Positions 1 through 64,000 of a DNA stretch of 64,000 nucleotides are shown here, in pieces. The DNA comes from Spirochaetaceae bacterium. GTDB taxonomy: Bacteria > Spirochaetota > Spirochaetia > DSM-27196 > Alkalispirochaetaceae. The notes below the pieces were generated by a model, which was not told the origin of the DNA, ran no database searches, and worked only from the letters and a program-made list of their open reading frames with translations. Location of the stretch: assembly GCA_007695175.1 (NCBI GenBank), contig REEH01000128.1:1-64000 (forward strand). The letters are read 5' to 3'. Each line of letters opens with the position of its first letter. Positions within the stretch are counted from its first letter, which is position 1. Both the position numbers and the translations under genes were made by a program.

Positions 1-7
1 TGGGGTG

Positions 8-52
8 CAATTCTAAATGCGGAAGTCGTTCCGACTTTCACATTTAGAATTG
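8..52. repeat. long imperfect inverted repeat (hairpin) at window edge
   Basis: Perfect 12-base arms at 8-19 and 41-52 enclose a second stem (21-28 with 32-39, one G-T pair) and a three-base loop. Only the c20/a40 pair is mismatched, so about 20 base pairs can form. No T-run follows on the plus strand, so it is not a standard intrinsic terminator. It could close the upstream transcription unit, act as a processing site, or be a dispersed repeat. Confidence 0.7.
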
Positions 53-72
53 CTGGGCGTGATGGATGCGCC

Positions 73-101
73 TTGACATCACCGAAACCATTAAGCATAC
101 T
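73..101 (+). promoter_or_regulatory. sigma70-type promoter for the small ribosomal protein/folP/cdaA operon
   Basis: A perfect TTGACA -35 (73-78) is followed by a 17-base spacer and CATACT (96-101). Transcription would start near 108, giving a leader of about 40 bases before the GTG at 147. Confidence 0.6.
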
Positions 102-146
102 GACCGCCCAAACGATACCGGTATTGCATACGACAAGGAGAAGACT

Positions 147-242
147 GTGCCCTGCGGACGAAAACGCAAGCGAAAGAAGATCGCAACTCATAAACGCAAG
201 AAGAAACTGCGTAAGAACCGGCATAAGAAAAAGAACCGATAA
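147..242 (+). CDS. very small basic ribosomal-type protein (AURKAIP1/COX24 domain, bS22/mS38-like)
   Basis: This 31-residue ORF begins at GTG 147, with AAGGAG at 135-140 (6-base spacing), and ends at TAA 240-242. Apart from MPCG at the N-terminus it is almost all Lys/Arg, with the family-like segment THKRKKKLRKNRHKKK. Family knowledge: proteins of this type are annotated AURKAIP1/COX24-domain and include mycobacterial bS22 and mitochondrial mS38, which sit in the small ribosomal subunit near the decoding region. Its place at the head of a housekeeping operon and the good ribosome binding site support a real gene, although it is too short for most gene callers. The exact ribosomal role here is inferred. 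Confidence 0.8.
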   Translation: MPCGRKRKRKKIATHKRKKKLRKNRHKKKNR

Positions 243-264
243 CCAATAATCGGTAATTCCGAGC

Positions 265-1101
265 GTGACAACCAACGGTTTTCAGCCACCGAGAATCATG
301 GGGATCATAAACGTGACTCATGATTCTTTTTTTTCCGGCAGCCGCGTTATGGACCGTGACTCGGTACAGACGCGGGCGGTGGAGATGGTCGCCCAGGGTG
401 CCTCGATTATCGACATCGGGGGCGAGTCCTCCCGTCCCGGCAGCGAGTACGTTTCGCTGCAGGAGGAGCTGGATCGCGTCGTTCCCGCTGTGGAAACGAT
501 CCGGGCGGTACTTCCGGACGTCGAAATCTCGGTGGATACGCGCAAGGCCGGCGTTGCGGCTCCCGCGCTGGACGCGGGAGCAACAATGATCAACGACATA
601 TCCGGACTCCGGGACGACCCGGCCCTGGCCCCGCTGCTGGCGGAACGGGATGTACCGGTCTGCATCATGCATATGCGCGGTACTCCCCGAACGATGCAGC
701 AGCAGCCCCGGTATGAGGACGTCGCCAGGGAGATAGGGGAGGAGCTCACCTCTTTTGTCGAGTACGCGCGGAATGCCGGCATCGGGCGGGAAAGAATCAT
801 TCTTGATCCCGGGATCGGATTCGGAAAGACCTTTGCCCACAACTGGCTGATCCTCAAGAACCTGCCGATAATCGCGGAGCTCGGCTACCCCCTGCTGGTA
901 GGATTGTCACGGAAATCATTTCTCGGGGCGTGCTCTCCCGAGGGGGAATCGCACCCGTTACCTCCCGAAGAGCGCCTTCACGCTACCCTTGCCGCGCAAA
1001 TCTGGTGTACACTGCAGGGAGTTTCCATTCTGCGCGTCCACGACGTGCGACCGATGGTGGAAGCCCTGGCCGTGTTGCAACGGATTTTTTCCGCGTCGTA
1101 A
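265..1101 (+). CDS. folP: dihydropteroate synthase
   Basis: Condenses 6-hydroxymethyl-7,8-dihydropterin pyrophosphate with p-aminobenzoate to dihydropteroate (folate pathway, cytosol); target of sulfonamides. 278 residues, a normal TIM-barrel DHPS length. The N-terminal loop reads MGIINVTHDSFFSGSR; the usual NVTPDSF has His for Pro. DIGGESSRPGSE (pterin site), the STDTRK-like SVDTRKAGV, NDISGL, DPGIGFGK and the C-terminal RVHDV follow in order. The GTG at 265 gives a normal N-terminus; ATG 298 would remove the strand before the first loop. It lies 22 bases after the small ribosomal gene and 26 before cdaA, probably in the same operon. Confidence 0.95.
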   Translation: MTTNGFQPPRIMGIINVTHDSFFSGSRVMDRDSVQTRAVEMVAQGASIIDIGGESSRPGSEYVSLQEELDRVVPAVETIRAVLPDVEISVDTRKAGVAAPALDAGATMINDISGLRDDPALAPLLAERDVPVCIMHMRGTPRTMQQQPRYEDVAREIGEELTSFVEYARNAGIGRERIILDPGIGFGKTFAHNWLILKNLPIIAELGYPLLVGLSRKSFLGACSPEGESHPLPPEERLHATLAAQIWCTLQGVSILRVHDVRPMVEALAVLQRIFSAS

Positions 1102-1127
1102 CCGGTTGAAATACAGTAGAGGGAGTC

Positions 1128-1949
1128 GTGGCAGCGCTGCGCGAGATCTGGTTCATACAGCAAATCATACTGCCCGCTCTCGACGTTCTGCTGCTCAGTT
1201 TTCTGATCTATCGGGGATACCAGATCCTTCTGGAGACGCGGGCGGTCCAGCTTGTTCGGGGGGGGCTCTTTCTGGCGGGGCTCTACGCCGTTTCCTTTTT
1301 TCTCAACCTGCGAACGCTCCTCTGGCTCATCAACCTTCTGGCGCCCAGTTTCGTGATCGGCGTGGCAATCATTTTTCAGCCGGAACTGCGGAAGATTTTC
1401 ACGAAGCTCGGCCAGGGGCGGTGGATGCAGACCGGCGACCGATCGCGTCCGCAGCAGGTGGAGGAGGTGCTCGCTGCCGGTGAAGAGCTTTCCCGAAGTC
1501 GTCGTGGCGGATTGATCGTATTCGGCCGCTCCTTAAGCCTCCGGGATGTGATCGAATCAGGCACCGTCGTGGACGGAGAGGTGAGCCGGCGCTTGCTCCT
1601 CACCTTTTTTCTCTTCGATACTCCGCTGCACGACGGAGCGGTGATCATCGAGGGTGGGCGTGTCGTCTCCGCCGGAAGCTTTCTGCCTCTGTCGGAACAG
1701 ACCGACGTGCGGCGCAGCTTTGGAACGCGGCACCGGGCCGCTCTGGGGCTGGCCGAGGAAAGCGATGCGGTCATCCTGGTGGTAAGCGAGGAGACGGGAT
1801 CGATCAGCCTCGCTTACGACGCCAATCTCTACTACGACCTGACAATCGATGAGGTCGAGAGCCGGCTGCTGGAGCTGCTGGATCTCTCGGGCAGGCCGGC
1901 CGCGGCCGTCCGGAGAGAAATCGAGGAGGTGGCCGAGCTTGAGGATTGA
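1128..1949 (+). CDS. cdaA: diadenylate cyclase (membrane-anchored, DAC/DisA_N domain)
   Basis: Makes cyclic di-AMP from two ATP at the inner membrane; c-di-AMP controls osmolyte/potassium transport and wall homeostasis. 273 residues. Hydrophobic segments at about 10-30, 43-60 and 63-83 form the membrane part, and the cyclase domain starts near 100. The catalytic DGA motif is at 169-171 (HDGAVII) and the ATP-contacting RHR at 201-203 (RHRAALGL), followed by VSEETG. GTG start. The C-terminus overlaps the next gene (ybbR) by 11 bases, the standard cdaA-cdaR pairing. In Firmicutes the same locus continues with glmM; here it continues with acpS. Confidence 0.95.
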   Translation: MAALREIWFIQQIILPALDVLLLSFLIYRGYQILLETRAVQLVRGGLFLAGLYAVSFFLNLRTLLWLINLLAPSFVIGVAIIFQPELRKIFTKLGQGRWMQTGDRSRPQQVEEVLAAGEELSRSRRGGLIVFGRSLSLRDVIESGTVVDGEVSRRLLLTFFLFDTPLHDGAVIIEGGRVVSAGSFLPLSEQTDVRRSFGTRHRAALGLAEESDAVILVVSEETGSISLAYDANLYYDLTIDEVESRLLELLDLSGRPAAAVRREIEEVAELED

Positions 1950-2898
1950 AACGATCCTGAAACGCATATTCAACAACTGGCCGGCAAAGGTGCTTTCTCT
2001 CGCCATGGCGTTGCTCCTGCTCATTTTTCACGATTTTACCCGTCTGGAGGAGCGCTTTATCACGGTACCCCTGGAGGTGCGTCTGAGTGAGGAGCTCGTG
2101 CCGGCATCCGCCTACCCGCAACAGGTCCGTCTGCGCCTGCGGGGTGAGTCGGAGCAGGTATTCCGGATTGTGGAGGATGATCTGCAGCCCCACATAGATC
2201 TCCGGCGGTATTCCTCCGAGGGAGAGTACCGCGTGCCCGTGATGGTGCAGCGGTCCGGAATAGCCGCGGAGCCGGGTACCCTGGAAATCTCCGTGGAACC
2301 GGAGATGATCGTCATCAGGCTGGAGGAGAAAGCGGTCAAGAGCGTGGAAGTGATAGCGAATACGAGCGGATTCGTACCGGGCGGATATGAACTGGAGCGC
2401 ACCATCATGACCCCATCCTCCGTGGAAATCGAGGGGCCTCGCAGCCGGATCGAGGGACTCGAACAGGTGCGCACGGAGGATGTGGATCTTGCAAACCGAC
2501 GGGAGGACTTCACGGAGCGCATCCGCCTCGTCTCGCCGGATCCGCTTGTGCGCTTTCGGGGTGGTAACATCGTGGAAATTCGCGGCATCGTAGAGGAATC
2601 GGTGATCCTGCAGACCTTTGAACCGGTCGATCTTGTCGTCTCCGCCCTGGACCCGCGTTTTTCCCTGGAGGAGGAACTCCCGGCAGGTCTGATACGCGCG
2701 CAGGCGCGACAGGTGGATATCGAGGCCCTCGGTCCGGGTGACCTGCAGCTCGCGATCGATGCTTCGCCCGTTTCCGAAAGCGGTGTCATCAGGCTACCGG
2801 TGAGACCGGTTGTTCCGGCCGGATTTGTCGTACTGCGCTATGAACCCACCTCGATCCAGCTGGCCGTGCGGGAGCAGGCGGAGAGGGAGGAAGAATGA
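1939..2898 (+). CDS. cdaR: YbbR-domain protein, CdaA regulator
   Basis: Predicted extracytoplasmic partner and regulator of the diadenylate cyclase encoded just upstream. One N-terminal membrane anchor (about residues 12-28, rich in Ala/Leu) precedes roughly 280 residues of YbbR-type beta domains, visible as repeated patterns such as PLEVRL, VPVMVQ and VEVIANTSG. I chose the TTG at 1939 because a strong GAGGAGGT (1923-1930) lies 8 bases before it. The frame is open further upstream, to 1849, but that part lies wholly inside cdaA. The last four bases overlap acpS. YbbR domains are poorly conserved; the call rests on the anchor, the pattern and synteny. Confidence 0.88.
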   Translation: MRIETILKRIFNNWPAKVLSLAMALLLLIFHDFTRLEERFITVPLEVRLSEELVPASAYPQQVRLRLRGESEQVFRIVEDDLQPHIDLRRYSSEGEYRVPVMVQRSGIAAEPGTLEISVEPEMIVIRLEEKAVKSVEVIANTSGFVPGGYELERTIMTPSSVEIEGPRSRIEGLEQVRTEDVDLANRREDFTERIRLVSPDPLVRFRGGNIVEIRGIVEESVILQTFEPVDLVVSALDPRFSLEEELPAGLIRAQARQVDIEALGPGDLQLAIDASPVSESGVIRLPVRPVVPAGFVVLRYEPTSIQLAVREQAEREEE

Positions 2899-3266
2899 TC
2901 TGTGGCATCGGTGTGGACGTCGTGGCGGTAGCACGCCTGCGGCGGTGGCTGGAGGACGAGCAGCTGCTGCACCGATACTTTGCGGCCCAGGAACGGGAAG
3001 CGATCTACCAGCGCCGCGATGGAGCGGCGCTCTCCCTGGCGGCGCGGTTTGCGGCCAAGGAGGCCTTTGCCAAGGCGCTTGGCACCGGTTTCCGCGGATT
3101 CAACCTGCGGGACGTGTGGGTAGTGAATGATGCGCTGGGCAAGCCGGAACTTCATGTAAGCGGTACGGCCGCGCAGGCTCTGGCCCGCATCGGCGGTAAA
3201 CGACTCTGGTTGTCGCTCACTCATGAGCAGGAGAATGCGATTGCCATGGTAGTGATCGAAGGTTGA
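2895..3266 (+). CDS. acpS: holo-[acyl-carrier-protein] synthase
   Basis: Transfers 4'-phosphopantetheine from CoA to a serine of acyl carrier protein, activating fatty-acid synthesis (cytosol). 123 residues, typical trimeric AcpS length. The Mg-binding Asp is D8 in GIGVDVV and the second metal/CoA motif is RFAAKEAFAKALG (E56). A WLSLTHEQENAIAMVV C-terminus matches the family. It starts with ATG overlapping the ybbR stop (ATGA), so translation is coupled. Confidence 0.95.
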   Translation: MICGIGVDVVAVARLRRWLEDEQLLHRYFAAQEREAIYQRRDGAALSLAARFAAKEAFAKALGTGFRGFNLRDVWVVNDALGKPELHVSGTAAQALARIGGKRLWLSLTHEQENAIAMVVIEG

Positions 3267-3277
3267 GGGGGAAGGCT

Positions 3278-4147
3278 ATGGCGACGGAATCAAGTCTTAC
3301 TTTTTTTTCGAAGACCCCCCTGGAATGCCCCGTCTGCGAAGGCAAGGTGTACCGGGAGGAGATGCGCACGGGTCGGGGCCGGCAGATCGCCGGTAGTCTT
3401 ACGCGGGAGCTGCGGCGCAACTACGAGCCCTCCAAGCAGTACGGCCCCGTCTTTCCCATGATCTACACGGTGATAGTCTGTCCCTCCTGCTTCCTCGCGA
3501 CCTATCCGGAGGATTTCGCCGCGGTTCCTGATGGCAAGCGGGCTCTGCTGGAGGAGGAGACGGACAAGCGTCTCGACGCATTCAACGGTTTGCTTCCGCC
3601 CCTGGACTTTACCAGTCCCCGGGGCCTCAAGGAGGGAATAGCGAGCTACGCACTGGCCACGATGTGCTACGATCACTTCCCCAAGCAGTTCTCCCCCACC
3701 TTCAAATGCGGGGTGAGTCAGTTGCGCGCCGCCTGGCTGTGCGGAGATCTGCACCGGCTTCACCCCTCGGAAAACTACGACTACCTTGCGAAAGTATTCT
3801 ATCGGAAAGCGCGATTCTACTATTCGCTTGCGGTGGAACGGGAGCAGAACGGCGCTGAACCGATGTCGGGAGCCAGGCATCTCGGTCCGGACATTGACAA
3901 GAATTACGGGTACGACGGCGTCCTGTACATATCGGGACTCCTGGAATACCAGTACGGACCAAAGTCGGATCCGGAGAAACGGCGCATCGCTCTGGACCGG
4001 GCCAAGCGGACGGTAGCGCGCATTTTCGGAATGGGCAAGGCGAGCAAGAACAAACCGGCCGCGATTCTGGATAACGCCCGGGAGGTGTACGAGAGTATTG
4101 CCCGGGAGCTGGGCCTGAAGGACGCGGACCCGGAAAAGGATGAGTGA
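3278..4147 (+). CDS. DUF2225 family protein (putative zinc-binding)
   Basis: 289-residue cytosolic protein of unknown function. Two CxxC pairs, CPVC near residue 18 and CPSC near 73, suggest one zinc site. The middle and C-terminal regions are helical and TPR-like (segments such as KVFYRKARFYYSLAVERE), the usual shape of DUF2225 proteins in spirochaetes and Firmicutes. I chose ATG 3278 over the in-frame TTG 3263: GAGGGGG lies about 6 bases upstream and the TTG overlaps the acpS stop. The 3' end overlaps truA by 8 bases. No enzymatic motif is visible. Confidence 0.8.
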   Translation: MATESSLTFFSKTPLECPVCEGKVYREEMRTGRGRQIAGSLTRELRRNYEPSKQYGPVFPMIYTVIVCPSCFLATYPEDFAAVPDGKRALLEEETDKRLDAFNGLLPPLDFTSPRGLKEGIASYALATMCYDHFPKQFSPTFKCGVSQLRAAWLCGDLHRLHPSENYDYLAKVFYRKARFYYSLAVEREQNGAEPMSGARHLGPDIDKNYGYDGVLYISGLLEYQYGPKSDPEKRRIALDRAKRTVARIFGMGKASKNKPAAILDNAREVYESIARELGLKDADPEKDE

Positions 4148-4913
4148 GAAATCCCCGGCGGGGACTATCCTGATCCGCCTCGCCTATGACGGAAGCGATT
4201 TTGCCGGGTACCAGATTCAACGGCGGGAACGCACCGTACAGGGAGAGCTGGAAGCGGCTCTGGAACGCATCCACAATCACCCGATACACACCGTCTGCGC
4301 CGGCCGGACGGACGCGGGAGTGCATGCCGTCGGCCAGTACGTCTCCTTCGAATCGGACCACCGGGGAATACCACCGGAATCCTTCGCCCCCGCTCTGAAC
4401 AGCGTGCTGCCCCGGGACATCTCCGTTCTCAGCTCCCGGAGGGTACCCGAGGGATTTCACGCCCGGTACGACGCGCGGCAGCGGCACTACCGGTACTACC
4501 TCTACGTATCGCCGGTCGTTCTGCCCCACCGGCGGCGTTACGCCTGGCGGATTCCCGAGATGCCCCTGCTGGACCGCCTCAACGCGGACGCGGCGGCCCT
4601 GGTGGGATGCCACGATTTCCGCACGTTCGCGACGGTCGGGGAGGAGACGGGGAGTACGGTGCGCGATCTTCAGTACGCGCGGTTCACCGGGCGGAGCGAG
4701 ACGATCCAGTTCGAGATCGGGGCTTCCGGATTCCTGCGGCGCATGGTCCGTTCCATCCTGGGGACGCTGATTGAACGGGAACGGTTGCGCTTGCGCGGAG
4801 AGCCGGTCACCGGTACGATGGAGGATCTGGTATCGGGCCGGAGGCGGGACGCGGCCGGCACGACGGCGCCTGCCTGGGGGCTCTTTCTCCACGATGTTGA
4901 TTATGACGTGTAA
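4140..4913 (+). CDS. truA: tRNA pseudouridine(38-40) synthase
   Basis: Converts uridines 38-40 in the anticodon arm of many tRNAs to pseudouridine. 257 residues. The catalytic aspartate is D58 in CAGRTDAGVHA, and the N-terminal AYDGSDFAGYQIQ and C-terminal ASGFLRRMVRSILGTL are family signatures. The ATG start overlaps the end of the DUF2225 gene. A 10-base gap separates it from the UDG gene. Confidence 0.95.
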   Translation: MSEKSPAGTILIRLAYDGSDFAGYQIQRRERTVQGELEAALERIHNHPIHTVCAGRTDAGVHAVGQYVSFESDHRGIPPESFAPALNSVLPRDISVLSSRRVPEGFHARYDARQRHYRYYLYVSPVVLPHRRRYAWRIPEMPLLDRLNADAAALVGCHDFRTFATVGEETGSTVRDLQYARFTGRSETIQFEIGASGFLRRMVRSILGTLIERERLRLRGEPVTGTMEDLVSGRRRDAAGTTAPAWGLFLHDVDYDV

Positions 4914-4923
4914 CTGGTGAGAT

Positions 4924-5790
4924 ATGAGACGATACGAAGCGCTCGACGCTATTCTCCGTGATACCCGGGATCTTCTCCGGGGGCGGTACGGTGGGGATCG
5001 CCGGTCCTTTCAGGAGCGGGTGGAAAAACTCATGACCGTGATGGGAACCGGGGAGGACGCCGCGGAGGATGATCGAAAGGTCCCGTCCGGGAGCGATCTC
5101 CGCCGGGAAGGAAATCCTGCTCCCGCGACAGCAGACCAGGACGCCCCGGACCATCTTCCGCACCCTTTTGCACCCTACCAGGATCTGAACGTGGCGACAC
5201 GGCAGGAACGGCTGGATGCACTTGCCGCCGCGGTGCGACAGTGTACGCGCTGTTCCCTGGCCATGGGCAGGACCATGAGTGTCACGGGAGAGGGAGTGCT
5301 GGATCCCCTGGTAATGTTCGTGGGGGAGGGGCCCGGCGGGGACGAGGATCGCTCGGGCCGTCCCTTCGTCGGTGCCGCCGGGCAGTATCTGGATCGCTGG
5401 CTTTCCGCAATCGGCCTCAGTCGGGAGACCAATGCGTACATAACCAACATCGTCAAATGCCGGCCTCCCAACAACAGGGATCCTCAACCGGAGGAATCCG
5501 ATGCGTGCGCGCCCTGGCTGATGGAACAGATAGCACTCGTTCGGCCGCGTATGATCGTAACCCTGGGCCGGATCAGTACGCGCATTCTTACGGGAACGAC
5601 CCAGGGCATCACCCGCATTCACGGGACCTTCTACTCCTGGCGGAGCATACCTCTTGTGCCGACCTTTCATCCCAGCGCGGTGCTTCGACGCGACGAGTGG
5701 CGTCGGCCCGTATGGGAAGATCTCAAAACGATCCGCAACTGGCTCGTGGATAACGCCGGGCACCGTCCTCCGGAGGACTTCCGCGGTTGA
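4924..5790 (+). CDS. family 4 uracil-DNA glycosylase with Fe-S cluster and N-terminal extension
   Basis: Removes uracil from DNA (base-excision repair). The four cluster cysteines are visible: C107 and C110 (QCTRCSLA), C179 (VKCRPPNN) and C195 (DACAPW). The active-site motif GEGPGGDED starts near 135 and the DNA-binding HPSAVLRR is near the C-terminus. At 288 residues it is about 80-90 longer than minimal family-4 enzymes. The extra residues form an N-terminal charged region that some phage-SPO1-type polymerase-like UDG4 relatives also have. ATG start; the final TGA overlaps the priA TTG. Confidence 0.9.
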   Translation: MRRYEALDAILRDTRDLLRGRYGGDRRSFQERVEKLMTVMGTGEDAAEDDRKVPSGSDLRREGNPAPATADQDAPDHLPHPFAPYQDLNVATRQERLDALAAAVRQCTRCSLAMGRTMSVTGEGVLDPLVMFVGEGPGGDEDRSGRPFVGAAGQYLDRWLSAIGLSRETNAYITNIVKCRPPNNRDPQPEESDACAPWLMEQIALVRPRMIVTLGRISTRILTGTTQGITRIHGTFYSWRSIPLVPTFHPSAVLRRDEWRRPVWEDLKTIRNWLVDNAGHRPPEDFRG

Positions 5791-7796
5791 AGGCCAATCG
5801 GAAGAGTGCCGGGATCACCACGCCAACGGTGATCGAGGTTGCCGTCCCCGCGCCGGTGGACCGGACCTTCACGTATCTCCCCCCGCCGGAAGGCGTCGTC
5901 CCTCCCCTGGGTTGCCGCGTAATCGTGCCCTTTGGACGCCGAAGTGTGACGGGAATTGTACTGGGTGAGGGAAAGAACGCCGGTTCCCCACCGGTGAAGG
6001 AGCTCAAACAGATAACCCGGGTGCTGGACAGGGAACCACTTTTTGACGAGGAGTGGCTGGAGATGGCGCGCTGGGTTTCGCGCATGTACATGAGTCCCCT
6101 GGGGGAGGTCCTGGCGACGATGCTGCCCGGTGCCCGCCGGACGAAGGAATTGCCCGATCGCACCGGAGACGAGCCCGCCGTCGCTCCCACCCCCCTGGAC
6201 CTTTCGGCGGAGCAGGAGTCCGCTGTCCGGAAGATTTCCCGGCCCGTGGATCCCGGTGCGGAGGCATGGCACTACCTCTACGGAATTACCGGGAGCGGAA
6301 AGACGGAGGTATTCCTCCAACTCGCGGAAAGGACGATGGGAGAGGGACGCAGCGTCATCTATCTTGTTCCCGAGATCGCCCTGACGCACCAGCTTTTCGA
6401 GCATATTTCCCGGCGCTTCGGTCCCCTGGCGGCGATGCTCCACTCAGGCCTGACCGCCTCGCAGCGCCTCGGTGAATGGCGGCGTATACAGCGGGGTGAT
6501 GCACGCCTCGTCGTGGGCGCCCGAAGTGCCGTCTTTGCTCCCCTGCAGCGCCCGGGCCTGTTCGTGATCGACGAGGAGCACGAGAATTCCTACAAAGCGG
6601 GTAACGCACCGCGATACCATGCGCGGCAGGTGGCGTTGTGGCGCAGCGTGCGGGCCGGGGCTCCCTGCGTCCTCGGATCGGCCACCCCCTCGGCGGAAGC
6701 GTGGCACCTCATGGGAACGGGCCGTCTCACGCGTCACGACCTGACGAGGCGTCTTTCCGGCGGTTCCCTCCCCGGAATTCGGGTCCTGGACGTTCGGGGA
6801 GCTTCGGGGCTCATTTCCGACCCTCTGCGGGAGGCGCTTGTCAGGACCCATCGGGAGGGCGCCCAGAGCATCCTCTTTCTCAACCGCCGTGGTTTTGCGG
6901 GAGTCTTCCAGTGCCGCAGCTGCGGATTCAGCGCGGATTGTCCCCGTTGCTCCGTACCCATGACCTTTCACAAGGGTCGCAACCGGCTCGTCTGCCACTA
7001 CTGTGGTCACCAGGAGAAAACGCTCCAGGTGTGCCCCGGGTGCGGATCGCTGGACGTGGGCTATCGCGCCTTCGGTACGGAGCGGGTGGAGGAGGACGTG
7101 CAAAGGGAGCTGCCCGATCTGCGGATCGCCCGCCTGGATACGGATACGACCCGTTCACGGGGCACGCTCGGTACGGTGCTGCGGCGCTTCGCCGAGGGAG
7201 AGATCGATGTTCTTCTGGGAACGCAGATGGTTGCCAAGGGCCTGAACTTTCCCGGGGTGCGCACGGTGGGCATCATAATGGCCGATACGGGCCTCAATCT
7301 GCCCGATTTCCGTGCCGCGGAGCGCACCTTTGGATTGATCGTGCAGGTTGCGGGACGGGCGGGGCGCTTTCGTCGGGACGGAGAAGTGTTTGTCCAGACT
7401 CTCCGCCCGGAGCACGGGGCGATCCGGCGAGCCGTGCGGAACGAGGTGGAACAGTTCTACGAGGATGAGCTTGCCCTGCGCCGGACGCTGCTCTTTCCTC
7501 CCTACACGCGCCTTATCAGGCTCGTTTTCCGCTCCCGCTCGCGGGATGCGGCGGACAAGGCCGCAACGGCCTTTGCCGAGCGCGCGGCCCGGGTGCCCCG
7601 GAATGCCTCAAACCAGGTCATGGGGCCCGCCCCGGCACCGCTGGAACGGATCAAGAACAACTGGCGCTATCACGTCCTTCTCCGGGGCGAGCGGCTGCCC
7701 GATCTGCATCGCTGGTGCCGGAGCATTCTTTCCTCCTACCGTCCGGGCAGTGCCGTATACGTTGAGATCGATGTCGACCCGGTCAACCTCTTGTAG
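5787..7796 (+). CDS. priA: primosomal protein N' (replication restart helicase)
   Basis: 3'-5' DNA helicase that reloads the replisome at stalled forks. 669 residues, slightly short for PriA (usually about 730). The order is an N-terminal DNA-binding domain, Walker A GITGSGKTE (about 165-173), DEEH box (VIDEEHENSYK), then a zinc module with four CxxC pairs (CRSCGFSADCPRCS, CHYC, CPGCGS), and helicase motifs V-VI ending in VAGRAGR. The TTG start overlaps the previous stop. The last two codons (TTG TAG) may double as the -35 box of the def promoter. Confidence 0.95.
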   Translation: MKANRKSAGITTPTVIEVAVPAPVDRTFTYLPPPEGVVPPLGCRVIVPFGRRSVTGIVLGEGKNAGSPPVKELKQITRVLDREPLFDEEWLEMARWVSRMYMSPLGEVLATMLPGARRTKELPDRTGDEPAVAPTPLDLSAEQESAVRKISRPVDPGAEAWHYLYGITGSGKTEVFLQLAERTMGEGRSVIYLVPEIALTHQLFEHISRRFGPLAAMLHSGLTASQRLGEWRRIQRGDARLVVGARSAVFAPLQRPGLFVIDEEHENSYKAGNAPRYHARQVALWRSVRAGAPCVLGSATPSAEAWHLMGTGRLTRHDLTRRLSGGSLPGIRVLDVRGASGLISDPLREALVRTHREGAQSILFLNRRGFAGVFQCRSCGFSADCPRCSVPMTFHKGRNRLVCHYCGHQEKTLQVCPGCGSLDVGYRAFGTERVEEDVQRELPDLRIARLDTDTTRSRGTLGTVLRRFAEGEIDVLLGTQMVAKGLNFPGVRTVGIIMADTGLNLPDFRAAERTFGLIVQVAGRAGRFRRDGEVFVQTLRPEHGAIRRAVRNEVEQFYEDELALRRTLLFPPYTRLIRLVFRSRSRDAADKAATAFAERAARVPRNASNQVMGPAPAPLERIKNNWRYHVLLRGERLPDLHRWCRSILSSYRPGSAVYVEIDVDPVNLL

Positions 7797-7819
7797 GGCC
7801 AACCGCTTGCAGGTAGACT
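7791..7819 (+). promoter_or_regulatory. promoter for def-fmt, placing the transcript start at the GTG
   Basis: TTGTAG (7791-7796), 17-base spacer, TAGACT (7814-7819). Only six bases separate the -10 box from the def GTG at 7826, so the mRNA is predicted to be leaderless. The -35 lies in the last codons of priA. Confidence 0.5.
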
Positions 7820-7825
7820 GGTCCG

Positions 7826-8317
7826 GTGAAGCCGCTTGTGTATTACCCCGACGATCGACTGGTCGTCCCGGCGGAGCCGGTGGAGAGGATTGATACCGCC
7901 ACCGGTGAGCTTGCCAGGCAGATGATCGCGACCATGCAGGATAACCGCGGAATCGGCCTTGCCGGTCCCCAGGTGGGCGTCATGGAGCGCCTTTTTGTCG
8001 TTCGTGTACCGGAGGATGAGCCTCGGGTGTTTATCAACCCCCTCATTACCGCCGTATCCCCCGATACGGGCCGATACGAGGAGGGATGCCTCAGTATCCC
8101 CGGCGTGTACGCCGATGTGACGCGCCCCCGGGAGATTACCGTTGAAGCGTGGGATGAGAAGGGTAACCACTTCTCGCTGGCCGCGGAGGGACTTCTGGCA
8201 CGGGTCATCCTGCACGAGTACGATCATCTGGAGGGCCGCCTCTTCATTGACCACCTCTCCGTCCGAAAGCGGGAGCGGCTCCTGCGGGCGTACCATAAAC
8301 CGGACGGGGAGGAATAG
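7826..8317 (+). CDS. def: peptide deformylase
   Basis: Removes the formyl group from the N-terminal methionine of new proteins; Fe/Zn metalloenzyme at the ribosome. 163 residues. The three family boxes are intact: GIGLAGPQ (42-49), EEGCLS (85-90, metal ligand C88) and HEYDH (130-134, ligands H130 and H134, base E131). GTG start with no Shine-Dalgarno but a -10 box six bases upstream. fmt follows after 3 bases, the conserved def-fmt pair. Confidence 0.96.
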   Translation: MKPLVYYPDDRLVVPAEPVERIDTATGELARQMIATMQDNRGIGLAGPQVGVMERLFVVRVPEDEPRVFINPLITAVSPDTGRYEEGCLSIPGVYADVTRPREITVEAWDEKGNHFSLAAEGLLARVILHEYDHLEGRLFIDHLSVRKRERLLRAYHKPDGEE

Positions 8318-8320
8318 GGG

Positions 8321-9304
8321 ATGCGCATTCTCTTCGCGGGGACGCCGGAGATAGCCCTGCCCTCCCTTCAGGCCCTGCGGGTGGCTCCCCCGCCTCCCGA
8401 TGCTGCCGCCGGCGCCGAGTACGCCCGGCCGGAGGTGGTGGCCGTGCTCACCGCACCGGACGCGCCGGCGGGACGGGGGCGTGAGATTCTGCCTCCACCG
8501 GTAAAGGTGCAGGCCGAGGCGTGGGGCCTGCCCGTCCTGCAGCCGGCGCGGCTGGATGGTGGTGCCCGGAGGGCGGTGGCGGAGTTCCGTCCCGACCTGC
8601 TGGTGGTGGTCGCCTACGGGAAGATATTCGGCCCCCGATTCCTCGAGCTCTTTCCCCGGGGAGGGGTTAATGTACACCCCTCGCTTCTGCCCCGCCACCG
8701 CGGACCGAGTCCGATCCCGGCGGCGATTCTCGCGGGCGATGGACGCACCGGTGTGACGGTGCAGCGGCTTGCGCTTGAGATGGATGCCGGGGATATTCTC
8801 GCGCAACGGGAGATACCCCTGCCGTCCGGCATCACCGCCCGGGAACTGGAAGAGAAACTGGGGCGGATCGGTGCGGAAATCCTGGTGGATACGGTGAATC
8901 GCATCGCGATGGGACAGGAGAAGGCCGTGCCGCAGGATCCGCGGCTTGCCACCTGGTGCCACCTGATCGGCAAGGAGGAGGGAACCCTCGCGTGGGATGA
9001 GGATGCGGCCCGAATCGAACGGATGATCCGCGCCTATACACCCTGGCCCGGAGTGCGATGTTCCTGGAACGGCAAGACACTGCAGCTTCTCGAGGCGAGC
9101 GTTCCGGCGGGACCGGAGGATCGTCCGGACGTCACCCCCGGCACCGTTCTCGGTGTAGACAACAAGGCGGGAATTCTGGTACAAACCGTCAACGGTGTGC
9201 TGGCGGTGAGGCGACTTAAACTGCACGCCCGGAAGGAAATGGACTTCCGGGCCTTTTTGAACGGCAACTCTTCCATCATCGGTAGCGTTTTGGAACAGGC
9301 ATAA
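8321..9304 (+). CDS. fmt: methionyl-tRNA formyltransferase
   Basis: Formylates initiator Met-tRNA using 10-formyl-tetrahydrofolate. 327 residues: Rossmann-like catalytic N-terminal half with FAGTPEIALPSLQAL at the start, the catalytic NVHPSLLPRHRGPSP (His-Pro-Ser-Leu-Leu-Pro) and DAGDIL, then the C-terminal tRNA-binding OB-type domain (YTPWPGVRCSW). An Ala/Pro/Asp-rich insertion at about 25-45 (PPPPDAAAG) lengthens the first loop. Partners are the deformylase upstream and folP at the start of the window, which supplies the folate. Confidence 0.95.
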   Translation: MRILFAGTPEIALPSLQALRVAPPPPDAAAGAEYARPEVVAVLTAPDAPAGRGREILPPPVKVQAEAWGLPVLQPARLDGGARRAVAEFRPDLLVVVAYGKIFGPRFLELFPRGGVNVHPSLLPRHRGPSPIPAAILAGDGRTGVTVQRLALEMDAGDILAQREIPLPSGITARELEEKLGRIGAEILVDTVNRIAMGQEKAVPQDPRLATWCHLIGKEEGTLAWDEDAARIERMIRAYTPWPGVRCSWNGKTLQLLEASVPAGPEDRPDVTPGTVLGVDNKAGILVQTVNGVLAVRRLKLHARKEMDFRAFLNGNSSIIGSVLEQA

Positions 9305-9308
9305 ATAA

Positions 9309-10343
9309 ATGAAAATGATTTCCTTTCTCAGAAAAAAGAAGGATCGTGGCGAGCTTCCGCCGGAGCGGAGGCTTTTTCGTGTAACGGTCTGGTCCTTTGT
9401 GGGTATGTTCGCGATTCTGCTTCTCTCATCGCTGACCGCCTTTCTTCTGGTACTGCGGGGGCCCGAGGAGACGATGGTCCCCGATGTGGCGGGGGACGAA
9501 CTGGTGGAAGCTCTGGTTTCTCTCCAGGAACGGGGGCTCTTTCCGCACGTTCAGCTGCGCTATTTCTCCGATCCTGCCCTCAAGGGCCGGGTCGTGACGC
9601 AGAACCCCGCCCCCGGGTCGGTGGTGAGGGTAGGGCGTCGCGTCAACCTCATGATAAGCCAGGGAGCGATAATCGAGGAGGTCGCGGACTACCGCGGGAT
9701 GATGCTCAGCGACGTTCAGGCGGAGATACAGGAGCTGGGATCGGGCAGCACCCGGGTGCTCTCGATCGGAAACGTGAGCAATGTCTTTGACGAGAGCCAA
9801 CCGGGAACGGTCATCGCCCAGCATCCGGAAGCGGGGACGCAGCTGTCCGGTTCCACCACACTGGACCTGGTGGTAAGCCGCGGTCCCGATGTGGACACCT
9901 TTTCCCTGCCCACGTACCTGGGCCTTGAGTGGAACGATGCGCTGCAGGTGCTGGCTCGTGACAAGGTCCCCTTCGTCTTCAAGCTGGAGGACGACCCGAC
10001 ATCGGGCCGGTCCGGAGTGGTCGTGGGGCAGGACCCGGAACCGGGGGTGGAAATAGATACGAGTACGCCCGTGACGGTAGTCATCCGGGATGATCGCGAC
10101 GTACCGTCCGGTTACGAGTTCGGGATTTTTGACCGCCGCCTGCCCGACTACGCCGTCACGGTGGAGCTAACGGCTGTTGCGGTGGGCCCCGAGGGTGAGA
10201 CGACGACGCTCTTCGCCATGGATCATCCCGGGGGGCGCCTGGCTTTCCCCTACGAGCTGCAGTATGGATCGGTCATCATCCTGTACCGTTTTGATACCGA
10301 AGTAATCAGGTTCCCGATAATGGAACCGGTCCACGTGGATTAG
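9309..10343 (+). CDS. membrane-anchored PASTA-domain protein (no kinase domain)
   Basis: 344 residues. A charged N-terminus (KKKDRGELPPERR) precedes one membrane helix at about 30-50, then about three PASTA repeats: DEL..ALVSLQERGLF..NPAPGSVV, then SDVQAEIQEL..HPEAGTQL, then NDALQVLARDKVPF..DPEPGVEI. Each ends with VxVVVS-type strands. PASTA domains bind peptidoglycan fragments or beta-lactams in PknB kinases and PBP2x, but there is no kinase or transpeptidase here. A C-terminal beta-rich tail (about 265-344) has no recognised domain. A periplasmic wall-sensing or scaffold role is inferred. It sits between fmt and ileS with 4- and 9-base gaps. Confidence 0.85.
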   Translation: MKMISFLRKKKDRGELPPERRLFRVTVWSFVGMFAILLLSSLTAFLLVLRGPEETMVPDVAGDELVEALVSLQERGLFPHVQLRYFSDPALKGRVVTQNPAPGSVVRVGRRVNLMISQGAIIEEVADYRGMMLSDVQAEIQELGSGSTRVLSIGNVSNVFDESQPGTVIAQHPEAGTQLSGSTTLDLVVSRGPDVDTFSLPTYLGLEWNDALQVLARDKVPFVFKLEDDPTSGRSGVVVGQDPEPGVEIDTSTPVTVVIRDDRDVPSGYEFGIFDRRLPDYAVTVELTAVAVGPEGETTTLFAMDHPGGRLAFPYELQYGSVIILYRFDTEVIRFPIMEPVHVD

Positions 10344-10352
10344 GAGGAGAGA

Positions 10353-13300
10353 GTGTACGAACCGGTTGATCCCAAAGCCAGCTTTCCCGGGATGGAAGAG
10401 GAGATTCTCGCATTCTGGGAGGAAAACCGGATATTCGAGCAGTCGATCGAGCAGCGCAAGGGTGCGAGTCAGTTCGTCTTCTACGATGGCCCGCCATTTG
10501 CGACGGGACTGCCCCATTTCGGACACTTCGTTCCCGGTACAATCAAGGATATCATTCCCCGCTACCAGACGATGCTGGGCAAACACGTGGAACGGCGTTT
10601 CGGGTGGGATTGTCACGGCCTGCCGGTGGAATACGAAATGGAGAAGGAACTGGGCATTTCCGGCGCAGGCCAGATCCAGGAGTACGGCGTCGCGAAGTTC
10701 AACGAGGCTTGTCGCGGTATTGTGCTTCGGTATACGTCGGAATGGCGCCGGATCGTGACCAGGATGGGCCGCTGGGTTGATTTTGACCATGACTACAAAA
10801 CGATGGACCCCGATTATATGGAAACGATCTGGTGGGTCTTCAAACGGTTATGGGAAAAGGGTCTGATCTACGAGGGCCATTATATCCTGCCCTACAGCCC
10901 CGCCCTGGCAACGCCTCTTTCCAATTTCGAGGTTAATCTCGGAGGTTACCACGAGGTGGATGATCCGGCGATCACCGTCCGTTTTGAGCTGGAGGATCAG
11001 CCCGGTGTCTACATTCTCGCCTGGACGACGACTCCCTGGACACTGCCGAGCAACCTGGCCCTGGCGGTGGGAGAATCGATCCCGTACGTGCGTGTCCGGG
11101 ACGGCGGGGATACCTATATCCTGGCTGAATCCAGACTCCCGGCGTACTATCGGGAGGATGACCGGTACGAGATAGAGGAGCACCTGTCGGGGCGGGATCT
11201 CGCGGGATTGCGATACAAGCCCCTTTTCCCCTACTTCCAGGAACTGGGAGAACAGGGCGCATTCACGGTTCACACCGGCGATTTCGTAACGACCGAGGAC
11301 GGAACGGGGATCGTCCATATCGCGCCGGGCTTCGGCGAGGACGATTATAACCTCCTCAAGGACTCGGGTTTGCCCGTCGTTGTTCCTATCGATCCGGAGG
11401 CGCGTTTCACCGCGGAAGTCCCTGACTTTCAGGGAATGCAGGTCAAGGAGGCGGACAAGCATATCATCCGCCACCTGAAGGAGGCGGGCAAGCTGGTGAA
11501 ACGGGACACCTATCGCCACTCCTATCCCTTCTGCTACCGCACCCGGCAACCGCTTATTTATCGCGCCGTGAGCTCCTGGTTTGTGGACATCGGGAAGGTC
11601 AAGGAGAATATGCTCCGGGCCAACAGCAAGGTACACTGGGTACCCGGTCACCTGCGGGACGGACGTTTCGGCAAGTGGCTCGAGGGAGCCCGGGACTGGG
11701 CGATCAGCCGCAACCGATACTGGGGAAATCCCATACCGGTGTGGCGATGCGACGGGAGCGATCATGTAGAGGTAATCGGCTCCCGGGAGGAACTGCGGGA
11801 AAAGAGCGGCGTAGCCCTGGATGATCTGCACAAGCACTACGTGGACGAGATAACGTGGCCCAGTCCCGATGGAATGGGTACGATGCGACGCGTACCGGAA
11901 GTTCTGGACTGCTGGTTTGAATCGGGAGCAATGCCCTACGCGCAGAATCACTATCCCTTTGAAAACAAGGAATTCTTCGAGGCAAACTTTCCGGCTGATT
12001 TCATCTGCGAGGGGCTGGACCAGACGCGTGGATGGTTCTACACGCTCACTGTACTCGCGGCGGCGCTCTTTGATTCCCCCGCTTTTGAGAACTGCGTGAC
12101 CAACGGCCTCGTACTTGCTCCGGACGGTAAGAAAATGTCCAAAAGCGACCGGAACTACACGGACCCGCAGGAGGTTATCGACCGCTTTGGCGCGGATGCG
12201 CTGCGTCTCTTCCTGATGCATTCCGCCGTGGTGCGGGCGGAGGACCTGAAGTACACCGATGAGGGAGTCCGGGAAGTACTGAAAACCGTTATCATTCCCT
12301 ACTGGAACGCGTACAGCTTCTTCGTCACCTACGCGAACATCGATGGAATGACACCGTCCGGTCCGCCGGAGTCACCGGAGAACCCCCTGGACCGGTGGGT
12401 GCTCTCGGAGGCGGAGAAGCTGGTGGAAACGGTGCGGGCCCAGCTTGATGATTACGAGCTGCAGAAAGCGATTGATCCGATTGTGGCATTCATCGATTCA
12501 CTCAACAACTGGTATATCCGCCGTTCCCGTCGGCGCTTCTGGAAGAGCGAGAATGACGCGGACAAGGAACAGGCCTACGGCACCCTGTACAGCGTTCTGC
12601 GCACCCTTACGCTCGTGGCGGCCCCCATCATTCCTTTTATTACCGAGGCGATATATCGCAACATCCGGACTCCGGAGGATCCCCTTTCCGTGCATCTTTG
12701 CGATTACCCCCGGCCTGACGCGGCGCGGCGCGATCCGGAACTGGAACGGAAGATGGCGGTGACGCGACAGGCGGTGAGCCTGGGCCGTGCGATTCGCACG
12801 ATGCATAACCTCAAGATCCGACAGCCCCTGGCGGCCCTCCATCTTGTGACCCGTGATACCGGCGCCCGCCGGGTACTGCGGGAGATGGAGGACATAATCC
12901 GGGACGAGCTTAATGTGAAGGAAGTTGTCTTCCGGGAAAACGAGGAAGACCTGGTGGAATACAGTGCCAAGGCGAATTTCCGCGAACTTGGTCCTCGCCT
13001 GGGCAACCGTATGCGTGATGCCGCCCGGGTAATCGAGCAATTGAGTCCCCGGGAGATACAGCAGCTCCTGGATGGGGGCGCCCTCAGCATCGATCTCGCG
13101 GGAGAAACGGTGGAGATCACGAACGAAAGCGTTCTTGTGCAGCGGCGGGAAAAGGAAAACCTCAAGGTTCTGAACGAGGGATCGCTCACGGTGGCCCTGG
13201 ATCCGGAAGTCACGGAGGAGCTGCGACGGGAAGGGCTCGTAAGGGACCTGATCAGAGCGGTCCAGAATCTCCGCAAGGATCAGGGGCTGGAGGTGACGGA

Positions 13301-13475
13301 CCGCATCGTTCTCTCGATTGAGGCGGACGAGGAGCTGGCGGCGGCGGTCAACTCCTTTGAGGATTATCTCACCGGGGAGACCCTTGTGCAGGAACTGAAA
13401 TGGTCCGTCGACGGTGATGCTACGGAGATTGCTGTTGGCGATGCCACCGGCAGGATTGCCCTCACGCGCGCGTGA
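10353..13475 (+). CDS. ileS: isoleucyl-tRNA synthetase, long eukaryal-like (type 2) form
   Basis: Charges tRNA-Ile with isoleucine. 1040 residues. The class I signature is PPFATGLPHFGHF (HFGH variant of HIGH, about 48-59), and KMSKS is at about 594-598 followed by DRNY. The CP1 editing region contains TTPWTLPSNLAL. The N-terminus (FPGMEEEILAFWEENRIFEQS), the total length and the absence of a C-terminal CxxC zinc module match the type 2 IleRS group found in eukaryotes and some bacteria. That group includes the mupirocin-resistant enzymes. GTG start behind TAGGAGGAGAGA. The last 35 bases overlap the next ORF. Confidence 0.95.
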   Translation: MYEPVDPKASFPGMEEEILAFWEENRIFEQSIEQRKGASQFVFYDGPPFATGLPHFGHFVPGTIKDIIPRYQTMLGKHVERRFGWDCHGLPVEYEMEKELGISGAGQIQEYGVAKFNEACRGIVLRYTSEWRRIVTRMGRWVDFDHDYKTMDPDYMETIWWVFKRLWEKGLIYEGHYILPYSPALATPLSNFEVNLGGYHEVDDPAITVRFELEDQPGVYILAWTTTPWTLPSNLALAVGESIPYVRVRDGGDTYILAESRLPAYYREDDRYEIEEHLSGRDLAGLRYKPLFPYFQELGEQGAFTVHTGDFVTTEDGTGIVHIAPGFGEDDYNLLKDSGLPVVVPIDPEARFTAEVPDFQGMQVKEADKHIIRHLKEAGKLVKRDTYRHSYPFCYRTRQPLIYRAVSSWFVDIGKVKENMLRANSKVHWVPGHLRDGRFGKWLEGARDWAISRNRYWGNPIPVWRCDGSDHVEVIGSREELREKSGVALDDLHKHYVDEITWPSPDGMGTMRRVPEVLDCWFESGAMPYAQNHYPFENKEFFEANFPADFICEGLDQTRGWFYTLTVLAAALFDSPAFENCVTNGLVLAPDGKKMSKSDRNYTDPQEVIDRFGADALRLFLMHSAVVRAEDLKYTDEGVREVLKTVIIPYWNAYSFFVTYANIDGMTPSGPPESPENPLDRWVLSEAEKLVETVRAQLDDYELQKAIDPIVAFIDSLNNWYIRRSRRRFWKSENDADKEQAYGTLYSVLRTLTLVAAPIIPFITEAIYRNIRTPEDPLSVHLCDYPRPDAARRDPELERKMAVTRQAVSLGRAIRTMHNLKIRQPLAALHLVTRDTGARRVLREMEDIIRDELNVKEVVFRENEEDLVEYSAKANFRELGPRLGNRMRDAARVIEQLSPREIQQLLDGGALSIDLAGETVEITNESVLVQRREKENLKVLNEGSLTVALDPEVTEELRREGLVRDLIRAVQNLRKDQGLEVTDRIVLSIEADEELAAAVNSFEDYLTGETLVQELKWSVDGDATEIAVGDATGRIALTRA

Positions 13476-14469
13476 GTTTTCGCACCCGGCGCCCCTTCTC
13501 CCGGCGCAGGATGCTAGGGGGCCGCGTGCAGGGGCTCCGGGACTATCCCACCGCCGGCCCCGTATCCGCAACGGCGCCTTCTTCCTCACCTTCCTGCCGG
13601 CCCTTCTCCTGAGCTGTGTTTCCGTCCCCGTCGAAGACCCCCGGTTGCCCTCCGATGTGATGGAGCCCGCGACGCGGGCATTCATACTGGAAATACAGGC
13701 GGGCACGGAGGGGTTTGACCTGCAGGATCATCCGGAGTTTCTTTTTCTGCTTGATATCGATCGGAGTCCCGGGCTGGTGAGGGAACTGGAGCTGCGGGGC
13801 ATCCTCGACAACCGGGTAGCGCGCCGGGCGGATCGGGCGCTGGGCGCGGCCTTCCAGGGCGAGCCGATGCGCATATGGGTCAGCGGCCGGTATCCACGAT
13901 TCTGGACGGCAGCTGCTCTCTCCTCCCGGGGATGGCGCCGTCGTGATCCCGGGGTCTGGTACGACGGGGAGGGTACGGAGGTCACAATATATCGTGGCGG
14001 GCTTCTTCGTATCGAAACGTCCACGTACACGAGCATCAGACATGGAGGGGACGGCGCCGGGCAGGACGATCGCCCAGCTGTTATCGATGTTCTGAAGCGG
14101 GCCTCCGACGATGCGGCGGTTCTCTTTTTTGCGGCGAACCCTCCTCTGGAGAGAGTTACCGGCGGCGTTGATCTGGGGATGCTCAAACCGCGGGACATCC
14201 TTATCCAGGTTGATTCCCGGGATGATCTGGATCTGGCTATGCGTTTTATGGCGGAAAGGGAAGCGCGGGTCATTCTCGTGACGCTCCGTCTGCTTTCTCC
14301 ACGGGTGCTTGAGGCTTTTCGTCTCGTGCCGGGTGATCGTTACGCGCTCACGCGCGAGGACAGCACGGTGCGCCTGACCGGTGCCGGCGTCACCGCCGGG
14401 ACCTGGAAGGTTCTGGCGGATGCTATCGTTCCCGGGGAGAATAAGGGGAAGGGGGAGGATGAACGGTGA
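13441..14469 (+). CDS. putative lipoprotein of unknown function (start uncertain)
   Basis: About 342 residues from ATG 13441 (TTG 13456 is the alternative), both inside the 3' end of ileS. A hydrophobic stretch ending in LLLSC (Cys codon near 13615) looks like a lipobox, but either start leaves an unusually long basic N-region of about 40 residues. An in-frame ATC at 13564 would give an ideal signal peptide, though without a visible Shine-Dalgarno. The mature part is mixed alpha/beta, with segments such as AFQGEPMRIWVSGRYPRFW. I do not recognise the family. The 3' end overlaps hisH by 4 bases, so it is expressed with the his genes. Confidence 0.7.
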   Translation: MPPAGLPSRAREFSHPAPLLPAQDARGPRAGAPGLSHRRPRIRNGAFFLTFLPALLLSCVSVPVEDPRLPSDVMEPATRAFILEIQAGTEGFDLQDHPEFLFLLDIDRSPGLVRELELRGILDNRVARRADRALGAAFQGEPMRIWVSGRYPRFWTAAALSSRGWRRRDPGVWYDGEGTEVTIYRGGLLRIETSTYTSIRHGGDGAGQDDRPAVIDVLKRASDDAAVLFFAANPPLERVTGGVDLGMLKPRDILIQVDSRDDLDLAMRFMAEREARVILVTLRLLSPRVLEAFRLVPGDRYALTREDSTVRLTGAGVTAGTWKVLADAIVPGENKGKGEDER

Positions 14470-15077
14470 CGGTTGCAATCGTTGATTATGACGCGGGAAA
14501 TCTGCGCAGCGTTGAAACGGCCCTGGCCAGGCTCCAGGTGGATTATCGTGTCGTGCGGCGCGGTGAGGAACTGAGGGAAGCGGATCGGCTCGTCCTTCCC
14601 GGTGTGGGCGATGCGGGAAGCGCCATGGCGACGCTCCGCGAGAGCGGTCTCGCCGATGCGATTATGCACTTCTTTGCAACGGGGCGACCCATCCTGGGAA
14701 TTTGCCTCGGCTCACAGATTGTTCTCGACCGATCCGAAGAGAGCGATGCCCGGTGTCTCGGCCTGATACCGGGGAGTGTCGTGGCGCTGCCCCGGGATGC
14801 GGGGTACAAGATTCCCCACATGGGATGGAATACGATCGAACCCCTGGTGGACCATCCCCTTTTTCGCGGAATAGAAGAGGACAGTTCCTTTTACTTTGTT
14901 CACTCCTACGTCCCGAAGCCGGAACAAGGGGAATCGATCCTGGCGGAGTGCGAGTACGGTGTTCGCTTCGCCGCCGTGGTCGGCCGGGAAAACCTGGTGG
15001 CTGCCCAGTTTCATCCGGAGAAAAGCGGTGTCGCGGGACTCCGGATGCTGGACAACTTTCTGCAGTGGATGCCCTGA
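14466..15077 (+). CDS. hisH: imidazole glycerol phosphate synthase, glutamine amidotransferase subunit
   Basis: Hydrolyses glutamine and passes ammonia to HisF in histidine biosynthesis. 203 residues. The class I amidotransferase triad is visible: nucleophile C80 in GICLGSQ, and His/Glu in QFHPEKSG. The position usually occupied by Met after GICLG is Ser. YDAGNLRSV and VLPGVGDAGSAM are family motifs. GTG start overlapping the upstream lipoprotein stop. hisF follows after 21 bases. Confidence 0.95.
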   Translation: MTVAIVDYDAGNLRSVETALARLQVDYRVVRRGEELREADRLVLPGVGDAGSAMATLRESGLADAIMHFFATGRPILGICLGSQIVLDRSEESDARCLGLIPGSVVALPRDAGYKIPHMGWNTIEPLVDHPLFRGIEEDSSFYFVHSYVPKPEQGESILAECEYGVRFAAVVGRENLVAAQFHPEKSGVAGLRMLDNFLQWMP

Positions 15078-15098
15078 TCCGGGGCCGGGAGGAACGGG

Positions 15099-15872
15099 AT
15101 GTTTCAGAAACGCATCGTGGTGTGCCTTGACGTGCGGGACGGAAAGGTCACCAAGGGAATCAAGTTCAGGGGAAACGTGGACATCGGGGATCCGGTGGAG
15201 CTGGCGCGGCGCTATTATGAGACGGGAGCGGACGAACTCGTATTCTACGATATAACCGCCAGCGCGGAAAAACGGGGGATCATGCTCGATGTCGTCCGGT
15301 CCGTGGCGGCTGAGATTTTTATCCCCTTCTCCGTGGGCGGCGGTATCGCCACGGTGGAGGATATGCGGGCGGTCCTGCTGGCGGGAGCGGAAAAAGTAAG
15401 CGTCAACAGCCAGGCTGTGGGGAATCCGGGCATAATAGGGGAGGGTGCGGCCCGCTTTGGCCGGCAGTGCATCGTTCTCGGCATGGACGCTCTTGCGGAC
15501 GGGACGATGCCCTCGGGATACCGGGTGGTCATTAATGGAGGCCGGACGCCTACGGATCTGGATGCGCTGCAGTGGGCAAAGGAAGCGGTTGATCGGGGCG
15601 CGGGAGAGATCGTTCTGAACAGCATTGATGCCGACGGCACACGGGATGGATACGAGTGTCGCCTCACCCGAATGGTGTCGGAGGCCGTTTCCGTTCCGGT
15701 TGTCGCTTCCGGCGGAGCGGGAGAACCGCGGCACCTGCGGGAGGTATTCCAGACGGGACGAGCCGATGCGGCGCTCGTCGCCAGTATGGTTCATTACGGA
15801 ACGCATACGGTGCCGGAAATCAAGGAGTATCTCCACGGAGAGGGTATACCGGTCCGTTTGCGGTACAACTGA
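15099..15872 (+). CDS. hisF: imidazole glycerol phosphate synthase, cyclase subunit
   Basis: Combines ammonia from HisH with PRFAR to give imidazole glycerol phosphate and AICAR. 257 residues, (beta/alpha)8 barrel. D11 (CLDVRDGKV) and the second catalytic Asp in LGMDALADG are present; phosphate-binding loops are [10 protein letters not shown] and [14 protein letters not shown] start with GGAGG upstream. hisA, usually next to hisF, is not in the window, so the pathway genes are split. Confidence 0.95.
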
Positions 15873-15887
15873 AATACCGCAATCCCC

Positions 15888-15916
15888 TTGTCCGGGGGTC
15901 GGTTCGTCGGTATATT
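15888..15916 (+). promoter_or_regulatory. promoter for fmdB, adjacent to its start codon
   Basis: TTGTCC (15888-15893), 17-base spacer, TATATT (15911-15916). The start codon lies only 8 bases further on (15925), so the transcript should have no or almost no leader. Confidence 0.6.
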
Positions 15917-15924
15917 TCCGTATC

Positions 15925-16293
15925 ATGCCAACATACGATTATCAGTGTGGCCGGTGCGAGCACACTTTTGAGGCTTTTCAGGGGATGCGGGACGATCCGC
16001 TCCGGGACTGTCCCGCCTGCGGGGAGCCGGAACTGCGGCGTCTCATAACCGGTGGAGCGGGAGTGATTTTCAAGGGAAACGGGTTCTACGTCACCGACAG
16101 CCGGAAGGGAACGTCCGCTTCGGGATCCACCGGTAACGGTCGGGAGAGCTCCGCCACCAGGGAAACGGCTGGAAGCGGCTCTTCCGGGGAGAGCAAGACG
16201 CCGGAGAGTACCTCCACGTCCAGCACCGCCTCCGGTTCCACCGATAGCGGCGGCAGCGGGAAGAAGGACGGCACAACCCGGAAAAGCGCCTGA
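15925..16293 (+). CDS. FmdB-family zinc-ribbon protein with Ser/Gly-rich tail
   Basis: 122 residues. The N-terminal half is a FmdB/CxxC_CXXC_SSSS zinc ribbon: MPTYDYQCGRC at the start and CPACGEPELRRLITG near 30-45, then GVIFKGNGFYVTDSR. The C-terminal about 65 residues are a low-complexity Ser/Gly/Thr tail ending in lysines, probably disordered. Family proteins are small putative regulators or RNA/protein-binding factors; the specific role is unknown. The start is fixed by the family N-terminus. Confidence 0.88.
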   Translation: MPTYDYQCGRCEHTFEAFQGMRDDPLRDCPACGEPELRRLITGGAGVIFKGNGFYVTDSRKGTSASGSTGNGRESSATRETAGSGSSGESKTPESTSTSSTASGSTDSGGSGKKDGTTRKSA

Positions 16294-16317
16294 CGAGTAT
16301 TTGTTTATATCTATATA

Positions 16318-16346
16318 TTGATAATTCCTACCGATACTGCTATCTT
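16318..16346 (+). promoter_or_regulatory. promoter for arsR-aroB operon
   Basis: TTGATA (16318-16323), exactly 17 bases, TATCTT (16341-16346). The ATG of the ArsR gene is at 16353, six bases after the -10, so a leaderless transcript is predicted. The AT-rich stretch 16300-16325 contains an imperfect dyad around the -35 that could be an ArsR-type operator. Confidence 0.6.
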
Positions 16347-16352
16347 TAGGTC

Positions 16353-16700
16353 ATGGAACGACCTGCGATGGATCGTATCAACGACACATGCTGTTCCGAG
16401 GACAAAGTTGATGAGTGCGCTCAGAAGCTGAAAGTCTGTGGGCACCCCATGCGGCTGCGTCTGCTGTGCCGGATAGCCCAGGGAGAGCATCCCTGCGTTT
16501 CCGATCTCTGGAGCTGCCTCGATCAACCCCAGCCCGTCATTTCGCAGCATCTGGCGGTGCTCAAGCAAAAGGGAATCGTGCAGAGTGAGGTCCGCGGCAA
16601 TCGCCGCGTGTACCGTATCGTGGATCCCTTTATCCGGCAGATCCTGCATTCTCTTCAGGAGACCGAGGAAGAGAAAGCGGAGCCGGTCTCCTCCCGGTGA
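16353..16700 (+). CDS. ArsR-family winged-helix transcriptional regulator
   Basis: 115 residues. A winged helix-turn-helix spans about 25-100: LKVCGHPMRLRLLCRIAQGE, then the recognition region PQPVISQHLAVLKQKGIV and the wing RGNRRVYRI. An N-terminal Cys pair (DTCC, about 12-13) and other Cys in helices 1-3 (ECAQ, KVCG, LLCR, HPCV, WSCL) could bind metal or sense thiols. The classic ELCVCDL arsenic site is HPCVSDL here, so the inducer is unclear. ATG 16368 is an alternative start. Its stop overlaps the aroB GTG, an unusual partner for an ArsR protein. Confidence 0.9.
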   Translation: MERPAMDRINDTCCSEDKVDECAQKLKVCGHPMRLRLLCRIAQGEHPCVSDLWSCLDQPQPVISQHLAVLKQKGIVQSEVRGNRRVYRIVDPFIRQILHSLQETEEEKAEPVSSR

Positions 16701-17761
16701 TCGTACCGGACATGATGGAAATTTCCCGCCTGGAACTGGATGGACGCGAAACCGTAATCAGTATCGTTTCTCCCGGAGAACTCTTTCACCGCCACGAGGG
16801 GTGCCTTGACCTGCTTGTGGTAGACGGAAACACGGAGGCAATACTCCCGCGGGATCCGGCCATACCGGTCGTAGTCGTGCCGAGCGGTGAGGCGTGCAAG
16901 GAATTCGCCGTTCTGGAACACCTGCTGGGGGAGTTTGTTCGTTTCGGTCTGCGCCGGGACAGCACCGTTGCGGCTCTCGGGGGAGGTGCAGTTACGGACC
17001 TGGCAGCCTTCGCCGCGAGCATCTATCTGCGCGGCCTGGATGTCGTCCTGATACCCTCGTCGCTCCTGGCGATGGTGGATGCCGCGGTCGGTGGAAAGAC
17101 GGGTATCGATTTCCGGGGTCACAAGAATATGGTCGGTACCTTCCACCCCGCTCGGGAGGTCCGGATCGAACCGGGGCTGCTGCGGACGCTGAGCGACCGG
17201 GAGTATCTCAGCGGCCTGGGCGAGGTCATCAAGACGGCTCTCCTCGGAGAACCGGTTCTTCTGGAGTTGCTGGAGACCCGGAGCGAGGCTATCCTTGCGC
17301 GGGACAGCCTCATCATGAAGGATGTGATCCGCCGCGCCGTAACCGTAAAATGCGACATCGTTGCCAGTGACTTCAGAGAGCAGGGACGGCGGGCCTTCCT
17401 GAACCTGGGACACACTTTCGGCCACGCCCTCGAGGCGTGCCTCGGGCTGGGAAAGTGGACGCATGGCGAAGCGGTTGCCTGGGGAATCGCCCGCGCAATG
17501 GAGGTGGGACAGGCTCTGGACATAACCGACGCAGCCTGGGTGCAGCGTGTGAAGGATCTCCTGAACCGCTACGGATACCCCATTACCGCCTTTCCCGCAC
17601 CGGCGGAGTGCCTCCTGCAGGCGATGGAGAAGGATAAGAAGCGCCGACGCGGCGGGATCGGCTTCATTTTGCAGACAAAGCCCTTCACGACGGTGCAGCG
17701 AACGGTGGACGGTGATATAATCAGGAGTATACTCGAGAATCGCCAGGAGGTCCGGAGATGA
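16697..17761 (+). CDS. aroB: 3-dehydroquinate synthase
   Basis: Second step of the shikimate pathway: DAHP to 3-dehydroquinate, NAD- and metal-dependent. 354 residues. Motifs in order: VVPSGEACK, GGGAVTDLAAFAAS (NAD loop), DAAVGGKTGIDFRGHKNMVG (substrate and metal site), LGEVIKTALL, NLGHTFGHALE (metal His) and WTHGEAVAWG. GTG start coupled to the ArsR gene; the 3' end overlaps the following secreted-protein gene by four bases. No other aro gene is in the window. Confidence 0.95.
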   Translation: MIVPDMMEISRLELDGRETVISIVSPGELFHRHEGCLDLLVVDGNTEAILPRDPAIPVVVVPSGEACKEFAVLEHLLGEFVRFGLRRDSTVAALGGGAVTDLAAFAASIYLRGLDVVLIPSSLLAMVDAAVGGKTGIDFRGHKNMVGTFHPAREVRIEPGLLRTLSDREYLSGLGEVIKTALLGEPVLLELLETRSEAILARDSLIMKDVIRRAVTVKCDIVASDFREQGRRAFLNLGHTFGHALEACLGLGKWTHGEAVAWGIARAMEVGQALDITDAAWVQRVKDLLNRYGYPITAFPAPAECLLQAMEKDKKRRRGGIGFILQTKPFTTVQRTVDGDIIRSILENRQEVRR

Positions 17762-18774
17762 GAAGATTCTTGCTGCTGCTTGCCTTGATCTGCGGGGTGG
17801 TGGTCCTCACGGGGGCTCAGGAAGTGATCTTTCGGACCTCCGGTACATTGGCCTATGATGCATCCCTGCCTTCGGGAGAGGGAGATTCCCGGAATTCCTA
17901 CAGCATCAGGGTTCGGGAGGGTGTCCTGCTGGAAGCGATAGCGGCATCCACCGAGGTGGATACGTGGGTCGACGTGCAACTGCCGGACGGTACAACCTTC
18001 AGCAACGATGATTACGTGGGGCTTGACGCGGGCTTTCTCCGGCTTATGCCCGCCTCGGGAGAGCTGCGCGTTACCGTTTCCGCCCTCTACGCCCACCAGG
18101 AGGGTTCCTATACGCTTACGGTCAGGGAGATGCCTCCGCCCCGTACCGTTGTTGCGGGCGACCGCGTCTCCGGCACGCTCACAAAAGGCGCCTATGAGGG
18201 CGAACGAAGGGCGGATCTCTTCCACCTCCGCGGTGAAGCGGGCGAGCAGGTGGTCATCGAGCTTCTTTCGGAGGATTTTGACGCCTTTCTGGAGGTCGTG
18301 GATCAGAGCGGGCGCACTTTTTTTGACGATGACGGCGGACGGGGGTTCAACAGCCGTCTGGCCTATCGCTTTGCGGAATCGGGTTCACTGACAATTATCG
18401 CTACAAGTGCTCTGGGTGACAGCATCGGTTCATACGAGCTGCGCGTGACACCCCTGTCCCGGAATGTGGTTGCCCGCTACGAGGGGCGCCTTCGCCCGGG
18501 GGGGCGCCGTTCCTACGACGGCAAGCTGGTGGAAGTGTACGAGTATAACGGGCGGATGGGACAGTCCGTAGCCATCCTGCTGGAGTCGGACGATTTTGAC
18601 CCCGTGCTTTATCTCAACCATGCCGACGGGCGCCATCTGGCAATGGATGACGACAGCGGAGGCAACGCCAACAGTCTTCTCGACGTAGTACTGCCCAGCA
18701 CGGAAACGTACCGGATCTACGTCGTACCCTTCACGGACAGCGAGGGAGCGTACCGCCTGACGATCTTCGAGTAA
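17758..18774 (+). CDS. secreted protein with three PPC (bacterial pre-peptidase C-terminal) domains
   Basis: 338 residues. Signal peptide at about 1-20 (RRFLLLLALICGVVVLTGAQ). Three repeats of about 100 residues each show the PPC pattern: SGTLAYDAS..DTWVDVQLPDG..EGSYTLTV; then SGTLTKGAY..DAFLEVVDQSG..IGSYELRV; then EGRLRPGGR..DPVLYLNHADG..EGAYRLTI. PPC domains normally sit beside a secreted protease, but no catalytic domain is present, so this is a stand-alone binding/adhesion-type module. ATG start behind CAGGAGGTCCGGAG. It converges on the helicase gene with a 6-base gap and no visible terminator. Confidence 0.85.
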   Translation: MRRFLLLLALICGVVVLTGAQEVIFRTSGTLAYDASLPSGEGDSRNSYSIRVREGVLLEAIAASTEVDTWVDVQLPDGTTFSNDDYVGLDAGFLRLMPASGELRVTVSALYAHQEGSYTLTVREMPPPRTVVAGDRVSGTLTKGAYEGERRADLFHLRGEAGEQVVIELLSEDFDAFLEVVDQSGRTFFDDDGGRGFNSRLAYRFAESGSLTIIATSALGDSIGSYELRVTPLSRNVVARYEGRLRPGGRRSYDGKLVEVYEYNGRMGQSVAILLESDDFDPVLYLNHADGRHLAMDDDSGGNANSLLDVVLPSTETYRIYVVPFTDSEGAYRLTIFE

Positions 18775-18780
18775 GGCCGG

Positions 18781-21321
18781 TCACTCCTTCTCGATGATCT
18801 CGGTGAGGCGACGATAGACCTGGTTCACCTGTTCCGAGCAGGACTCCTGGTCCATCTCATTCAGATCGTCCACCAGCTGTTCCAGGCTGGCAAGACTCTC
18901 GTGGGCGGCGTTCAGGAAGCCTCTGTTCGGCTTGTACCAGTACCGTCCGTCACGGGAGCTGTAGAGGGCAAGAAAACCGAGTTGCCTCTCGTTTCTCCTG
19001 GTCGGAGCGGGCCTGAGTATATCCTCGAGCCGGCGGAAGAGTTCCGGCGCGTTCTCATCGACGGTGTAGCTCTCGTTTCGCGGCCAGTCATGAAGGATCT
19101 TCGCAGGAGATTCCAGAAAGGGCCCGATCCGGAGCACCGATGCGAGTCGCATCCCCGAGAGAATCGTGTAGTCTCCCAGTTCCACGCGGACGCGCACGTT
19201 TCCCGCGTTTCCCGTAACGGGGGGTACGCCCCGGCTGCAGATGCGCACCAGTTCGTCGTAGGGAATCAGGGCGATCTTCTTCTTCCCCTTGTAGGGAAGC
19301 AGCGGGAAGACCGATCCTCCCACGTGGATCTGCCACGTGGTATCGCGATCCTCGCTCCGCGGTGCCCGCTTCTTCTCCTCTTTACCCTCCTGGCCGCGGC
19401 GCAGTCCCTGGTAGAGCTCCTCCGATATGGATCGCAACCACTCTCTCTTCAGAGGAGAGACGCTGCGTGCATAGGTCCGGCTGGTGCGCACCACCTCACC
19501 GGCAACGATAAACTGCGGAGTTTCACGGTACAACCCTGATCCGGGGTGTATCTGGATGCGCTCCGCCGTAAGACTGCGGTAGACACCCTTTCCGGAATGG
19601 ATGCATACAAACTGGATCAGTCCGCGGGCGACCGCTGAGAGGTATTCGGACCTGGGACCGCCCGAGAGGATCGGTATTCCCAGATCGGAGACGATTTCCC
19701 CGAGCTGCTGCTTCACGTTGGCGATTTCCGCCATCGTGCGCTGGTCCAGGTACCGTTCTTCACAGAAGCGCCGCGGATTACCGGTGGCGTTCCATGCCTC
19801 AAAGAGACGAAGATAGCTCACGAAATCGCCGAGCTCGTCGCGATAGCGGTGGTGGGCCCGACGCGCCTCCATCTCCTCCCCCGGAGGGAGAACAAAGGGC
19901 GTTGAGGAGGTAAGAAATGCCACGGCCGTAATAACCTCCTCCAGAACGCGCGGGTACCGGTTGATCGCCTCCACGATGATTCGTGAGTGGCGCGGAGAGA
20001 GGGGGAAGCGCGCCATCATCGTGCCGGTGCTGGTGAGTTGTCTCTCCTTGTCCAGCGCGTCGAGAAGGTCAAGTGTCTCAATGGCCGCAAGAATGTTGCC
20101 CCGCCCCGGGGAGGAGATGAAATCAAAGTCCTCATAATCGCGGATACCGAGCTCCGCCATTCTCAGGACCACCTCGGAAAGGTCCGTCCGGTAAATCTCG
20201 TCCTCCTGGAAAAGGGGGCGGTTCTCGGAATCGCGCCGACTGTAGAGCCGGTAGCACCGGCCCGGCCGGGTTCTGCCGGCCCGCCCCTTGCGCTGGTTGG
20301 CGCCGGCACGGGAGATTGGTCCCTCCACGAGAGCCGAGGTATAGGTGCGCGGATTGTAGTAGTTCATCTTGGAGAGTCCGCTGTCGATTACGACGGTCAC
20401 CCCGTCGATGGTTATGCTCGTTTCGGCGATATTGGTGGCCACCACGATCTTGGTGCGACCCGCCGGTGCCGGCGGAAAGACCTGATCCTGTTCCTCCTTG
20501 CTGAGCCGCCCGTAGAGCGGCAGGATATGCAGTTTCTCCCGGGCCGACAGGGAGTAGAGACGGGTGATACAATCCTTTATCATCTGCTCTCCCGGAAGGA
20601 AGATAAGGATATCACCAGGGTACTCCTCCTTGAGGACCCGCTGTACGATCGCCGTAATGCGATCCAGGCGGCCATCGTAGCTTGCGTCCCGCTGAGAGCG
20701 TCGGGAGCGGTATTCCTCCTCCCTCTCCTCCTCGATTCCCCCGAGGGGATCATCGTATATGACCTGAACGGGGAACATGGACGTCTCTATCCGTACCACC
20801 GGACAGGAGTCGAAGTAGTGGCTGAAGACCTCCGCGTTTATGGTGGCGGAGGAGACGATGACGCGCAGGTCTTTGCGTGATTCCATGGCCCGCTTGAGAA
20901 GGCCCAGGACGAAGTCGATATTGAGGCTCCGCTCGTGAGCTTCGTCCACCATGATCACGCTGTAATCACGCAGGTACTGGTCCGCTTTGATTTCCTGCAG
21001 GAGAATCCCGTCGGTCATGATCTTTATCCGTGTATCCTGCCGGGTATGGTCGTCAAAGCGCATCTTGTATCCCACAAGACCCGGCATGGGGGTATCCAGC
21101 TGCCGGGCCACAAAGGCGCTCACCGAGACGGCGGCGATTCTTCGGGGCTGGGTGATCCCGATTACTCCCTCCCGGGAATAGCCTGCTTCATGGAGTATGA
21201 TCGGCAGCTGCGTTGTCTTTCCGCTGCCCGTGGGACTCTCCACCACCACGACCGGATTGTCCGCCAGAACCGAGAGGATCCGTTCCCGTTCCTGGTAGAC
21301 CGGCAACTCCCGGGGGTTCAT
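18781..21321 (-). CDS. DEAH-box RNA helicase, HrpA/HrpB-like
   Basis: 846 residues. Helicase motifs in order: GSGKTTQ (Walker A, about 33-39), TQPRRIAA (Ia), DEAH (II), SATI (III), NIAETSITI (V) and QRKGRAGR (VI). HA2/ratchet and OB-fold regions follow. The C-terminus is shorter than E. coli HrpA (about 1300) and near HrpB (about 820), but the motif spelling is closer to HrpA/DHX proteins. The likely substrate is RNA or RNP; the exact role is unknown. Its ATG overlaps the hisS TGA, so it is translationally coupled to hisS. Confidence 0.9.
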   Translation of the reverse strand: MNPRELPVYQERERILSVLADNPVVVVESPTGSGKTTQLPIILHEAGYSREGVIGITQPRRIAAVSVSAFVARQLDTPMPGLVGYKMRFDDHTRQDTRIKIMTDGILLQEIKADQYLRDYSVIMVDEAHERSLNIDFVLGLLKRAMESRKDLRVIVSSATINAEVFSHYFDSCPVVRIETSMFPVQVIYDDPLGGIEEEREEEYRSRRSQRDASYDGRLDRITAIVQRVLKEEYPGDILIFLPGEQMIKDCITRLYSLSAREKLHILPLYGRLSKEEQDQVFPPAPAGRTKIVVATNIAETSITIDGVTVVIDSGLSKMNYYNPRTYTSALVEGPISRAGANQRKGRAGRTRPGRCYRLYSRRDSENRPLFQEDEIYRTDLSEVVLRMAELGIRDYEDFDFISSPGRGNILAAIETLDLLDALDKERQLTSTGTMMARFPLSPRHSRIIVEAINRYPRVLEEVITAVAFLTSSTPFVLPPGEEMEARRAHHRYRDELGDFVSYLRLFEAWNATGNPRRFCEERYLDQRTMAEIANVKQQLGEIVSDLGIPILSGGPRSEYLSAVARGLIQFVCIHSGKGVYRSLTAERIQIHPGSGLYRETPQFIVAGEVVRTSRTYARSVSPLKREWLRSISEELYQGLRRGQEGKEEKKRAPRSEDRDTTWQIHVGGSVFPLLPYKGKKKIALIPYDELVRICSRGVPPVTGNAGNVRVRVELGDYTILSGMRLASVLRIGPFLESPAKILHDWPRNESYTVDENAPELFRRLEDILRPAPTRRNERQLGFLALYSSRDGRYWYKPNRGFLNAAHESLASLEQLVDDLNEMDQESCSEQVNQVYRRLTEIIEKE

Positions 21322-22631
21322 TTTTCCGGATTCCTGATCAGTTGTACCGCCAGTTGCCGGGCTTCCTCCGGTTTGAGGTTCTCCCGATTCTCCCGGTCAG
21401 CCAGGATGCGCAGGTTTACCGTTCCTGATGCTTTTTCCTCGGCGCCGCAGACCAGTGCCAGGGGTATCCCCTTGCGCTCCGCGAAGGCGAATTGTCGGCC
21501 GAGCTTCTGCTGCTCCGGGAAGACCTCGACACGAAGTCCCGCCGCACGAAACGTCCGGGCCAGCTCGTGGTAGTGCGCGGTAAGTTCCGTGTCCTGCATC
21601 GTTATGAGCAGATCCACCGCGGCGGGCTCCCCCGTTCCAACGTCCAGTTCCTCCAGAGCGGCCAGGAGTCGATCGAGGCCTATCGACGCACCCACGCCGG
21701 GCATGGACTCACGGCTGTACAGTGCGACGAGATCGTCATATCGGCCTCCCGAACAGACCGAACCGATGTTTTCCGCTCCCTTTATAAAGGTCTCAAAGAC
21801 CACCCCCGTATAGTAATCCAGTCCGCGGGTGATCGAGGGATCCAGCAGAACCGTCCCCGCCGGGACCAACTGCTCCAGTGCAGCTCCCAGCTCGCGCAGG
21901 CGTGCGCTTTCCGGCCCGGGGCCGCCGCTGAGATCCTCAATCGTCGTGAGAATCTCCCCATAGGTGCCCTGGGCACCTATGAAGGCCAGCGCCTTTTCCG
22001 CTACCTCCCGGGAGGTGAGCTCGGTGAGTGCTTCAAGCGTCGCCTCACGCCCCACTTTTCGCAGCTTGTCCACCACGCGGAGCACTTCCTCCCCCCTGTC
22101 CTGGGCGCCGTGATGACGCAGGAAGCGGTTGAAGACACCCCGGTGCGACAGATGAACGGTCACGCCGGGAACACGCAGGGCCTCGAAGGCGGAGACGATC
22201 ATCAGTACGATCTCCAGATCGGAAGAGAGGGTCTCGGTACCCACGATGTCGAAGTCACACTGCGTGAACTCCCGGTACCTCCCGCGCTGGGTATTCTCTC
22301 CGCGAAAAACCTTGCTGATATGAAATCGTTTGAAAGGCAGATAGAGCTCGTTGCGGTGCATCGCCATGTACCGCGCGAACGGCACGGTCAGGTCAAATCG
22401 CAAGGCTACATCACGTCCCCCGTGATCCTCAAAGCGGTAAACCTGTTTGTCCGTTTCGCCGCCACCTTTGCCCAGCAGGACCTGGGCGTACTCGAGCATA
22501 GGGGTATCGATCGGCACGAATCCAAACGCGTGAAACTGATCTTCCAGAATGCGGATCAGCTGCTTCCGGCGGATTTCACCGGAGGGAAGAAAGTCCCGGA
22601 ATCCTTTCAGTATTCGTGGTGTAATTTCCAT
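21318..22631 (-). CDS. hisS: histidyl-tRNA synthetase
   Basis: Class II synthetase for tRNA-His. 437 residues. Motif 1 region GFRDFLP, motif 2 FRGENTQRGRYREFTQCDFDI, histidine-binding RGLDYYTGVVFE, motif 3 GVGASIGLDRL, and a C-terminal anticodon-binding domain (about 340-437). The ATG at 22631 has no Shine-Dalgarno; a TATACT box ends 8 bases upstream. It heads a two-gene operon with the DEAH helicase. Confidence 0.95.
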   Translation of the reverse strand: MEITPRILKGFRDFLPSGEIRRKQLIRILEDQFHAFGFVPIDTPMLEYAQVLLGKGGGETDKQVYRFEDHGGRDVALRFDLTVPFARYMAMHRNELYLPFKRFHISKVFRGENTQRGRYREFTQCDFDIVGTETLSSDLEIVLMIVSAFEALRVPGVTVHLSHRGVFNRFLRHHGAQDRGEEVLRVVDKLRKVGREATLEALTELTSREVAEKALAFIGAQGTYGEILTTIEDLSGGPGPESARLRELGAALEQLVPAGTVLLDPSITRGLDYYTGVVFETFIKGAENIGSVCSGGRYDDLVALYSRESMPGVGASIGLDRLLAALEELDVGTGEPAAVDLLITMQDTELTAHYHELARTFRAAGLRVEVFPEQQKLGRQFAFAERKGIPLALVCGAEEKASGTVNLRILADRENRENLKPEEARQLAVQLIRNPEK

Positions 22632-22639
22632 ATACCGCC

Positions 22640-22668
22640 AGTATAGCGAATGAAGGCGTTACGGCAAA
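22640..22668 (-). promoter_or_regulatory. hisS promoter, next to the start codon
   Basis: On the minus strand TTTGCC (22668-22663), 17 bases, TATACT (22645-22640), then 8 bases to the ATG at 22631. It is divergent from the promoter of the plus-strand gene at 22713. Confidence 0.55.
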
Positions 22669-22696
22669 CCCGGCGATCAACATTCGAACGGACCTG

Positions 22697-22705
22697 TATT
22701 ATATT
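22697..22705 (+). promoter_or_regulatory. -10 box for the 22713 gene
   Basis: TATATT at 22700-22705, preceded by TG-rich tgtat; seven bases separate it from ATG 22713. No good -35 is visible at the standard distance, which suits an extended -10 or activator-dependent promoter. Confidence 0.45.
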
Positions 22706-22712
22706 ACAGGGA

Positions 22713-23114
22713 ATGACTGTAGCGGATCGGGAGCATGAACGGAGCGAGAAATACCGGCAGGAACTGCCCCGGATCATCCGGGGGCTTCAGGCAGGGGAGG
22801 ACCCGGTGGAACTTGCCCGGCAGGTAAGTGAGAGTTGCGGCCTGGAACATCGGGAGACCTACCAGTGGGTTCAGATCACGGAGGAGCAGGTGGAGCGCTT
22901 TCGCCGGCGGCGGGCAATCATCACGGTGATACCCATCTGGATTGGTGGAGCGGCGATCGTGGGCGCGGCGTTTCTTGTCCTGCAGGGCGTGGTGCGAGGC
23001 GGCATCGCCCTGGGATCGGGAGGAGCGATTCTCGCTCTCTCCTTCACGGTCCTGGGCCGGCGCCTCGGACGGGACCCCTATGAGAGGTGGTTGCTGCGGG
23101 AAGGGAAGCAGTAG
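22713..23114 (+). CDS. small two-helix membrane protein, unknown function
   Basis: 133 residues from ATG 22713 (MTVADREHER). An acidic/charged helical N-terminal half (about 1-70) is followed by two membrane helices at about 72-92 (ITVIPIWIGGAAIVGAAFLVL) and 96-112, then a basic tail (GRRLGRDPYERWLLREGK). No known domain recognised. The in-frame GTG/ATG-like starts further upstream run through the promoter, so 22713 is preferred. A -10 box seven bases upstream suggests leaderless translation. Confidence 0.7.
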   Translation: MTVADREHERSEKYRQELPRIIRGLQAGEDPVELARQVSESCGLEHRETYQWVQITEEQVERFRRRRAIITVIPIWIGGAAIVGAAFLVLQGVVRGGIALGSGGAILALSFTVLGRRLGRDPYERWLLREGKQ

Positions 23115-23152
23115 AGGGGACACTCTTTTCATGCGAGATATCCACATTCAGA

Positions 23153-23182
23153 TTGTCCGGATTGCAGGTGTCGTAGTATACT
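23153..23182 (+). promoter_or_regulatory. promoter of candidate small RNA upstream of rnz
   Basis: TTGTCC (23153-23158), 18-base spacer, TATACT (23177-23182). The -35 is identical to that of fmdB. Predicted start near 23189. Confidence 0.5.
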
Positions 23183-23188
23183 GAGGCT

Positions 23189-23263
23189 TGCCGTGGACCG
23201 CGGTGATTCCCGTCACCGTGGAAAAGGAGGTGGCTGCTGGATTCCGGTCCGGCAGCCTTTTTT
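23189..23263 (+). ncRNA. candidate small RNA (about 75 nt) with exposed Shine-Dalgarno-like core
   Basis: Between a promoter-like sequence and an intrinsic terminator lie a 9-bp hairpin (23198-23206 with 23213-23221), a single-stranded AAAAGGAGGT (about 23222-23231), and the terminator hairpin (23232-23257 plus six T). No known RNA family was recognised (not SRP RNA, tmRNA, 6S or RNase P by eye). Alternatives are a 5' leader with attenuation of rnz (80 bases downstream), or a leader peptide beginning at CTG 23237 and running to TGA 23306. Confidence 0.45.
23232..23263 (+). terminator. intrinsic terminator
   Basis: Ten-base-pair stem (23232-23241 with 23248-23257, one G-T pair), loop TTCCGG, followed directly by six T. 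Confidence 0.8.
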
Positions 23264-23343
23264 ACGGTCATCACGGCAGCAACCGACGATGTACCGCTCA
23301 GCTTGTGAACACTCGGAGCAGCGTGGTAGAGTAGCGCCTCGTT

Positions 23344-24288
23344 ATGAATATGGAAGCCTTCATTCTCGGTTCCGGTGGTACGATGCCGTTGCCGAATCGA
23401 CATCTTACCTCGGTACTGCTGCGTCGCGAGGGTGAGGTTTTTCTCTTCGACTGTGGAGAGGGTACGCAGATCAGTCTGCGGGCGCTCAACCTGAAGTGGA
23501 AAAAAATCAACGCGATTTTCATCTCCCATACCCACGCGGACCATATAACGGGACTGCCGGGAATGCTGATGCTCTCAAGCCAGGTGGACCGGCAGGAACC
23601 ACTCTACCTGATCGGTCCTCCCCGTTTGCGGGAGTACGTCGAGGCAAACCGCAATGCCCTGGATATGTACATAAACTACGAGATCCGTGTGCGGGAGATT
23701 GCCGATCCATCGATTCCGGGTGAGGTCTTCCGGGGCGAGGGTTACAGCGTGCATTCATTTCCGGTCCGGCATTCCCGCCCCTGCGTGGGATACACCCTCA
23801 GGGAGGAACCGCGACCAGGACTCTTTTACCCGGAACGCGCGCTCGCCGCGGGCGTTCCGCGCGGCCCCCTGTGGGCACAGCTCCAGCGCGGCGAGACTGT
23901 ATCCAATGAATCGGGCATTGCGGTTGCTCCGGAATCAGTCATGGGTCCGGCGCGGAAAGGCAGAAAGTTTACCTTCATGACCGATACGCTTCCGGTGCAA
24001 TCGGTAATACCCCATATCGCGGACTCGGATCTTCTGATCAGCGAGGGAATGTTTGACGAGGAACATCGCGAGAGCGCGACGGTGAAGAAGCACATGACCG
24101 CCCGGGACGCGGCGCTGCTGGCAAAGCGTGCCGGTGGTATCAAGCAGATGGGCCTCATTCACTACAGCCCCCGTTTTACCAACCGGCAGCTGCGTCAGCT
24201 TCTGACGGAGGCGCGGGAATGCTTTCCCCGGACCTTCCTGACACGGGACCAGATGCACATACCGATTCCCTACGAAGAGGATGAGTGA
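23344..24288 (+). CDS. rnz: ribonuclease Z (tRNA 3'-end processing)
   Basis: Metallo-beta-lactamase-fold endonuclease that cuts tRNA precursors after the discriminator base. 314 residues. Motifs: FDCGEGTQ, zinc-binding SHTHADHITG (about 60-69), PVRHSRPCVGY (flexible arm/His), TDT and SEGMFDEEH, and a C-terminal HYSPRF His. ATG 23344 (MNMEAFIL) is used; TTGTGA/TAGAGT at 23303-23332 is a possible local promoter with an 11-base leader. Convergent with the minus-strand gene that ends at 24297, with an 8-base gap. Confidence 0.93.
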   Translation: MNMEAFILGSGGTMPLPNRHLTSVLLRREGEVFLFDCGEGTQISLRALNLKWKKINAIFISHTHADHITGLPGMLMLSSQVDRQEPLYLIGPPRLREYVEANRNALDMYINYEIRVREIADPSIPGEVFRGEGYSVHSFPVRHSRPCVGYTLREEPRPGLFYPERALAAGVPRGPLWAQLQRGETVSNESGIAVAPESVMGPARKGRKFTFMTDTLPVQSVIPHIADSDLLISEGMFDEEHRESATVKKHMTARDAALLAKRAGGIKQMGLIHYSPRFTNRQLRQLLTEARECFPRTFLTRDQMHIPIPYEEDE

Positions 24289-24296
24289 GTCGCCGG

Positions 24297-25391
24297 TCAG
24301 GCGCTTTCTTTGCCCTGGGCGGAGATAAAGTCGCGGTACTTCCCCGGGTCGGGCTGGAAGCCTACGATCCGTCCCGGAGTATCGATGCTGCGTTTCAATG
24401 CCGCCCGGCACTCCTTGAGAATTCTTTCCGCATCCACCAGCCGCGCTGCCCGGGACGCGAGGCCGCAGTAGAAGTCGGCTGACTCCCGGTTCCACGCTGC
24501 CCGCTGCTCCCAATAGTAGCGCTGAAACCGCTCGATGATACCGAGCGCCTCCCCCAGGGACGTATTGGGAATGATCACTGCCGCGCTCCGGGTGTCCACC
24601 TCAAAACAGAGGTCCCGAAAGGTGAAGAAGTTCCGGAGGGCTTCACTATTCTGCGTATCGATCTCATCGCCCCGGACGCCCTGGTTGAACTCCAGAATCG
24701 CCAGGGTCAGGTCCTGTTCGGAAAAACCGGCGCGCTCCAGCTCCGAATCGAGCCGTTCCGGGAGAAAACGCTCCTCAACGAGGAGGCGATCCGCTGCCGG
24801 GGGCTCCGGCGTCAGGGATTCCTCCCTCACCGCAACCGTTGCCGCTACGGGTCTCTCGGACGGGCCCGGTGTTTTCCGCGTTCTGACAAAGTGGATCAGC
24901 GCGACCAGAGCGACGATCAGGAGGAGTATAACCCCGGCAACCAGAGCGTCACGAACGATCGCGAAAACCAGGGCGCGCGGGAAAAGGGGATACACGGCGG
25001 TTATGATCCGCTTGTCACCCTGAGGCAACTCGAAGGTGCGTACGAAGCGGATGAACCCCCTCGGCGTGGGATGATCCAGCTCGCCCGGAAGGTACCGTTC
25101 ACTGGTCGTCCAGATGTAATCGTATACGTGATCAAAAGCCGCTATGCTCACCAGCTCAGGATGCACTCGAGCCGGCCTTCCAAGTCGCTCCGCCACGCGT
25201 TCCGCCGCTTCCTCAAGCGGGTGGGTCTGCCATAACTCCGCGAACTCCCGGGAAAGAAGCTGGAAATTCCGCGTCGCTTCCCGGTAACTGCTTTCCCGAA
25301 GGGTATCAAGACGCCACAGGATGGAAGCGGAAATGGCGACCAGGGCCAGGACGACCGCTATGATATAGGCGCGAAAAAGAAAGCGCTTCAT
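24297..25391 (-). CDS. membrane protein with degenerate GGDEF-like C-terminal domain
   Basis: 364 residues. One N-terminal membrane helix (about 7-26), an extracytoplasmic sensor-like region (about 27-125), a second helix (about 130-155) and a cytosolic part. The last about 150 residues have the outline of a diguanylate cyclase fold (DLTLAILEFNQG, then FYCGLASRAARLVDAERIL..AALKRS, then GRIVGF) but no GGDEF signature. It is therefore probably a non-catalytic nucleotide-binding or protein-interaction domain. Last gene of the operon starting at 31506, five bases after the DUF115 gene. The GGDEF relationship is inferred from pattern only. Confidence 0.7.
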   Translation of the reverse strand: MKRFLFRAYIIAVVLALVAISASILWRLDTLRESSYREATRNFQLLSREFAELWQTHPLEEAAERVAERLGRPARVHPELVSIAAFDHVYDYIWTTSERYLPGELDHPTPRGFIRFVRTFELPQGDKRIITAVYPLFPRALVFAIVRDALVAGVILLLIVALVALIHFVRTRKTPGPSERPVAATVAVREESLTPEPPAADRLLVEERFLPERLDSELERAGFSEQDLTLAILEFNQGVRGDEIDTQNSEALRNFFTFRDLCFEVDTRSAAVIIPNTSLGEALGIIERFQRYYWEQRAAWNRESADFYCGLASRAARLVDAERILKECRAALKRSIDTPGRIVGFQPDPGKYRDFISAQGKESA

Positions 25392-25396
25392 CTCGT

Positions 25397-27022
25397 TTAT
25401 GAGTATCGGCTATTTTCTGTGAAAATAAAACCCTGGATTTCCCGCAGAACGGCCTCCAGACCCGGGATGAACCGCCGGGACTGCTCCCTTTGCATCCGGG
25501 CCAGAAGCGGTACGTGTGCGACTCCGTGGGGGCCCAGCACGTTCCTGAGAGCGGTCGTGTCGGGGAGCGCTTCCGCCGGGCTGGAACGGAGGCGGGAAGC
25601 GACGTTGTCCAGCTCCATCAGGTGACGCCGCCAGAACTGGACGGGATCGAAACGCTCCCCGGAAGAGTGGCGTGGCCAATGGATCCGTGGTGAAGAGGAA
25701 AGGGCCTGGCGTATACGGCCTGCGCGTTCGCCCATGGCCGGTGAGGTGAAAAAGGGGGATCCTCCCTTTCGCTCTTCCTGCACCATGGAGGGGTAGACCT
25801 GCCGAGCGAAGAAGTGTGCCTGCGGGGAGAGCCGCGACGCCGCTCTGGCAGCGAGAGAATAATGGGCTGTGCCTCCGGCGTATGTTCGTGCACCGGGATA
25901 CCCTCCATCAGCCCCGATCAATTCGACTCGGGCTGCGCCCAGACCACGGGCAAGAAGAACTGCAGCCTCCGTGACGGAGTCGGGCGATTCCGGCAGAAGA
26001 AGACAGGGCGCACCGTGCGCGTAGAGAAGCTGGTGCAACGGGTGTGTCCCGGCGAACCAGACGGTCCCGGCCTCTTCGCTCCGGCGGGCCAGGGAGGGCG
26101 CGACGCCGAGATCGGCAAAGAGAACCGTCTCCGCGGAAATCCGTCCCCGCATGTGCATCACGCTCCATGGCTGGGGGTCCAGCGAAACAACCGCCTCCGT
26201 GGTGATACCGCGGCTCAAAAGGGCCGGCAGCGCCGTATCCACCGCGAAAAGGGGGGCCGTTCTCAATCGGGCCCGTTCCGCCGGCTGATCGAGAAAGGAA
26301 TCAAGACCCGGCCCCGCGGCCGCTACGAAGACGGTCTTGTCCGACAGGGCTTTTCCAATTCCGTGGAGCCGGGAGAAGAACTCCCCCTCGCTGCCCATGG
26401 AGTGTGAATTGTGGACGGAGTGAACGAGCCAGGGCCGGGCAAAGCGGCGAATGGTAATCGCCTGTTCAATCAGGTAGCGTGTCACTTCCTGTATCATGCC
26501 CCTGCAGGTCCGGAAGAAATCCCGGTTTTCCGGAAGCTCCGTCCACTGCGGAAGGTTGATCGTGCGGATACCGGAGCGCATCAGAGGCAGGTGAACATCC
26601 TGCAGTATCGGCGTGAGCAACTCCGGATCCACACAGAAGCGGATGCGTCCCGACCTGATCTGGGGGGAGAGATCGATTCGGGCCAGAATTGCCGCCAGCG
26701 TTCCCGGCGAGCGCTCGAGGGCAACAACCGTCGTCCCGGGACGGGAATCAATCACGGCGCGCGTCGTAAAGCCCCCGCCGACGCCGAGTATCACCACCGT
26801 AGCTGTTCCCTCGGGTACCGAGGAATCGATCAGGCGCGTAGCCTCCCTTCGGGGATCATACCGGGAGTGAAGAGCCCTGCCGGAGGCGGCGAACCCCGGT
26901 TGGCCATCCCTGGTCGTAACGGGCGTCAGCGCATCCGATGGCTGCTCCCGGGCTATCCTGTGCGCCAGGTCCCGTTGCACACCGGCAAGGGCCGCTACGT
27001 TCCCTTCCAGGACGCTTTTCAC
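25397..27022 (-). CDS. DUF115 (6-hydroxymethylpterin diphosphokinase MptE-like) family protein, second copy
   Basis: 541 residues from GTG 27022, which overlaps the stop of the first DUF115 gene (GTGA); the open frame upstream to 27799 is only overlap with that gene. The N-terminal LHSRYDPRREATRLI is shared with the neighbour. VVILGVGGGFTTRAV resembles a nucleotide-binding Rossmann start, and FVAAAGPGLDSFL plus the ELIGADGGYPGARTYAGG segment match the DUF115 core. In Campylobacter, Clostridium and Aeromonas, DUF115 (Maf-type) proteins are tied to flagellin glycosylation with nonulosonic acids. Spirochaetes carry relatives of uncertain function, so enzymatic activity is not claimed. Confidence 0.82.
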   Translation of the reverse strand: MKSVLEGNVAALAGVQRDLAHRIAREQPSDALTPVTTRDGQPGFAASGRALHSRYDPRREATRLIDSSVPEGTATVVILGVGGGFTTRAVIDSRPGTTVVALERSPGTLAAILARIDLSPQIRSGRIRFCVDPELLTPILQDVHLPLMRSGIRTINLPQWTELPENRDFFRTCRGMIQEVTRYLIEQAITIRRFARPWLVHSVHNSHSMGSEGEFFSRLHGIGKALSDKTVFVAAAGPGLDSFLDQPAERARLRTAPLFAVDTALPALLSRGITTEAVVSLDPQPWSVMHMRGRISAETVLFADLGVAPSLARRSEEAGTVWFAGTHPLHQLLYAHGAPCLLLPESPDSVTEAAVLLARGLGAARVELIGADGGYPGARTYAGGTAHYSLAARAASRLSPQAHFFARQVYPSMVQEERKGGSPFFTSPAMGERAGRIRQALSSSPRIHWPRHSSGERFDPVQFWRRHLMELDNVASRLRSSPAEALPDTTALRNVLGPHGVAHVPLLARMQREQSRRFIPGLEAVLREIQGFIFTENSRYS

Positions 27023-28584
27023 CGATAGTGCTCCACGATACGAAGCAGGCGGGCCGTAGCACGGCGCAGTTCCCCCCGAAGAGCATCCTTTGAATCCCCG
27101 CTTCGAAGCCACTGTACCGCTTCCACCGGGGCGAGGTGCAGGAGCAGATCCATTCCGGCGACAGTCAACGCCGGAGGCTCCGGCGTTTCCTCGATCTGCT
27201 CCCTCCAGCGCTTCAGCACACGGCGGGCGTGTTCCCTTCGGGTTGAACGACCCGGACGCTGCAGGACCGCGCGCGAAAAGTGCCCCGTCGGTACGGGCCC
27301 CGTCGGACAGGTCATGTCCGCCCAGACGGGGGAGGGTTCGAGAAAGGAAAGGGTCCCCGTCCTGGTGTGCTGTTCGATCAGCGTGGCGAGGGGTTCCCGG
27401 TATGACTCCAGAGAGGGTGTCTGCCACGCCGGGATCTCCCCGCCGTCGCGCAGAATTCTGGCTCCGGTAAGGTGGCCGGCCCGTCGCGAGCGGATCGTCT
27501 CCTCCGTCTCCAGACGACTGGTTCCATTCCGGATATACCGGTCGTTCCGGTGGGGTGAGGCGTGCCCGGCAAGACCCAGCGTACAGAGATCCAATCCGCA
27601 GAGCAGCAGGTGTCCGTCGGGGCGGAGGTGATGTGCGATCTGAACAAGAGAAGCACCCACCGTAGGCTGGTCCTCCTGCGGTATCCACTCGTCCCGGTCG
27701 GGGGCCAGCTCCTCGCCGAACCAGCCGGTACGGAAGAGATTTGCCCGGGACAATCTCCCCGTAGCGGCGCGCAGGGGCAGGGCGATGCCGGTCGTGCACG
27801 CCCCCGTATCCCCCATATACCTGCGCGCCCAGAACCCGCCGTCGGTATGCACCGCCAGATCCGTCTTGAAACCGCGATCGTTCAGCCAGGAGAGGGCGGA
27901 GGAGGCGGCCACGATCGGTACGCGGGCACGCTTCTCCCGGGGCACCAGCCGTTCCAGCGCACGCAGGCGTGGTCCCGCCGCAGCCACCACCAGACCATCC
28001 CCCGAAAACGCAACCGCTATCCGCTCATCCAGGGTCAGGGTTCTGCGCAGGGCGTTTGCCAGCCACGTCCGTCCGAAGGTGCCGATCGTGGCAAGTTCGG
28101 ATTTGAGATCCCGCAGTGCTGAAAGTACCGTTGCTTCCACCGTTTCGGTCCACCGGGGAATCGCCGTTTGTGCTCCGGTCCATGTAACTATCTGGAGGGA
28201 TGCAAGATGCAAAGGATGCATACGGGATCGGATTGTTCCGGGAGAGAGAGTTTCCGGTGCTTCCACGCTGCAGGAGACAGTGTCCCTGTCCGGGTGCTCC
28301 CGCGAGGTGTCATGGAGATCGGGGTCGCCCGTGATCACCGTCTCGCCGCCGGGCAGGGGCTCCACGGAGAGGGCGTGCATTTCCGGGAAACGGTTCCGCA
28401 GCTCCTCCCGTACGACTCCAGTTCCGTCGCCGATGAGGATCGATACACCTGCGGGAAACTCCGGCGCGAGGGACTGGACAAAGCGCTGCGCCTCGCGACG
28501 GGGATCGTATCGGGAATGCAGAAACCGTCCATCAATGCGAATGGTACGCTCGCCGGAACGAGCCTGCCCGTACTCAAATCTCAC
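27019..28584 (-). CDS. DUF115 (MptE-like) family protein, first copy
   Basis: 521 residues, GTG start overlapping the upstream gene by 11 bases. It shares FLHSRYDPRREAQRFV and the following SILIGDGTGVV with its downstream neighbour, and has the core LVVAAAGPRLRALE, HTDGGFWARR and LLLCGLDLCTLG. Its central region is less conserved than in the second copy, as expected for a diverged tandem duplicate. Same operon as the acidic protein, GAF-like protein and degenerate GGDEF protein, so a joint motility/envelope role is inferred. Confidence 0.8.
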   Translation of the reverse strand: MRFEYGQARSGERTIRIDGRFLHSRYDPRREAQRFVQSLAPEFPAGVSILIGDGTGVVREELRNRFPEMHALSVEPLPGGETVITGDPDLHDTSREHPDRDTVSCSVEAPETLSPGTIRSRMHPLHLASLQIVTWTGAQTAIPRWTETVEATVLSALRDLKSELATIGTFGRTWLANALRRTLTLDERIAVAFSGDGLVVAAAGPRLRALERLVPREKRARVPIVAASSALSWLNDRGFKTDLAVHTDGGFWARRYMGDTGACTTGIALPLRAATGRLSRANLFRTGWFGEELAPDRDEWIPQEDQPTVGASLVQIAHHLRPDGHLLLCGLDLCTLGLAGHASPHRNDRYIRNGTSRLETEETIRSRRAGHLTGARILRDGGEIPAWQTPSLESYREPLATLIEQHTRTGTLSFLEPSPVWADMTCPTGPVPTGHFSRAVLQRPGRSTRREHARRVLKRWREQIEETPEPPALTVAGMDLLLHLAPVEAVQWLRSGDSKDALRGELRRATARLLRIVEHYR

Positions 28585-29635
28585 GGAGGAATTGTTCAGC
28601 GTCCAGGGGTTTGTGGGTCAGGGGTGTCACGGGAACGATGCCGAAAAGCTGTTGAAGCGTATTCCCGAGCAAATGGAGGAGCAGCTCCGCATCGAGATGC
28701 GGGTTGGCGAGGCCCGCGAGAACGAAGTCCCCGCTTCCCTGATGCAGGAGCGTATAATAGTCGGCGCAGAGGAGCGCACACGTTCCAAGCAGATCGTTGA
28801 GCAGGTAGCTCGGATCCATGTGAGGATGAGCCTGACGGATCGTCTCGTAGATCGGGAGCAGCGAAACATGGAGAAGTACCAGATCCTGGTTCGTCCCGGC
28901 CGCCCGCTCCTTCAGCCGCGCTATAACATGTGGTGCGTGTACCTTGTCCAGCACGGTTACGCGCTTGGCCGCGGAAAAAGGTTTCTGGCGCCCGTCAAAG
29001 AGCAGGTATCCCGCCCGTTCCGAGAACGCCGCGAGCAGTACGTCAAGCACGTCCAGATCAAGTTCCAGCAGGGGAGAGTCAAATACAAGCAGCACCGCCA
29101 GGATCTCCCGGTTATAGAAGAATGGCAACGCCGCAATCCGGTTGCGTCGTGAAAACTCGCCGGCGGAAAGAAAGGGTTTGAGCAGATCCCGATCGATACC
29201 CTCAAGCGTTACGGCCCCGACTCGGCGGCAGATCTTCTGGATAGTTGCGCCCGGGATACGCAGGCGAAAACGGCTCGTGCTGTCCAGGCCGACTGTTGCC
29301 ATGGGTGAGTAAGCATCCTTGCCCGGCTCCTGAACGAGGATTGTTCCGCTGGTTACGTGCAGGTGTCGGTGAAGGATGGAAAAAAGGTGGGACGGTGAGA
29401 CGATCCCCGGATCGTGCTTTCCGTGGATTTCCTTGAGGAGCGCGCGAACCGCCGCTCCGGTATCGACTGACTGGCTCTCCGACGTCTTCTCGTGCGCTCC
29501 GCTGCGTACGTCCTCGTTCCCGGTCCGTTCGTCCTCGGCGGAGGGGTCCTCCCGAGCCGGGCCGCGCATGAGCAGAGCCCGGGAGAGGGGAGAGTTGTTG
29601 TCATCGGGTAAGGTCAATCGTTCAAGCAGTCCCAT
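28574..29635 (-). CDS. GAF-like domain protein, unknown function
   Basis: 353 residues, cytosolic. A disordered, charged N-terminus (about 1-60) is followed by a probable GAF fold (about 80-205: LFSILHRHLHVTSGTILVQEP, then IAALPFFYNREILAVLLVFD). A second alpha/beta region (about 225-340: RVTVLDKVHAPHVIARL, then GDFVLAGLANPHLDAELLLH) is unrecognised. No kinase, cyclase or helix-turn-helix motif. It starts 14 bases after the acidic protein gene and overlaps the first DUF115 gene. Confidence 0.65.
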   Translation of the reverse strand: MGLLERLTLPDDNNSPLSRALLMRGPAREDPSAEDERTGNEDVRSGAHEKTSESQSVDTGAAVRALLKEIHGKHDPGIVSPSHLFSILHRHLHVTSGTILVQEPGKDAYSPMATVGLDSTSRFRLRIPGATIQKICRRVGAVTLEGIDRDLLKPFLSAGEFSRRNRIAALPFFYNREILAVLLVFDSPLLELDLDVLDVLLAAFSERAGYLLFDGRQKPFSAAKRVTVLDKVHAPHVIARLKERAAGTNQDLVLLHVSLLPIYETIRQAHPHMDPSYLLNDLLGTCALLCADYYTLLHQGSGDFVLAGLANPHLDAELLLHLLGNTLQQLFGIVPVTPLTHKPLDAEQFLREI

Positions 29636-29649
29636 GGTCGGGCCCGCCG

Positions 29650-31506
29650 TCAGGTTTCGAGACCGAGCTCTTCAAAGAGGTGCTTGTAAACCTCGAAATG
29701 CTCGGACTGGGCAAACTCCTCGATTTTGTCATCCGGGAGAGCTTCCAGGAGCTGGTCCATGTAACTGAGAACGGAACGGATTTCCTGCTTCAGATCCTCC
29801 GGCAAATCCGCGATCGAGGCTCGCCGCGGCAAGGGAGACTCTTCGTCCGCTTCGTTCGAAACGATTTCAAGGTCAAAATCGAGGTGCTTCTCCGGCGTTA
29901 CATCGCCACCCTCATCGGCATCATCAGCCGGGGGCTCCCCGAAGTCTTCCTCGGAATCGGCGGCACCAACCTCCAGGTCGTGTTCCACGGCGGCGGCAAA
30001 ATCGTCAAATCCCTCGTCGTCTCCGGCGGCAACATCCTTGTCCGTTACGACCAGGTCGTCCTCGTCGTCGATTTCCAGCACCAGATCGTCATCCTCGGCT
30101 GGCACGGTGTCGACCGGGGGTTCTTCGAGCTGGATCTCGTCCTCAAGCTGGATATCGTCCAGTTCGAGCTCGTCGTCGGCGGGCTCGTCATCGTCGAGCT
30201 GGATCTCGTCCTCGTCCTCAAGCTGGATATCGTCCAGTTCGAGCTCGTCGTCGGCGGGCTCGTCCGCGGTCGTATCGACCGGAGAATCGACCCCGGCAAG
30301 GTCTTCCTCATCAAGATCGAGATCGTCGATCGCGGTATCCTCCGAGATATCCTCGGTGGTCTCCCCCATATCGTCCAGCGCATCCAGATCAAGTTCAATC
30401 TCATCCAGAGATTCATCGGTTTCCGCTTCAGTTTCATCCTGAAGAGACTCGATTCCGGCGAGCTCCTGATCGATGTCCATATCCGCAAGCTCATCAACGG
30501 CGGAGTCTTCACCCTCGAGGACGAAGGATGCAGGCTCTTCCTTCTCCTCCTGCTCGATCAGAAAATCGTCATCCAGCTGCTCCGCCTCGCCTACTTCCTC
30601 GGTAAACTCGGCGGTGTTGAGAATGTTGTCGAGTTCGTCACCGGTAAGGGCGATCGTCTCGTCTTCCTCGTCCTCGAAAAAGCCCGTACCTCCGGCCTGG
30701 GTACCGTCCTCGTCCTCTCCGAAGTCGTCCGTCAGGTCCGTGTGGACTTCATCCCGCTGCGCCGGGATCTCCCGGGGTATCGAGGATGTCCCGCGGAGTA
30801 CTTCCTTGAGTTCCGCCAGCTCCCGTTTGATGTCGGTCAACTCACTCTGTATGCGATCAAATGCCTCGCGTTCCTGAACGTCCATTGATGATGGTATAGC
30901 ACTTTCGGCGGGAATTTGCAAATCACCGGTCTCGGATTCGGACTCATCTTCCTCTTCCCGCAGAAATTCCTCTTCATCGGGGGAAATGATGTTTCGGGCG
31001 CTTTCGGGGACTATCTCTATCCCCTGATCCTCGGGCGTAAAACCGTGTTCGTCCGTGCCCAGATCCTCGTCCAGATCCTCGTCCAGTTCCGGGAGTGTTT
31101 CGGAGGATGGCTCGTCGATGTCCTCAAGAGTGATTTCCTCTATCTCCTCATCAGAACCGGGCATCGATTGATCAAAGCCCCCCTCCACGGCATCGTCCAG
31201 ATCCAGATTCTCGAAGTCGTCGTCCAGGCTTTCATTCAGGGAATCCAGGTCGAAGCCTTCCTCTCCGTCGTCCTCTACAAGGTCAAAGGGATCAGCTTCC
31301 TCGGTGGGCTCTTCAATATCGAGATCATCGAGAGAAACCAGGCCATCCTCCTCGTCCGGGAGATCGGGATAAGCCGCTTCCTCCTCCAGATCCATCATCG
31401 AGAAGCCCTCATCGGCCTCCAGGACCTCTTCCGGTCCTGCTTTCACCCAGACGCCGTAACGCTCAAAATCCTGATCCTGAATATCCTGGTTTCTCTGTTC
31501 GTCCAT
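29650..31506 (-). CDS. very acidic, low-complexity repeat protein
   Basis: 618 residues, dominated by Asp/Glu, with almost no Cys. A predicted coiled coil lies near 205-235 (DRIQSELTDIKRELAELKEV). A duplicated block DEPADDELELDDIQLEDE occurs near 440-480. A conserved-looking folded C-terminus (about 565-618: DLPEDLKQEIRSVLSYMDQ, then EHFEVYKHLFEELG) may be the functional module. No signal peptide. ATG start with GGGAG seven bases upstream. First gene of the five-gene minus-strand operon; a scaffold role is a guess. Confidence 0.75.
   Translation of the reverse strand: MDEQRNQDIQDQDFERYGVWVKAGPEEVLEADEGFSMMDLEEEAAYPDLPDEEDGLVSLDDLDIEEPTEEADPFDLVEDDGEEGFDLDSLNESLDDDFENLDLDDAVEGGFDQSMPGSDEEIEEITLEDIDEPSSETLPELDEDLDEDLGTDEHGFTPEDQGIEIVPESARNIISPDEEEFLREEEDESESETGDLQIPAESAIPSSMDVQEREAFDRIQSELTDIKRELAELKEVLRGTSSIPREIPAQRDEVHTDLTDDFGEDEDGTQAGGTGFFEDEEDETIALTGDELDNILNTAEFTEEVGEAEQLDDDFLIEQEEKEEPASFVLEGEDSAVDELADMDIDQELAGIESLQDETEAETDESLDEIELDLDALDDMGETTEDISEDTAIDDLDLDEEDLAGVDSPVDTTADEPADDELELDDIQLEDEDEIQLDDDEPADDELELDDIQLEDEIQLEEPPVDTVPAEDDDLVLEIDDEDDLVVTDKDVAAGDDEGFDDFAAAVEHDLEVGAADSEEDFGEPPADDADEGGDVTPEKHLDFDLEIVSNEADEESPLPRRASIADLPEDLKQEIRSVLSYMDQLLEALPDDKIEEFAQSEHFEVYKHLFEELGLET
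30127..30263. repeat. tandem duplication inside the acidic protein gene
   Basis: Two nearly identical units (30127-30189 and 30195-30263); the second carries a 6-base insertion that keeps the frame. It encodes the doubled ELELDDIQLEDE block and suggests recent slippage or unequal crossing over. Confidence 0.75.
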
Positions 31507-31657
31507 TTAATTACTCCCGGCCGGAGATAGTATCATCCTGATAATTGTCGGTAGGACCGGCTCGTTTATTAAGGCTCTCTTAATCGACAAAATAAACCCC
31601 CTCACAATTCGGTGCAACCCTAAAGCCATAGGGGTGCCGCTCCGTACTAATGATAAG

Positions 31658-32122
31658 ATGAAGCCGTCCTGGTTGGTAATAGCGGCCCTCCTGGGTCTCG
31701 GGGTGTATCTTGCGCTTGAACTTCTCTTTGGACCCTACGGGTTTATCGCATACCGACAGCTGGAGCGGTTCCGGGAAAGGTCCGTTCTGGAGCTCAATGA
31801 ACTGCATCGACAAACGGAGGAACTGCAGCGGCAGGTACGCATGCTTACGACGGATGCGGAAACGATCCGTATGGAAGCGCGGGATATCGGCCTTGTGGGG
31901 CGCAATGAAGTGGTCTTGCGCCTGGAGAATCGCGATCCGCGTCCGCGGCACCGTTACATGCCCGGAACTGTTCCCGCGGAGATGACACGCGTCCGGGATA
32001 ACCGGCCCCTCTTTCGCTCCGTGGGGTTTACGGTCTTTCTTGTTGCCCTGCTGGTGCCCCTGGTCGGGACGCGAGCGACAACGGGTCACACCCTGTCGGA
32101 CACCCGGGACGAGACGGCCTAG
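31658..32122 (+). CDS. FtsB/DivIC-like septum formation protein
   Basis: 154 residues from ATG 31658 (MKPSWLVIAALL); an in-frame GTG at 31634 would add eight residues. One N-terminal membrane helix (about 5-22) is followed by a coiled coil (about 35-75: ERFRERSVLELNELHRQTEE, with heptad leucines), and ARDIGLVGRNEVVLRL, the typical FtsB/DivIC box. An extra C-terminal hydrophobic segment (about 120-140) is unusual. FtsB proteins bind FtsL/FtsQ at the divisome. Divergent from the acidic gene, convergent with DUF1015. Confidence 0.82.
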   Translation: MKPSWLVIAALLGLGVYLALELLFGPYGFIAYRQLERFRERSVLELNELHRQTEELQRQVRMLTTDAETIRMEARDIGLVGRNEVVLRLENRDPRPRHRYMPGTVPAEMTRVRDNRPLFRSVGFTVFLVALLVPLVGTRATTGHTLSDTRDETA

Positions 32123-32137
32123 TTTCCGGTCGATCGC

Positions 32138-33418
32138 TCAGAGCGCTCTGCACTCCAGATAGTATCGTTTGTCCCGGGCCTGGCCGAGGGAGAAAGCCTT
32201 TCGCGGCAGCGTGCCGCGGCCGGCAACGGTAGGGAAGAGCTGGTCCCGGTCAAATTCAGGTACTATCCAGGCTACTCCCTTGAGGCGGTCCGCGGCGTGG
32301 CACACCTCTTCCAGGCCGTGCACGTAATCGATGTCGCCGGCCACACCCGCTTTTTCCATCCGTGCGAGAGCGTTATCCACCACTTCCACGGACAACGCAG
32401 CTCCCTCCGGAAGCGCAAGGACCCCGGCTCCGGCAGGGCCGTAGAAACCGATCTCCCTCGATCCCGGGCCGTCCCCCCGAAAATCGCGGAGAAACGCATC
32501 GCGCTCCTTCCTCTCCAGCCGGGCCCCCGTTTCCTCCATGATTGACGCTAGGAGTGCTTCGGCGTCGCCCCGGCAAACGCGATGTATCGGGTGGAAGGGC
32601 AGGCCCGGGTCAAAGACGTTGACCAGCTCCACGAGGCAGTAACGGTACGGATCGGTTGCCGTGGTCCCTGCTGCTTTCCGTTCCTCCCAAACCGTTTTTG
32701 CCGCGGCGAGGCTGTGGTTGCCGTCTCCCGTTGCGAAGAGGAGTGTCTCCCGGCGCAACGCCTCCAGAGCAGCGAGAAACTCCCCCGTGCAGGGGTGGTC
32801 CACCGGAACCTGCCATCCCGCAATGCTACCTCCCCCCATCATGAGGGGTGTTTTATAGACCTGTTCCAGCGTTCCGAGGTGCCGATCAAAGGTGTCCATG
32901 ACCGTACTGTCCGGATCGTTGTAGAGAACAAGAACATGGGGAGTCTCAATCGGGGCGGCTTTTCTGATGTCCGCCCGTGCGGGCAGGCGGGACGGTATCG
33001 TCTCCTCGCTGGCTCGTACGAGAGCGCTGGTTTCCGGATGGTAATCGTACGATTCGAGGTCCACCGCCACCACGAGCCCTCGTCGTTCCGTACCATCGGG
33101 AAGGGAGCGTTTTACGTAGATGGCGGAATCGGGTATTTCCCGGAAGACGTTCTCCCGGAGATACCGTTCCATCGTTTCCGTTATCCGCCGGGTTTCCTCC
33201 ACCTGATCCCGTTGTTCGAGATAGATTTCCGGAAGAATCATCCTCAAGGTGGATGGTGCGTCGCCTACGAAGCGTTCCACCTCATCCCAGTACTCCTGGT
33301 CCGACGTGAACTGATCACAGGCTATTACGGCCCAGCGTTCCAGATCTATCCCTTTGGCGGGCAACAGTATCGTGGAAAACCGTAGTCCGAGTTTTGCCGG
33401 CTGGTCTTGCGTGGTCAT
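32138..33418 (-). CDS. DUF1015 family protein
   Basis: 426 residues from ATG 33418 with AAGGAGGG five bases upstream; the in-frame codons up to 33466 lack this signal. Family features: LPAKGIDLERWAVIACDQFT at the N-terminus, IYVKRSL, TSALVRASEETI, MMGGGSIAGWQV and ATGDGNHSLAAAKTVWEE. DUF1015 is widespread but unassigned; proposals include HTP-type or serine-kinase-like activities, none shown here. It has its own promoter-like signal within the end of the U32 gene. Confidence 0.88.
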   Translation of the reverse strand: MTTQDQPAKLGLRFSTILLPAKGIDLERWAVIACDQFTSDQEYWDEVERFVGDAPSTLRMILPEIYLEQRDQVEETRRITETMERYLRENVFREIPDSAIYVKRSLPDGTERRGLVVAVDLESYDYHPETSALVRASEETIPSRLPARADIRKAAPIETPHVLVLYNDPDSTVMDTFDRHLGTLEQVYKTPLMMGGGSIAGWQVPVDHPCTGEFLAALEALRRETLLFATGDGNHSLAAAKTVWEERKAAGTTATDPYRYCLVELVNVFDPGLPFHPIHRVCRGDAEALLASIMEETGARLERKERDAFLRDFRGDGPGSREIGFYGPAGAGVLALPEGAALSVEVVDNALARMEKAGVAGDIDYVHGLEEVCHAADRLKGVAWIVPEFDRDQLFPTVAGRGTLPRKAFSLGQARDKRYYLECRAL

Positions 33419-33489
33419 GTATCCCTCCTTGGGTCCCAGGGAAGTAGTGGGAAGCTTGGGTCTCACACCGACAAGGTTCCGTATACGCT

Positions 33490-33518
33490 ATCGTAGCCCG
33501 ATCACCGTCCGGTTGCAA
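33490..33518 (-). promoter_or_regulatory. promoter for DUF1015 gene
   Basis: Minus strand TTGCAA (33518-33513), 17 bases, TACGAT (33495-33490). This gives a leader of about 65 bases that includes two copies of GACCCAAG and a strong Shine-Dalgarno. Confidence 0.5.
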
Positions 33519-34731
33519 CGGTAAATGCGCGGCGGGCCCGAATGATTCCATACTCGCCGTTGCTGCCGCGCAGTTCCGGCGGCAGGCACAGGAACGCCGG
33601 GCGTCCCTGGATCGCGTCCGGTACGGGGACTCCCTCTCCGTCGCGGAGGTCCGGCATCCAATCGGTGAGGATTGTACCGTCCGGGAGAAGAACATCCACC
33701 GCCACGTCCCGGCTGATGCGGTTCTTGACGATCAGCGTGTGGACCGTACCGCCCTGGTCGGCGGATTTTGCGAGAACTGTACCGATTATCCCCATCATGC
33801 GGTACTCTGTTTCGTTTGCGTCCGTGGAGGGGGCGTGAACCGTCGCGTCATCCATCACAAATCCGCGCGTATAGGGGCGATGAGGGATAGTGAAGAGCTG
33901 CCCTCGCCACAGGTCGCGGCAGGGGGCGCCGTCCAGAGCGGCACGATACGCCCGGGTCGTCACGGCGGTATAGAGGGCGCTTTTCATGCGCCCCTCGATC
34001 TTGACCGATCGGACGCCGGCGTCACGGATTGCGTCCAGGTCATCCAGGAGCATCAGGTCCCGGGAGGAGAAGACCGAGAGAAAGTCCTCGCCCTGTTCCA
34101 CGGGGTAGTAGACGCCGGGACGTTTCTCCTCCACCACCGCGTAGTGCCAGCGGCAGGAGTGGGCGCAGTCGCCGGCATTCGCGGAGCGGCCCGTCATTTC
34201 CAGGGAGAGGAAGCATCGTCCCGAATAGGCCATGCACATCGCCCCGTGTACAAACAGCTCTATCTCCACATCCGGGACGGCATCACAGATTTCCCGTATC
34301 TCCGGCAGCGTCAGCTCCCGGGCAAGGACGATCCGCGTAAATCCGAGACGGCCGTACATCCTGGCTGCTTCCGCATTGGTGCAGTTTGCCTGGGTGGAGA
34401 GGTGCAGCTCCATTTCCGGGAGGACACGGCGGACCGGTTCCAGGAGCCCCAGGTCCGAGAGAATGAGCGCATCCAGGGGCAGCTCCCGCAGATTCTGCAG
34501 TGCAGCCTCCAGTCTCGCCAGATCCCGCTGGTGCACGAATCGATTGATCGCTCCGTACAGACGGCTCCGGGGGTACTCCTTCTTCAAGGCACGCAGTCCC
34601 GCCGCGTCCGGTGGCGGCTCGGCGCCGGCCCGCAGCGAAAAGCCCGGTACTCCCATGTAGACCGCATCGGCGCCGTATCGCAGGGCGATGCGCGCCTTTT
34701 CCAGCGTACCCGCCGGCGCCAGCAGTTCCAC
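33502..34731 (-). CDS. U32 family protein (TrhP/RlhA-like prephenate-dependent hydroxylase family)
   Basis: 409 residues. The N-terminus MELLAPAGTLEKARIALRYG and the U32 signature ELFVHGAMCMAYSGRCFLS are present, with further cysteines in GDCAHSCRW that could hold an Fe-S cluster. Family knowledge: U32 proteins TrhP and RlhA hydroxylate tRNA U34 or 23S C2501 using prephenate-derived chemistry; older annotations call them collagenase-like peptidases. Which RNA this one modifies cannot be told. GTG start, five bases after the VanY-like gene. Confidence 0.88.
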   Translation of the reverse strand: MELLAPAGTLEKARIALRYGADAVYMGVPGFSLRAGAEPPPDAAGLRALKKEYPRSRLYGAINRFVHQRDLARLEAALQNLRELPLDALILSDLGLLEPVRRVLPEMELHLSTQANCTNAEAARMYGRLGFTRIVLARELTLPEIREICDAVPDVEIELFVHGAMCMAYSGRCFLSLEMTGRSANAGDCAHSCRWHYAVVEEKRPGVYYPVEQGEDFLSVFSSRDLMLLDDLDAIRDAGVRSVKIEGRMKSALYTAVTTRAYRAALDGAPCRDLWRGQLFTIPHRPYTRGFVMDDATVHAPSTDANETEYRMMGIIGTVLAKSADQGGTVHTLIVKNRISRDVAVDVLLPDGTILTDWMPDLRDGEGVPVPDAIQGRPAFLCLPPELRGSNGEYGIIRARRAFTVATGR

Positions 34732-34736
34732 CGTGA

Positions 34737-35690
34737 TCAGTGCTGACCCGCGGGCCGGTGACGCTGCCGGAACGTATCACCCGCATCGTGCCAGAACTCA
34801 AGCAGAAACTGCTGAATCCCCCCGAAGTAGCGCTTCTCCAACCGCGTTCCGGCGCGGGATATGTAGCGAAAATGCCAGGGTTCAAAGATATAGCCGGTAA
34901 TCTCCTCATAGCCCCTCGGGTAGGAGAGGGAGAATCCGTAGGCGCTTGCGTTGGCGGCGAGCCATTTTCCGGCGGGATGTTCCGCGAATGGGCCGGTTAT
35001 GCTCCCGAAATCGATGGCTGTTCCCAGCTGGTGCTGACTGGTGCCGGGACGGGCGCTGGATCGTTCCGCCCGCTCAAGGCCGATCTGCTCTACCCAGTAC
35101 TCAAAGAGCCACTCCTGGTAGCGGTAACTGCGGTAGGTGCTGGAGAGATCCAGGACTATTCCCGCCTGGGCAGCCGCTTCCGCCATCGCCAGAAGGTCGG
35201 GCATAAGAATCAGGCGCAGGGAGAGATCCTCGCGGTTGAGCGTGAGCCGGTCCGCGTATCGTTCCAGACGGACCAGATCCTCCGGCACGTAATCCGCCGG
35301 CAGGGGGTGCTGCCTGTCCACGAGCCACAGGAGCTCCGGTGGCTCGCGCAGCGCCTCGGCGACGTCGTCCAGGAAGGCCTGCGGACGGGCCAGGATCATT
35401 CCCCGGATATCGCCGGAGAGATCCATCGTGAGCGACCGCAGTTCCCCCAGGGTCAGCTCGAAATCAGGGTGCGGTATGAAGCTATCCGGCAGGTTCTCGT
35501 GCCGGGCCGGCTCGGGTCGAGCCGGATCTCCGGCGTCCTCTTCCGGAAGCCGCGGCGTGCCGCACCCGCCCAGCAGGAGGATTGCCGCCGTCACGAGCAG
35601 GAGGATCCGGGGAAGTGCGGCGGTGCCGGGTACGTTTGCGATCCTAGGCGAGCGCGATCGCCAGAACCTCCTCGAGCTTCTCAACGGCAT
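34737..35690 (-). CDS. D-alanyl-D-alanine carboxypeptidase lipoprotein (peptidase M15B, VanY-like)
   Basis: 317 residues from ATG 35690 with AAGGGA about nine bases upstream; this overlaps lon by 47 bases. A basic N-region is followed by ILLLVTAAILLLGGC, a lipobox. The M15B zinc motifs are SSTYRSYRYQ, SQHQLGTAIDFG (His and Asp ligands) and EPWHFRYI (catalytic Glu and His). It trims the terminal D-Ala of peptidoglycan stem peptides in the periplasm. It sits between lon and the U32 gene on the same strand. Confidence 0.88.
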   Translation of the reverse strand: MPLRSSRRFWRSRSPRIANVPGTAALPRILLLVTAAILLLGGCGTPRLPEEDAGDPARPEPARHENLPDSFIPHPDFELTLGELRSLTMDLSGDIRGMILARPQAFLDDVAEALREPPELLWLVDRQHPLPADYVPEDLVRLERYADRLTLNREDLSLRLILMPDLLAMAEAAAQAGIVLDLSSTYRSYRYQEWLFEYWVEQIGLERAERSSARPGTSQHQLGTAIDFGSITGPFAEHPAGKWLAANASAYGFSLSYPRGYEEITGYIFEPWHFRYISRAGTRLEKRYFGGIQQFLLEFWHDAGDTFRQRHRPAGQH

Positions 35691-37995
35691 GAAAGGTGAT
35701 TCCCTTCTTGATGTGTTCCGGTATCTCATCCAGGTCCTTCTCATTCTGTCGGGGAATGATAACCTGTTTGATCCCGTTTCGGCGAGCGGCTATGGTCTTT
35801 TCCTTGAGTCCGCCGATAGGCAGAACCTGGCCCACCAGGGAGAGCTCTCCCGTCATGGCCACGCGGGAACGGACTTTTCTGCCCAGAGCGAGGGAGAGCA
35901 GGGTGGTGGCCATCGTGATTCCTGCTGAGGGGCCGTCCTTTGGCGTGGCTCCCGCGGGGATATGAATGTGTATCTCGTTGTCCTCGAAGAATGCCGGTTC
36001 CACACCATAGCGGACAGCGATATTCCGGGCGTGGCTGTAGGCGATATTGGCGGACTCCTGCATTACCTCGCCCATCTTGCCGGTGAGTTTGAAGGCGTTC
36101 TTCCCCCGGTTGGCGATCGCCTCGATTACCAGAGTATCTCCCCCGTAGGGTGTCCAGGCGAGGCCTATGGCCATTCCGGGCTGGGTAATCTTCTTGCCCG
36201 GTTCCTCCGGAAAGGCCGGTTTGCCCAGGTACCGGACCAGGTCTTCCGGGTTGATCCGGTACGTCTCCGGGGCCTGGGCGCTGCTGACCTGCTCCCGCGC
36301 GAGTTTCCGGTGGATCTTGTCCAGCATCTGCTCATAGCGGCGCATTCCCGCTTCCCGGGCGTAATCGTTGGCGATCCCCCGCAGGGCGGTCTTGCCGTAC
36401 GTGACCTGCCGGCGTTTGAGTCCCGCCCGCTCCAGGGATCTCGGGACCAGGTACTTCCGGGCGATAGCAATCTTTTCCTCGTCGATGTAGCCGGAGAGCC
36501 GGATCACCTCCATCCGGTCCAGAAGCGGTGAGGGAATGCTGTCCAGCGTGTTTGCCGTGGTGATGAAAAGAATGGTGGAGATGTCAAAAGGCAGGTCCAG
36601 ATAGTGATCCCGAAACGCCACATTCTGCTCCGGGTCCAGCACCTCCAGCAGCGCCGAGGAGGGATCACCCTGAAAGCTCTGGCCGAGTTTGTCGATCTCG
36701 TCGATCATGAAGACCGGATCCTTTTCTCCCACGATCTTGAGACCCTGGAGCACTTTCCCCGGCATCGCCCCCACGTAGGTACGGCGGTGTCCCTTGATCT
36801 CCGCCTCGTCGCGCATGCCTCCCACGGAAAAACGGAAGAACTTCTTGCCCAGGGCGCGCGCCACGGATTTGCCCACGGAGGTCTTTCCCACCCCCGGCGG
36901 CCCCACCAGGCAGATGATCGAGCCCTTGTTGTCGCCCTTGAGGGTGCGCACCGAGAGGAATTCCAGTATGCGTTCCTTCACGTCTTCCAGCCCGTAGTGA
37001 TCAGCGTTGAGTATGCGTTCCGCTCGCGCCAGGTCCAGCCTGCGCGGTGGCGGGTCATGCCAGGGCAGCTGCACGATTGTGTCCAGATAGTTGCGTGTTA
37101 CGGTGAACTCCGAGGAGTTGGGTTCCATGAGCTGGAACTTTTCCAGTTCCTGTTCCACCTGGCGACGCGTCTCCTCGTCGAGAGGAAGCTTCTCGATCGT
37201 TTCCCTGAAGCGATTGTACTCGGAACTCTTGGCGTCCGTGGGCATACCGAGTTCCTGCTTGATCGCCTTCAGTTCCTCCTTGAGGAAGTACTCTCTCTGG
37301 CTCTTCTCGATTTTCTCGTTGATCTGCTTCTGGATGCGCTTCTGAATGCGCAGCAGCTCCTGCTCTTTCTTGATGAAGACCAGTACTTTTTCCAGACGCT
37401 CCCGGACATTCATCGTGGCCAGTACGTCCTGCTGATCCGCCCGGTCTATGTTGAGAATGCTGGTGACGAAGTCCGCGACTTTTCCGGGATGGTCGATATT
37501 GACCATGTTGACACGCATTTCCTCCGAGAAGAGGGGATTGTTCTCGCTCACCTGCTTGGTCTCGCTGATGATCGCCCGGGTGAGAGCCCGTACTTCCGTG
37601 GTGTCGGTTTCCTCCTCATCAAGGTACTCCACCGCCGCTACCAGGGGCCGGCCCTCCGCGGAGAGGCTCTTGCGGATACGGAACCGCTTGAGGGTGGATA
37701 CAAAAATATTCACTCCTCCGTCGGGCAGGTTGATCCGCTTGAGGATCTTGGCCACCGTGCCTACCTGGTGGAGGTCCTCCACGCGGGGATTGTCCTCGTT
37801 TTCATCGGTCGTCAGGACGAGTCCGATATGCTTGTCTCCCTCTACGGCCTGCCGTACCGTTTCCAGGTCTTCCTGGGAGGTTATCATGAGGGGTGTGAAG
37901 AGCCCCGGAAAGATAGGTTTTCCGTTGAGGGCTATCATGAGAAGTTTGTTTGGCAGCAGCTGGTCCGCGGGCAAAATCTGTCGTTCATCTGACAT
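35644..37995 (-). CDS. lon: ATP-dependent protease Lon
   Basis: 783 residues from ATG 37995 (MSDERQILPADQ) with ACAGGAA upstream; an in-frame start at 38049 would read through the divergent promoter. LonN substrate domain, long coiled coil (about 190-260), AAA+ domain with GPPGVGKTS and MIDEIDKL, then the Ser-Lys protease domain with PKDGPSAG (Ser near 685) and IGGLKEKTIAA (Lys). Degrades misfolded and regulatory proteins in the cytosol. Divergent from recO. Confidence 0.96.
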   Translation of the reverse strand: MSDERQILPADQLLPNKLLMIALNGKPIFPGLFTPLMITSQEDLETVRQAVEGDKHIGLVLTTDENEDNPRVEDLHQVGTVAKILKRINLPDGGVNIFVSTLKRFRIRKSLSAEGRPLVAAVEYLDEEETDTTEVRALTRAIISETKQVSENNPLFSEEMRVNMVNIDHPGKVADFVTSILNIDRADQQDVLATMNVRERLEKVLVFIKKEQELLRIQKRIQKQINEKIEKSQREYFLKEELKAIKQELGMPTDAKSSEYNRFRETIEKLPLDEETRRQVEQELEKFQLMEPNSSEFTVTRNYLDTIVQLPWHDPPPRRLDLARAERILNADHYGLEDVKERILEFLSVRTLKGDNKGSIICLVGPPGVGKTSVGKSVARALGKKFFRFSVGGMRDEAEIKGHRRTYVGAMPGKVLQGLKIVGEKDPVFMIDEIDKLGQSFQGDPSSALLEVLDPEQNVAFRDHYLDLPFDISTILFITTANTLDSIPSPLLDRMEVIRLSGYIDEEKIAIARKYLVPRSLERAGLKRRQVTYGKTALRGIANDYAREAGMRRYEQMLDKIHRKLAREQVSSAQAPETYRINPEDLVRYLGKPAFPEEPGKKITQPGMAIGLAWTPYGGDTLVIEAIANRGKNAFKLTGKMGEVMQESANIAYSHARNIAVRYGVEPAFFEDNEIHIHIPAGATPKDGPSAGITMATTLLSLALGRKVRSRVAMTGELSLVGQVLPIGGLKEKTIAARRNGIKQVIIPRQNEKDLDEIPEHIKKGITFHAVEKLEEVLAIALA

Positions 37996-38001
37996 AGTCG
38001 A

Positions 38002-38049
38002 TTCCTGTCTCTGTCGGGTTTGGTATAAGCTATGAATGATGAATCGCAA
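38002..38049. promoter_or_regulatory. overlapping divergent lon/recO promoters
   Basis: Plus strand: TATAAG at 38024-38029, six bases before recO ATG 38036. Minus strand: TTGCGA, 16 bases, TATACC reading toward lon, using the same GGTATAAGC block. The two -10 boxes overlap, so the polymerases should compete. Confidence 0.5.
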
Positions 38050-38800
38050 CAGTCAACACTCTGCGATAATCCTGCGCATTTCTCCCCTTGGAGAGATCCA
38101 CGCGACGGTGGATCTTCTTACTCCGGACCGGGGCGTGGTACGGGCAATCGTCTACGGCCTGCGATCCCGCCGGGGATCACTTCGGGGCCGGGTGGTTCCC
38201 TTCGCCCGGGGCACGTTGTACCTCTATACCGATCCACGCAGGGAGGAGTCCAAAGTCGTGGATTTCGACGTGCACCGGTACGCTGCAGCGATGCAGCAGG
38301 ACCTTACCGCCTTCTACCATGGAACGCTCTGGGCGGAAGTGGTATGGCGCACCCTGGCATCCGGTGACGGGGGTGAGCCGGTCTTTGCCCTGATGAGCGA
38401 GGGGCTGGATCTTCTGGAGGAAAGCGCAACGGTGCCGGCGCGCACTCAGCTCATATCGATGATTCTTCTATGGCGATACCTGGCCATAATGGGCCTTCAA
38501 CCGGACCTGCGCCATTGCGAACGCTCCAGCCGGTCCCTCGCCGCGGAGGAGACGCGCTTCTACGACCGTCGCGACGGAGCCCTGGTGGGGGAGGAATGGG
38601 TAGGGAAGGCGATGATCGAACTGCCCCCCGGTGTGGCCCGGCTCCTGGCGGCATCCGATCGGTACCCCCTGACGAGGGCGGCGGCGCTGCCCGTCACGGA
38701 GGCGACGCTGCGGGCGACGCGGGCCTTCATGCTGGCGGCGATTCAGGATGCCGTGGAAGTTCCCCTGAACACCCTTCGTACCGTGGCGGGGTACCTCTAG
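38036..38800 (+). CDS. recO: DNA repair protein RecO
   Basis: 254 residues. N-terminal OB fold (SAIILRISPLGEIHATVDLL, then TPDRGVVRAIVYGLRSRRG), then a helical domain. RecO with RecR loads RecA on SSB-covered DNA. The C-terminal zinc cysteines of many RecO proteins are missing (only one Cys, in RHCERS). ATG 38036 or 38039; no Shine-Dalgarno, -10 box six bases upstream. RecO is poorly conserved, but the length and N-terminus fit well. Confidence 0.85.
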   Translation: MMNRNSQHSAIILRISPLGEIHATVDLLTPDRGVVRAIVYGLRSRRGSLRGRVVPFARGTLYLYTDPRREESKVVDFDVHRYAAAMQQDLTAFYHGTLWAEVVWRTLASGDGGEPVFALMSEGLDLLEESATVPARTQLISMILLWRYLAIMGLQPDLRHCERSSRSLAAEETRFYDRRDGALVGEEWVGKAMIELPPGVARLLAASDRYPLTRAAALPVTEATLRATRAFMLAAIQDAVEVPLNTLRTVAGYL

Positions 38801-38879
38801 CTTTTTCACGAGTCCCGGTACGCCCCCGTTTTCTGTCGGAGAGACCTGGCCGGTGGGTGGCAATATGGCCCGTTCGTGG

Positions 38880-38885
38880 TATTGT
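38880..38885 (+). promoter_or_regulatory. -10 box upstream of pyrimidine-nucleoside phosphorylase gene
   Basis: TATTGT ending 8 bases before ATG 38894. No clear -35. Listed because it fits the recurrent start-proximal -10 pattern in this window. Confidence 0.3.
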
Positions 38886-38893
38886 GGATTACT

Positions 38894-40240
38894 ATGCGCG
38901 CATCGGACATAATCGTAAAAAAACGGGACGGCTACCCCCTTTCCAGGGAGGAGATATCCTTCATCGTGCGGGGTTACGTGGACGGTTCCATCCCGGAGTA
39001 CCAGGTCTCGGCGCTTCTCATGGCGATTCTCCTCCGCGGCATGACGCCGGAGGAGACGGGTATCCTCACCCGGGAGATGATCGCTTCAGGTCGGACTATT
39101 GACCTTTCCCCGGTTTCCGGCCCCTTTGTGGACAAACATTCCACCGGCGGAGTGGGGGACAAGGTCTCGCTCATACTTGCTCCCCTGGCGGCGGCGTGCG
39201 GTGCCAGGGTCCCCATGATGAGCGGCCGTTCCCTGGGACACACCGGTGGCACGCTGGACAAGCTGGAGTCCATACCGGGGTTCCGGACCGATCTGACTCC
39301 GGATCGCTTCGCCGCGATAATCGGTGATTGCGGTTTCGCCATGACGGGACAGAGCAGGGACGTGGTACCTGCCGATCGGCAGCTCTATGCGCTTCGGGAC
39401 GTGACCGGAACGGTGGAGAGCGTGCCCCTCATAACGTCGAGCATTCTCTCCAAGAAGTTCGCCGAGGGTGCGGATGCACTTGTCTTTGACGTCAAGACGG
39501 GTTCCGGTGCCTTCATGAAGACGGCCGAGGAGGCCCGGGAGCTTGCACAATCCCTGGTTGATACCGGAGCGAGTCTGGGAAAGAAGATCGTAGCGGTGCT
39601 GACGCGCATGGAAGTACCCATGGGCGCCAAGGTGGGCAATTTTCTCGAGGTCGAGGAATCGCTGGCGCTCCTGCGCGCCCCGGCCGCGCTGGCGCAGGTG
39701 CCGACGGACAAGCGCAGCGACGATCTGATGGAGGTAACGCTCCGTTGTACGGCGTGGATGCTTGTTGCGGCCGGGCTTGCCGCGGATGTGGAGGAGGGTC
39801 TCGATCGGTGCCGGTCCGCACTGGAGGATGGTTCCGCCCTTGCTGCGTGGGAGAAGAATGTGCGGCTCCAGGGGGGTGACGTGGACGAGACGTACCGGCG
39901 GCTTGGTACGTGGCGGGCACCGGAAAGGGTCGTGGTCACCGCGGACCGGACGGGTACGCTCCTCGGAGTCGACGCGTTTGCCGTCGGAATGGGAAGCGTT
40001 TATCTGGGAGTGGGCCGCAATACCGCTGAAGACACGGTGTTGCCCGATGTGGGGCTTGAACTGCTGAGGAAGCCCGGTGATCGTGTCGTGTCGGGGGAGC
40101 CGCTGCTGCGGCTGTGGGGTCACTCCGAGAGCGCCCTGGAGCAGGCCGTGGCTGTTGTCACGCCTGGTATTACCATCGGAGAGGAATCGACCCGGGATTG
40201 GGGCGAGTCAATGATCCTGGAGGAAATCACCTCCCTATGA
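38894..40240 (+). CDS. deoA: pyrimidine-nucleoside (thymidine) phosphorylase
   Basis: Cleaves thymidine/uridine with phosphate to base and (deoxy)ribose-1-phosphate in nucleoside salvage. 448 residues from ATG 38894 (MRASDIIVKKRDG). The signature KHSTGGVGDKVSLILAP, then MMSGRSLGHTGGTLDKLES, SRDVVPADRQLYALRD, and the phosphate/potassium site DVKTGSGAFMKT are all present. Substrate preference (DeoA versus Pdp) cannot be told from sequence by eye. Its TGA overlaps the recJ ATG. Confidence 0.93.
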   Translation: MRASDIIVKKRDGYPLSREEISFIVRGYVDGSIPEYQVSALLMAILLRGMTPEETGILTREMIASGRTIDLSPVSGPFVDKHSTGGVGDKVSLILAPLAAACGARVPMMSGRSLGHTGGTLDKLESIPGFRTDLTPDRFAAIIGDCGFAMTGQSRDVVPADRQLYALRDVTGTVESVPLITSSILSKKFAEGADALVFDVKTGSGAFMKTAEEARELAQSLVDTGASLGKKIVAVLTRMEVPMGAKVGNFLEVEESLALLRAPAALAQVPTDKRSDDLMEVTLRCTAWMLVAAGLAADVEEGLDRCRSALEDGSALAAWEKNVRLQGGDVDETYRRLGTWRAPERVVVTADRTGTLLGVDAFAVGMGSVYLGVGRNTAEDTVLPDVGLELLRKPGDRVVSGEPLLRLWGHSESALEQAVAVVTPGITIGEESTRDWGESMILEEITSL

Positions 40241-42381
40241 AGTGGACCAAGTCCCCTGTCGACACGGAACGCGTAAAATCGATCGCCCGCCGATACGATC
40301 TGGACCTGCTTGCGGCGGCGATTCTGGTGCGCCGCAGCGCCACGGAGCCGGCAACGCTGCCCTACTGGCTGGAATCGGATCTCCGCTATCTGCACGACCC
40401 CTTCCTTTTTGAGGATATGCCGGAACTGGTGGACCGGGTGATGCTGGCGCGGGATGAAGAGGAGCGCGTCCTGGTTTTCGGCGATCGCGATGTGGACGGG
40501 ATCACCAGTACCGCCGTAATGGTGGATACGCTCCAGTCCTTCGGAATCAATGTGCAGTGGCAGGTCCCGGAGGGTGATGACTCCTACGGGCTCACCCTGG
40601 AAGCGGTGGAAGAGTTTGCCCGTAATGATGGTTCTCTCATTATCACCGTTGACTGTGGCGTCACGAGTATCGCCGAGATCGAGCGCGCCCTGGAGCTGGG
40701 AATAGATACCATCGTGGTTGATCACCACAATCCTCCGGGGGAGCTGCCCCCGGCGGTGGCGATCATTGATCCCAAGGTGGGCGATACCTATCCCTTCGAC
40801 GGGTTGTGCGCCTGCGCGGTGGTGGCCAAGGTGCGACAGGCCCTCGCTCTCGCGCAGACGGAAGTGTACGGTCAGAGCGCAACCCTCCTGAACGCCCGGC
40901 CCCTGAACGACGCCATTATGGTGGACGTGATAGCACTGGAGAATGGTCTGGAAGTGGATCGGCTCAGTGAGGCCCTTGTCCCCGGTGTGGCCCGGCTCTC
41001 CACGAGCCGGCTTGAACCTTTTCTCCTGGGCCGCACGCTGGCCTGTTATGACGAACCTCTGCAGCGCCGTCTGCTGCAGCAGGCTCTCGGTCCGGGTGTG
41101 GACATCTACATGGTCGATCTGGCCGATTCGGTGAGGGAGCTCTTTCCCGCGCTCGGTGAGAAGAGCCTGCTGGAAATGCGTGAAGGGTCCCGCCTGGCCA
41201 GATATACGACGCAACCGGCCGAGGAGATCGACGTCCTGCTCGCTCTCTACCAGGCGATACTCCACGGGCGTTTCCCGGCGATCCGGGGAGCACTTGATTC
41301 CGTTCTTGATCTGGTCGCTCTGGCGACTCTGGCGGACATGATGCCCATCGTGAATGAGAATCGCACCCTCGTGAAACTGGGCCTGGAGCGGCTCAACGTC
41401 GAGCCTCAACCGGGTCTCGCCATGCTACTGCGGGTTCTGAAACTGAACGGCCGGAAGATAACGAGCCGCGACGTGAGCTGGCTGATTTCTCCGGTGATCA
41501 ATGCCAGCGGGCGCATGGGGACGCCCTCCCAGGCGGTGAAGCTTCTCCTCTCGCGGGAGAAGGAGGAGCAGGAAAGGCTGGCCCAGGGAATCGAGAAGCA
41601 AAACCGTGAACGCCGACGCGTCGGCGAAGAGGGGTGGCGCAGTATTCTGCCCCGGGTGGAGGAATCTCTGCAGCGGGGAGACGGGAAGATTATCGTTCTT
41701 CACGAACCGGAGATCCATCGGGGGGTTACCGGCATCCTGGCGGGAAGACTGAGTCGGCGCTATAACGTTCCCGCCACGGTGCTCACCTCCGTGGGCGAGC
41801 ACGCCGTCGGAAGTATCAGGAGCGCCCGGGGGTTCGTTGCAACGGAGTTCCTGCAGAAGTTCTCGGATATTCTGGATAAGTGGGGAGGTCACGATGAGGC
41901 GGCGGGTTTCAATCTGCTCTCCCTGCGACTGGAGGATTTCTGGGAACGTATGAAAGCGGTTCTGCCCGACCTGGTTCTGGAGGAGGAACAGGAAGCGGAG
42001 ATCCTGGTAGATGCGGAACTGCCGGCGCGGTACCTCAATCCGCGGTTGGAGGAGCTTGTAGCCCGCTTCGAACCGTACGGTCAGGCAAATCCGGAGTTGC
42101 GTTTCCTCGCCCGAAAGATGGTTCTGGAGGAGCTGCAGATAATCGGCAAGGAGCAGAACCACCTGAAAATGCTCCTCGCCGGGGGAGGATACAAGTGGCC
42201 TGCCCTCTACTGGGGTGCGGCGGAGCGCGTCGCCCGGGATTTTCAGCGCACCGACCGGGTGGACGTGGTGTTCGAGGTGACATGGAATCACTATAACGGC
42301 AACGCCACGCTTCAGTTGCTGGTTGTGGACATGGCGCGTTCCCCGGAACAACTATCCATGGGGGGCCCTGAACCTTCATGA
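40237..42381 (+). CDS. recJ: single-stranded-DNA exonuclease RecJ with large internal insertion
   Basis: 5'-3' ssDNA exonuclease of mismatch, base-excision and recombination repair. 714 residues from ATG 40237. DHH phosphoesterase motifs: FGDRDVDGITSTAV (I), VDCGVTS (II), VVDHHNPP (III) and DPKVGD with CACAVVAKV (IV), then DLVALATLADMMPI. The C-terminal DHHA1 part contains SGRMG and GGHDEAAGF. Between about residues 205 and 355 lies a stretch some 120 residues longer than in E. coli RecJ, including a segment DVIALENGLEVDRLSEALVP. Coupled to the phosphorylase gene (ATGA). Confidence 0.92.
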   Translation: MKWTKSPVDTERVKSIARRYDLDLLAAAILVRRSATEPATLPYWLESDLRYLHDPFLFEDMPELVDRVMLARDEEERVLVFGDRDVDGITSTAVMVDTLQSFGINVQWQVPEGDDSYGLTLEAVEEFARNDGSLIITVDCGVTSIAEIERALELGIDTIVVDHHNPPGELPPAVAIIDPKVGDTYPFDGLCACAVVAKVRQALALAQTEVYGQSATLLNARPLNDAIMVDVIALENGLEVDRLSEALVPGVARLSTSRLEPFLLGRTLACYDEPLQRRLLQQALGPGVDIYMVDLADSVRELFPALGEKSLLEMREGSRLARYTTQPAEEIDVLLALYQAILHGRFPAIRGALDSVLDLVALATLADMMPIVNENRTLVKLGLERLNVEPQPGLAMLLRVLKLNGRKITSRDVSWLISPVINASGRMGTPSQAVKLLLSREKEEQERLAQGIEKQNRERRRVGEEGWRSILPRVEESLQRGDGKIIVLHEPEIHRGVTGILAGRLSRRYNVPATVLTSVGEHAVGSIRSARGFVATEFLQKFSDILDKWGGHDEAAGFNLLSLRLEDFWERMKAVLPDLVLEEEQEAEILVDAELPARYLNPRLEELVARFEPYGQANPELRFLARKMVLEELQIIGKEQNHLKMLLAGGGYKWPALYWGAAERVARDFQRTDRVDVVFEVTWNHYNGNATLQLLVVDMARSPEQLSMGGPEPS

Positions 42382-43352
42382 TTCCCCCTTTCAAGAGGAA
42401 GAACCGTGCTTTCTTCCTGTACCTTCTCCTTCTGCTCCTTCCGCCATACTTGCTGTCGGCGGGGGATACACTCGCTTCCCTGCGGGTGAGGGCGCCCGAG
42501 ACGGCGACGCGGGGTGAGGTGATCCGTATCCTCGTGGAGGGGATGGATATCCAGGAGGTGACCGTTGATCTGCGACTGCCGGGGAGCCGCGATCAGGTCC
42601 TCTACGGTTTCCCCGTAGCCGCGGCGTCCACCGGACAGGAACGGTGGCAGGTGCTGGGTGGAGTTGACCACACTGTTCCCGGCGGTGACGCGCGACTGGA
42701 GATCACCGTCGGTACCAGCACCGGGCGGAGGCACTATCAGCGGGTTATAACGATCAGGGAGCGTCCCTTTCTCTCGGAGGAGATCCTCCTGAACGCGCTC
42801 CTGAGCGACCTGCGCCGTACGGAGGACCCGCTGCGTGACCAGGAGTCACGAGAGCTGTGGGATCTGTTGCACCAGGTCAACCGGGGGAGTCGCTATCACT
42901 CCGGCACCTTTATCCTCCCGCTGGAAGAATTCCGACGCACCTCCACCTTCGGGGATCGCCGCGTATTCCGGTACAGCGACGACCAGGTCGCGACCAGCCG
43001 GCATTACGGACTGGACATGGCCGCTCCCAGGGGAACCCCGGTTCGTGCGTCGGCCCGGGGTCGCGTCGTCATGGCGATGGACAGGATTATTACCGGAGGA
43101 TCGGTCGTTCTTGAGCACCAGCCGGGAATCTACTCGATCTATTACCACCTGGATCAGGTGGACGTCACCGCCGGGACGATGGCGGAACAGGGCGACCAGC
43201 TTGGAACAGTCGGCGCTACCGGTCTCGCCACGGGTCCGCATCTGCACTGGGAGGTGCGGATTGGCGGTGTCGCCGTGGACCCGGAGTTGTTTTTGCGAGT
43301 TCCGCTGGTTGACATGAGCGGGATCGCCGGTGCATTATCCGTCGTACCTTGA
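42378..43352 (+). CDS. secreted M23-family (LytM) peptidase
   Basis: 324 residues. Signal peptide at about 1-27 ([21 protein letters not shown]). A beta-rich region at about 30-190, then an M23 domain at about 200-310 with the zinc ligands in SRHYGLDMA (His, Asp) and GPHLHWEVR (HxH). Both sites are intact, so it is probably an active peptidoglycan endopeptidase or a LytM-type activator. The start overlaps the recJ stop; the end lies 19 bases before the rpsU start. Confidence 0.9.
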
Positions 43353-43371
43353 CGCGAAAGGGGGTGATTGT

Positions 43372-43581
43372 ATCGCTGTTGTGAAAATCGAGGATGGCGA
43401 GAACCTTGAGAAGGCCATCAAACGATTCAAGCGGATGGTAGAAAAAGAAGGTATCATTCGAGAGTGGAAAAAGCGGGAGTATTTTGAGAAACCCTCCACC
43501 ATCAAGAATCGTAAGAAGAAATCGATGGAGCGGAAGATCCAGAAGAAAATCCGTAAAGCCCAGGCGTCCCGCAGTTACTGA
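43372..43581 (+). CDS. rpsU: 30S ribosomal protein S21 (bS21), apparent AUC start
   Basis: 69 residues starting [20 protein letters not shown], then ending in a very basic tail. Small-subunit protein near the anti-Shine-Dalgarno end of 16S rRNA. An AAAGGGGGTGAT sequence (43357-43368), a single mismatch from the ideal Shine-Dalgarno, is placed seven bases before ATC 43372. The first conventional codon, GTG 43381, would be 16 bases away and would remove the MAVV usual for the family. The ATC start is therefore preferred. A terminator follows at 43611-43637. Confidence 0.88.
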
Positions 43582-44290
43582 GCGGTCGGCGCTTTCGGGC
43601 GATAGAGCTGAAGCGCCCCCCCGCGGGCGTTTTTTTTCGTCTCTTCTCCGCACATTCCTTCTCCTCCTGATCCTCCTGGCTGCGTGCAGTTCCAACGATC
43701 CCGAGATAATGCAGGTGGATCTGCGCGTCCGGGCAGTCCTCTCCCGCCATACCGGAATGGTGGAGGAGGAACTGGTGGTATTCATGGATGTACATGACCC
43801 CGACGGTTCTGAAGACGTGGGATGGGTCGTGGTGGAGCTGCCTGAATACGGTCTCGGCTGGGAGCTGGAGGGAGAGGATCTGGTCTACCTCGATCGGGGC
43901 GAGGAGCACTGGTACGGCGCGGCCGGTCTCACCGCACCGGGCATGGTCCGGGTGCCTCGGGGCGCACTGGTGCGCCTCACGGTGGGCGATCTTGGCGGCC
44001 GCACGGCTGAGCGGGAGATCAGGATACCCCTGTCCACCATGACTCCCGCTCCGGAGGACTTCCCCGGAATAGGCGAAGGGGGCGTTCTCATCCGGGCCGG
44101 TGGCGCGACGCGCCATTTTCTGCAGCAGGGCACGCAACTGTACCTGATCGAAAGCTCTCAAGCCGCGAACGCGCTCTTCCTTGAGGAAAGCGTCCGGGAG
44201 AAGCTGGGGGGGGAGCCATTCTTTCTGGTCGCCGAGAGCGATGATTACCTGTGGCTTGAGTCGGGACCCTGGGAATCTACCGATTTCTGA
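43484..44290 (+). CDS. putative lipoprotein, unknown function (start uncertain)
   Basis: About 268 residues if TTG 43484 (GGGAG four bases upstream) is used; this overlaps rpsU by 98 bases and gives a 50-residue Arg-rich N-region. A hydrophobic segment ending in [11 protein letters not shown] (Cys codon near 43685) is a good lipobox. The mature part is beta-rich ([20 protein letters not shown]) without a known domain. No ATG or GTG lies near the signal sequence, and the rpsU terminator sits in this gene's coding region. The 3' end overlaps the opposite-strand gene by 46 bases. Confidence 0.6.
43588..43637 (+). terminator. rpsU intrinsic terminator with alternative (antiterminator) hairpin
   Basis: The terminator stem pairs 43611-43618 with 43625-43632 (five GC pairs extended by GU/AU), followed by eight T (43630-43637). 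A perfect 7-bp alternative, GGCGCTT (43588-43594) with AAGCGCC (43611-43617), uses the same left arm, so the two are mutually exclusive. Confidence 0.6.
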
Positions 44291-45195
44291 TCCTTAGCGA
44301 TTCCCAGTCCGATCCGCGCCAGGAAGCGACGAACCCGGCCCCGACCAAACCGTTTTCCGTAATCCTGTACCGCCGCATCCACGGGAAAGTCCGGGCCGTA
44401 CTGCTGCTTCAGCTGGTCCCAGTGCCTGACTATCCAGAGGTAGAGATCGGTCACGGTCCGTCCGGGGAAACGGGATAGAAGATCCGCTTTCTCCACCGTG
44501 TCCGTTATCGGCTTGTATACGTTTTCGTACCAGCTTCTGATCGCGTGTTCCAGAGGTATCTCCACGACCTCCCGCTCGTTCAGAAAGTACTTGTGCCCGT
44601 GCAGGTGCTGGATCAGCTCGTCGTACCGACCCGTCGCGGTTACGGTAAGATCCACCCCCGGCAGGATGGTGTCCAGGTGAAGAGCCTGGTAGAATTTCTC
44701 CCGTTCGTGGGCGATAACCGCCTTCTGCAGGTTTTCCCGCGTCATCGTCTCGTACAGGGGAATTTCCGTTTCCAGCGTAATCACTTCCGCATCAATCGCG
44801 AGCACCCCCTGGGCGCGAGCGACGGAAACGCGATGGTTCCCGTCACGAACGAAAAAGACTCCTCCCACCTCGTAGAGGGAGATCGGGGGGAGGATTATGT
44901 CCGAGAGGTGGGCCATATCCACCCGCTGCCAGCGTTTTCTCAGGTGTTCGTAGCGGGGCAGAAACTGCCGCGTAAAATCCCCGTACCGCCCCTCGCTTCC
45001 TACGATGCGATCGATCGGAACCGTCTGCATGCCGCGGTACGTTTCCCCCCGGGGGCGCAGTTTCTCCCGTACCTCCTGCAGTGAGAGCAGCTCTTCCCGG
45101 TCGTAGCGGAAGAGCCCGAAGAGCTCGCTGAAGAGTGCACTCTTTCTGGCCCGATTGAAGTCTTCCCGCGCGATTGTCTCATAAAAGTTATGCAT
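44245..45195 (-). CDS. ParB-like nuclease-fold domain protein
   Basis: 316 residues from ATG 45195 (MHNFYETIAREDF), overlapping the phosphoesterase stop by 8 bases. FFVRDGNHRVSVARAQG (about 115-131) is the ParB/Srx-type GxxR box, preceded by a partner-strand segment VPIDRIVGSEGRYGDF. No DNA-binding helix-turn-helix like that of plasmid/chromosome ParB is apparent. A C-terminal helical region is rich in aromatic residues. Function unknown; CTP-binding or DNA-related roles are possible by family. Same operon as a phosphoesterase and a TPR protein. Confidence 0.7.
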   Translation of the reverse strand: MHNFYETIAREDFNRARKSALFSELFGLFRYDREELLSLQEVREKLRPRGETYRGMQTVPIDRIVGSEGRYGDFTRQFLPRYEHLRKRWQRVDMAHLSDIILPPISLYEVGGVFFVRDGNHRVSVARAQGVLAIDAEVITLETEIPLYETMTRENLQKAVIAHEREKFYQALHLDTILPGVDLTVTATGRYDELIQHLHGHKYFLNEREVVEIPLEHAIRSWYENVYKPITDTVEKADLLSRFPGRTVTDLYLWIVRHWDQLKQQYGPDFPVDAAVQDYGKRFGRGRVRRFLARIGLGIAKDQKSVDSQGPDSSHR

Positions 45196-45874
45196 CGTTC
45201 GTACCCCGTACCGGCTCAACGTCCAGTACGAAATGATCGTAGACGTTGATTATCCGGGTGTCCTCATAGGAGGTCGTCCTCTCCTCGTTTATGTCATAAA
45301 GGTGGATGTGGCCGTGCAGAAGGTAGCGGGGCCGAAAGTACCGGATAAACCAGAGAAACGCGGAAAAACCCTGGTGGCACCGGTCCTCCCTGTCGTGTAT
45401 CCCTCTCGGCGGCGCGTGGGTAAGGAGTATATCCAGGTATCTCCCCCGGACGAGCCGGTTCCAGAGAAGGCGGGGAATCAGCCGGACGACACGCAAGGTC
45501 ATCGCGAAGTCGGAAAACTGGTGCTCCCCGTTGTTGTAGGCGATGCTTCCGCCGAGACCGGCGATGATAACTCCCTCCATCATCTTCACTTTGTTTTCCA
45601 GGCACGTCGCGCCGTAGTAGCTTCTCACCTGGGCTTCCACGCTCGTGTCGAAGAGACCCGGTCGACCGCCGCCGAGAAAGAGGTCCAGTTCCTTGAGGTT
45701 GTGGTTTCCGAATACGAAGCCCACCGGGCGATTCAACGTTGAAGAGATGAAGCCCAGGTAGTCCATCGGAAGATCGCCCGCACTCAGGACCAGATCTATT
45801 TCCCGAAAGCGGGCCTTTGCTGAGTTGCTGTACACAAGAGGATCAACGTGGTCGGAAACGCACAGAATCTTCAC
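45188..45874 (-). CDS. calcineurin-like metallophosphoesterase
   Basis: 228 residues. The five metal motifs are in order: SDHVDPLV (D-x-H), AGDLP (GD), FGNHNLKE (GNH), LLTHAPPRG (H) and HGHIHLYD (GHxH). The last Asp-to-Asn variations are minor, so it is probably active. The substrate (phosphoester, RNA or cyclic nucleotide) cannot be told. Its ATG overlaps the preceding TPR gene stop by four bases; its end overlaps the ParB-like gene. Confidence 0.9.
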   Translation of the reverse strand: MKILCVSDHVDPLVYSNSAKARFREIDLVLSAGDLPMDYLGFISSTLNRPVGFVFGNHNLKELDLFLGGGRPGLFDTSVEAQVRSYYGATCLENKVKMMEGVIIAGLGGSIAYNNGEHQFSDFAMTLRVVRLIPRLLWNRLVRGRYLDILLTHAPPRGIHDREDRCHQGFSAFLWFIRYFRPRYLLHGHIHLYDINEERTTSYEDTRIINVYDHFVLDVEPVRGTNDA

Positions 45875-47223
45875 AGCGCCTTCTTCAGAAACTCCTGCAG
45901 TTTGTCCTTGTTGTAAAGCTCCAGCGGACGGGATTCCGCAAAGTCCAGGGCCAGCCGCGAGTAGGTGCTGCTGCAGACAATCATGGCGCGCGTGAGATTC
46001 TGTGTACGCATCGTTTCATGGGTTTCCCGCACCGTGGCCTCATCGATAACGTCCGGTACGCGGATGAACCGGAGCAGACGGGGCATCTTTTTGTTGGATC
46101 GCCAGTTGCCGCCGCTCTCCACCACGATCATCACCACGCCGTTTTCCTCGTCTTCGATGCTCTGTGTGGAGTACCCCATCACGGCGGCCATCTTCTCGCT
46201 CATCCTGCGGAATTCCTCCTGGGAGACGGTGAGGTAATCCTTGATGTGGTCATCCTGTCGGAGGTCCTGGTACTGGGAGAGCTTCTCCGCCACATCCTGG
46301 AAACCCGGTTTGATCCGATAGACCGCCTCCCAGTGCTCAATCGCCCGCTCTATCTGCCGCAGTCGCTCATAGCAGGTGGCCAGAAAGTAATGAGCCCACA
46401 GTATATCCCCTTCCACGGGGTCCTTTACCGTGTTGATTGCCCGCTCAAGCTCGCTTGCTGCGCGTTCGAGGTTGTTCATCTCCATGTAGCTCGTACCGCG
46501 CTCAATGAGGGAACGCATCCTGAACTCCTGCGCCTTCGCGGACCACTCAAAGGACTGCAGCGCACCGGCGTAATCCTTCGTTTCCTTCTGGATCTTTCCG
46601 ATGTAGAAGTACGCCTCGTAGTGATCCGGCTGAAAGCGGAGTGCCTTCTGAAGGTATTCCAGAGCATCGCCGTGTCTCTTAGCCCGATAGAGGATGAATC
46701 CCAGGTGCAGGTGCGCCAGACCGTGGCCCGGTTGCAGTTGAATCGCCTTCCGGTAATAATTGACCGCTTTGGCGGCCTTGTTGCGCTCCTCGAAAAGGAG
46801 ACCGACTTTGAAGTAGTTTTCCGCCGTGTTGGGATCCTTCTGGATCAGAAGGAGGTACTCCTTGAGAGCTTCTTCCGGCTGGTTGAATCGAGCGTACAGT
46901 TCCGCAATCTGGCGACGAAAGGTCTTCTCCGGAATTGCTCCGCCAAACTGACCGATCTGGTTTACCGTGCGGAACTCCATGAGAGCCAGTTCCGGCTTCC
47001 CGTCCTGGAGGTACGCGCGGCCCAGCAGATAATGGGCCTGAGCGCTCCGGGAATCCCTTGCCAGGTGCTGTTTTGCTGCTTTTACCGCCGCGGCCGGCTT
47101 GTTCTGCTTGAGAAGTTGCTCGACGCGAGCTATTTTTTTTGGTGCGAAGAGGTTTCGGACGATAAGGAAAGTGGAGATGCCGATGCCTGCACCCAAAACG
47201 ATTATGACGATTACGAGAGCCAT
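45871..47223 (-). CDS. membrane-anchored TPR protein with C-terminal restriction-endonuclease-like domain
   Basis: 450 residues. N-terminal membrane helix at about 3-25 (ALVIVIIVLGAGIGISTFLI). Seven or so TPR units at about 30-310, e.g. SAQAHYLLGRAYLQDGKPEL and HGLAHLHLGFILYRAKRHGD. The last about 130 residues look like a Mrr/DUF2034-type nuclease fold (IDEATVRETHETMRT, then AMIVCSSTYSRLALDFA, then LELYNKDKLQEFL), but the expected Asp/QxK catalytic residues are not recognisable, so it may bind rather than cut. Its start is close to and divergent from the plus-strand TPR gene. Confidence 0.78.
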   Translation of the reverse strand: MALVIVIIVLGAGIGISTFLIVRNLFAPKKIARVEQLLKQNKPAAAVKAAKQHLARDSRSAQAHYLLGRAYLQDGKPELALMEFRTVNQIGQFGGAIPEKTFRRQIAELYARFNQPEEALKEYLLLIQKDPNTAENYFKVGLLFEERNKAAKAVNYYRKAIQLQPGHGLAHLHLGFILYRAKRHGDALEYLQKALRFQPDHYEAYFYIGKIQKETKDYAGALQSFEWSAKAQEFRMRSLIERGTSYMEMNNLERAASELERAINTVKDPVEGDILWAHYFLATCYERLRQIERAIEHWEAVYRIKPGFQDVAEKLSQYQDLRQDDHIKDYLTVSQEEFRRMSEKMAAVMGYSTQSIEDEENGVVMIVVESGGNWRSNKKMPRLLRFIRVPDVIDEATVRETHETMRTQNLTRAMIVCSSTYSRLALDFAESRPLELYNKDKLQEFLKKAL

Positions 47224-48052
47224 TACAGGGTATTATGAATATCTGTGCGCCCATTGGCAAGCTGCACTGGTACGTTGCCTCATTGTTCTGCTTGTACTCC
47301 TGGGAGGGACGACGGCAGCGGCGGATGAGGATGCGGCGAGTCTCTGGGAACGGGCGGTGGAAGCGGTGCAGTACCGGAACTACAGTGAGGCCGCGCCGTT
47401 GCTGGAGGTGATGCTGGAGCGGGACCCGGCTGATCTGCGGGCCCTGCGGACGCTCGCTGCCGTGTATGAGATGCAGGGGCGGCCGGAGGATGCGGTGAGA
47501 CTCCTGCGGAGTGCCCTGGATGATACGGGGCGCGCCGGCGATGCGCGGGGCCGGATCGCCTTTGATCTGGCGGTGCTTCTTGCCCGGCTGGAACAGGAGG
47601 AGGCGGCGGTGGAGATGTACAGCGCTTCCCTGCGGTACGATGCCACGCTTCTCCCGGTTTACTTGAACCGGGCCAATCTGCGGGTTAAGCTGGGCGAGTA
47701 TCCCGGCGCCTTGAGTGACTACGAGCGTTTTCTTGCCCTGCGGCCCGCCACGGAACAACGGGCCGCCATCGAGGATATGATCGAGCTCCTGCGGGAGACG
47801 GTCCGGGCGGAGGAGATCCGGCAGGCCGAGGAAGAACGGCGTGAGCGGGAAGCCGCGGAGGTGCGGCGGGTTGCCGAGGAGACGAGGCGCGCGGAGGAGG
47901 AGCGCGTTCGTCTGGAAGCGGAGGAACGACGCCGGAAGATGATGGAGTCGGTGATGGAATCCCTGGGGACGGCCCGGGATGATGCCCGCGGAACGCGGGC
48001 GGATCGTGAAGGCATTATCGACTTTGATGATGACCTGGAGCTGCTGGATTGA
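47204..48052 (+). CDS. TPR/coiled-coil protein with signal sequence (start uncertain)
   Basis: About 282 residues from ATG 47204, or 269 from CTG 47243, which lies six bases after a TATTAT box and gives a better signal peptide (ALVRCLIVLLVLLGG). TPR-like repeats at about 40-190 include LWERAVEAVQYRNYSEAAPL. A long Glu/Arg-rich coiled coil follows (about 210-260: RQAEEERREREAAEVRR). A 20-base overlap with the opposite gene's 5' end argues for the later start. Second plus-strand TPR gene follows after 22 bases. Confidence 0.65.
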   Translation: MTITRAITGYYEYLCAHWQAALVRCLIVLLVLLGGTTAAADEDAASLWERAVEAVQYRNYSEAAPLLEVMLERDPADLRALRTLAAVYEMQGRPEDAVRLLRSALDDTGRAGDARGRIAFDLAVLLARLEQEEAAVEMYSASLRYDATLLPVYLNRANLRVKLGEYPGALSDYERFLALRPATEQRAAIEDMIELLRETVRAEEIRQAEEERREREAAEVRRVAEETRRAEEERVRLEAEERRRKMMESVMESLGTARDDARGTRADREGIIDFDDDLELLD

Positions 48053-48074
48053 AGGAAGCCCGGAGGATACGAGT

Positions 48075-50099
48075 ATGATTGATAACGAGAAGGACGGGAT
48101 GAGTCCCGAGTCCAGGATGAAGCTGAAGCTCCTGATCGGGCTGGGGATCGTGGCGCTGCTTGCCGGAGGAACAACCTTTCTCCTGACCCGGAGCGGACCG
48201 GACCGGGCGGAAACGGCCGCACCCGTGGAGCGCCCCCCGGAGCAGCCGGAGCCGAGCGCGGCGGAACTGGCGGCGACCCAGCGCCGGGCGAACAAGCTTG
48301 CTCTGGCGGCGGACTATATCTCGAGCGGAGAATACGAGCGCGCTCTCAACCTGATCGACGAGGTGCTGATCGAGGACGCATCGGACGAGGAAGCACGGAC
48401 CCTGAAGGAGTCGGCCCTCCGGGAGCAACGGGCGGCGCGGGAGGCGGCGCGTGCCGCGGAGGCCAGGGAATCACGCGATCCGGAACTCGCGACCCGGCAG
48501 GCGGAACTGGAAACGCGCCGTCTTGAGGCGGAGGCCCGACGGGAGGAAGCGCGACTTGCGGTGCAGCAGCAACTGGCGGAGCAGCAGGCCGCCGAGGAGC
48601 AGCGGCGCCGGGAGGAAGCGGAGCGGGCGGAAGCGGAGCGCCAGGCGGAACTGGCGCGCCTGGACCAGCAGGAGCGTCAGAAAACGGAAGAGGTCCAGAG
48701 CCTGCTCGCCACGGTGCCGGACCTTCTCGGCCGCGAGGATTACACGCGCCTGCGGAGCAATATGGATCGCGCCCTCTCAATACCCCTGGGAGACCAGCGC
48801 ATGGAGAACCGCCTGCACGGAAGTGCTCTTGCGGCGAAGGCCCGCAGCTACGTGGAAGAGGACGTAACCAGCCCGAGAAACCGGCAGGAAGCGATTCGTC
48901 TGGCCAACGAAGCGTTGCAGCGCTCCGGAGACCTCTGGGAAGCGCACTACTCCCTGGGGGAGGTCTATAACGCCACGGAACGCTTTGATGATGCGATCCA
49001 GGCGTTCTCCGCGGCGGCGCGGATCAACCCCGACAGTGCGGCCGTTCTGTACGCTCTGGCTCAGGCCCAGTACCGGGCGGGAGAGTTCCGGGCAGCTCGG
49101 ACCTCCTACGAGGGGTGTGTACGGATCGAGCCGGGATATCGCAACGCATACCATAATCTCGGACTGACCAACCTTCAGCTTCGGGATGAGGCGCGGGCGC
49201 TGGAGGCGTTTCGTTTCGCCGTGGAAGTGCGCCCCCGGGATCACGCATCCTGGTATCGAATCGGTCTGATCCTCTCGGACCGGGACGACACGGAGGGTGC
49301 CCGGCAGGCCTTTCAGCAGGCGATCGGAATCCAGGCGAATGACTGGCGGTATCATTATCGCCTGGCGGTGGTCTATTTCCGCGAGAATAATCTGGATCGG
49401 GCGGAACAGTCTTTCCGTCGCTCCCTGGAGATCCAGCCGCAGAACGCTCTGACGAATTACAACCTCGCCCAGGTTCTGAGCGAAAAGCAGCGCTACCAGG
49501 AAGCGCTGCCCCTTATCCGGCGCGCCATCAGCATTGATGGAACGCGTCGGGAGTTTCACTTCACCCTGGGACAGATCGAGGAGGGGCTCGGCAACATTGA
49601 TGCTGCCATTGCCGCTCACGCTACAGCGGTACAGCGTGATTCCCGCTACACGGAAGCACTGGTTGAAATGGGACGCCTTCTGAACGATGTTGGTTCCGCT
49701 GACCAGGCGATGCAGATCCTGCTTCAGGCATACCGGCAGTCGCCGAACGATTTCGGGGTGAACCTCAATCTCGGCCGGGTGTATCTGGAGCTGGAAATGT
49801 ACGATCGGGCTACGGAGCATCTTCAGGCCGCCGTTTCCGCGGAGCCGAATGACGCGCGTGGTCACTACAACCTGGCCCTCGCCCACATCGAGGCGGAACG
49901 ATTTGACCGGGCGGAGCGATCGCTGAACGACGTCATGCGGATAGACTCCCGTTTCTGGGCGGCCTATCACCGCCTCGGGGAGGTGCATGTGGCGCGGGGG
50001 AAAAGCGCTGAGGCCAAAAATGTGCTGCAGCAGCTCCTCTCCTCCAATCCCGACTACGCTCAGAGGTCCGCGGTGGAGAGCATACTGGCGTCGCTCTGA
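48075..50099 (+). CDS. large membrane-anchored coiled-coil and TPR protein
   Basis: 674 residues from ATG 48075, GGAGG ten bases upstream. Cytosolic N-terminus of about 15 residues, membrane helix at about 17-37 (LLIGLGIVALLAGGTTFLL), a TPR-like unit, then an Ala/Glu/Arg coiled coil (about 115-220), then about ten TPR units to the end (e.g. WEAHYSLGEVYNATERFDDA). The layout, anchor then coil then TPR solenoid on the periplasmic side, resembles the spirochaete flagellar collar protein FlcA described in Borrelia. That identity is only a suggestion. Confidence 0.8.
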   Translation: MIDNEKDGMSPESRMKLKLLIGLGIVALLAGGTTFLLTRSGPDRAETAAPVERPPEQPEPSAAELAATQRRANKLALAADYISSGEYERALNLIDEVLIEDASDEEARTLKESALREQRAAREAARAAEARESRDPELATRQAELETRRLEAEARREEARLAVQQQLAEQQAAEEQRRREEAERAEAERQAELARLDQQERQKTEEVQSLLATVPDLLGREDYTRLRSNMDRALSIPLGDQRMENRLHGSALAAKARSYVEEDVTSPRNRQEAIRLANEALQRSGDLWEAHYSLGEVYNATERFDDAIQAFSAAARINPDSAAVLYALAQAQYRAGEFRAARTSYEGCVRIEPGYRNAYHNLGLTNLQLRDEARALEAFRFAVEVRPRDHASWYRIGLILSDRDDTEGARQAFQQAIGIQANDWRYHYRLAVVYFRENNLDRAEQSFRRSLEIQPQNALTNYNLAQVLSEKQRYQEALPLIRRAISIDGTRREFHFTLGQIEEGLGNIDAAIAAHATAVQRDSRYTEALVEMGRLLNDVGSADQAMQILLQAYRQSPNDFGVNLNLGRVYLELEMYDRATEHLQAAVSAEPNDARGHYNLALAHIEAERFDRAERSLNDVMRIDSRFWAAYHRLGEVHVARGKSAEAKNVLQQLLSSNPDYAQRSAVESILASL

Positions 50100-50134
50100 T
50101 CCCCGCGGGGGTTCCGTTCCCGTCCGGAAGGGCG

Positions 50135-50140
50135 TATACT
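50135..50140 (+). promoter_or_regulatory. -10 box of yqgE promoter
   Basis: TATACT with the ATG of yqgE six bases on (50147). A possible -35 TTCCGT is at 50112-50117 (17-base spacing). Confidence 0.5.
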
Positions 50141-50146
50141 TCAGCG

Positions 50147-50755
50147 ATGGACGCTTCCACGGGGCCAACCCGGAGCGATCTTGCGGGCCACTTTCTCATA
50201 GCGGAGACGGATCTGCAGGATCCCAACTTCTTTCGCACGGTTGTACTCATCCTCCACCACAACGAGGAGGGGGCCTTCGGCCTGGTGGTAAACCGTGAAA
50301 GTGAAGTCACCGTGGGCGCGGTAATCGAGGGTATGGAACAATCATCCCTGGCGGAGTTTCCTGTTTTCGTAGGCGGACCGGTACAGCAGAACTACGTCTT
50401 CGTCCTGCACTCCCCGATCGCCCGGCGGTACAGCAGCGAGCATGCCGAGTCTCCCTGCGAGGGCGTATTCTTTGAACCCTCCTTCCAGCACATCATGGAT
50501 TATACCGACTCCGAGGATTATCTTGCCCTGTCCGAGGGAGATCGCCCGAAGATCCGCGTATTTGCCGGTTATTCCGGGTGGGGTCCCGGCCAGCTTGAGC
50601 GGGAACTCAGCGAGGACGCGTGGCTCGTCCATCCTGCTCGGGCTGACCTGGTATTTGACGTTGACTCCGCGGAGGGCTGGAAGAAGGTTCTCAGTCAGAA
50701 AGGCGGGTTTTACCGGATCGTGGCGGAGACGGGGTACAAACCCTCCATGAACTGA
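50147..50755 (+). CDS. YqgE/AlgH family protein (UPF0301)
   Basis: 202 residues. The family N-terminus LAGHFLIAETDLQDPNFFRT is followed by LILHHNEEGAFGLVVNR, FVGGPVQQNYVFVLH, and FAGYSGWGPGQLERE with WLV. Conserved soluble protein of unknown activity, named for a proposed role in alginate regulation in Pseudomonas. The -10 box six bases upstream suggests a leaderless mRNA. Convergent with ptsP (12-base gap, no terminator seen). Confidence 0.92.
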   Translation: MDASTGPTRSDLAGHFLIAETDLQDPNFFRTVVLILHHNEEGAFGLVVNRESEVTVGAVIEGMEQSSLAEFPVFVGGPVQQNYVFVLHSPIARRYSSEHAESPCEGVFFEPSFQHIMDYTDSEDYLALSEGDRPKIRVFAGYSGWGPGQLERELSEDAWLVHPARADLVFDVDSAEGWKKVLSQKGGFYRIVAETGYKPSMN

Positions 50756-50767
50756 GGCGGGAAGGGT

Positions 50768-53032
50768 TCACCTGTTCTCGGAAAAGCGTTTGCGGACCTC
50801 CCCGGCGACAACACCCAGCTCCTCCACCGAGCCCGCCGCGAGCATACGCGCCGCCGTTTCCTCCGCGTATTTGATCCCGACCTCGCGGACGTACGCGCCC
50901 GTTCTGATTATTTCTCCGGTATCCACGCTGAGCCTTCGTATCCCTATACCCAGGTAGAAGAGAGCCATTGCCGGGTCCGCCGCGTCCGCTCCGCATACCG
51001 AGATCGACCGCTTCCGGGCGATCGCCTCGGCCGTTACACGGGCCAGAGCGCGCAGTATGCCCGGATGCGGAGACCGATAGAGGGAGGCAACCCTGTGATT
51101 GGTGCGGTCGGCGCCAAGCATGTACATCGTGAGATCATTTGTTCCGATCGAAAAGAACTCCACCTCCGCTGCCAGCTCCGCCATGATCTCCGTTGTGGCC
51201 GGCAGTTCCACCATGATCCCGAGTTTCGGGTGGTGGTTGTGCGCAAGTCCATCGTCCCGGAGAGACGCAATGGAGCGGTTGACCTCTTCCCGGGCCGCAA
51301 GAAACTCGTCGATAGAGACAACCATGGGAAACTGGATGCCTATCTCCCGGTCCTCTCCGGCCCGCAGCATCGCCCTGAGCTGGTCGCGGAACAAATCGCG
51401 GTGTTCGAGAAGAAAACGAATACCGCGAAATCCCAGAAAGGGATTGTCCTCCCGACCAATCTGGCCGGCGAGAAGCTTGTCTCCCCCCAGGTCCATGGTG
51501 CGGAAACAGACCGGACGGCCCTCCATCGCCTCGACCACGCGCCGATATACGGTTACCTGTTCCTCCTCCGTGGGAAATCCGTTACGGATGAGGAACGGGA
51601 ATTCACTCCGGTACAAGCCGATTTCCTCCGCTCCCAGTTTGTGGGCCGTCCGGGCGTCCTTGACGAGATTCACATTCGCAAGAATGGAAATGGCCACACC
51701 GTCCGCAGTAAGGACCGGTGAGACGATTGGGGCGTGATCGCCTGCTTCCTCCCGCTGCCGTGTCTTTCGCAATCGGCCGCGGTATGCCTCGAGTATCTCC
51801 GGCGCGGGATCAACTACCAGCTTCCCGTCCTCGGCGTCCACCACGAGACGCACTCCGGAAGGTATCGCGAAAAGCCTCGGGTCCGCCGTGGCCACCATGG
51901 GCAGGCCGAGGGACTGCGCCAGGATAGCCACGTGACTGGTGGCTCCGCCGCCGCAGAATGCGAGGCCCTCCACGTTCTGCAGGTGCAGCTTGACCAGCTC
52001 CGAAGGGAAGACATCGCGGGCTACAACGACATGTCCGCGGTAATCACCGTCCTTCTCCTGGTGAGCCAGCAGATTGCGTGCGATCCGGTGACCCAGATCC
52101 TGCACATCCTGCACCTTCTCCTGAAAGCGCGGATCCGGAATGGCCGAGAAACGGCGGGCGAAATCGTCCACCACCACCTGAACCGCTTCCAGGGGCGGCA
52201 TGCCCTCCCGGGCAAGTTCTATCATCCTTCCCGCGAAGCTCGCATCACGAAGCATGAGGAGATGTGAGCTGAAAATCATCATGGCCACGTCGGAGAGCGT
52301 CTCATCCACCCGTTTCTGAAGATCTCCGAGCTGGGAGGCGCTCAGCTCAACCGCTTCCTCCATGCTGCGTCGCACCGATGCCGAACCGGTAAGGTTTACG
52401 CGCTCGTCCAGGTACTCGAGAAGCCCGATCGCGATACCCCGGGATGCGCTGGTCCCGTTGAGCAGTCCCGATTCGAAGCGTTCCGTCTCCACGCCGGCCG
52501 GCGACCGCGGAATCTCCTGCGCTTCATACAGGGCAGCGGCGTTTTCCAGCGTTGCCGCCAGATGCGATGCGATGGCCCGAAGGGTGCGGAGCGCCTGGTC
52601 GTCGATCGCTTCGGAAGAGCGGTACTGGAGGGTGAGTACACCGATACCCAGTTCCCCGCGCTTGATCGGCACTCCCAGAAAGGAGGGGTACTGTTCCTCC
52701 CCCAGGTCGGGTATCGTCTTGTTCAGGAGCGATTCCTCCGTATTCCGCTCCAGGACGGGGCTGTTCTTGAGAAAGGCGTGCCCCGTAAGGCCCTCTCCGG
52801 GAGCGAGGCGCACCTTTCCTACCAGTTCAGGATTCAGACCTCTCGTAGCACGCAGAACCAGCAGGTCCTGCTCCACGTCGTAGAGGTACACGGAGCACAC
52901 ATCGGCGTTGAGGTGATCCGCTACCGTATCCACCAGGTCCGCGAGAAACTGGTCGATCGTGGTGCGGCGGCCCAGCAGCTCCGCCAGATCCGTCACGGCA
53001 TTTATCAGGGCGAGTCCATCAAATCTTGACAC
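50768..53032 (-). CDS. ptsP: phosphoenolpyruvate-protein phosphotransferase with GAF domain (PtsP, EI-Ntr)
   Basis: 754 residues. GAF domain at about 1-165 (TIDQFLADLVDTVADHLNAD, then GLTGHAFLKNSPVLE). The EI N-terminal domain has the phospho-His in GGGATSHVAILAQS (near 370), then the PEP-binding barrel with FRTMDLGGDK, FLGFRGIRF and the catalytic Cys in SVCGADAAD. First enzyme of the nitrogen/regulatory PTS; it passes phosphate to NPr/HPr. No HPr or EIIA gene is in the window. GTG start with a TATCAT -10 box six bases upstream. Confidence 0.93.
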   Translation of the reverse strand: MSRFDGLALINAVTDLAELLGRRTTIDQFLADLVDTVADHLNADVCSVYLYDVEQDLLVLRATRGLNPELVGKVRLAPGEGLTGHAFLKNSPVLERNTEESLLNKTIPDLGEEQYPSFLGVPIKRGELGIGVLTLQYRSSEAIDDQALRTLRAIASHLAATLENAAALYEAQEIPRSPAGVETERFESGLLNGTSASRGIAIGLLEYLDERVNLTGSASVRRSMEEAVELSASQLGDLQKRVDETLSDVAMMIFSSHLLMLRDASFAGRMIELAREGMPPLEAVQVVVDDFARRFSAIPDPRFQEKVQDVQDLGHRIARNLLAHQEKDGDYRGHVVVARDVFPSELVKLHLQNVEGLAFCGGGATSHVAILAQSLGLPMVATADPRLFAIPSGVRLVVDAEDGKLVVDPAPEILEAYRGRLRKTRQREEAGDHAPIVSPVLTADGVAISILANVNLVKDARTAHKLGAEEIGLYRSEFPFLIRNGFPTEEEQVTVYRRVVEAMEGRPVCFRTMDLGGDKLLAGQIGREDNPFLGFRGIRFLLEHRDLFRDQLRAMLRAGEDREIGIQFPMVVSIDEFLAAREEVNRSIASLRDDGLAHNHHPKLGIMVELPATTEIMAELAAEVEFFSIGTNDLTMYMLGADRTNHRVASLYRSPHPGILRALARVTAEAIARKRSISVCGADAADPAMALFYLGIGIRRLSVDTGEIIRTGAYVREVGIKYAEETAARMLAAGSVEELGVVAGEVRKRFSENR

Positions 53033-53038
53033 CTGCGC

Positions 53039-53044
53039 ATGATA
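53039..53044 (-). promoter_or_regulatory. -10 box of ptsP promoter
   Basis: TATCAT on the minus strand (53044-53039), six bases before the GTG at 53032. The matching -35 is weak (T-rich). Confidence 0.45.
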
Positions 53045-53152
53045 GCCGATACGGGCCGCAAAAAAAAGGTCTTTTCCCGGAACTGGTGGAAAAAACCGCG
53101 ATTGATGGATATACTCATCTCCGATGAATCTAAAATTCCAGGAGGAGTTCCG

Positions 53153-53728
53153 ATGAGAAAAACACTTTTACTTGTAGCGGCGGCGGTCTTGGTTGTCCTG
53201 TTTGCAGCTGCCTGTGGTTCCGGCCCGGACCCGACCCCGACAGTGCAGCAGGCGCCTCCCGGTCTGCCCAGCTTCTACCTCAACCCGCCCCAGGCGGATG
53301 ACGCAATCTACGGTGTAGGGTCCGCAAAAATGTCCACCCTCGATACGTCCCGCAGAATGGCGATTTCCCGTGCCCGGGAGGACATCGCGTTCCAGATGAA
53401 CGCTTCGATTCAGGCCGCCATTGTGGATTACGCCCAGGAAGCGGGCGTGGACGGGCAGAGTCAGGTTATAAGCTTCGTGGAGACGATCTCCCGCCAGGTG
53501 ACCGAGACAACGCTTCAGGGTACGCGCACCGACCAGGTCGAGCAGGGGCCCGATGGTACGGTTTACGCGCTGGTGAGCTATCCGATGAACAGTTTCTCCG
53601 AAGCCGCCGCGCAGGCATTCCAGCGCAATGAGGACGCGGCTTTTGCGGAGTTCAAAGCAGACCAGGCGCTGCAGATGCTGGATCAGCAGTTGCAGAGTAA
53701 TCCGCCCCGGGCGGGATCTCAGAACTGA
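53153..53728 (+). CDS. LPP20-family lipoprotein
   Basis: 191 residues from ATG 53153, which follows AGGAGGAG by a normal distance; upstream in-frame codons to 53039 have no signal. Signal peptide ends LFAAAC (lipobox). The LPP20 domain at about 45-185 shows YGVGSAKMSTLDTSRRMAIS and EQGPDGTVYALVSYP. Outer or inner membrane lipoprotein, named after Helicobacter Lpp20; function unknown. TATACT at 53110-53115 may be its -10, giving a leader of about 30 bases. Followed by a terminator. Confidence 0.88.
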   Translation: MRKTLLLVAAAVLVVLFAAACGSGPDPTPTVQQAPPGLPSFYLNPPQADDAIYGVGSAKMSTLDTSRRMAISRAREDIAFQMNASIQAAIVDYAQEAGVDGQSQVISFVETISRQVTETTLQGTRTDQVEQGPDGTVYALVSYPMNSFSEAAAQAFQRNEDAAFAEFKADQALQMLDQQLQSNPPRAGSQN

Positions 53729-53772
53729 GGGACCCGCTCCCAAAACGCTACAGATAAAGTTGGAAACATATG

Positions 53773-53814
53773 AAACCGCCACCGGTCTCCGACCGGGGCG
53801 GTTTTCACTTTTTC
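53773..53814 (+). terminator. intrinsic terminator after LPP20 gene
   Basis: Stem AAACCGCC..CCGGT with ACCGG..GGCGGTTT (53773-53804, one bulged A), loop of five, then TTTT and a further T-run. Confidence 0.85.
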
Positions 53815-53859
53815 CGGGGCTCCACCGGATTCCCGGGAAAAAAAAGCAAAAAAACCTAA

Positions 53860-53907
53860 CGAACGGTCGGTAAAAGTGTTGACGGCTTGCGGGAGGGGTA
53901 ACTACTT
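53860..53907 (+). promoter_or_regulatory. RND operon promoter with TetR-like quasi-palindrome
   Basis: TTGACG (53879-53884), 17 bases, CTACTT (53902-53907). Just upstream lies CGAACGGTCG (53860-53869), eight of ten bases palindromic, in an AACGAACGGTCGGT block typical of TetR-family operators near efflux genes. No regulator gene is adjacent. Confidence 0.45.
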
Positions 53908-53926
53908 TCTCCCGACGGAGGCTGCG

Positions 53927-55042
53927 ATGATGGTAAATCTTAAGACGGTGGGTGTTCTGTTGGCTGTAACTCTGCTCCTCTCCTGTGGCAGAGGTGATAC
54001 GGACGGCTGGTCGGCTGCGACCGGTGACTGGGCCCAGGAGCGGGCTGCCGACGCCCGGGAAGCACCCGTCGCCGTGGAAGCCCTGGAGGTGACTCGCGGT
54101 TCAATCCTGCGGAGTATCGAGGGGTCCGGTACCGTGCGGGGCGAGACGGAAGTCACGGTGATTTCCGAGGCCCGGGGTCGTATCGAGGAGGCTTCCTTTG
54201 AACTGGGACAGCTTGTCCAGGAAGGGGACATCCTTGTTCGGGTGGACGATACCATTGCGCGTCTCAACGTGGATGAGGCACGGGAGGTTTACGAGAGCGC
54301 CCGCCTCGATCTGGAAGCCACGCAACGCCGCTTTGACGCGGGCAGTGCCTCCCAGGCGGATCTGACGCGGGCTCGCAGCACCGCGAACGGGGCGCAGGCG
54401 CGCCTTGAGGTGGCCAGAAAAGCTCTGCGCGATCAGACGGTCCGCGCGCCCGTATCAGGTTACGTGGCAAGCCGGGCGCAGGACATCAGCAGGGGCAACA
54501 ATCTGGAACGGGGAGTGCCGATCGCCCGCATAGTGGATCTTGATTTCCTCCGGGTGGAAGTGAGCGTCGGCGAACGGGAACTGCAGTTTCTGGAGCAGGG
54601 AGCAGCCGCGGCGGTCACCGTCGCCGCGTGCCGCAGCGAGCCCTACGATGCGTTAGTCTTCTCCATTTCGGCCGGTGCGGACGAACGGACGGGGAGTTAC
54701 CCCCTGGTAGTACGGTGGGAAAACAGGTGTGAACGGATCCGATCCGGGATGAGCGCCGCCGTGCGTATTACGCCTCGGAATGATTCCGAGGGCATCATCG
54801 TTCCCAGCTCCGCGATCAGACGCGACTCCGAGGGCAGCTACGTCTTTGTCGTTACCGGAGACCCCCGAGGAGGTGTGGCGGAGCGACGGGGAGTGGTAAT
54901 GGGTGATCGCCTTGGTGATCGCGTGCTCGTTCTTCAGGGGCTGCAGGAAGGGGAGGTGGTGCTGACCTCCGGTCTTTCGACGCTCAGGACCGGCCAGGCG
55001 GTGGATGCGACCGTTCTGGGACGCTCGGGAGACGTTCTGTGA
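53927..55042 (+). CDS. RND efflux membrane-fusion (periplasmic adaptor) lipoprotein
   Basis: 371 residues from ATG 53927 with GGAGG six bases upstream. Lipobox LLLSC near residue 18. Biotinyl-lipoyl halves at ISEARGRIEEASFELGQLVQ and VRAPVSGYVASRAQDI flank an alpha-hairpin (about 110-165); beta-barrel and membrane-proximal domains follow. AcrA/MexA-type adaptor linking the pump to TolC. The stop overlaps the pump gene start. The substrate cannot be told. Confidence 0.9.
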   Translation: MMVNLKTVGVLLAVTLLLSCGRGDTDGWSAATGDWAQERAADAREAPVAVEALEVTRGSILRSIEGSGTVRGETEVTVISEARGRIEEASFELGQLVQEGDILVRVDDTIARLNVDEAREVYESARLDLEATQRRFDAGSASQADLTRARSTANGAQARLEVARKALRDQTVRAPVSGYVASRAQDISRGNNLERGVPIARIVDLDFLRVEVSVGERELQFLEQGAAAAVTVAACRSEPYDALVFSISAGADERTGSYPLVVRWENRCERIRSGMSAAVRITPRNDSEGIIVPSSAIRRDSEGSYVFVVTGDPRGGVAERRGVVMGDRLGDRVLVLQGLQEGEVVLTSGLSTLRTGQAVDATVLGRSGDVL

Positions 55043-58000
55043 CTCTGGGGGGCTTTTCCGTACGGAACCCGGTTCTGATCAACCTCCTGATGATTCTGAT
55101 CCTGATCGTGGGTTTTTTCAGTCTGAATCGTCTCCCTCGGGAGCAGTTTGCCGAGGTGCCCTTCTATTTCGTGAATATCCTCGTACCCTTTCCCGGCGTA
55201 TCGGCGGAGGACATCGAGCAGAGCGTCACCGTGCCGGTAGAAAACGAGATGTCCGGCATGGACAAACTTGACGAGATCCAGTCGGTCACCACCGACGGGC
55301 TTGCCCGGATCACGCTGCAGTTTGACCAGGGGATTTCCAATGACGAGTTCCGTCGGTTGTTTCAGGATGTGCAGAATCGCTTCTCCACGATCGCTCTGCC
55401 GGCAGGTACTCTGCAGCCCTCGGTCTCCGAGTTTTCCACCAACGATTTCCTGCCCGTTATCGAAGTTGTCCTGAGTGGAGAGGTGCCCTATGCCGAGTTG
55501 AGCCGTACGGCCAGGACGCTTCGGGACGAGCTGCGTGGTGTCCGGGAGGTTTCCTCGGTCGATCTGGTGGGGTATCGGGACCGGCAGGTCCAGATAGAAC
55601 TGAACCGGGATCGCATGCAGACGCTGGGAATCTCCCTGGACGAAGTTGTTCGGGCCGTACAGGCCCAGAACGTGACCGTTCCCGGAGGGACGCTGCGGAC
55701 CGACAGCCGGGAGTTCCTGCTCCGCACGGTGGGCCGGCGGGAGACGGTGGAGCAGTTCGAACGGATCGTGATTCGCGGTAACGGTACGACCCTTCTCCGG
55801 GATATCGCAAACGTACGGGACGGTTTTGATCTTGACGGTACGGCGGCGCGCTTCAACGGGGAGCAGGCGATCAGTCTGCGGGTTGCCAAGATCCCCGGCG
55901 GGAGCTCCATCGGGATCGTTGAGAACATCCGGGACCGTATGGAGGTTTTCCAGCAGACCATGCCCGCGGGCATATCGGTACACTACGTAAGTGACTCCAC
56001 GATACAGATCCAGGACAGCCTGGATGTACTTCTCTCGAATGCCCTCTTCGGGCTGGGTCTGCTGGTTATCATACTCCTGATCTTCATCGGGGTTCGCAAT
56101 GCGATCATGACGGCTGTGGGAATCCCCCTCACCTTTGCTCTTACCTTCATCGTTCTGGACATGATGGGGGAGACGCTCAACGGCAACACACTCTTTGCGC
56201 TTGTTCTTGTTCTCGGTCTGGTGGTGGATCACGCGATAGTAATCGTGGAGAACAGCTACCGCCTGCAGTACCAGATGGGAATGAGTCGCCACGACGCGGC
56301 CATAAAGGGAGTCAACCAGGTTGTCGTACCCGTTATCGCCGCGACACTGACCACGATCGCGGCCTTTCTTCCGCTTACGCTCCTTCCGGGAATCATCGGT
56401 CGCTTCCTGAGGGTAGTGCCGATCACGGTGAGCATCGCCCTGATCGCTTCCACCTTTGAGGCTTCCGTCTTCCTTCCCAGTCACTACGCCGACTGGCCGG
56501 GAGGCGGAAAGAAAACGCGCCGGGGGCAACGGTTTGAACGGTTCCAGCAGCAGTTCAACGGTATCCTGGACGTGCTGTACGGCCGCCGGGGAGTGGTAGT
56601 GCTTGGAGCCCTTGTCGTTATGATCCTGGTCTTTTCCCGATTGGGATCGATCCAGCAGGATCTCTTTTCTTCCGAGGACGCCTCGCTCTACTACGTGGAG
56701 ATCGAACTGCCTCCGGGCAGCCCGGTGGAACGGACCGATCGGGTGGTGCGTCGGTTCGAGGAGCGCCTTCTGCCCCTGGTGGGCAACGGGGAAGTGCTGG
56801 CCATCAACTCCTACGTGGGATTCTCCGGGAGCGGGTCGGAAAATGTCAGGCAGGCGAATATCGCCCAACTGGTGGTGGACCTGGCGGAACCCAGGGATGG
56901 CCGTACGCGAACGGTAACCGAGATAATGGATGAGGCTCAGCAGATGACGGCCTCCATCCCCGGAGCGGACGTCGTGCGATTCCGCAAGCAGCAGGGCGGC
57001 CCGCCCACGGACCCACCCGTTTCCTTCCGCATATTCGGCGACAGTTTTACGGAACTGCGCGCCGTAACGGAGGCGTTCCAGGCGAAGCTCGCGGAGTATC
57101 CCGAGCTGTTCAATATCCGCAGCAACCTGGACGAGGGTACGCCGGAGATCCGCGTTCGCGTCGATGAGGATCGAGCCGCCGGGTTCGGCCTCAGCACGCA
57201 GTTGGTGGGACAGCACATACGGGGCAGCTTTGACGGTATTCGGGCGGGGTCCATCTTCGTGGACAACCAGGAGTCGGACGTGATCATCCGCTTCGGAGCA
57301 CAGGGAGCCGTCTCGGTAGACGCCCTTCTGCAGACCCGGATACCAACCCCCGACGGCAGGCAGATCCCCTTGAGTTCCGTGGCGGTGCTCGAGGAAGGAT
57401 CGTCAATCAGTGCAATCCGCCGTATCGACGGTGTCCGGGAGGTAACCGTTGCGGCGGACGCCTTTACCGCGGCCGGGGTCCCGGGTATCAACGCGGAACT
57501 GCGCAATCTTTTCGAAGCGGAACTCTCCGCGGCGAATCCCGGGGTTCGGCTGAGCGTCGGCGGGCAGTTCGCGGAGTTCGCCAATACTCTCCGGGAAATA
57601 CTTCGCGTTTTCGTGATCGGAGTATTCCTGATCTACCTTATTCTGGCTACGCAGTTCAACTCCTACACGCAACCGCTGCTCATCCTGATAACGGTACCCT
57701 TCGCCTTTGTGGGTGTAGTTCTTTTTCTTCTTGTTTCCGGAACTCCCCTCTCCACCACCGTGCTCTATGCCGGAGTTGCCCTGGCGGGGATTGCCGTCAA
57801 TGATACGATCGTACTGATCACCTTTGCCAATGAAGCGCGTCGCGAGGAAGGGACAGCGGTCGGGCCGGCGATCCGGGACGCCGCCGTTATGCGCCTGCGG
57901 CCTATTCTGCTCACCTCCCTGACCACCATAGCCGGACTGACCCCGACGGCACTGGGACTCGGTGGCCGCTCCGTTGTGTGGGGACCCATGGCGAGCACGA

Positions 58001-58191
58001 TTATCTTCGGGTTGCTCTTTTCCACCGTCACGACTCTGGTAGTGGTGCCCAGTTTCTACGGGCTCTTCTATGATCGCGCGCGGCGCGACGAGCGTCGGGC
58101 ACGACGGCGGGCCCGGAAGGAGCAGCGTGGCAGCGGTGGTACCGGCGCCGGCGGCGGCGGTACCGAAGAGCGGGAAAGGAAATACGCGTGA
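55039..58191 (+). CDS. RND-family efflux pump, inner-membrane subunit (AcrB-like)
   Basis: 1050 residues, about 12 membrane helices and two large periplasmic loops. The first helix is NPVLINLLMILILIVGFFSL. TM4 reads GLVVDHAIVIVEN: the first proton-relay Asp is D397, the usual second Asp is His 398. TM10 region GVALAGIAVNDTIVLI and FVGVVLFLLVSG are also family-like. A C-terminal basic/Gly tail of about 35 residues (RRARKEQRGSGGTGAGGGG) is an oddity. Tripartite partner of the adaptor upstream and TolC downstream. GTG start coupled to the adaptor gene. Confidence 0.92.
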   Translation: MTLGGFSVRNPVLINLLMILILIVGFFSLNRLPREQFAEVPFYFVNILVPFPGVSAEDIEQSVTVPVENEMSGMDKLDEIQSVTTDGLARITLQFDQGISNDEFRRLFQDVQNRFSTIALPAGTLQPSVSEFSTNDFLPVIEVVLSGEVPYAELSRTARTLRDELRGVREVSSVDLVGYRDRQVQIELNRDRMQTLGISLDEVVRAVQAQNVTVPGGTLRTDSREFLLRTVGRRETVEQFERIVIRGNGTTLLRDIANVRDGFDLDGTAARFNGEQAISLRVAKIPGGSSIGIVENIRDRMEVFQQTMPAGISVHYVSDSTIQIQDSLDVLLSNALFGLGLLVIILLIFIGVRNAIMTAVGIPLTFALTFIVLDMMGETLNGNTLFALVLVLGLVVDHAIVIVENSYRLQYQMGMSRHDAAIKGVNQVVVPVIAATLTTIAAFLPLTLLPGIIGRFLRVVPITVSIALIASTFEASVFLPSHYADWPGGGKKTRRGQRFERFQQQFNGILDVLYGRRGVVVLGALVVMILVFSRLGSIQQDLFSSEDASLYYVEIELPPGSPVERTDRVVRRFEERLLPLVGNGEVLAINSYVGFSGSGSENVRQANIAQLVVDLAEPRDGRTRTVTEIMDEAQQMTASIPGADVVRFRKQQGGPPTDPPVSFRIFGDSFTELRAVTEAFQAKLAEYPELFNIRSNLDEGTPEIRVRVDEDRAAGFGLSTQLVGQHIRGSFDGIRAGSIFVDNQESDVIIRFGAQGAVSVDALLQTRIPTPDGRQIPLSSVAVLEEGSSISAIRRIDGVREVTVAADAFTAAGVPGINAELRNLFEAELSAANPGVRLSVGGQFAEFANTLREILRVFVIGVFLIYLILATQFNSYTQPLLILITVPFAFVGVVLFLLVSGTPLSTTVLYAGVALAGIAVNDTIVLITFANEARREEGTAVGPAIRDAAVMRLRPILLTSLTTIAGLTPTALGLGGRSVVWGPMASTIIFGLLFSTVTTLVVVPSFYGLFYDRARRDERRARRRARKEQRGSGGTGAGGGGTEERERKYA

Positions 58192-59699
58192 AGTATCAAG
58201 GAGACACCATTTCGGCTTTCTTCGCTCCGGTCGTGCTCCTGCTGGCGCTCCTGCCCGTATCGTGGGCGGGTGCCGCGGAAACGCTCTCCCTCACCACGGC
58301 GGTCAGGAGAGTGCTGGAATCCGATCCGGGCATACAGGTATCCCGCAATCGCACCCTCCAGGCAAGGGAACGGTACAACCTTACCCTGAGCGGCACGCGT
58401 CCCCGGGCCGATCTGGAGGTGAGGCCCTACACCTATGACCGCAGGCGCACGCCTCCCGGTCCCTCCCCTGCGGGTGATACGCAAACCTACTCCGTCGGGG
58501 CCGGGCTCTTTCTCCGTCAGCCCCTCACGACCAGCGGCGCTCTTTCCGCCGGTATCGATCACACCACCAGGCGCGTATCTCCGGAGGAAGGCGCCGATCG
58601 CTGGGATCAGGTGCCGGAAGTGAGCCTCCGGTGGGACCAGCCACTCATGGCGGGAGAACAGATCATCGGGTCCAGACTCTTCCGGGCAGGATTGCGGGAG
58701 GCGGAGATCGGTTTCTCCCAGGCGGAATACATCCACGAAGCGACGAGGAACGATGCCGTGCGGGAGGTGCTGGAACTGTACACCCGGACGGGCAACCTCC
58801 GACGCTCCACCGAACTCCTGAGGGAGACAATTGAACTGCTCCGACGACAGCTGGAGTCGGCGGAGCTGGACCGGCAGCAGGGTCTGATCTCCGATACGGC
58901 GCTCCTTGCCCTGCAGGTTACGCTGAACAATCGCCGGGAAGCACTCTTCTCAACGCAGTTGCAGCTCGTTCAGGTGGAGCAGCTTCTTGCCCGATCCATG
59001 GGGATGGACGGAATCGAAGGGATGGAGCTCGAGGACCTTCCGGAGACGTTGCCGATACCGCAGTTCTCGGATCTGCGTACCGCCGTTCGTGACAATCCCC
59101 GGGTGCGCGTGGGGGAACTCACCGTGGAACAGGCGGAGAAACAGACGATCCTGGGAACGGCGACGGACCGGCCCTCTCTCTCTCTCTTTGCGAGGGCGAT
59201 GCCGGTCTATCCGGCGGAGCGGGAGGAACCGGACTCCTTCTCCGCTTCCTTCAGCGATCTCTTCACAAGTGACGCGGGAATCGACGTTACCGCCGGCCTG
59301 GCTGTAACGGTGCCGCTTCTGACGGCACGACAGCGGGCATACCGGACCAGGATCGACGAGCTGACCCGACGGAATGCGGTCCTGGAGCTGGAAGATCTGG
59401 AACAGGTTCTGGCAAACATGATGCGTACCCTGACGATGAATCGGCGCTTTCTTGAAGAGCGCCTGGAGCTGCTCGAGATGGATATCGATTACGAGGAGCG
59501 GCGCGTACAGAACGAGAGGACGCTGCTCGAGGCGGGGGTCACCACGGACCTGAGGGTCCGGGAAGTGGAACTTGATCTGCGTTCACGCCTGAACGAGCGG
59601 AGCAGGGTGCGGGCGGAGCTGCTCCTGAACAGCCTGGATATTCTCAGCCTCCTGGGGGAGGATCTGGAGGCACTCTTCCTTTCGTCCCGGGGGACCTGA
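58188..59699 (+). CDS. TolC-family outer-membrane efflux protein
   Basis: 503 residues. Signal peptide at about 1-29 ending WAGAAE. Two helical-hairpin halves with long coiled coils (about 185-265 and about 400-470: RTLTMNRRFLEERLELLEMD) and short beta strands. It forms the outer-membrane channel for the RND pump. GTG start overlapping the pump stop, completing the adaptor-pump-channel operon. Convergent with the M16 gene, 15 bases apart. Confidence 0.88.
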   Translation: MKYQGDTISAFFAPVVLLLALLPVSWAGAAETLSLTTAVRRVLESDPGIQVSRNRTLQARERYNLTLSGTRPRADLEVRPYTYDRRRTPPGPSPAGDTQTYSVGAGLFLRQPLTTSGALSAGIDHTTRRVSPEEGADRWDQVPEVSLRWDQPLMAGEQIIGSRLFRAGLREAEIGFSQAEYIHEATRNDAVREVLELYTRTGNLRRSTELLRETIELLRRQLESAELDRQQGLISDTALLALQVTLNNRREALFSTQLQLVQVEQLLARSMGMDGIEGMELEDLPETLPIPQFSDLRTAVRDNPRVRVGELTVEQAEKQTILGTATDRPSLSLFARAMPVYPAEREEPDSFSASFSDLFTSDAGIDVTAGLAVTVPLLTARQRAYRTRIDELTRRNAVLELEDLEQVLANMMRTLTMNRRFLEERLELLEMDIDYEERRVQNERTLLEAGVTTDLRVREVELDLRSRLNERSRVRAELLLNSLDILSLLGEDLEALFLSSRGT

Positions 59700-59714
59700 C
59701 CGCCCGCCGGACCG

Positions 59715-62642
59715 CTACCTCTCCGTTTCCGCGGTAAGGGGTAGAAGGAGAAGCTGAAAACGACTCTCCTCTCTGAGGTACCGCTCGGCGGCGGCACGTA
59801 TATCCTCGGCGGTCAGAGCTTCTATGAGCTCCGGAAAGTCCGGGATCGTGGCCAGGTCCCGCCCATGCTGGACGCTGAACTCCAGCGAGGAGAGCCAGAA
59901 GCTGTTTTCCCGCAGGTTTCTCCGATAACTCTCCCGTTGCTGAGCCTTGATCCGCTGTACGTACTCTTCCGCGGCGGGTTCTCGCCGTACTTCCTCGATC
60001 ACCTCCAGGGTGCGGCCGATCAGTTCCTCCGCCCGGTCCGGGTCCATCCCGAAGAAGACCTGCATGAACGACTGCGGCCGGGGGTCCCGAAAACGCCATC
60101 CCCCGGCCCCCACGCCGTAGGTGCCGCCCGCGTCCTCCCGGATTTCCTCCCGGAGACGGAAATTGAGAAGGTCTCCCAGGCTGTTGAAGCGGTGGTTTTC
60201 CTCCCGGGACCACCGGTACTGATCGGTATGGAAGACAATCCCGACCTGCGCGACCGGCTCGGTACCTGCCCGGAGTTCCTCCGTGATGATCTCCTCCGGC
60301 AGGTGGTAGCCGGTGTCCCGGACGGATTCGAGGAAGCCGCGCTCATTGCGGGTCAGCCCGGTCGGATCGTCCGGGAGCGGAGGAATTCCCGCAAGGTACT
60401 GCTCTGCCAGTTCTTCCACCTGCTCCAGCTCCACCGTTCCCGTGATGAAGAGAGCAAAATCGGCGGGATTACCGAAGCGATCCCGGTACGCCCTTTCCAC
60501 CTGGTCGAGCGTCACCGCCCCGAGGTCCGCCTCGGTCAGGGGGAGCAGCCGGGGGTCGCCGGCAGCGTAGAGGGTCTGAAACTGCCGGCTGAAGAGGCCC
60601 TGCGGAGACGCCTGGGCGCCACGGATCTGCTGTACCAGGCGCTGTCGTACCGTATTCAGGGCGCGCTCCTCAAAGCGCGGTGCCGTGAAGGCAAGGTGTA
60701 CAAGCTGAAAGAGTTGCTCCAGATCTGATCGGCGGGTACTCCCTCTCATCGTCTCGGAGCGATCCCCGATCGAGCGGCCCAGTTCCACGGAACGCCCCGC
60801 CAGGACGCGCTCCAGCGCGGTAGCGTCCAGCGTACCGATACCGCTCTCGCGCGCTACGTCGGTAGCGATCCGTGCCGCAGGGACCAGCTCATCCGGAATC
60901 AGGGAGAGACCGCCGGGACTGAAGGCGGAGAAGAGGATTTCGTCCTCCTTGAGGTCACTGGGACGTACGAAGAGGCGCATCCCGTTTGATAGGTGGTATT
61001 CCCGGGTCTGTACTTCCCGGTGTTCGATCCGCTCCAGGATCTCTCCACGCTCCGGCACCTCCTCCAGGAGCAGGGAGTGCTGATCTTCCGGCAGGGGGGG
61101 CGCCACGGGTCGCTCCTCCGTACGGAAGAGGATTTCCAGGAGCTCATCTTCCCCGGGGAGGGGAGAGCCGTCGGGGAGCCGCCCCTCTCCATCGTCGCGC
61201 AGTCCCGCCAGAATTACGCGGTTATCTGGCCGCGTGAAGAGCGACGCCGCGGCGTTGACGTCCTCCACGCGTATGGTGGGCAGAAACTCCTGGTAGATCC
61301 GGTACTCAAACTCTATGCCCGGTACCGGCTCACCCTGTATCCAGTGTCGGACCAGCTCGTCCGCGAGTCGTCCCGCCGGTTGCGTGCGGGCATTCACCAG
61401 CGCGTCCTCGATCGACTGCATGAAGCGTGCCCGAGCGCGGGCGAGCTCGGACTCCAGTACCCCGAATCGCTCCGCCCGTTCCAGCTCGGTTACGATTGTC
61501 TCCAGGGCCTCGGAAATGCGTTCTTCCCGGACCGATGCACTCGCCACGGTCACCTCCGTGTCCCGCAGAAAACGGCTCCACCCGATACCGGCGCTCAGCA
61601 CCGGTGAGTCCGGGTCGCGGGTCGTTTCACGAAAGCGCTCGTTGATTACGGAGGCAAAGAGGGCGCGCGCAAGGACGGCACGGTAGTCTCCCACGGTGCG
61701 CATCGGGTGGGGCGGGTCCATTATGTAGATCGCGATGGTGCTCCGCGTGGTCTCGGGATCGGAGGCAATGCTGACGCGGGTACCCTCCCGGGCGGGAACG
61801 AAGTGGTAGGGCCTTTCCAGCGGGGTTTCCCGGGGAGCAATATCCCCCAGGTGTTCCTGAACGAGTGCTTCCAGCTCTTCCAGGGGCAGGTCGCCCACGG
61901 CGATCAGGGCCATATTGTCCGGCCGGTACCAGCGCTCAAAGTAGTCTACAAGCCGTGCTCGCGGCGCATTGCGGACCACGTCCATGTCTCCAATGGGGAG
62001 CCGTTCCGCGTAGCGGGAGCCTTCCAGGAGAACGGGTATGTGCCGGTCCATTATCCGGGCCGAAGCGCCACGCCCGCGGCGCCATTCCTCCACGATCACC
62101 CCTCGTTCGCTCTCGATCGCTCCCGGCTCAAAGGTGAGCGCCGAGGCCCACTGCTGCATCACCCGGAATCCCCGGTGGAGCGCTTCCTCGTCGCCGGTGG
62201 GTATTTCCAGCTTGTACACAGTCTCGTCAAAGCTCGTGTAGGCGTTGACATCGGGACCAAAACGCATGCCCAGGCTCTCCAGGTACGCCACCAGCTCGCC
62301 CTCAGCGAATTCCTCCGTCCCGTTGAAAGCCATATGCTCAACGAAATGGGCAAGGCCTTCCTGACCCGCTTCCTCCTGGACGCTTCCGGCGTCCACCACA
62401 AGACGCAGAACCACCGTGTCCTCCGGACGTCCGTGGGAACGGAGGAAGTACTCCAGACCGTTGGAGAGGCGTCCCCGGCGTATCTGGTCGGTGAAGGGCA
62501 GCGGGGTTTCCGCTTTGAGGGGTGCCTCATCGTGCCGTTCCTGCTGAGGGGCGGCGAAAAGAGCCGCGGGGCGCAGCATGCCGGGAAGGAGGGCCAGGAC
62601 AACCAGAACAATACAGGAGACAGCGCGAAAGAAACGACTCAT
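59715..62642 (-). CDS. secreted M16 (insulinase-family) zinc metallopeptidase, full-length
   Basis: 975 residues from ATG 62642 (MSRFFRAVSCIVLVV); signal peptide about 1-31. The inverted zinc motif is HFVEH at 99-103 with the distal Glu in SERGVIVEEW. Four M16 half-domains run to the C-terminus (second active-like half at about 520-900), so it is a single-chain PqqL/pitrilysin-type enzyme. Periplasmic or outer-surface peptide degradation is inferred. A TATTCT box seven bases upstream of the ATG suggests a leaderless mRNA. Confidence 0.93.
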   Translation of the reverse strand: MSRFFRAVSCIVLVVLALLPGMLRPAALFAAPQQERHDEAPLKAETPLPFTDQIRRGRLSNGLEYFLRSHGRPEDTVVLRLVVDAGSVQEEAGQEGLAHFVEHMAFNGTEEFAEGELVAYLESLGMRFGPDVNAYTSFDETVYKLEIPTGDEEALHRGFRVMQQWASALTFEPGAIESERGVIVEEWRRGRGASARIMDRHIPVLLEGSRYAERLPIGDMDVVRNAPRARLVDYFERWYRPDNMALIAVGDLPLEELEALVQEHLGDIAPRETPLERPYHFVPAREGTRVSIASDPETTRSTIAIYIMDPPHPMRTVGDYRAVLARALFASVINERFRETTRDPDSPVLSAGIGWSRFLRDTEVTVASASVREERISEALETIVTELERAERFGVLESELARARARFMQSIEDALVNARTQPAGRLADELVRHWIQGEPVPGIEFEYRIYQEFLPTIRVEDVNAAASLFTRPDNRVILAGLRDDGEGRLPDGSPLPGEDELLEILFRTEERPVAPPLPEDQHSLLLEEVPERGEILERIEHREVQTREYHLSNGMRLFVRPSDLKEDEILFSAFSPGGLSLIPDELVPAARIATDVARESGIGTLDATALERVLAGRSVELGRSIGDRSETMRGSTRRSDLEQLFQLVHLAFTAPRFEERALNTVRQRLVQQIRGAQASPQGLFSRQFQTLYAAGDPRLLPLTEADLGAVTLDQVERAYRDRFGNPADFALFITGTVELEQVEELAEQYLAGIPPLPDDPTGLTRNERGFLESVRDTGYHLPEEIITEELRAGTEPVAQVGIVFHTDQYRWSREENHRFNSLGDLLNFRLREEIREDAGGTYGVGAGGWRFRDPRPQSFMQVFFGMDPDRAEELIGRTLEVIEEVRREPAAEEYVQRIKAQQRESYRRNLRENSFWLSSLEFSVQHGRDLATIPDFPELIEALTAEDIRAAAERYLREESRFQLLLLPLTAETER

Positions 62643-62649
62643 GGGGAAG

Positions 62650-62655
62650 AGAATA
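62650..62655 (-). promoter_or_regulatory. -10 box of M16 peptidase promoter
   Basis: TATTCT on the minus strand, seven bases before ATG 62642. Lies in the divergent region shared with the Rrf2 gene. Confidence 0.4.
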
Positions 62656-62720
62656 CCGGGGGAACCCGGCGGGCGTCCACCATGGGTACGCACAAGCGGC
62701 GCTTTTCAGATCTCGTCATT

Positions 62721-62762
62721 TCCGGTTGATAAGGCCTCGTTGACACGGCCCGGTTGACAAGG
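62721..62762. repeat. three tandem 14-base repeats upstream of the Rrf2 gene
   Basis: Units 62721-62734, 62735-62748 and 62749-62762 fit the pattern YCYSGTTGAYAMGG. Each contains TTGAYA; the third supplies the perfect TTGACA -35 of the Rrf2 promoter. Likely a regulator-binding array or promoter duplication. Confidence 0.7.
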
Positions 62763-62782
62763 GAGTCCATTCTGTATATACC
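62754..62782 (+). promoter_or_regulatory. promoter for Rrf2-cysK
   Basis: TTGACA (62754-62759), 17 bases, TATACC (62777-62782; TATATA at 62775 is a 15-base alternative). CCTA (62782-62785) and TAGG (62793-62796) form a small dyad just downstream, a candidate autoregulatory operator. Confidence 0.55.
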
Positions 62783-62806
62783 CTAATTCCGATAGGAGAT
62801 GGGCAT

Positions 62807-63241
62807 ATTAAACAGGAGATTTGGTCGCAGAAAGTCCGTTACGCGATCAGGACGCTCATAATCCTGGCCCTTCGGGGGGATGAACCAGTGTCGGTGCGGG
62901 AGGTCGCCCGGGAGCACCTGATACCCCGGAAGTATCTGGAAACGATCATGACCGATCTGCGCCGGGCCGGTTTCGTGGGAAGCTCCCGGGGGAAAAGCGG
63001 CGGATATCGCCTCACCGGGGATCCTGCCACGATTCGTATCGCGGATGTCCTGCAGGCGCTGGAACCGGGATGGCACGTTTCCCCGGATCCATTGGCGTCG
63101 CAGCGACCGGACCCCTTACCGGAGGAGCCGGTCCTGCACTACCTGGGGAAGAGAGTGCAGGAGGAGCTGGCGCTGGTTACGATAGCGGATGCGGCGATGC
63201 GGTGGCAGCGCGAGCGCCACGCCTTGACCTACTCGATCTGA
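62807..63241 (+). CDS. Rrf2-family transcriptional regulator (apparent AUU start)
   Basis: 144 residues if initiated at ATT 62807, which has AGGAG (62794-62798) eight bases upstream. The conserved KVRYAIRTLIILALRGDEPV lies before the first GTG (62888), so that GTG cannot be the true start; ATT 62819 is a second possibility. Winged helix with HLIPRKYLETIMTDLRRAGF and SSRGKSGGYRLT. No cysteines, so it is not an IscR-type Fe-S sensor. cysK follows 42 bases later, as with the CymR/CysK partnership of Bacillus. Function by analogy: control of cysteine/sulfur genes. Confidence 0.85.
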   Translation: MKQEIWSQKVRYAIRTLIILALRGDEPVSVREVAREHLIPRKYLETIMTDLRRAGFVGSSRGKSGGYRLTGDPATIRIADVLQALEPGWHVSPDPLASQRPDPLPEEPVLHYLGKRVQEELALVTIADAAMRWQRERHALTYSI

Positions 63242-63283
63242 TCCAGGGGAACGCCGGGTAATCGGGCGGAAAGGAGAGCGACT

Positions 63284-64000
63284 GTGCCGGAAAGGACCAT
63301 AGAGAGCGTGACGGCGGATACCCGGAGTATCGGGACGGTGCTCTCCACAACGGGCGGGACGCCGCTCGTTTCGATCAATCGGCTGGACGGGGGGCTTCCG
63401 GGGCGCGTTCTTCTCAAGCTGGAGAACCGCAATCCGCTCGGTTCCGTTAAGGACCGAATCGGTGTTGCCATGGTTGAGGCGGCGGAACAACGGGGTCATT
63501 TGCGCCCGGGGGCAACAATCGTGGAGGCCACCAGCGGGAATACGGGTATTGCCCTGGCGTACGTGGGAGCGGCAAAGGGTTACACCGTTGTTATCGCCAT
63601 GCCGGAAACGATGAGCGTCGAGCGGCGACGTCTGCTCGCGGCGCTGGGTGCGCGCGTGGAGTTGACTGAGGGGACGCGGGGGATGAACGGTGCCCTGGAG
63701 CGGGCGGAAGAGATCGTGCGGGAGACGGAAGGAGCTGTGATGATGAACCAGTTCTCCAATCCGGCCAACCCCGCGATTCACGAGCAGACTACCGGTCCCG
63801 AGATCTGGGAACAGTCCGGGGGGGAAGTGGATTTCCTTGTCGCCGGCGTGGGTACCGGCGGGACGATCACCGGCGTGGGACGTGCCCTGCGGGCCCGAAA
63901 GCCCGACGTCGGAATTATTGCGGTGGAGCCGGACAAATCCGCCGTGCTTTCCGGGGGCGAGCCGGGGCCCCACCTGATTCAGGGCATCGGGGCGGGGTTT
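63284..64000 (+). CDS. cysK: cysteine synthase (O-acetylserine sulfhydrylase), truncated by window end
   Basis: 239 codons visible from GTG 63284 (AAGGAG seven bases upstream); the frame is still open at 64000. The PLP-binding lysine lies in [15 protein letters not shown], followed by substrate loop [13 protein letters not shown] and phosphate loop [13 protein letters not shown]. It makes cysteine from O-acetylserine and sulfide; class CysK/CysM cannot be split from this part. Same operon as the Rrf2 regulator. Confidence 0.93.

Follow-up and report, generated by a model that had tools for sequence, protein, structure and literature searches.

What would bring together, in one operon of a spirochaete, a strongly acidic protein, a GAF-like protein, two DUF115 proteins and a membrane protein with a cyclase-like domain? 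The five genes lie in the order ACID, GAF-like, D1, D2, MP, all on the minus strand of the window analysed here, a stretch of 64,000 nucleotides from a Spirochaetaceae bacterium (Table 1). Successive genes are set apart by +14, -11, -4 and +5 nucleotides, a spacing that suggests co-expression, and the five genes and four junctions are reproduced here as the first-pass annotation had given them. The start of D2 is best placed at the GTG codon at 27022, where the homologues align; the start at 27799 in the list of open reading frames is an over-extension. An Rfam search returned zero matches, and no sugar-biosynthesis gene was identified within the operon.

Table 1. Genes, domains and conserved motifs of the operon (positions in the window)
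Feature	Position	Strand	Remarks
ACID gene	29650..31506	-	618 aa; first gene of the operon; acidic, disordered-looking scaffold candidate
GAF + degenerate GGDEF protein	28574..29635	-	353 aa, cytoplasmic; AlphaFold2, profile and Foldseek matches
D1, Maf/DUF115 paralogue 1	27019..28584	-	521 aa; GTG start; DUF115 domain 28011-27580
D2, Maf/DUF115 paralogue 2	25397..27022	-	541 aa; GTG start; DUF115 domain 26380-25895
MP, membrane protein with degenerate GGDEF	24297..25391	-	364 aa; AlphaFold2 and profile matches
ACID N-terminal conserved motif ELExYGVWVKxGPEDV	31423..31470	-	homologue alignment
ACID short coil motif LxxIxxELSxIKxELxxLK	30787..30852	-	homologue alignment
ACID central motif GFFEDEEDETIALTGDELDNILNTAEFTEE	30592..30684	-	homologue alignment; resembles FliM N-terminal peptide, a lead only
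ACID C-terminal conserved segment LPxxLKxEIRSVLSYMDQLLESLPEEKIEEFAxSEHFxxYKxLFEELGL	29653..29820	-	alignment; found phylum-wide
Degenerate GGDEF region, GAF protein	28607..28945	-	model residues 231-343; RxxD and GG[DE]EF not conserved
Degenerate GGDEF domain, MP	24357..24773	-	residues 207-345; own conserved GxSSRxGRLVxxxRLxxEA segment

Conservation of the gene order

With profiles seeded by the window proteins we compared homologous loci from 39 Spirochaetia genomes, a biased sample in that each was chosen for a match to the GAF protein or D2, and found ACID, D1 and D2 together in 38 of them. All five families were detected by profile in 22/39, the GAF slot is filled by an open reading frame of similar size in eight more, and some of the absences of MP fall at contig ends. 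The gene order is kept across the class, and on this ground we reject a chance adjacency of the five genes; the separation in relatives that the first-pass annotation had named as a ground for giving up the idea of a system was thus looked for, and the linkage proved tight. One of the loci with all five families (L103) comes from a genome of a single 1.14-Mb contig, most probably that of Treponema pallidum, in which flagellin genes are located at 860 kb and 949 kb, so that the operon has been kept even in a very reduced treponeme genome. We note that in several relatives D2 and MP are parted by a gene of the Memo family (PF01875) in opposite orientation (L076:10733-11569, L087:8033-8869), and that a strong homologue (56-61% identity) of a window gene of about 1040 codons at 10353-13475 is found next to the operon in several genomes of Treponema-like type.

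Outside the class, the gene after ACID usually encodes a larger protein with GAF and/or GGDEF domains, likewise lacking GG[DE]EF, and genes of the D1/D2 type were found near ACID in two loci (L214, L218). ACID is also seen directly downstream of F1 ATP synthase genes in further classes of the phylum (L216:12277-14127, L212:6625-8040), and in one outgroup locus a gene of the FapA (flagellar assembly protein A) family is found two genes downstream of ACID (L213:7406-8275).

Maf-type paralogues, degenerate GGDEF proteins and an acidic chain

The domain PF01973 scores 61 bits on D2; on D1 its hmmscan score of 32.2 is slightly under the cut-off of 34.6, and the genome search places it above. Searched against solved structures, a joint D1+D2 profile matches the Magnetospirillum flagellin glycosyltransferase Maf best (5mu5, E 2e-25), over two regions, the N-terminal one and DUF115. 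Both proteins hence carry the DUF115/PF01973 core together with the Maf-type N-terminal domain that defines the Maf family, and by profile they belong with Aeromonas Maf1, Campylobacter Maf and Clostridium botulinum CbMaf as well. As in those systems, D1 and D2 are coupled to flagella, here by phyletic pattern; they differ in being two diverged copies in tandem, held constantly in one operon beside a candidate scaffold and two proteins with dead GGDEF domains. The tandem DUF115 pair of the first-pass annotation therefore stands, while its "MptE-like" is a Pfam label only, Maf being the closer relative. Our literature search, of partial coverage and with most subscription papers outside it, returned no account of a DUF115, MptE-like or Maf system in spirochaetes, nor of any Maf system partnered by a scaffold and dead-GGDEF proteins; the enzymes are thus of a known kind, and the arrangement around them appears undescribed in the literature searched.

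The AlphaFold2 model of the GAF protein (pLDDT 87.1) has an N-terminal GAF domain and a C-terminal GGDEF fold. Profile matches include 3ci6 for the GAF part, 3e0y, and 3icl for the GGDEF part (E 0.009), and Foldseek places the two-domain cyclase 4zmu on top, with 3ci6 and PelD (4etx, E 2e-4) also among its matches. The GAF-like sensor expected from the first reading is thus borne out as a predicted fold, although a second degenerate GGDEF domain at its C-terminus had been overlooked, so that the operon encodes two dead cyclase-like proteins. The order GAF, then GGDEF is that of PelD and Dcsbis, and the GGDEF domain of PelD is degenerate as well; unlike those proteins, the one described here is short and soluble, with no transmembrane segments and without a conserved canonical RxxD I-site, and its partners are Maf rather than Pel genes.

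In MP, the model (pLDDT 89.8) predicts a transmembrane helix, a small beta domain that is probably periplasmic, a second transmembrane helix, a linker and a GGDEF fold, the last matched by profile to the diguanylate cyclases GcbC (2e-9) and PleD (1e-7). MP has the fold in common with these cyclases and lacks both GG[DE]EF and a conserved RxxD, conserving instead residues of its own (G310, R314, R317, R323, E327), and a membrane protein with a non-catalytic cyclase-like domain, as first described, is therefore real. The GG[DE]EF active-site motif is absent from both proteins in the aligned relatives and, by a loose pattern, from 13 outgroup partner proteins too. At the I-site, the R is unconserved and the D often kept in MP, and neither is conserved in the GAF protein. 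With these motifs absent, we reject an active diguanylate cyclase or an I-site c-di-GMP receptor for either protein; because the canonical sites are lost, c-di-GMP probably does not bind there. Compared with known structures, the proteins of the operon thus show signalling and Maf folds and not the housekeeping folds that would have told against a dedicated system.

ACID is composed to 39% of D and E, has a net charge of -220 and matches no family in Pfam or NCBIfam. Alignment of its homologues resolves four conserved short motifs set apart by variable acidic linkers. The "very acidic coil" of the first-pass annotation is accordingly right as to acidity and wrong as to coil, which describes one of the four motifs alone: coiled-coil peptides, matched by that short motif, are the sole PDB matches of the protein, and the C-terminus gave nothing convincing against the PDB (best 0.047). 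The core of the central motif, TIALTGDELDNIL, is found in up to 6 copies in the ACID proteins of other classes, where about none would be expected in shuffled sequences.

Coupling to flagella

Among 158 Spirochaetia genomes, 125 have flagellin and 33, spanning about six families, do not. The ACID C-terminus was detected in 98/125 of the former and in 5/33 of the latter, two of those five being partial only (Fisher p 3e-11, or 1e-14 without the 13 Borreliaceae; both values are descriptive, because the genomes share kinship). Over the phylum, the C-terminal block is present in 151/198 genomes. DUF115 of any group occurs in 2/33 flagellin-less Spirochaetia against 185/198 phylum genomes, 197/198 of these being flagellin-bearing, so that it follows flagella across genomes with the Borreliaceae as the exception. 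The same coupling is seen within a single family (f9), in which a flagellin-bearing genome keeps the whole operon (L209 of G298), and in a flagellin-less genus ACID is missing or reduced to short remnants. On this phyletic link we reject a housekeeping operon. About 14 flagellated genomes other than Borrelia have no detectable ACID C-terminus, some of them perhaps through incompleteness of the genome, and most of one genus (g25, probably Brachyspira) have DUF115 with ACID weak or absent.

In the Borreliaceae (f6, assigned to this family on genome size and gene content), where flagellin is present, ACID and DUF115 were both undetected. This absence parallels the published chemistry of the flagellins: according to papers that cite the primary work, the flagellin of B. 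burgdorferi is reported as unglycosylated (Sterba 2008, cited in PMC6127242), the flagellins of T. pallidum as glycosylated (Wyss 1998, cited in PMC13144727), and the FlaB glycan of T. denticola as essential to filament assembly and motility (Kurniyati 2017, cited in PMC9481697). Loss together with flagella, and absence from a family whose one studied flagellin is reported as unglycosylated, therefore make this probably a module dedicated to coating flagellin with sugar.

One flagellin-less family (f62, genomes G249 and G297) has adjacent ACID and MP genes without GAF, D1 or D2, and retains divergent FliG and FliM. The role of ACID and MP must therefore extend beyond serving D1 and D2, and it is perhaps at the flagellar base, or a derivative of it, that this role outlives glycosylation. 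We note that the two genomes (loci L239 of G297 and L240 of G249) possibly possess a motor without a filament, or an apparatus of derived type.

A proposed module for flagellin glycosylation

We suggest, and consider it reasonably likely, that the operon is a spirochaetal flagellar-biogenesis module for the glycosylation of flagellin in the cytoplasm, one that is membrane-anchored and possibly signal-gated. A signalling-controlled glycosylation or motility module had been proposed at the outset; the Maf-type transferases, the dead-GGDEF and GAF proteins and the coupling to flagella all fit it, and the signalling control, like the enzymatic role, the substrate and the scaffold role, is what we infer. 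The flagellin profile is a correlation, and the partners would interact within the module in the following way. D2 and its diverged paralogue D1 would add sugar to FlaB while it is still in the cytoplasm, awaiting export, as Maf proteins do elsewhere; in Aeromonas, Maf glycosylates flagellin in the cytoplasm, before the chaperone binds (PMC4065374). MP would tether the complex to the inner membrane and may monitor the periplasm, the compartment that houses the filament; a cytoplasmic signal would be sensed by the GAF protein, and both dead GGDEF domains may act as docking or regulatory modules. ACID would serve as a flexible scaffold with one partner bound at each of its short motifs, and would thereby gather the transferases, the sensors and flagellin (or the flagellar base) in one place.

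Such a module would supply candidate transferases and likely organisers for a flagellin glycan of the T. denticola type, for which the literature searched, with partial coverage, holds no paper naming the transferases, and it opens the question of the flagellin transferase to tests in treponemes that can be cultured. The module would further exemplify the joint retention, across a phylum, of an acidic scaffold and a GGDEF protein devoid of catalysis.

A wider proposal, which we advance tentatively and with less confidence than the module itself, is that of an undescribed flagellar hub ancestral to the phylum, made of an intrinsically disordered acidic scaffold, in which FliM-like peptides recur, and of partner proteins with dead GGDEF domains; in the Spirochaetia this hub has recruited the tandem Maf pair and couples flagellin glycosylation to a periplasmic or cytoplasmic signal and to the flagellar base. 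The peptides in question are those of the ACID core: LTGDELDNILN resembles the FliM N-terminus LSQDEIDQLLT, and the pattern L[ST]xxE[IL]Dx[IL]L recalls the CheY-binding peptide of FliM/FliY, from which the ACID copy differs in being embedded in a scaffold-like chain, in being repeated in some classes and in lacking the conserved Q. In a scan of 1782 open reading frames with the FliM consensus (LSQxEIDxLL) the ACID proteins rank high, the window motif scoring 13.5, but shuffled acidic proteins (mean 6.5, sd 2.9) reach a maximum of 19.8; with a score within reach of shuffled acidic sequence, the likeness is statistically weak and a lead only, and it could be chance or convergence.

The same evidence bears on a distinct and rather unlikely reading, in which ACID and MP work chiefly for the flagellar switch or the export gate, for instance by showing FliM-like peptides to CheY, and D1 and D2 are clients that prepare flagellin by glycosylation or otherwise. 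The copy number of the core in other classes, the retention of ACID and MP beside divergent FliM and FliG where flagellin, GAF, D1 and D2 are missing, and the phylum-wide pairing of ACID with a GAF/GGDEF protein, with D1/D2 adjacent or not, would all agree with it; the weak FliM score, and the lack of ACID in Borreliaceae despite their flagellar switch, speak against it. We regard as improbable a module akin to PelD/Pel for the envelope or a surface polysaccharide, in which Maf-like transferases under dead-GGDEF control modify a glycan or an envelope protein: the GAF protein does share its architecture with PelD and MP is membrane-anchored in its model, but parts of the operon are lost alongside flagellin in several families and are absent in Borreliaceae, and genes for a polymerase, for export or for other envelope-glycan functions are missing from it. 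That D1 and D2 are MptE-like pterin pyrophosphokinases in a metabolic operon, as the Pfam name and a weak likeness to solved MptE chains (5e-7) might suggest, deserves hardly any credence given the far better match to Maf over two regions and the flagella-linked phyletic pattern.

It counts against the glycosylation module that two further DUF115 groups could be the FlaB transferases instead of D1 and D2. Each of five genomes compared has four DUF115 groups, namely D1, D2, a C152 type and a C105 type, and each clusters in the DUF115 tree, with support of 0.99-1.00 for D1, D2 and the C105 type and with the C152 type as the remaining branch. Genes of the last two types are sited away from the operon in every genome examined. 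In the genome of the window itself, the third Maf-like gene (C152, L105:8719-10551) adjoins a PASTA-domain penicillin-binding protein and a signal-peptidase-like open reading frame, about 19 kb from fliM, and the fourth (C105, L106:8891-10726) adjoins a SurA/PPIase-type protein.
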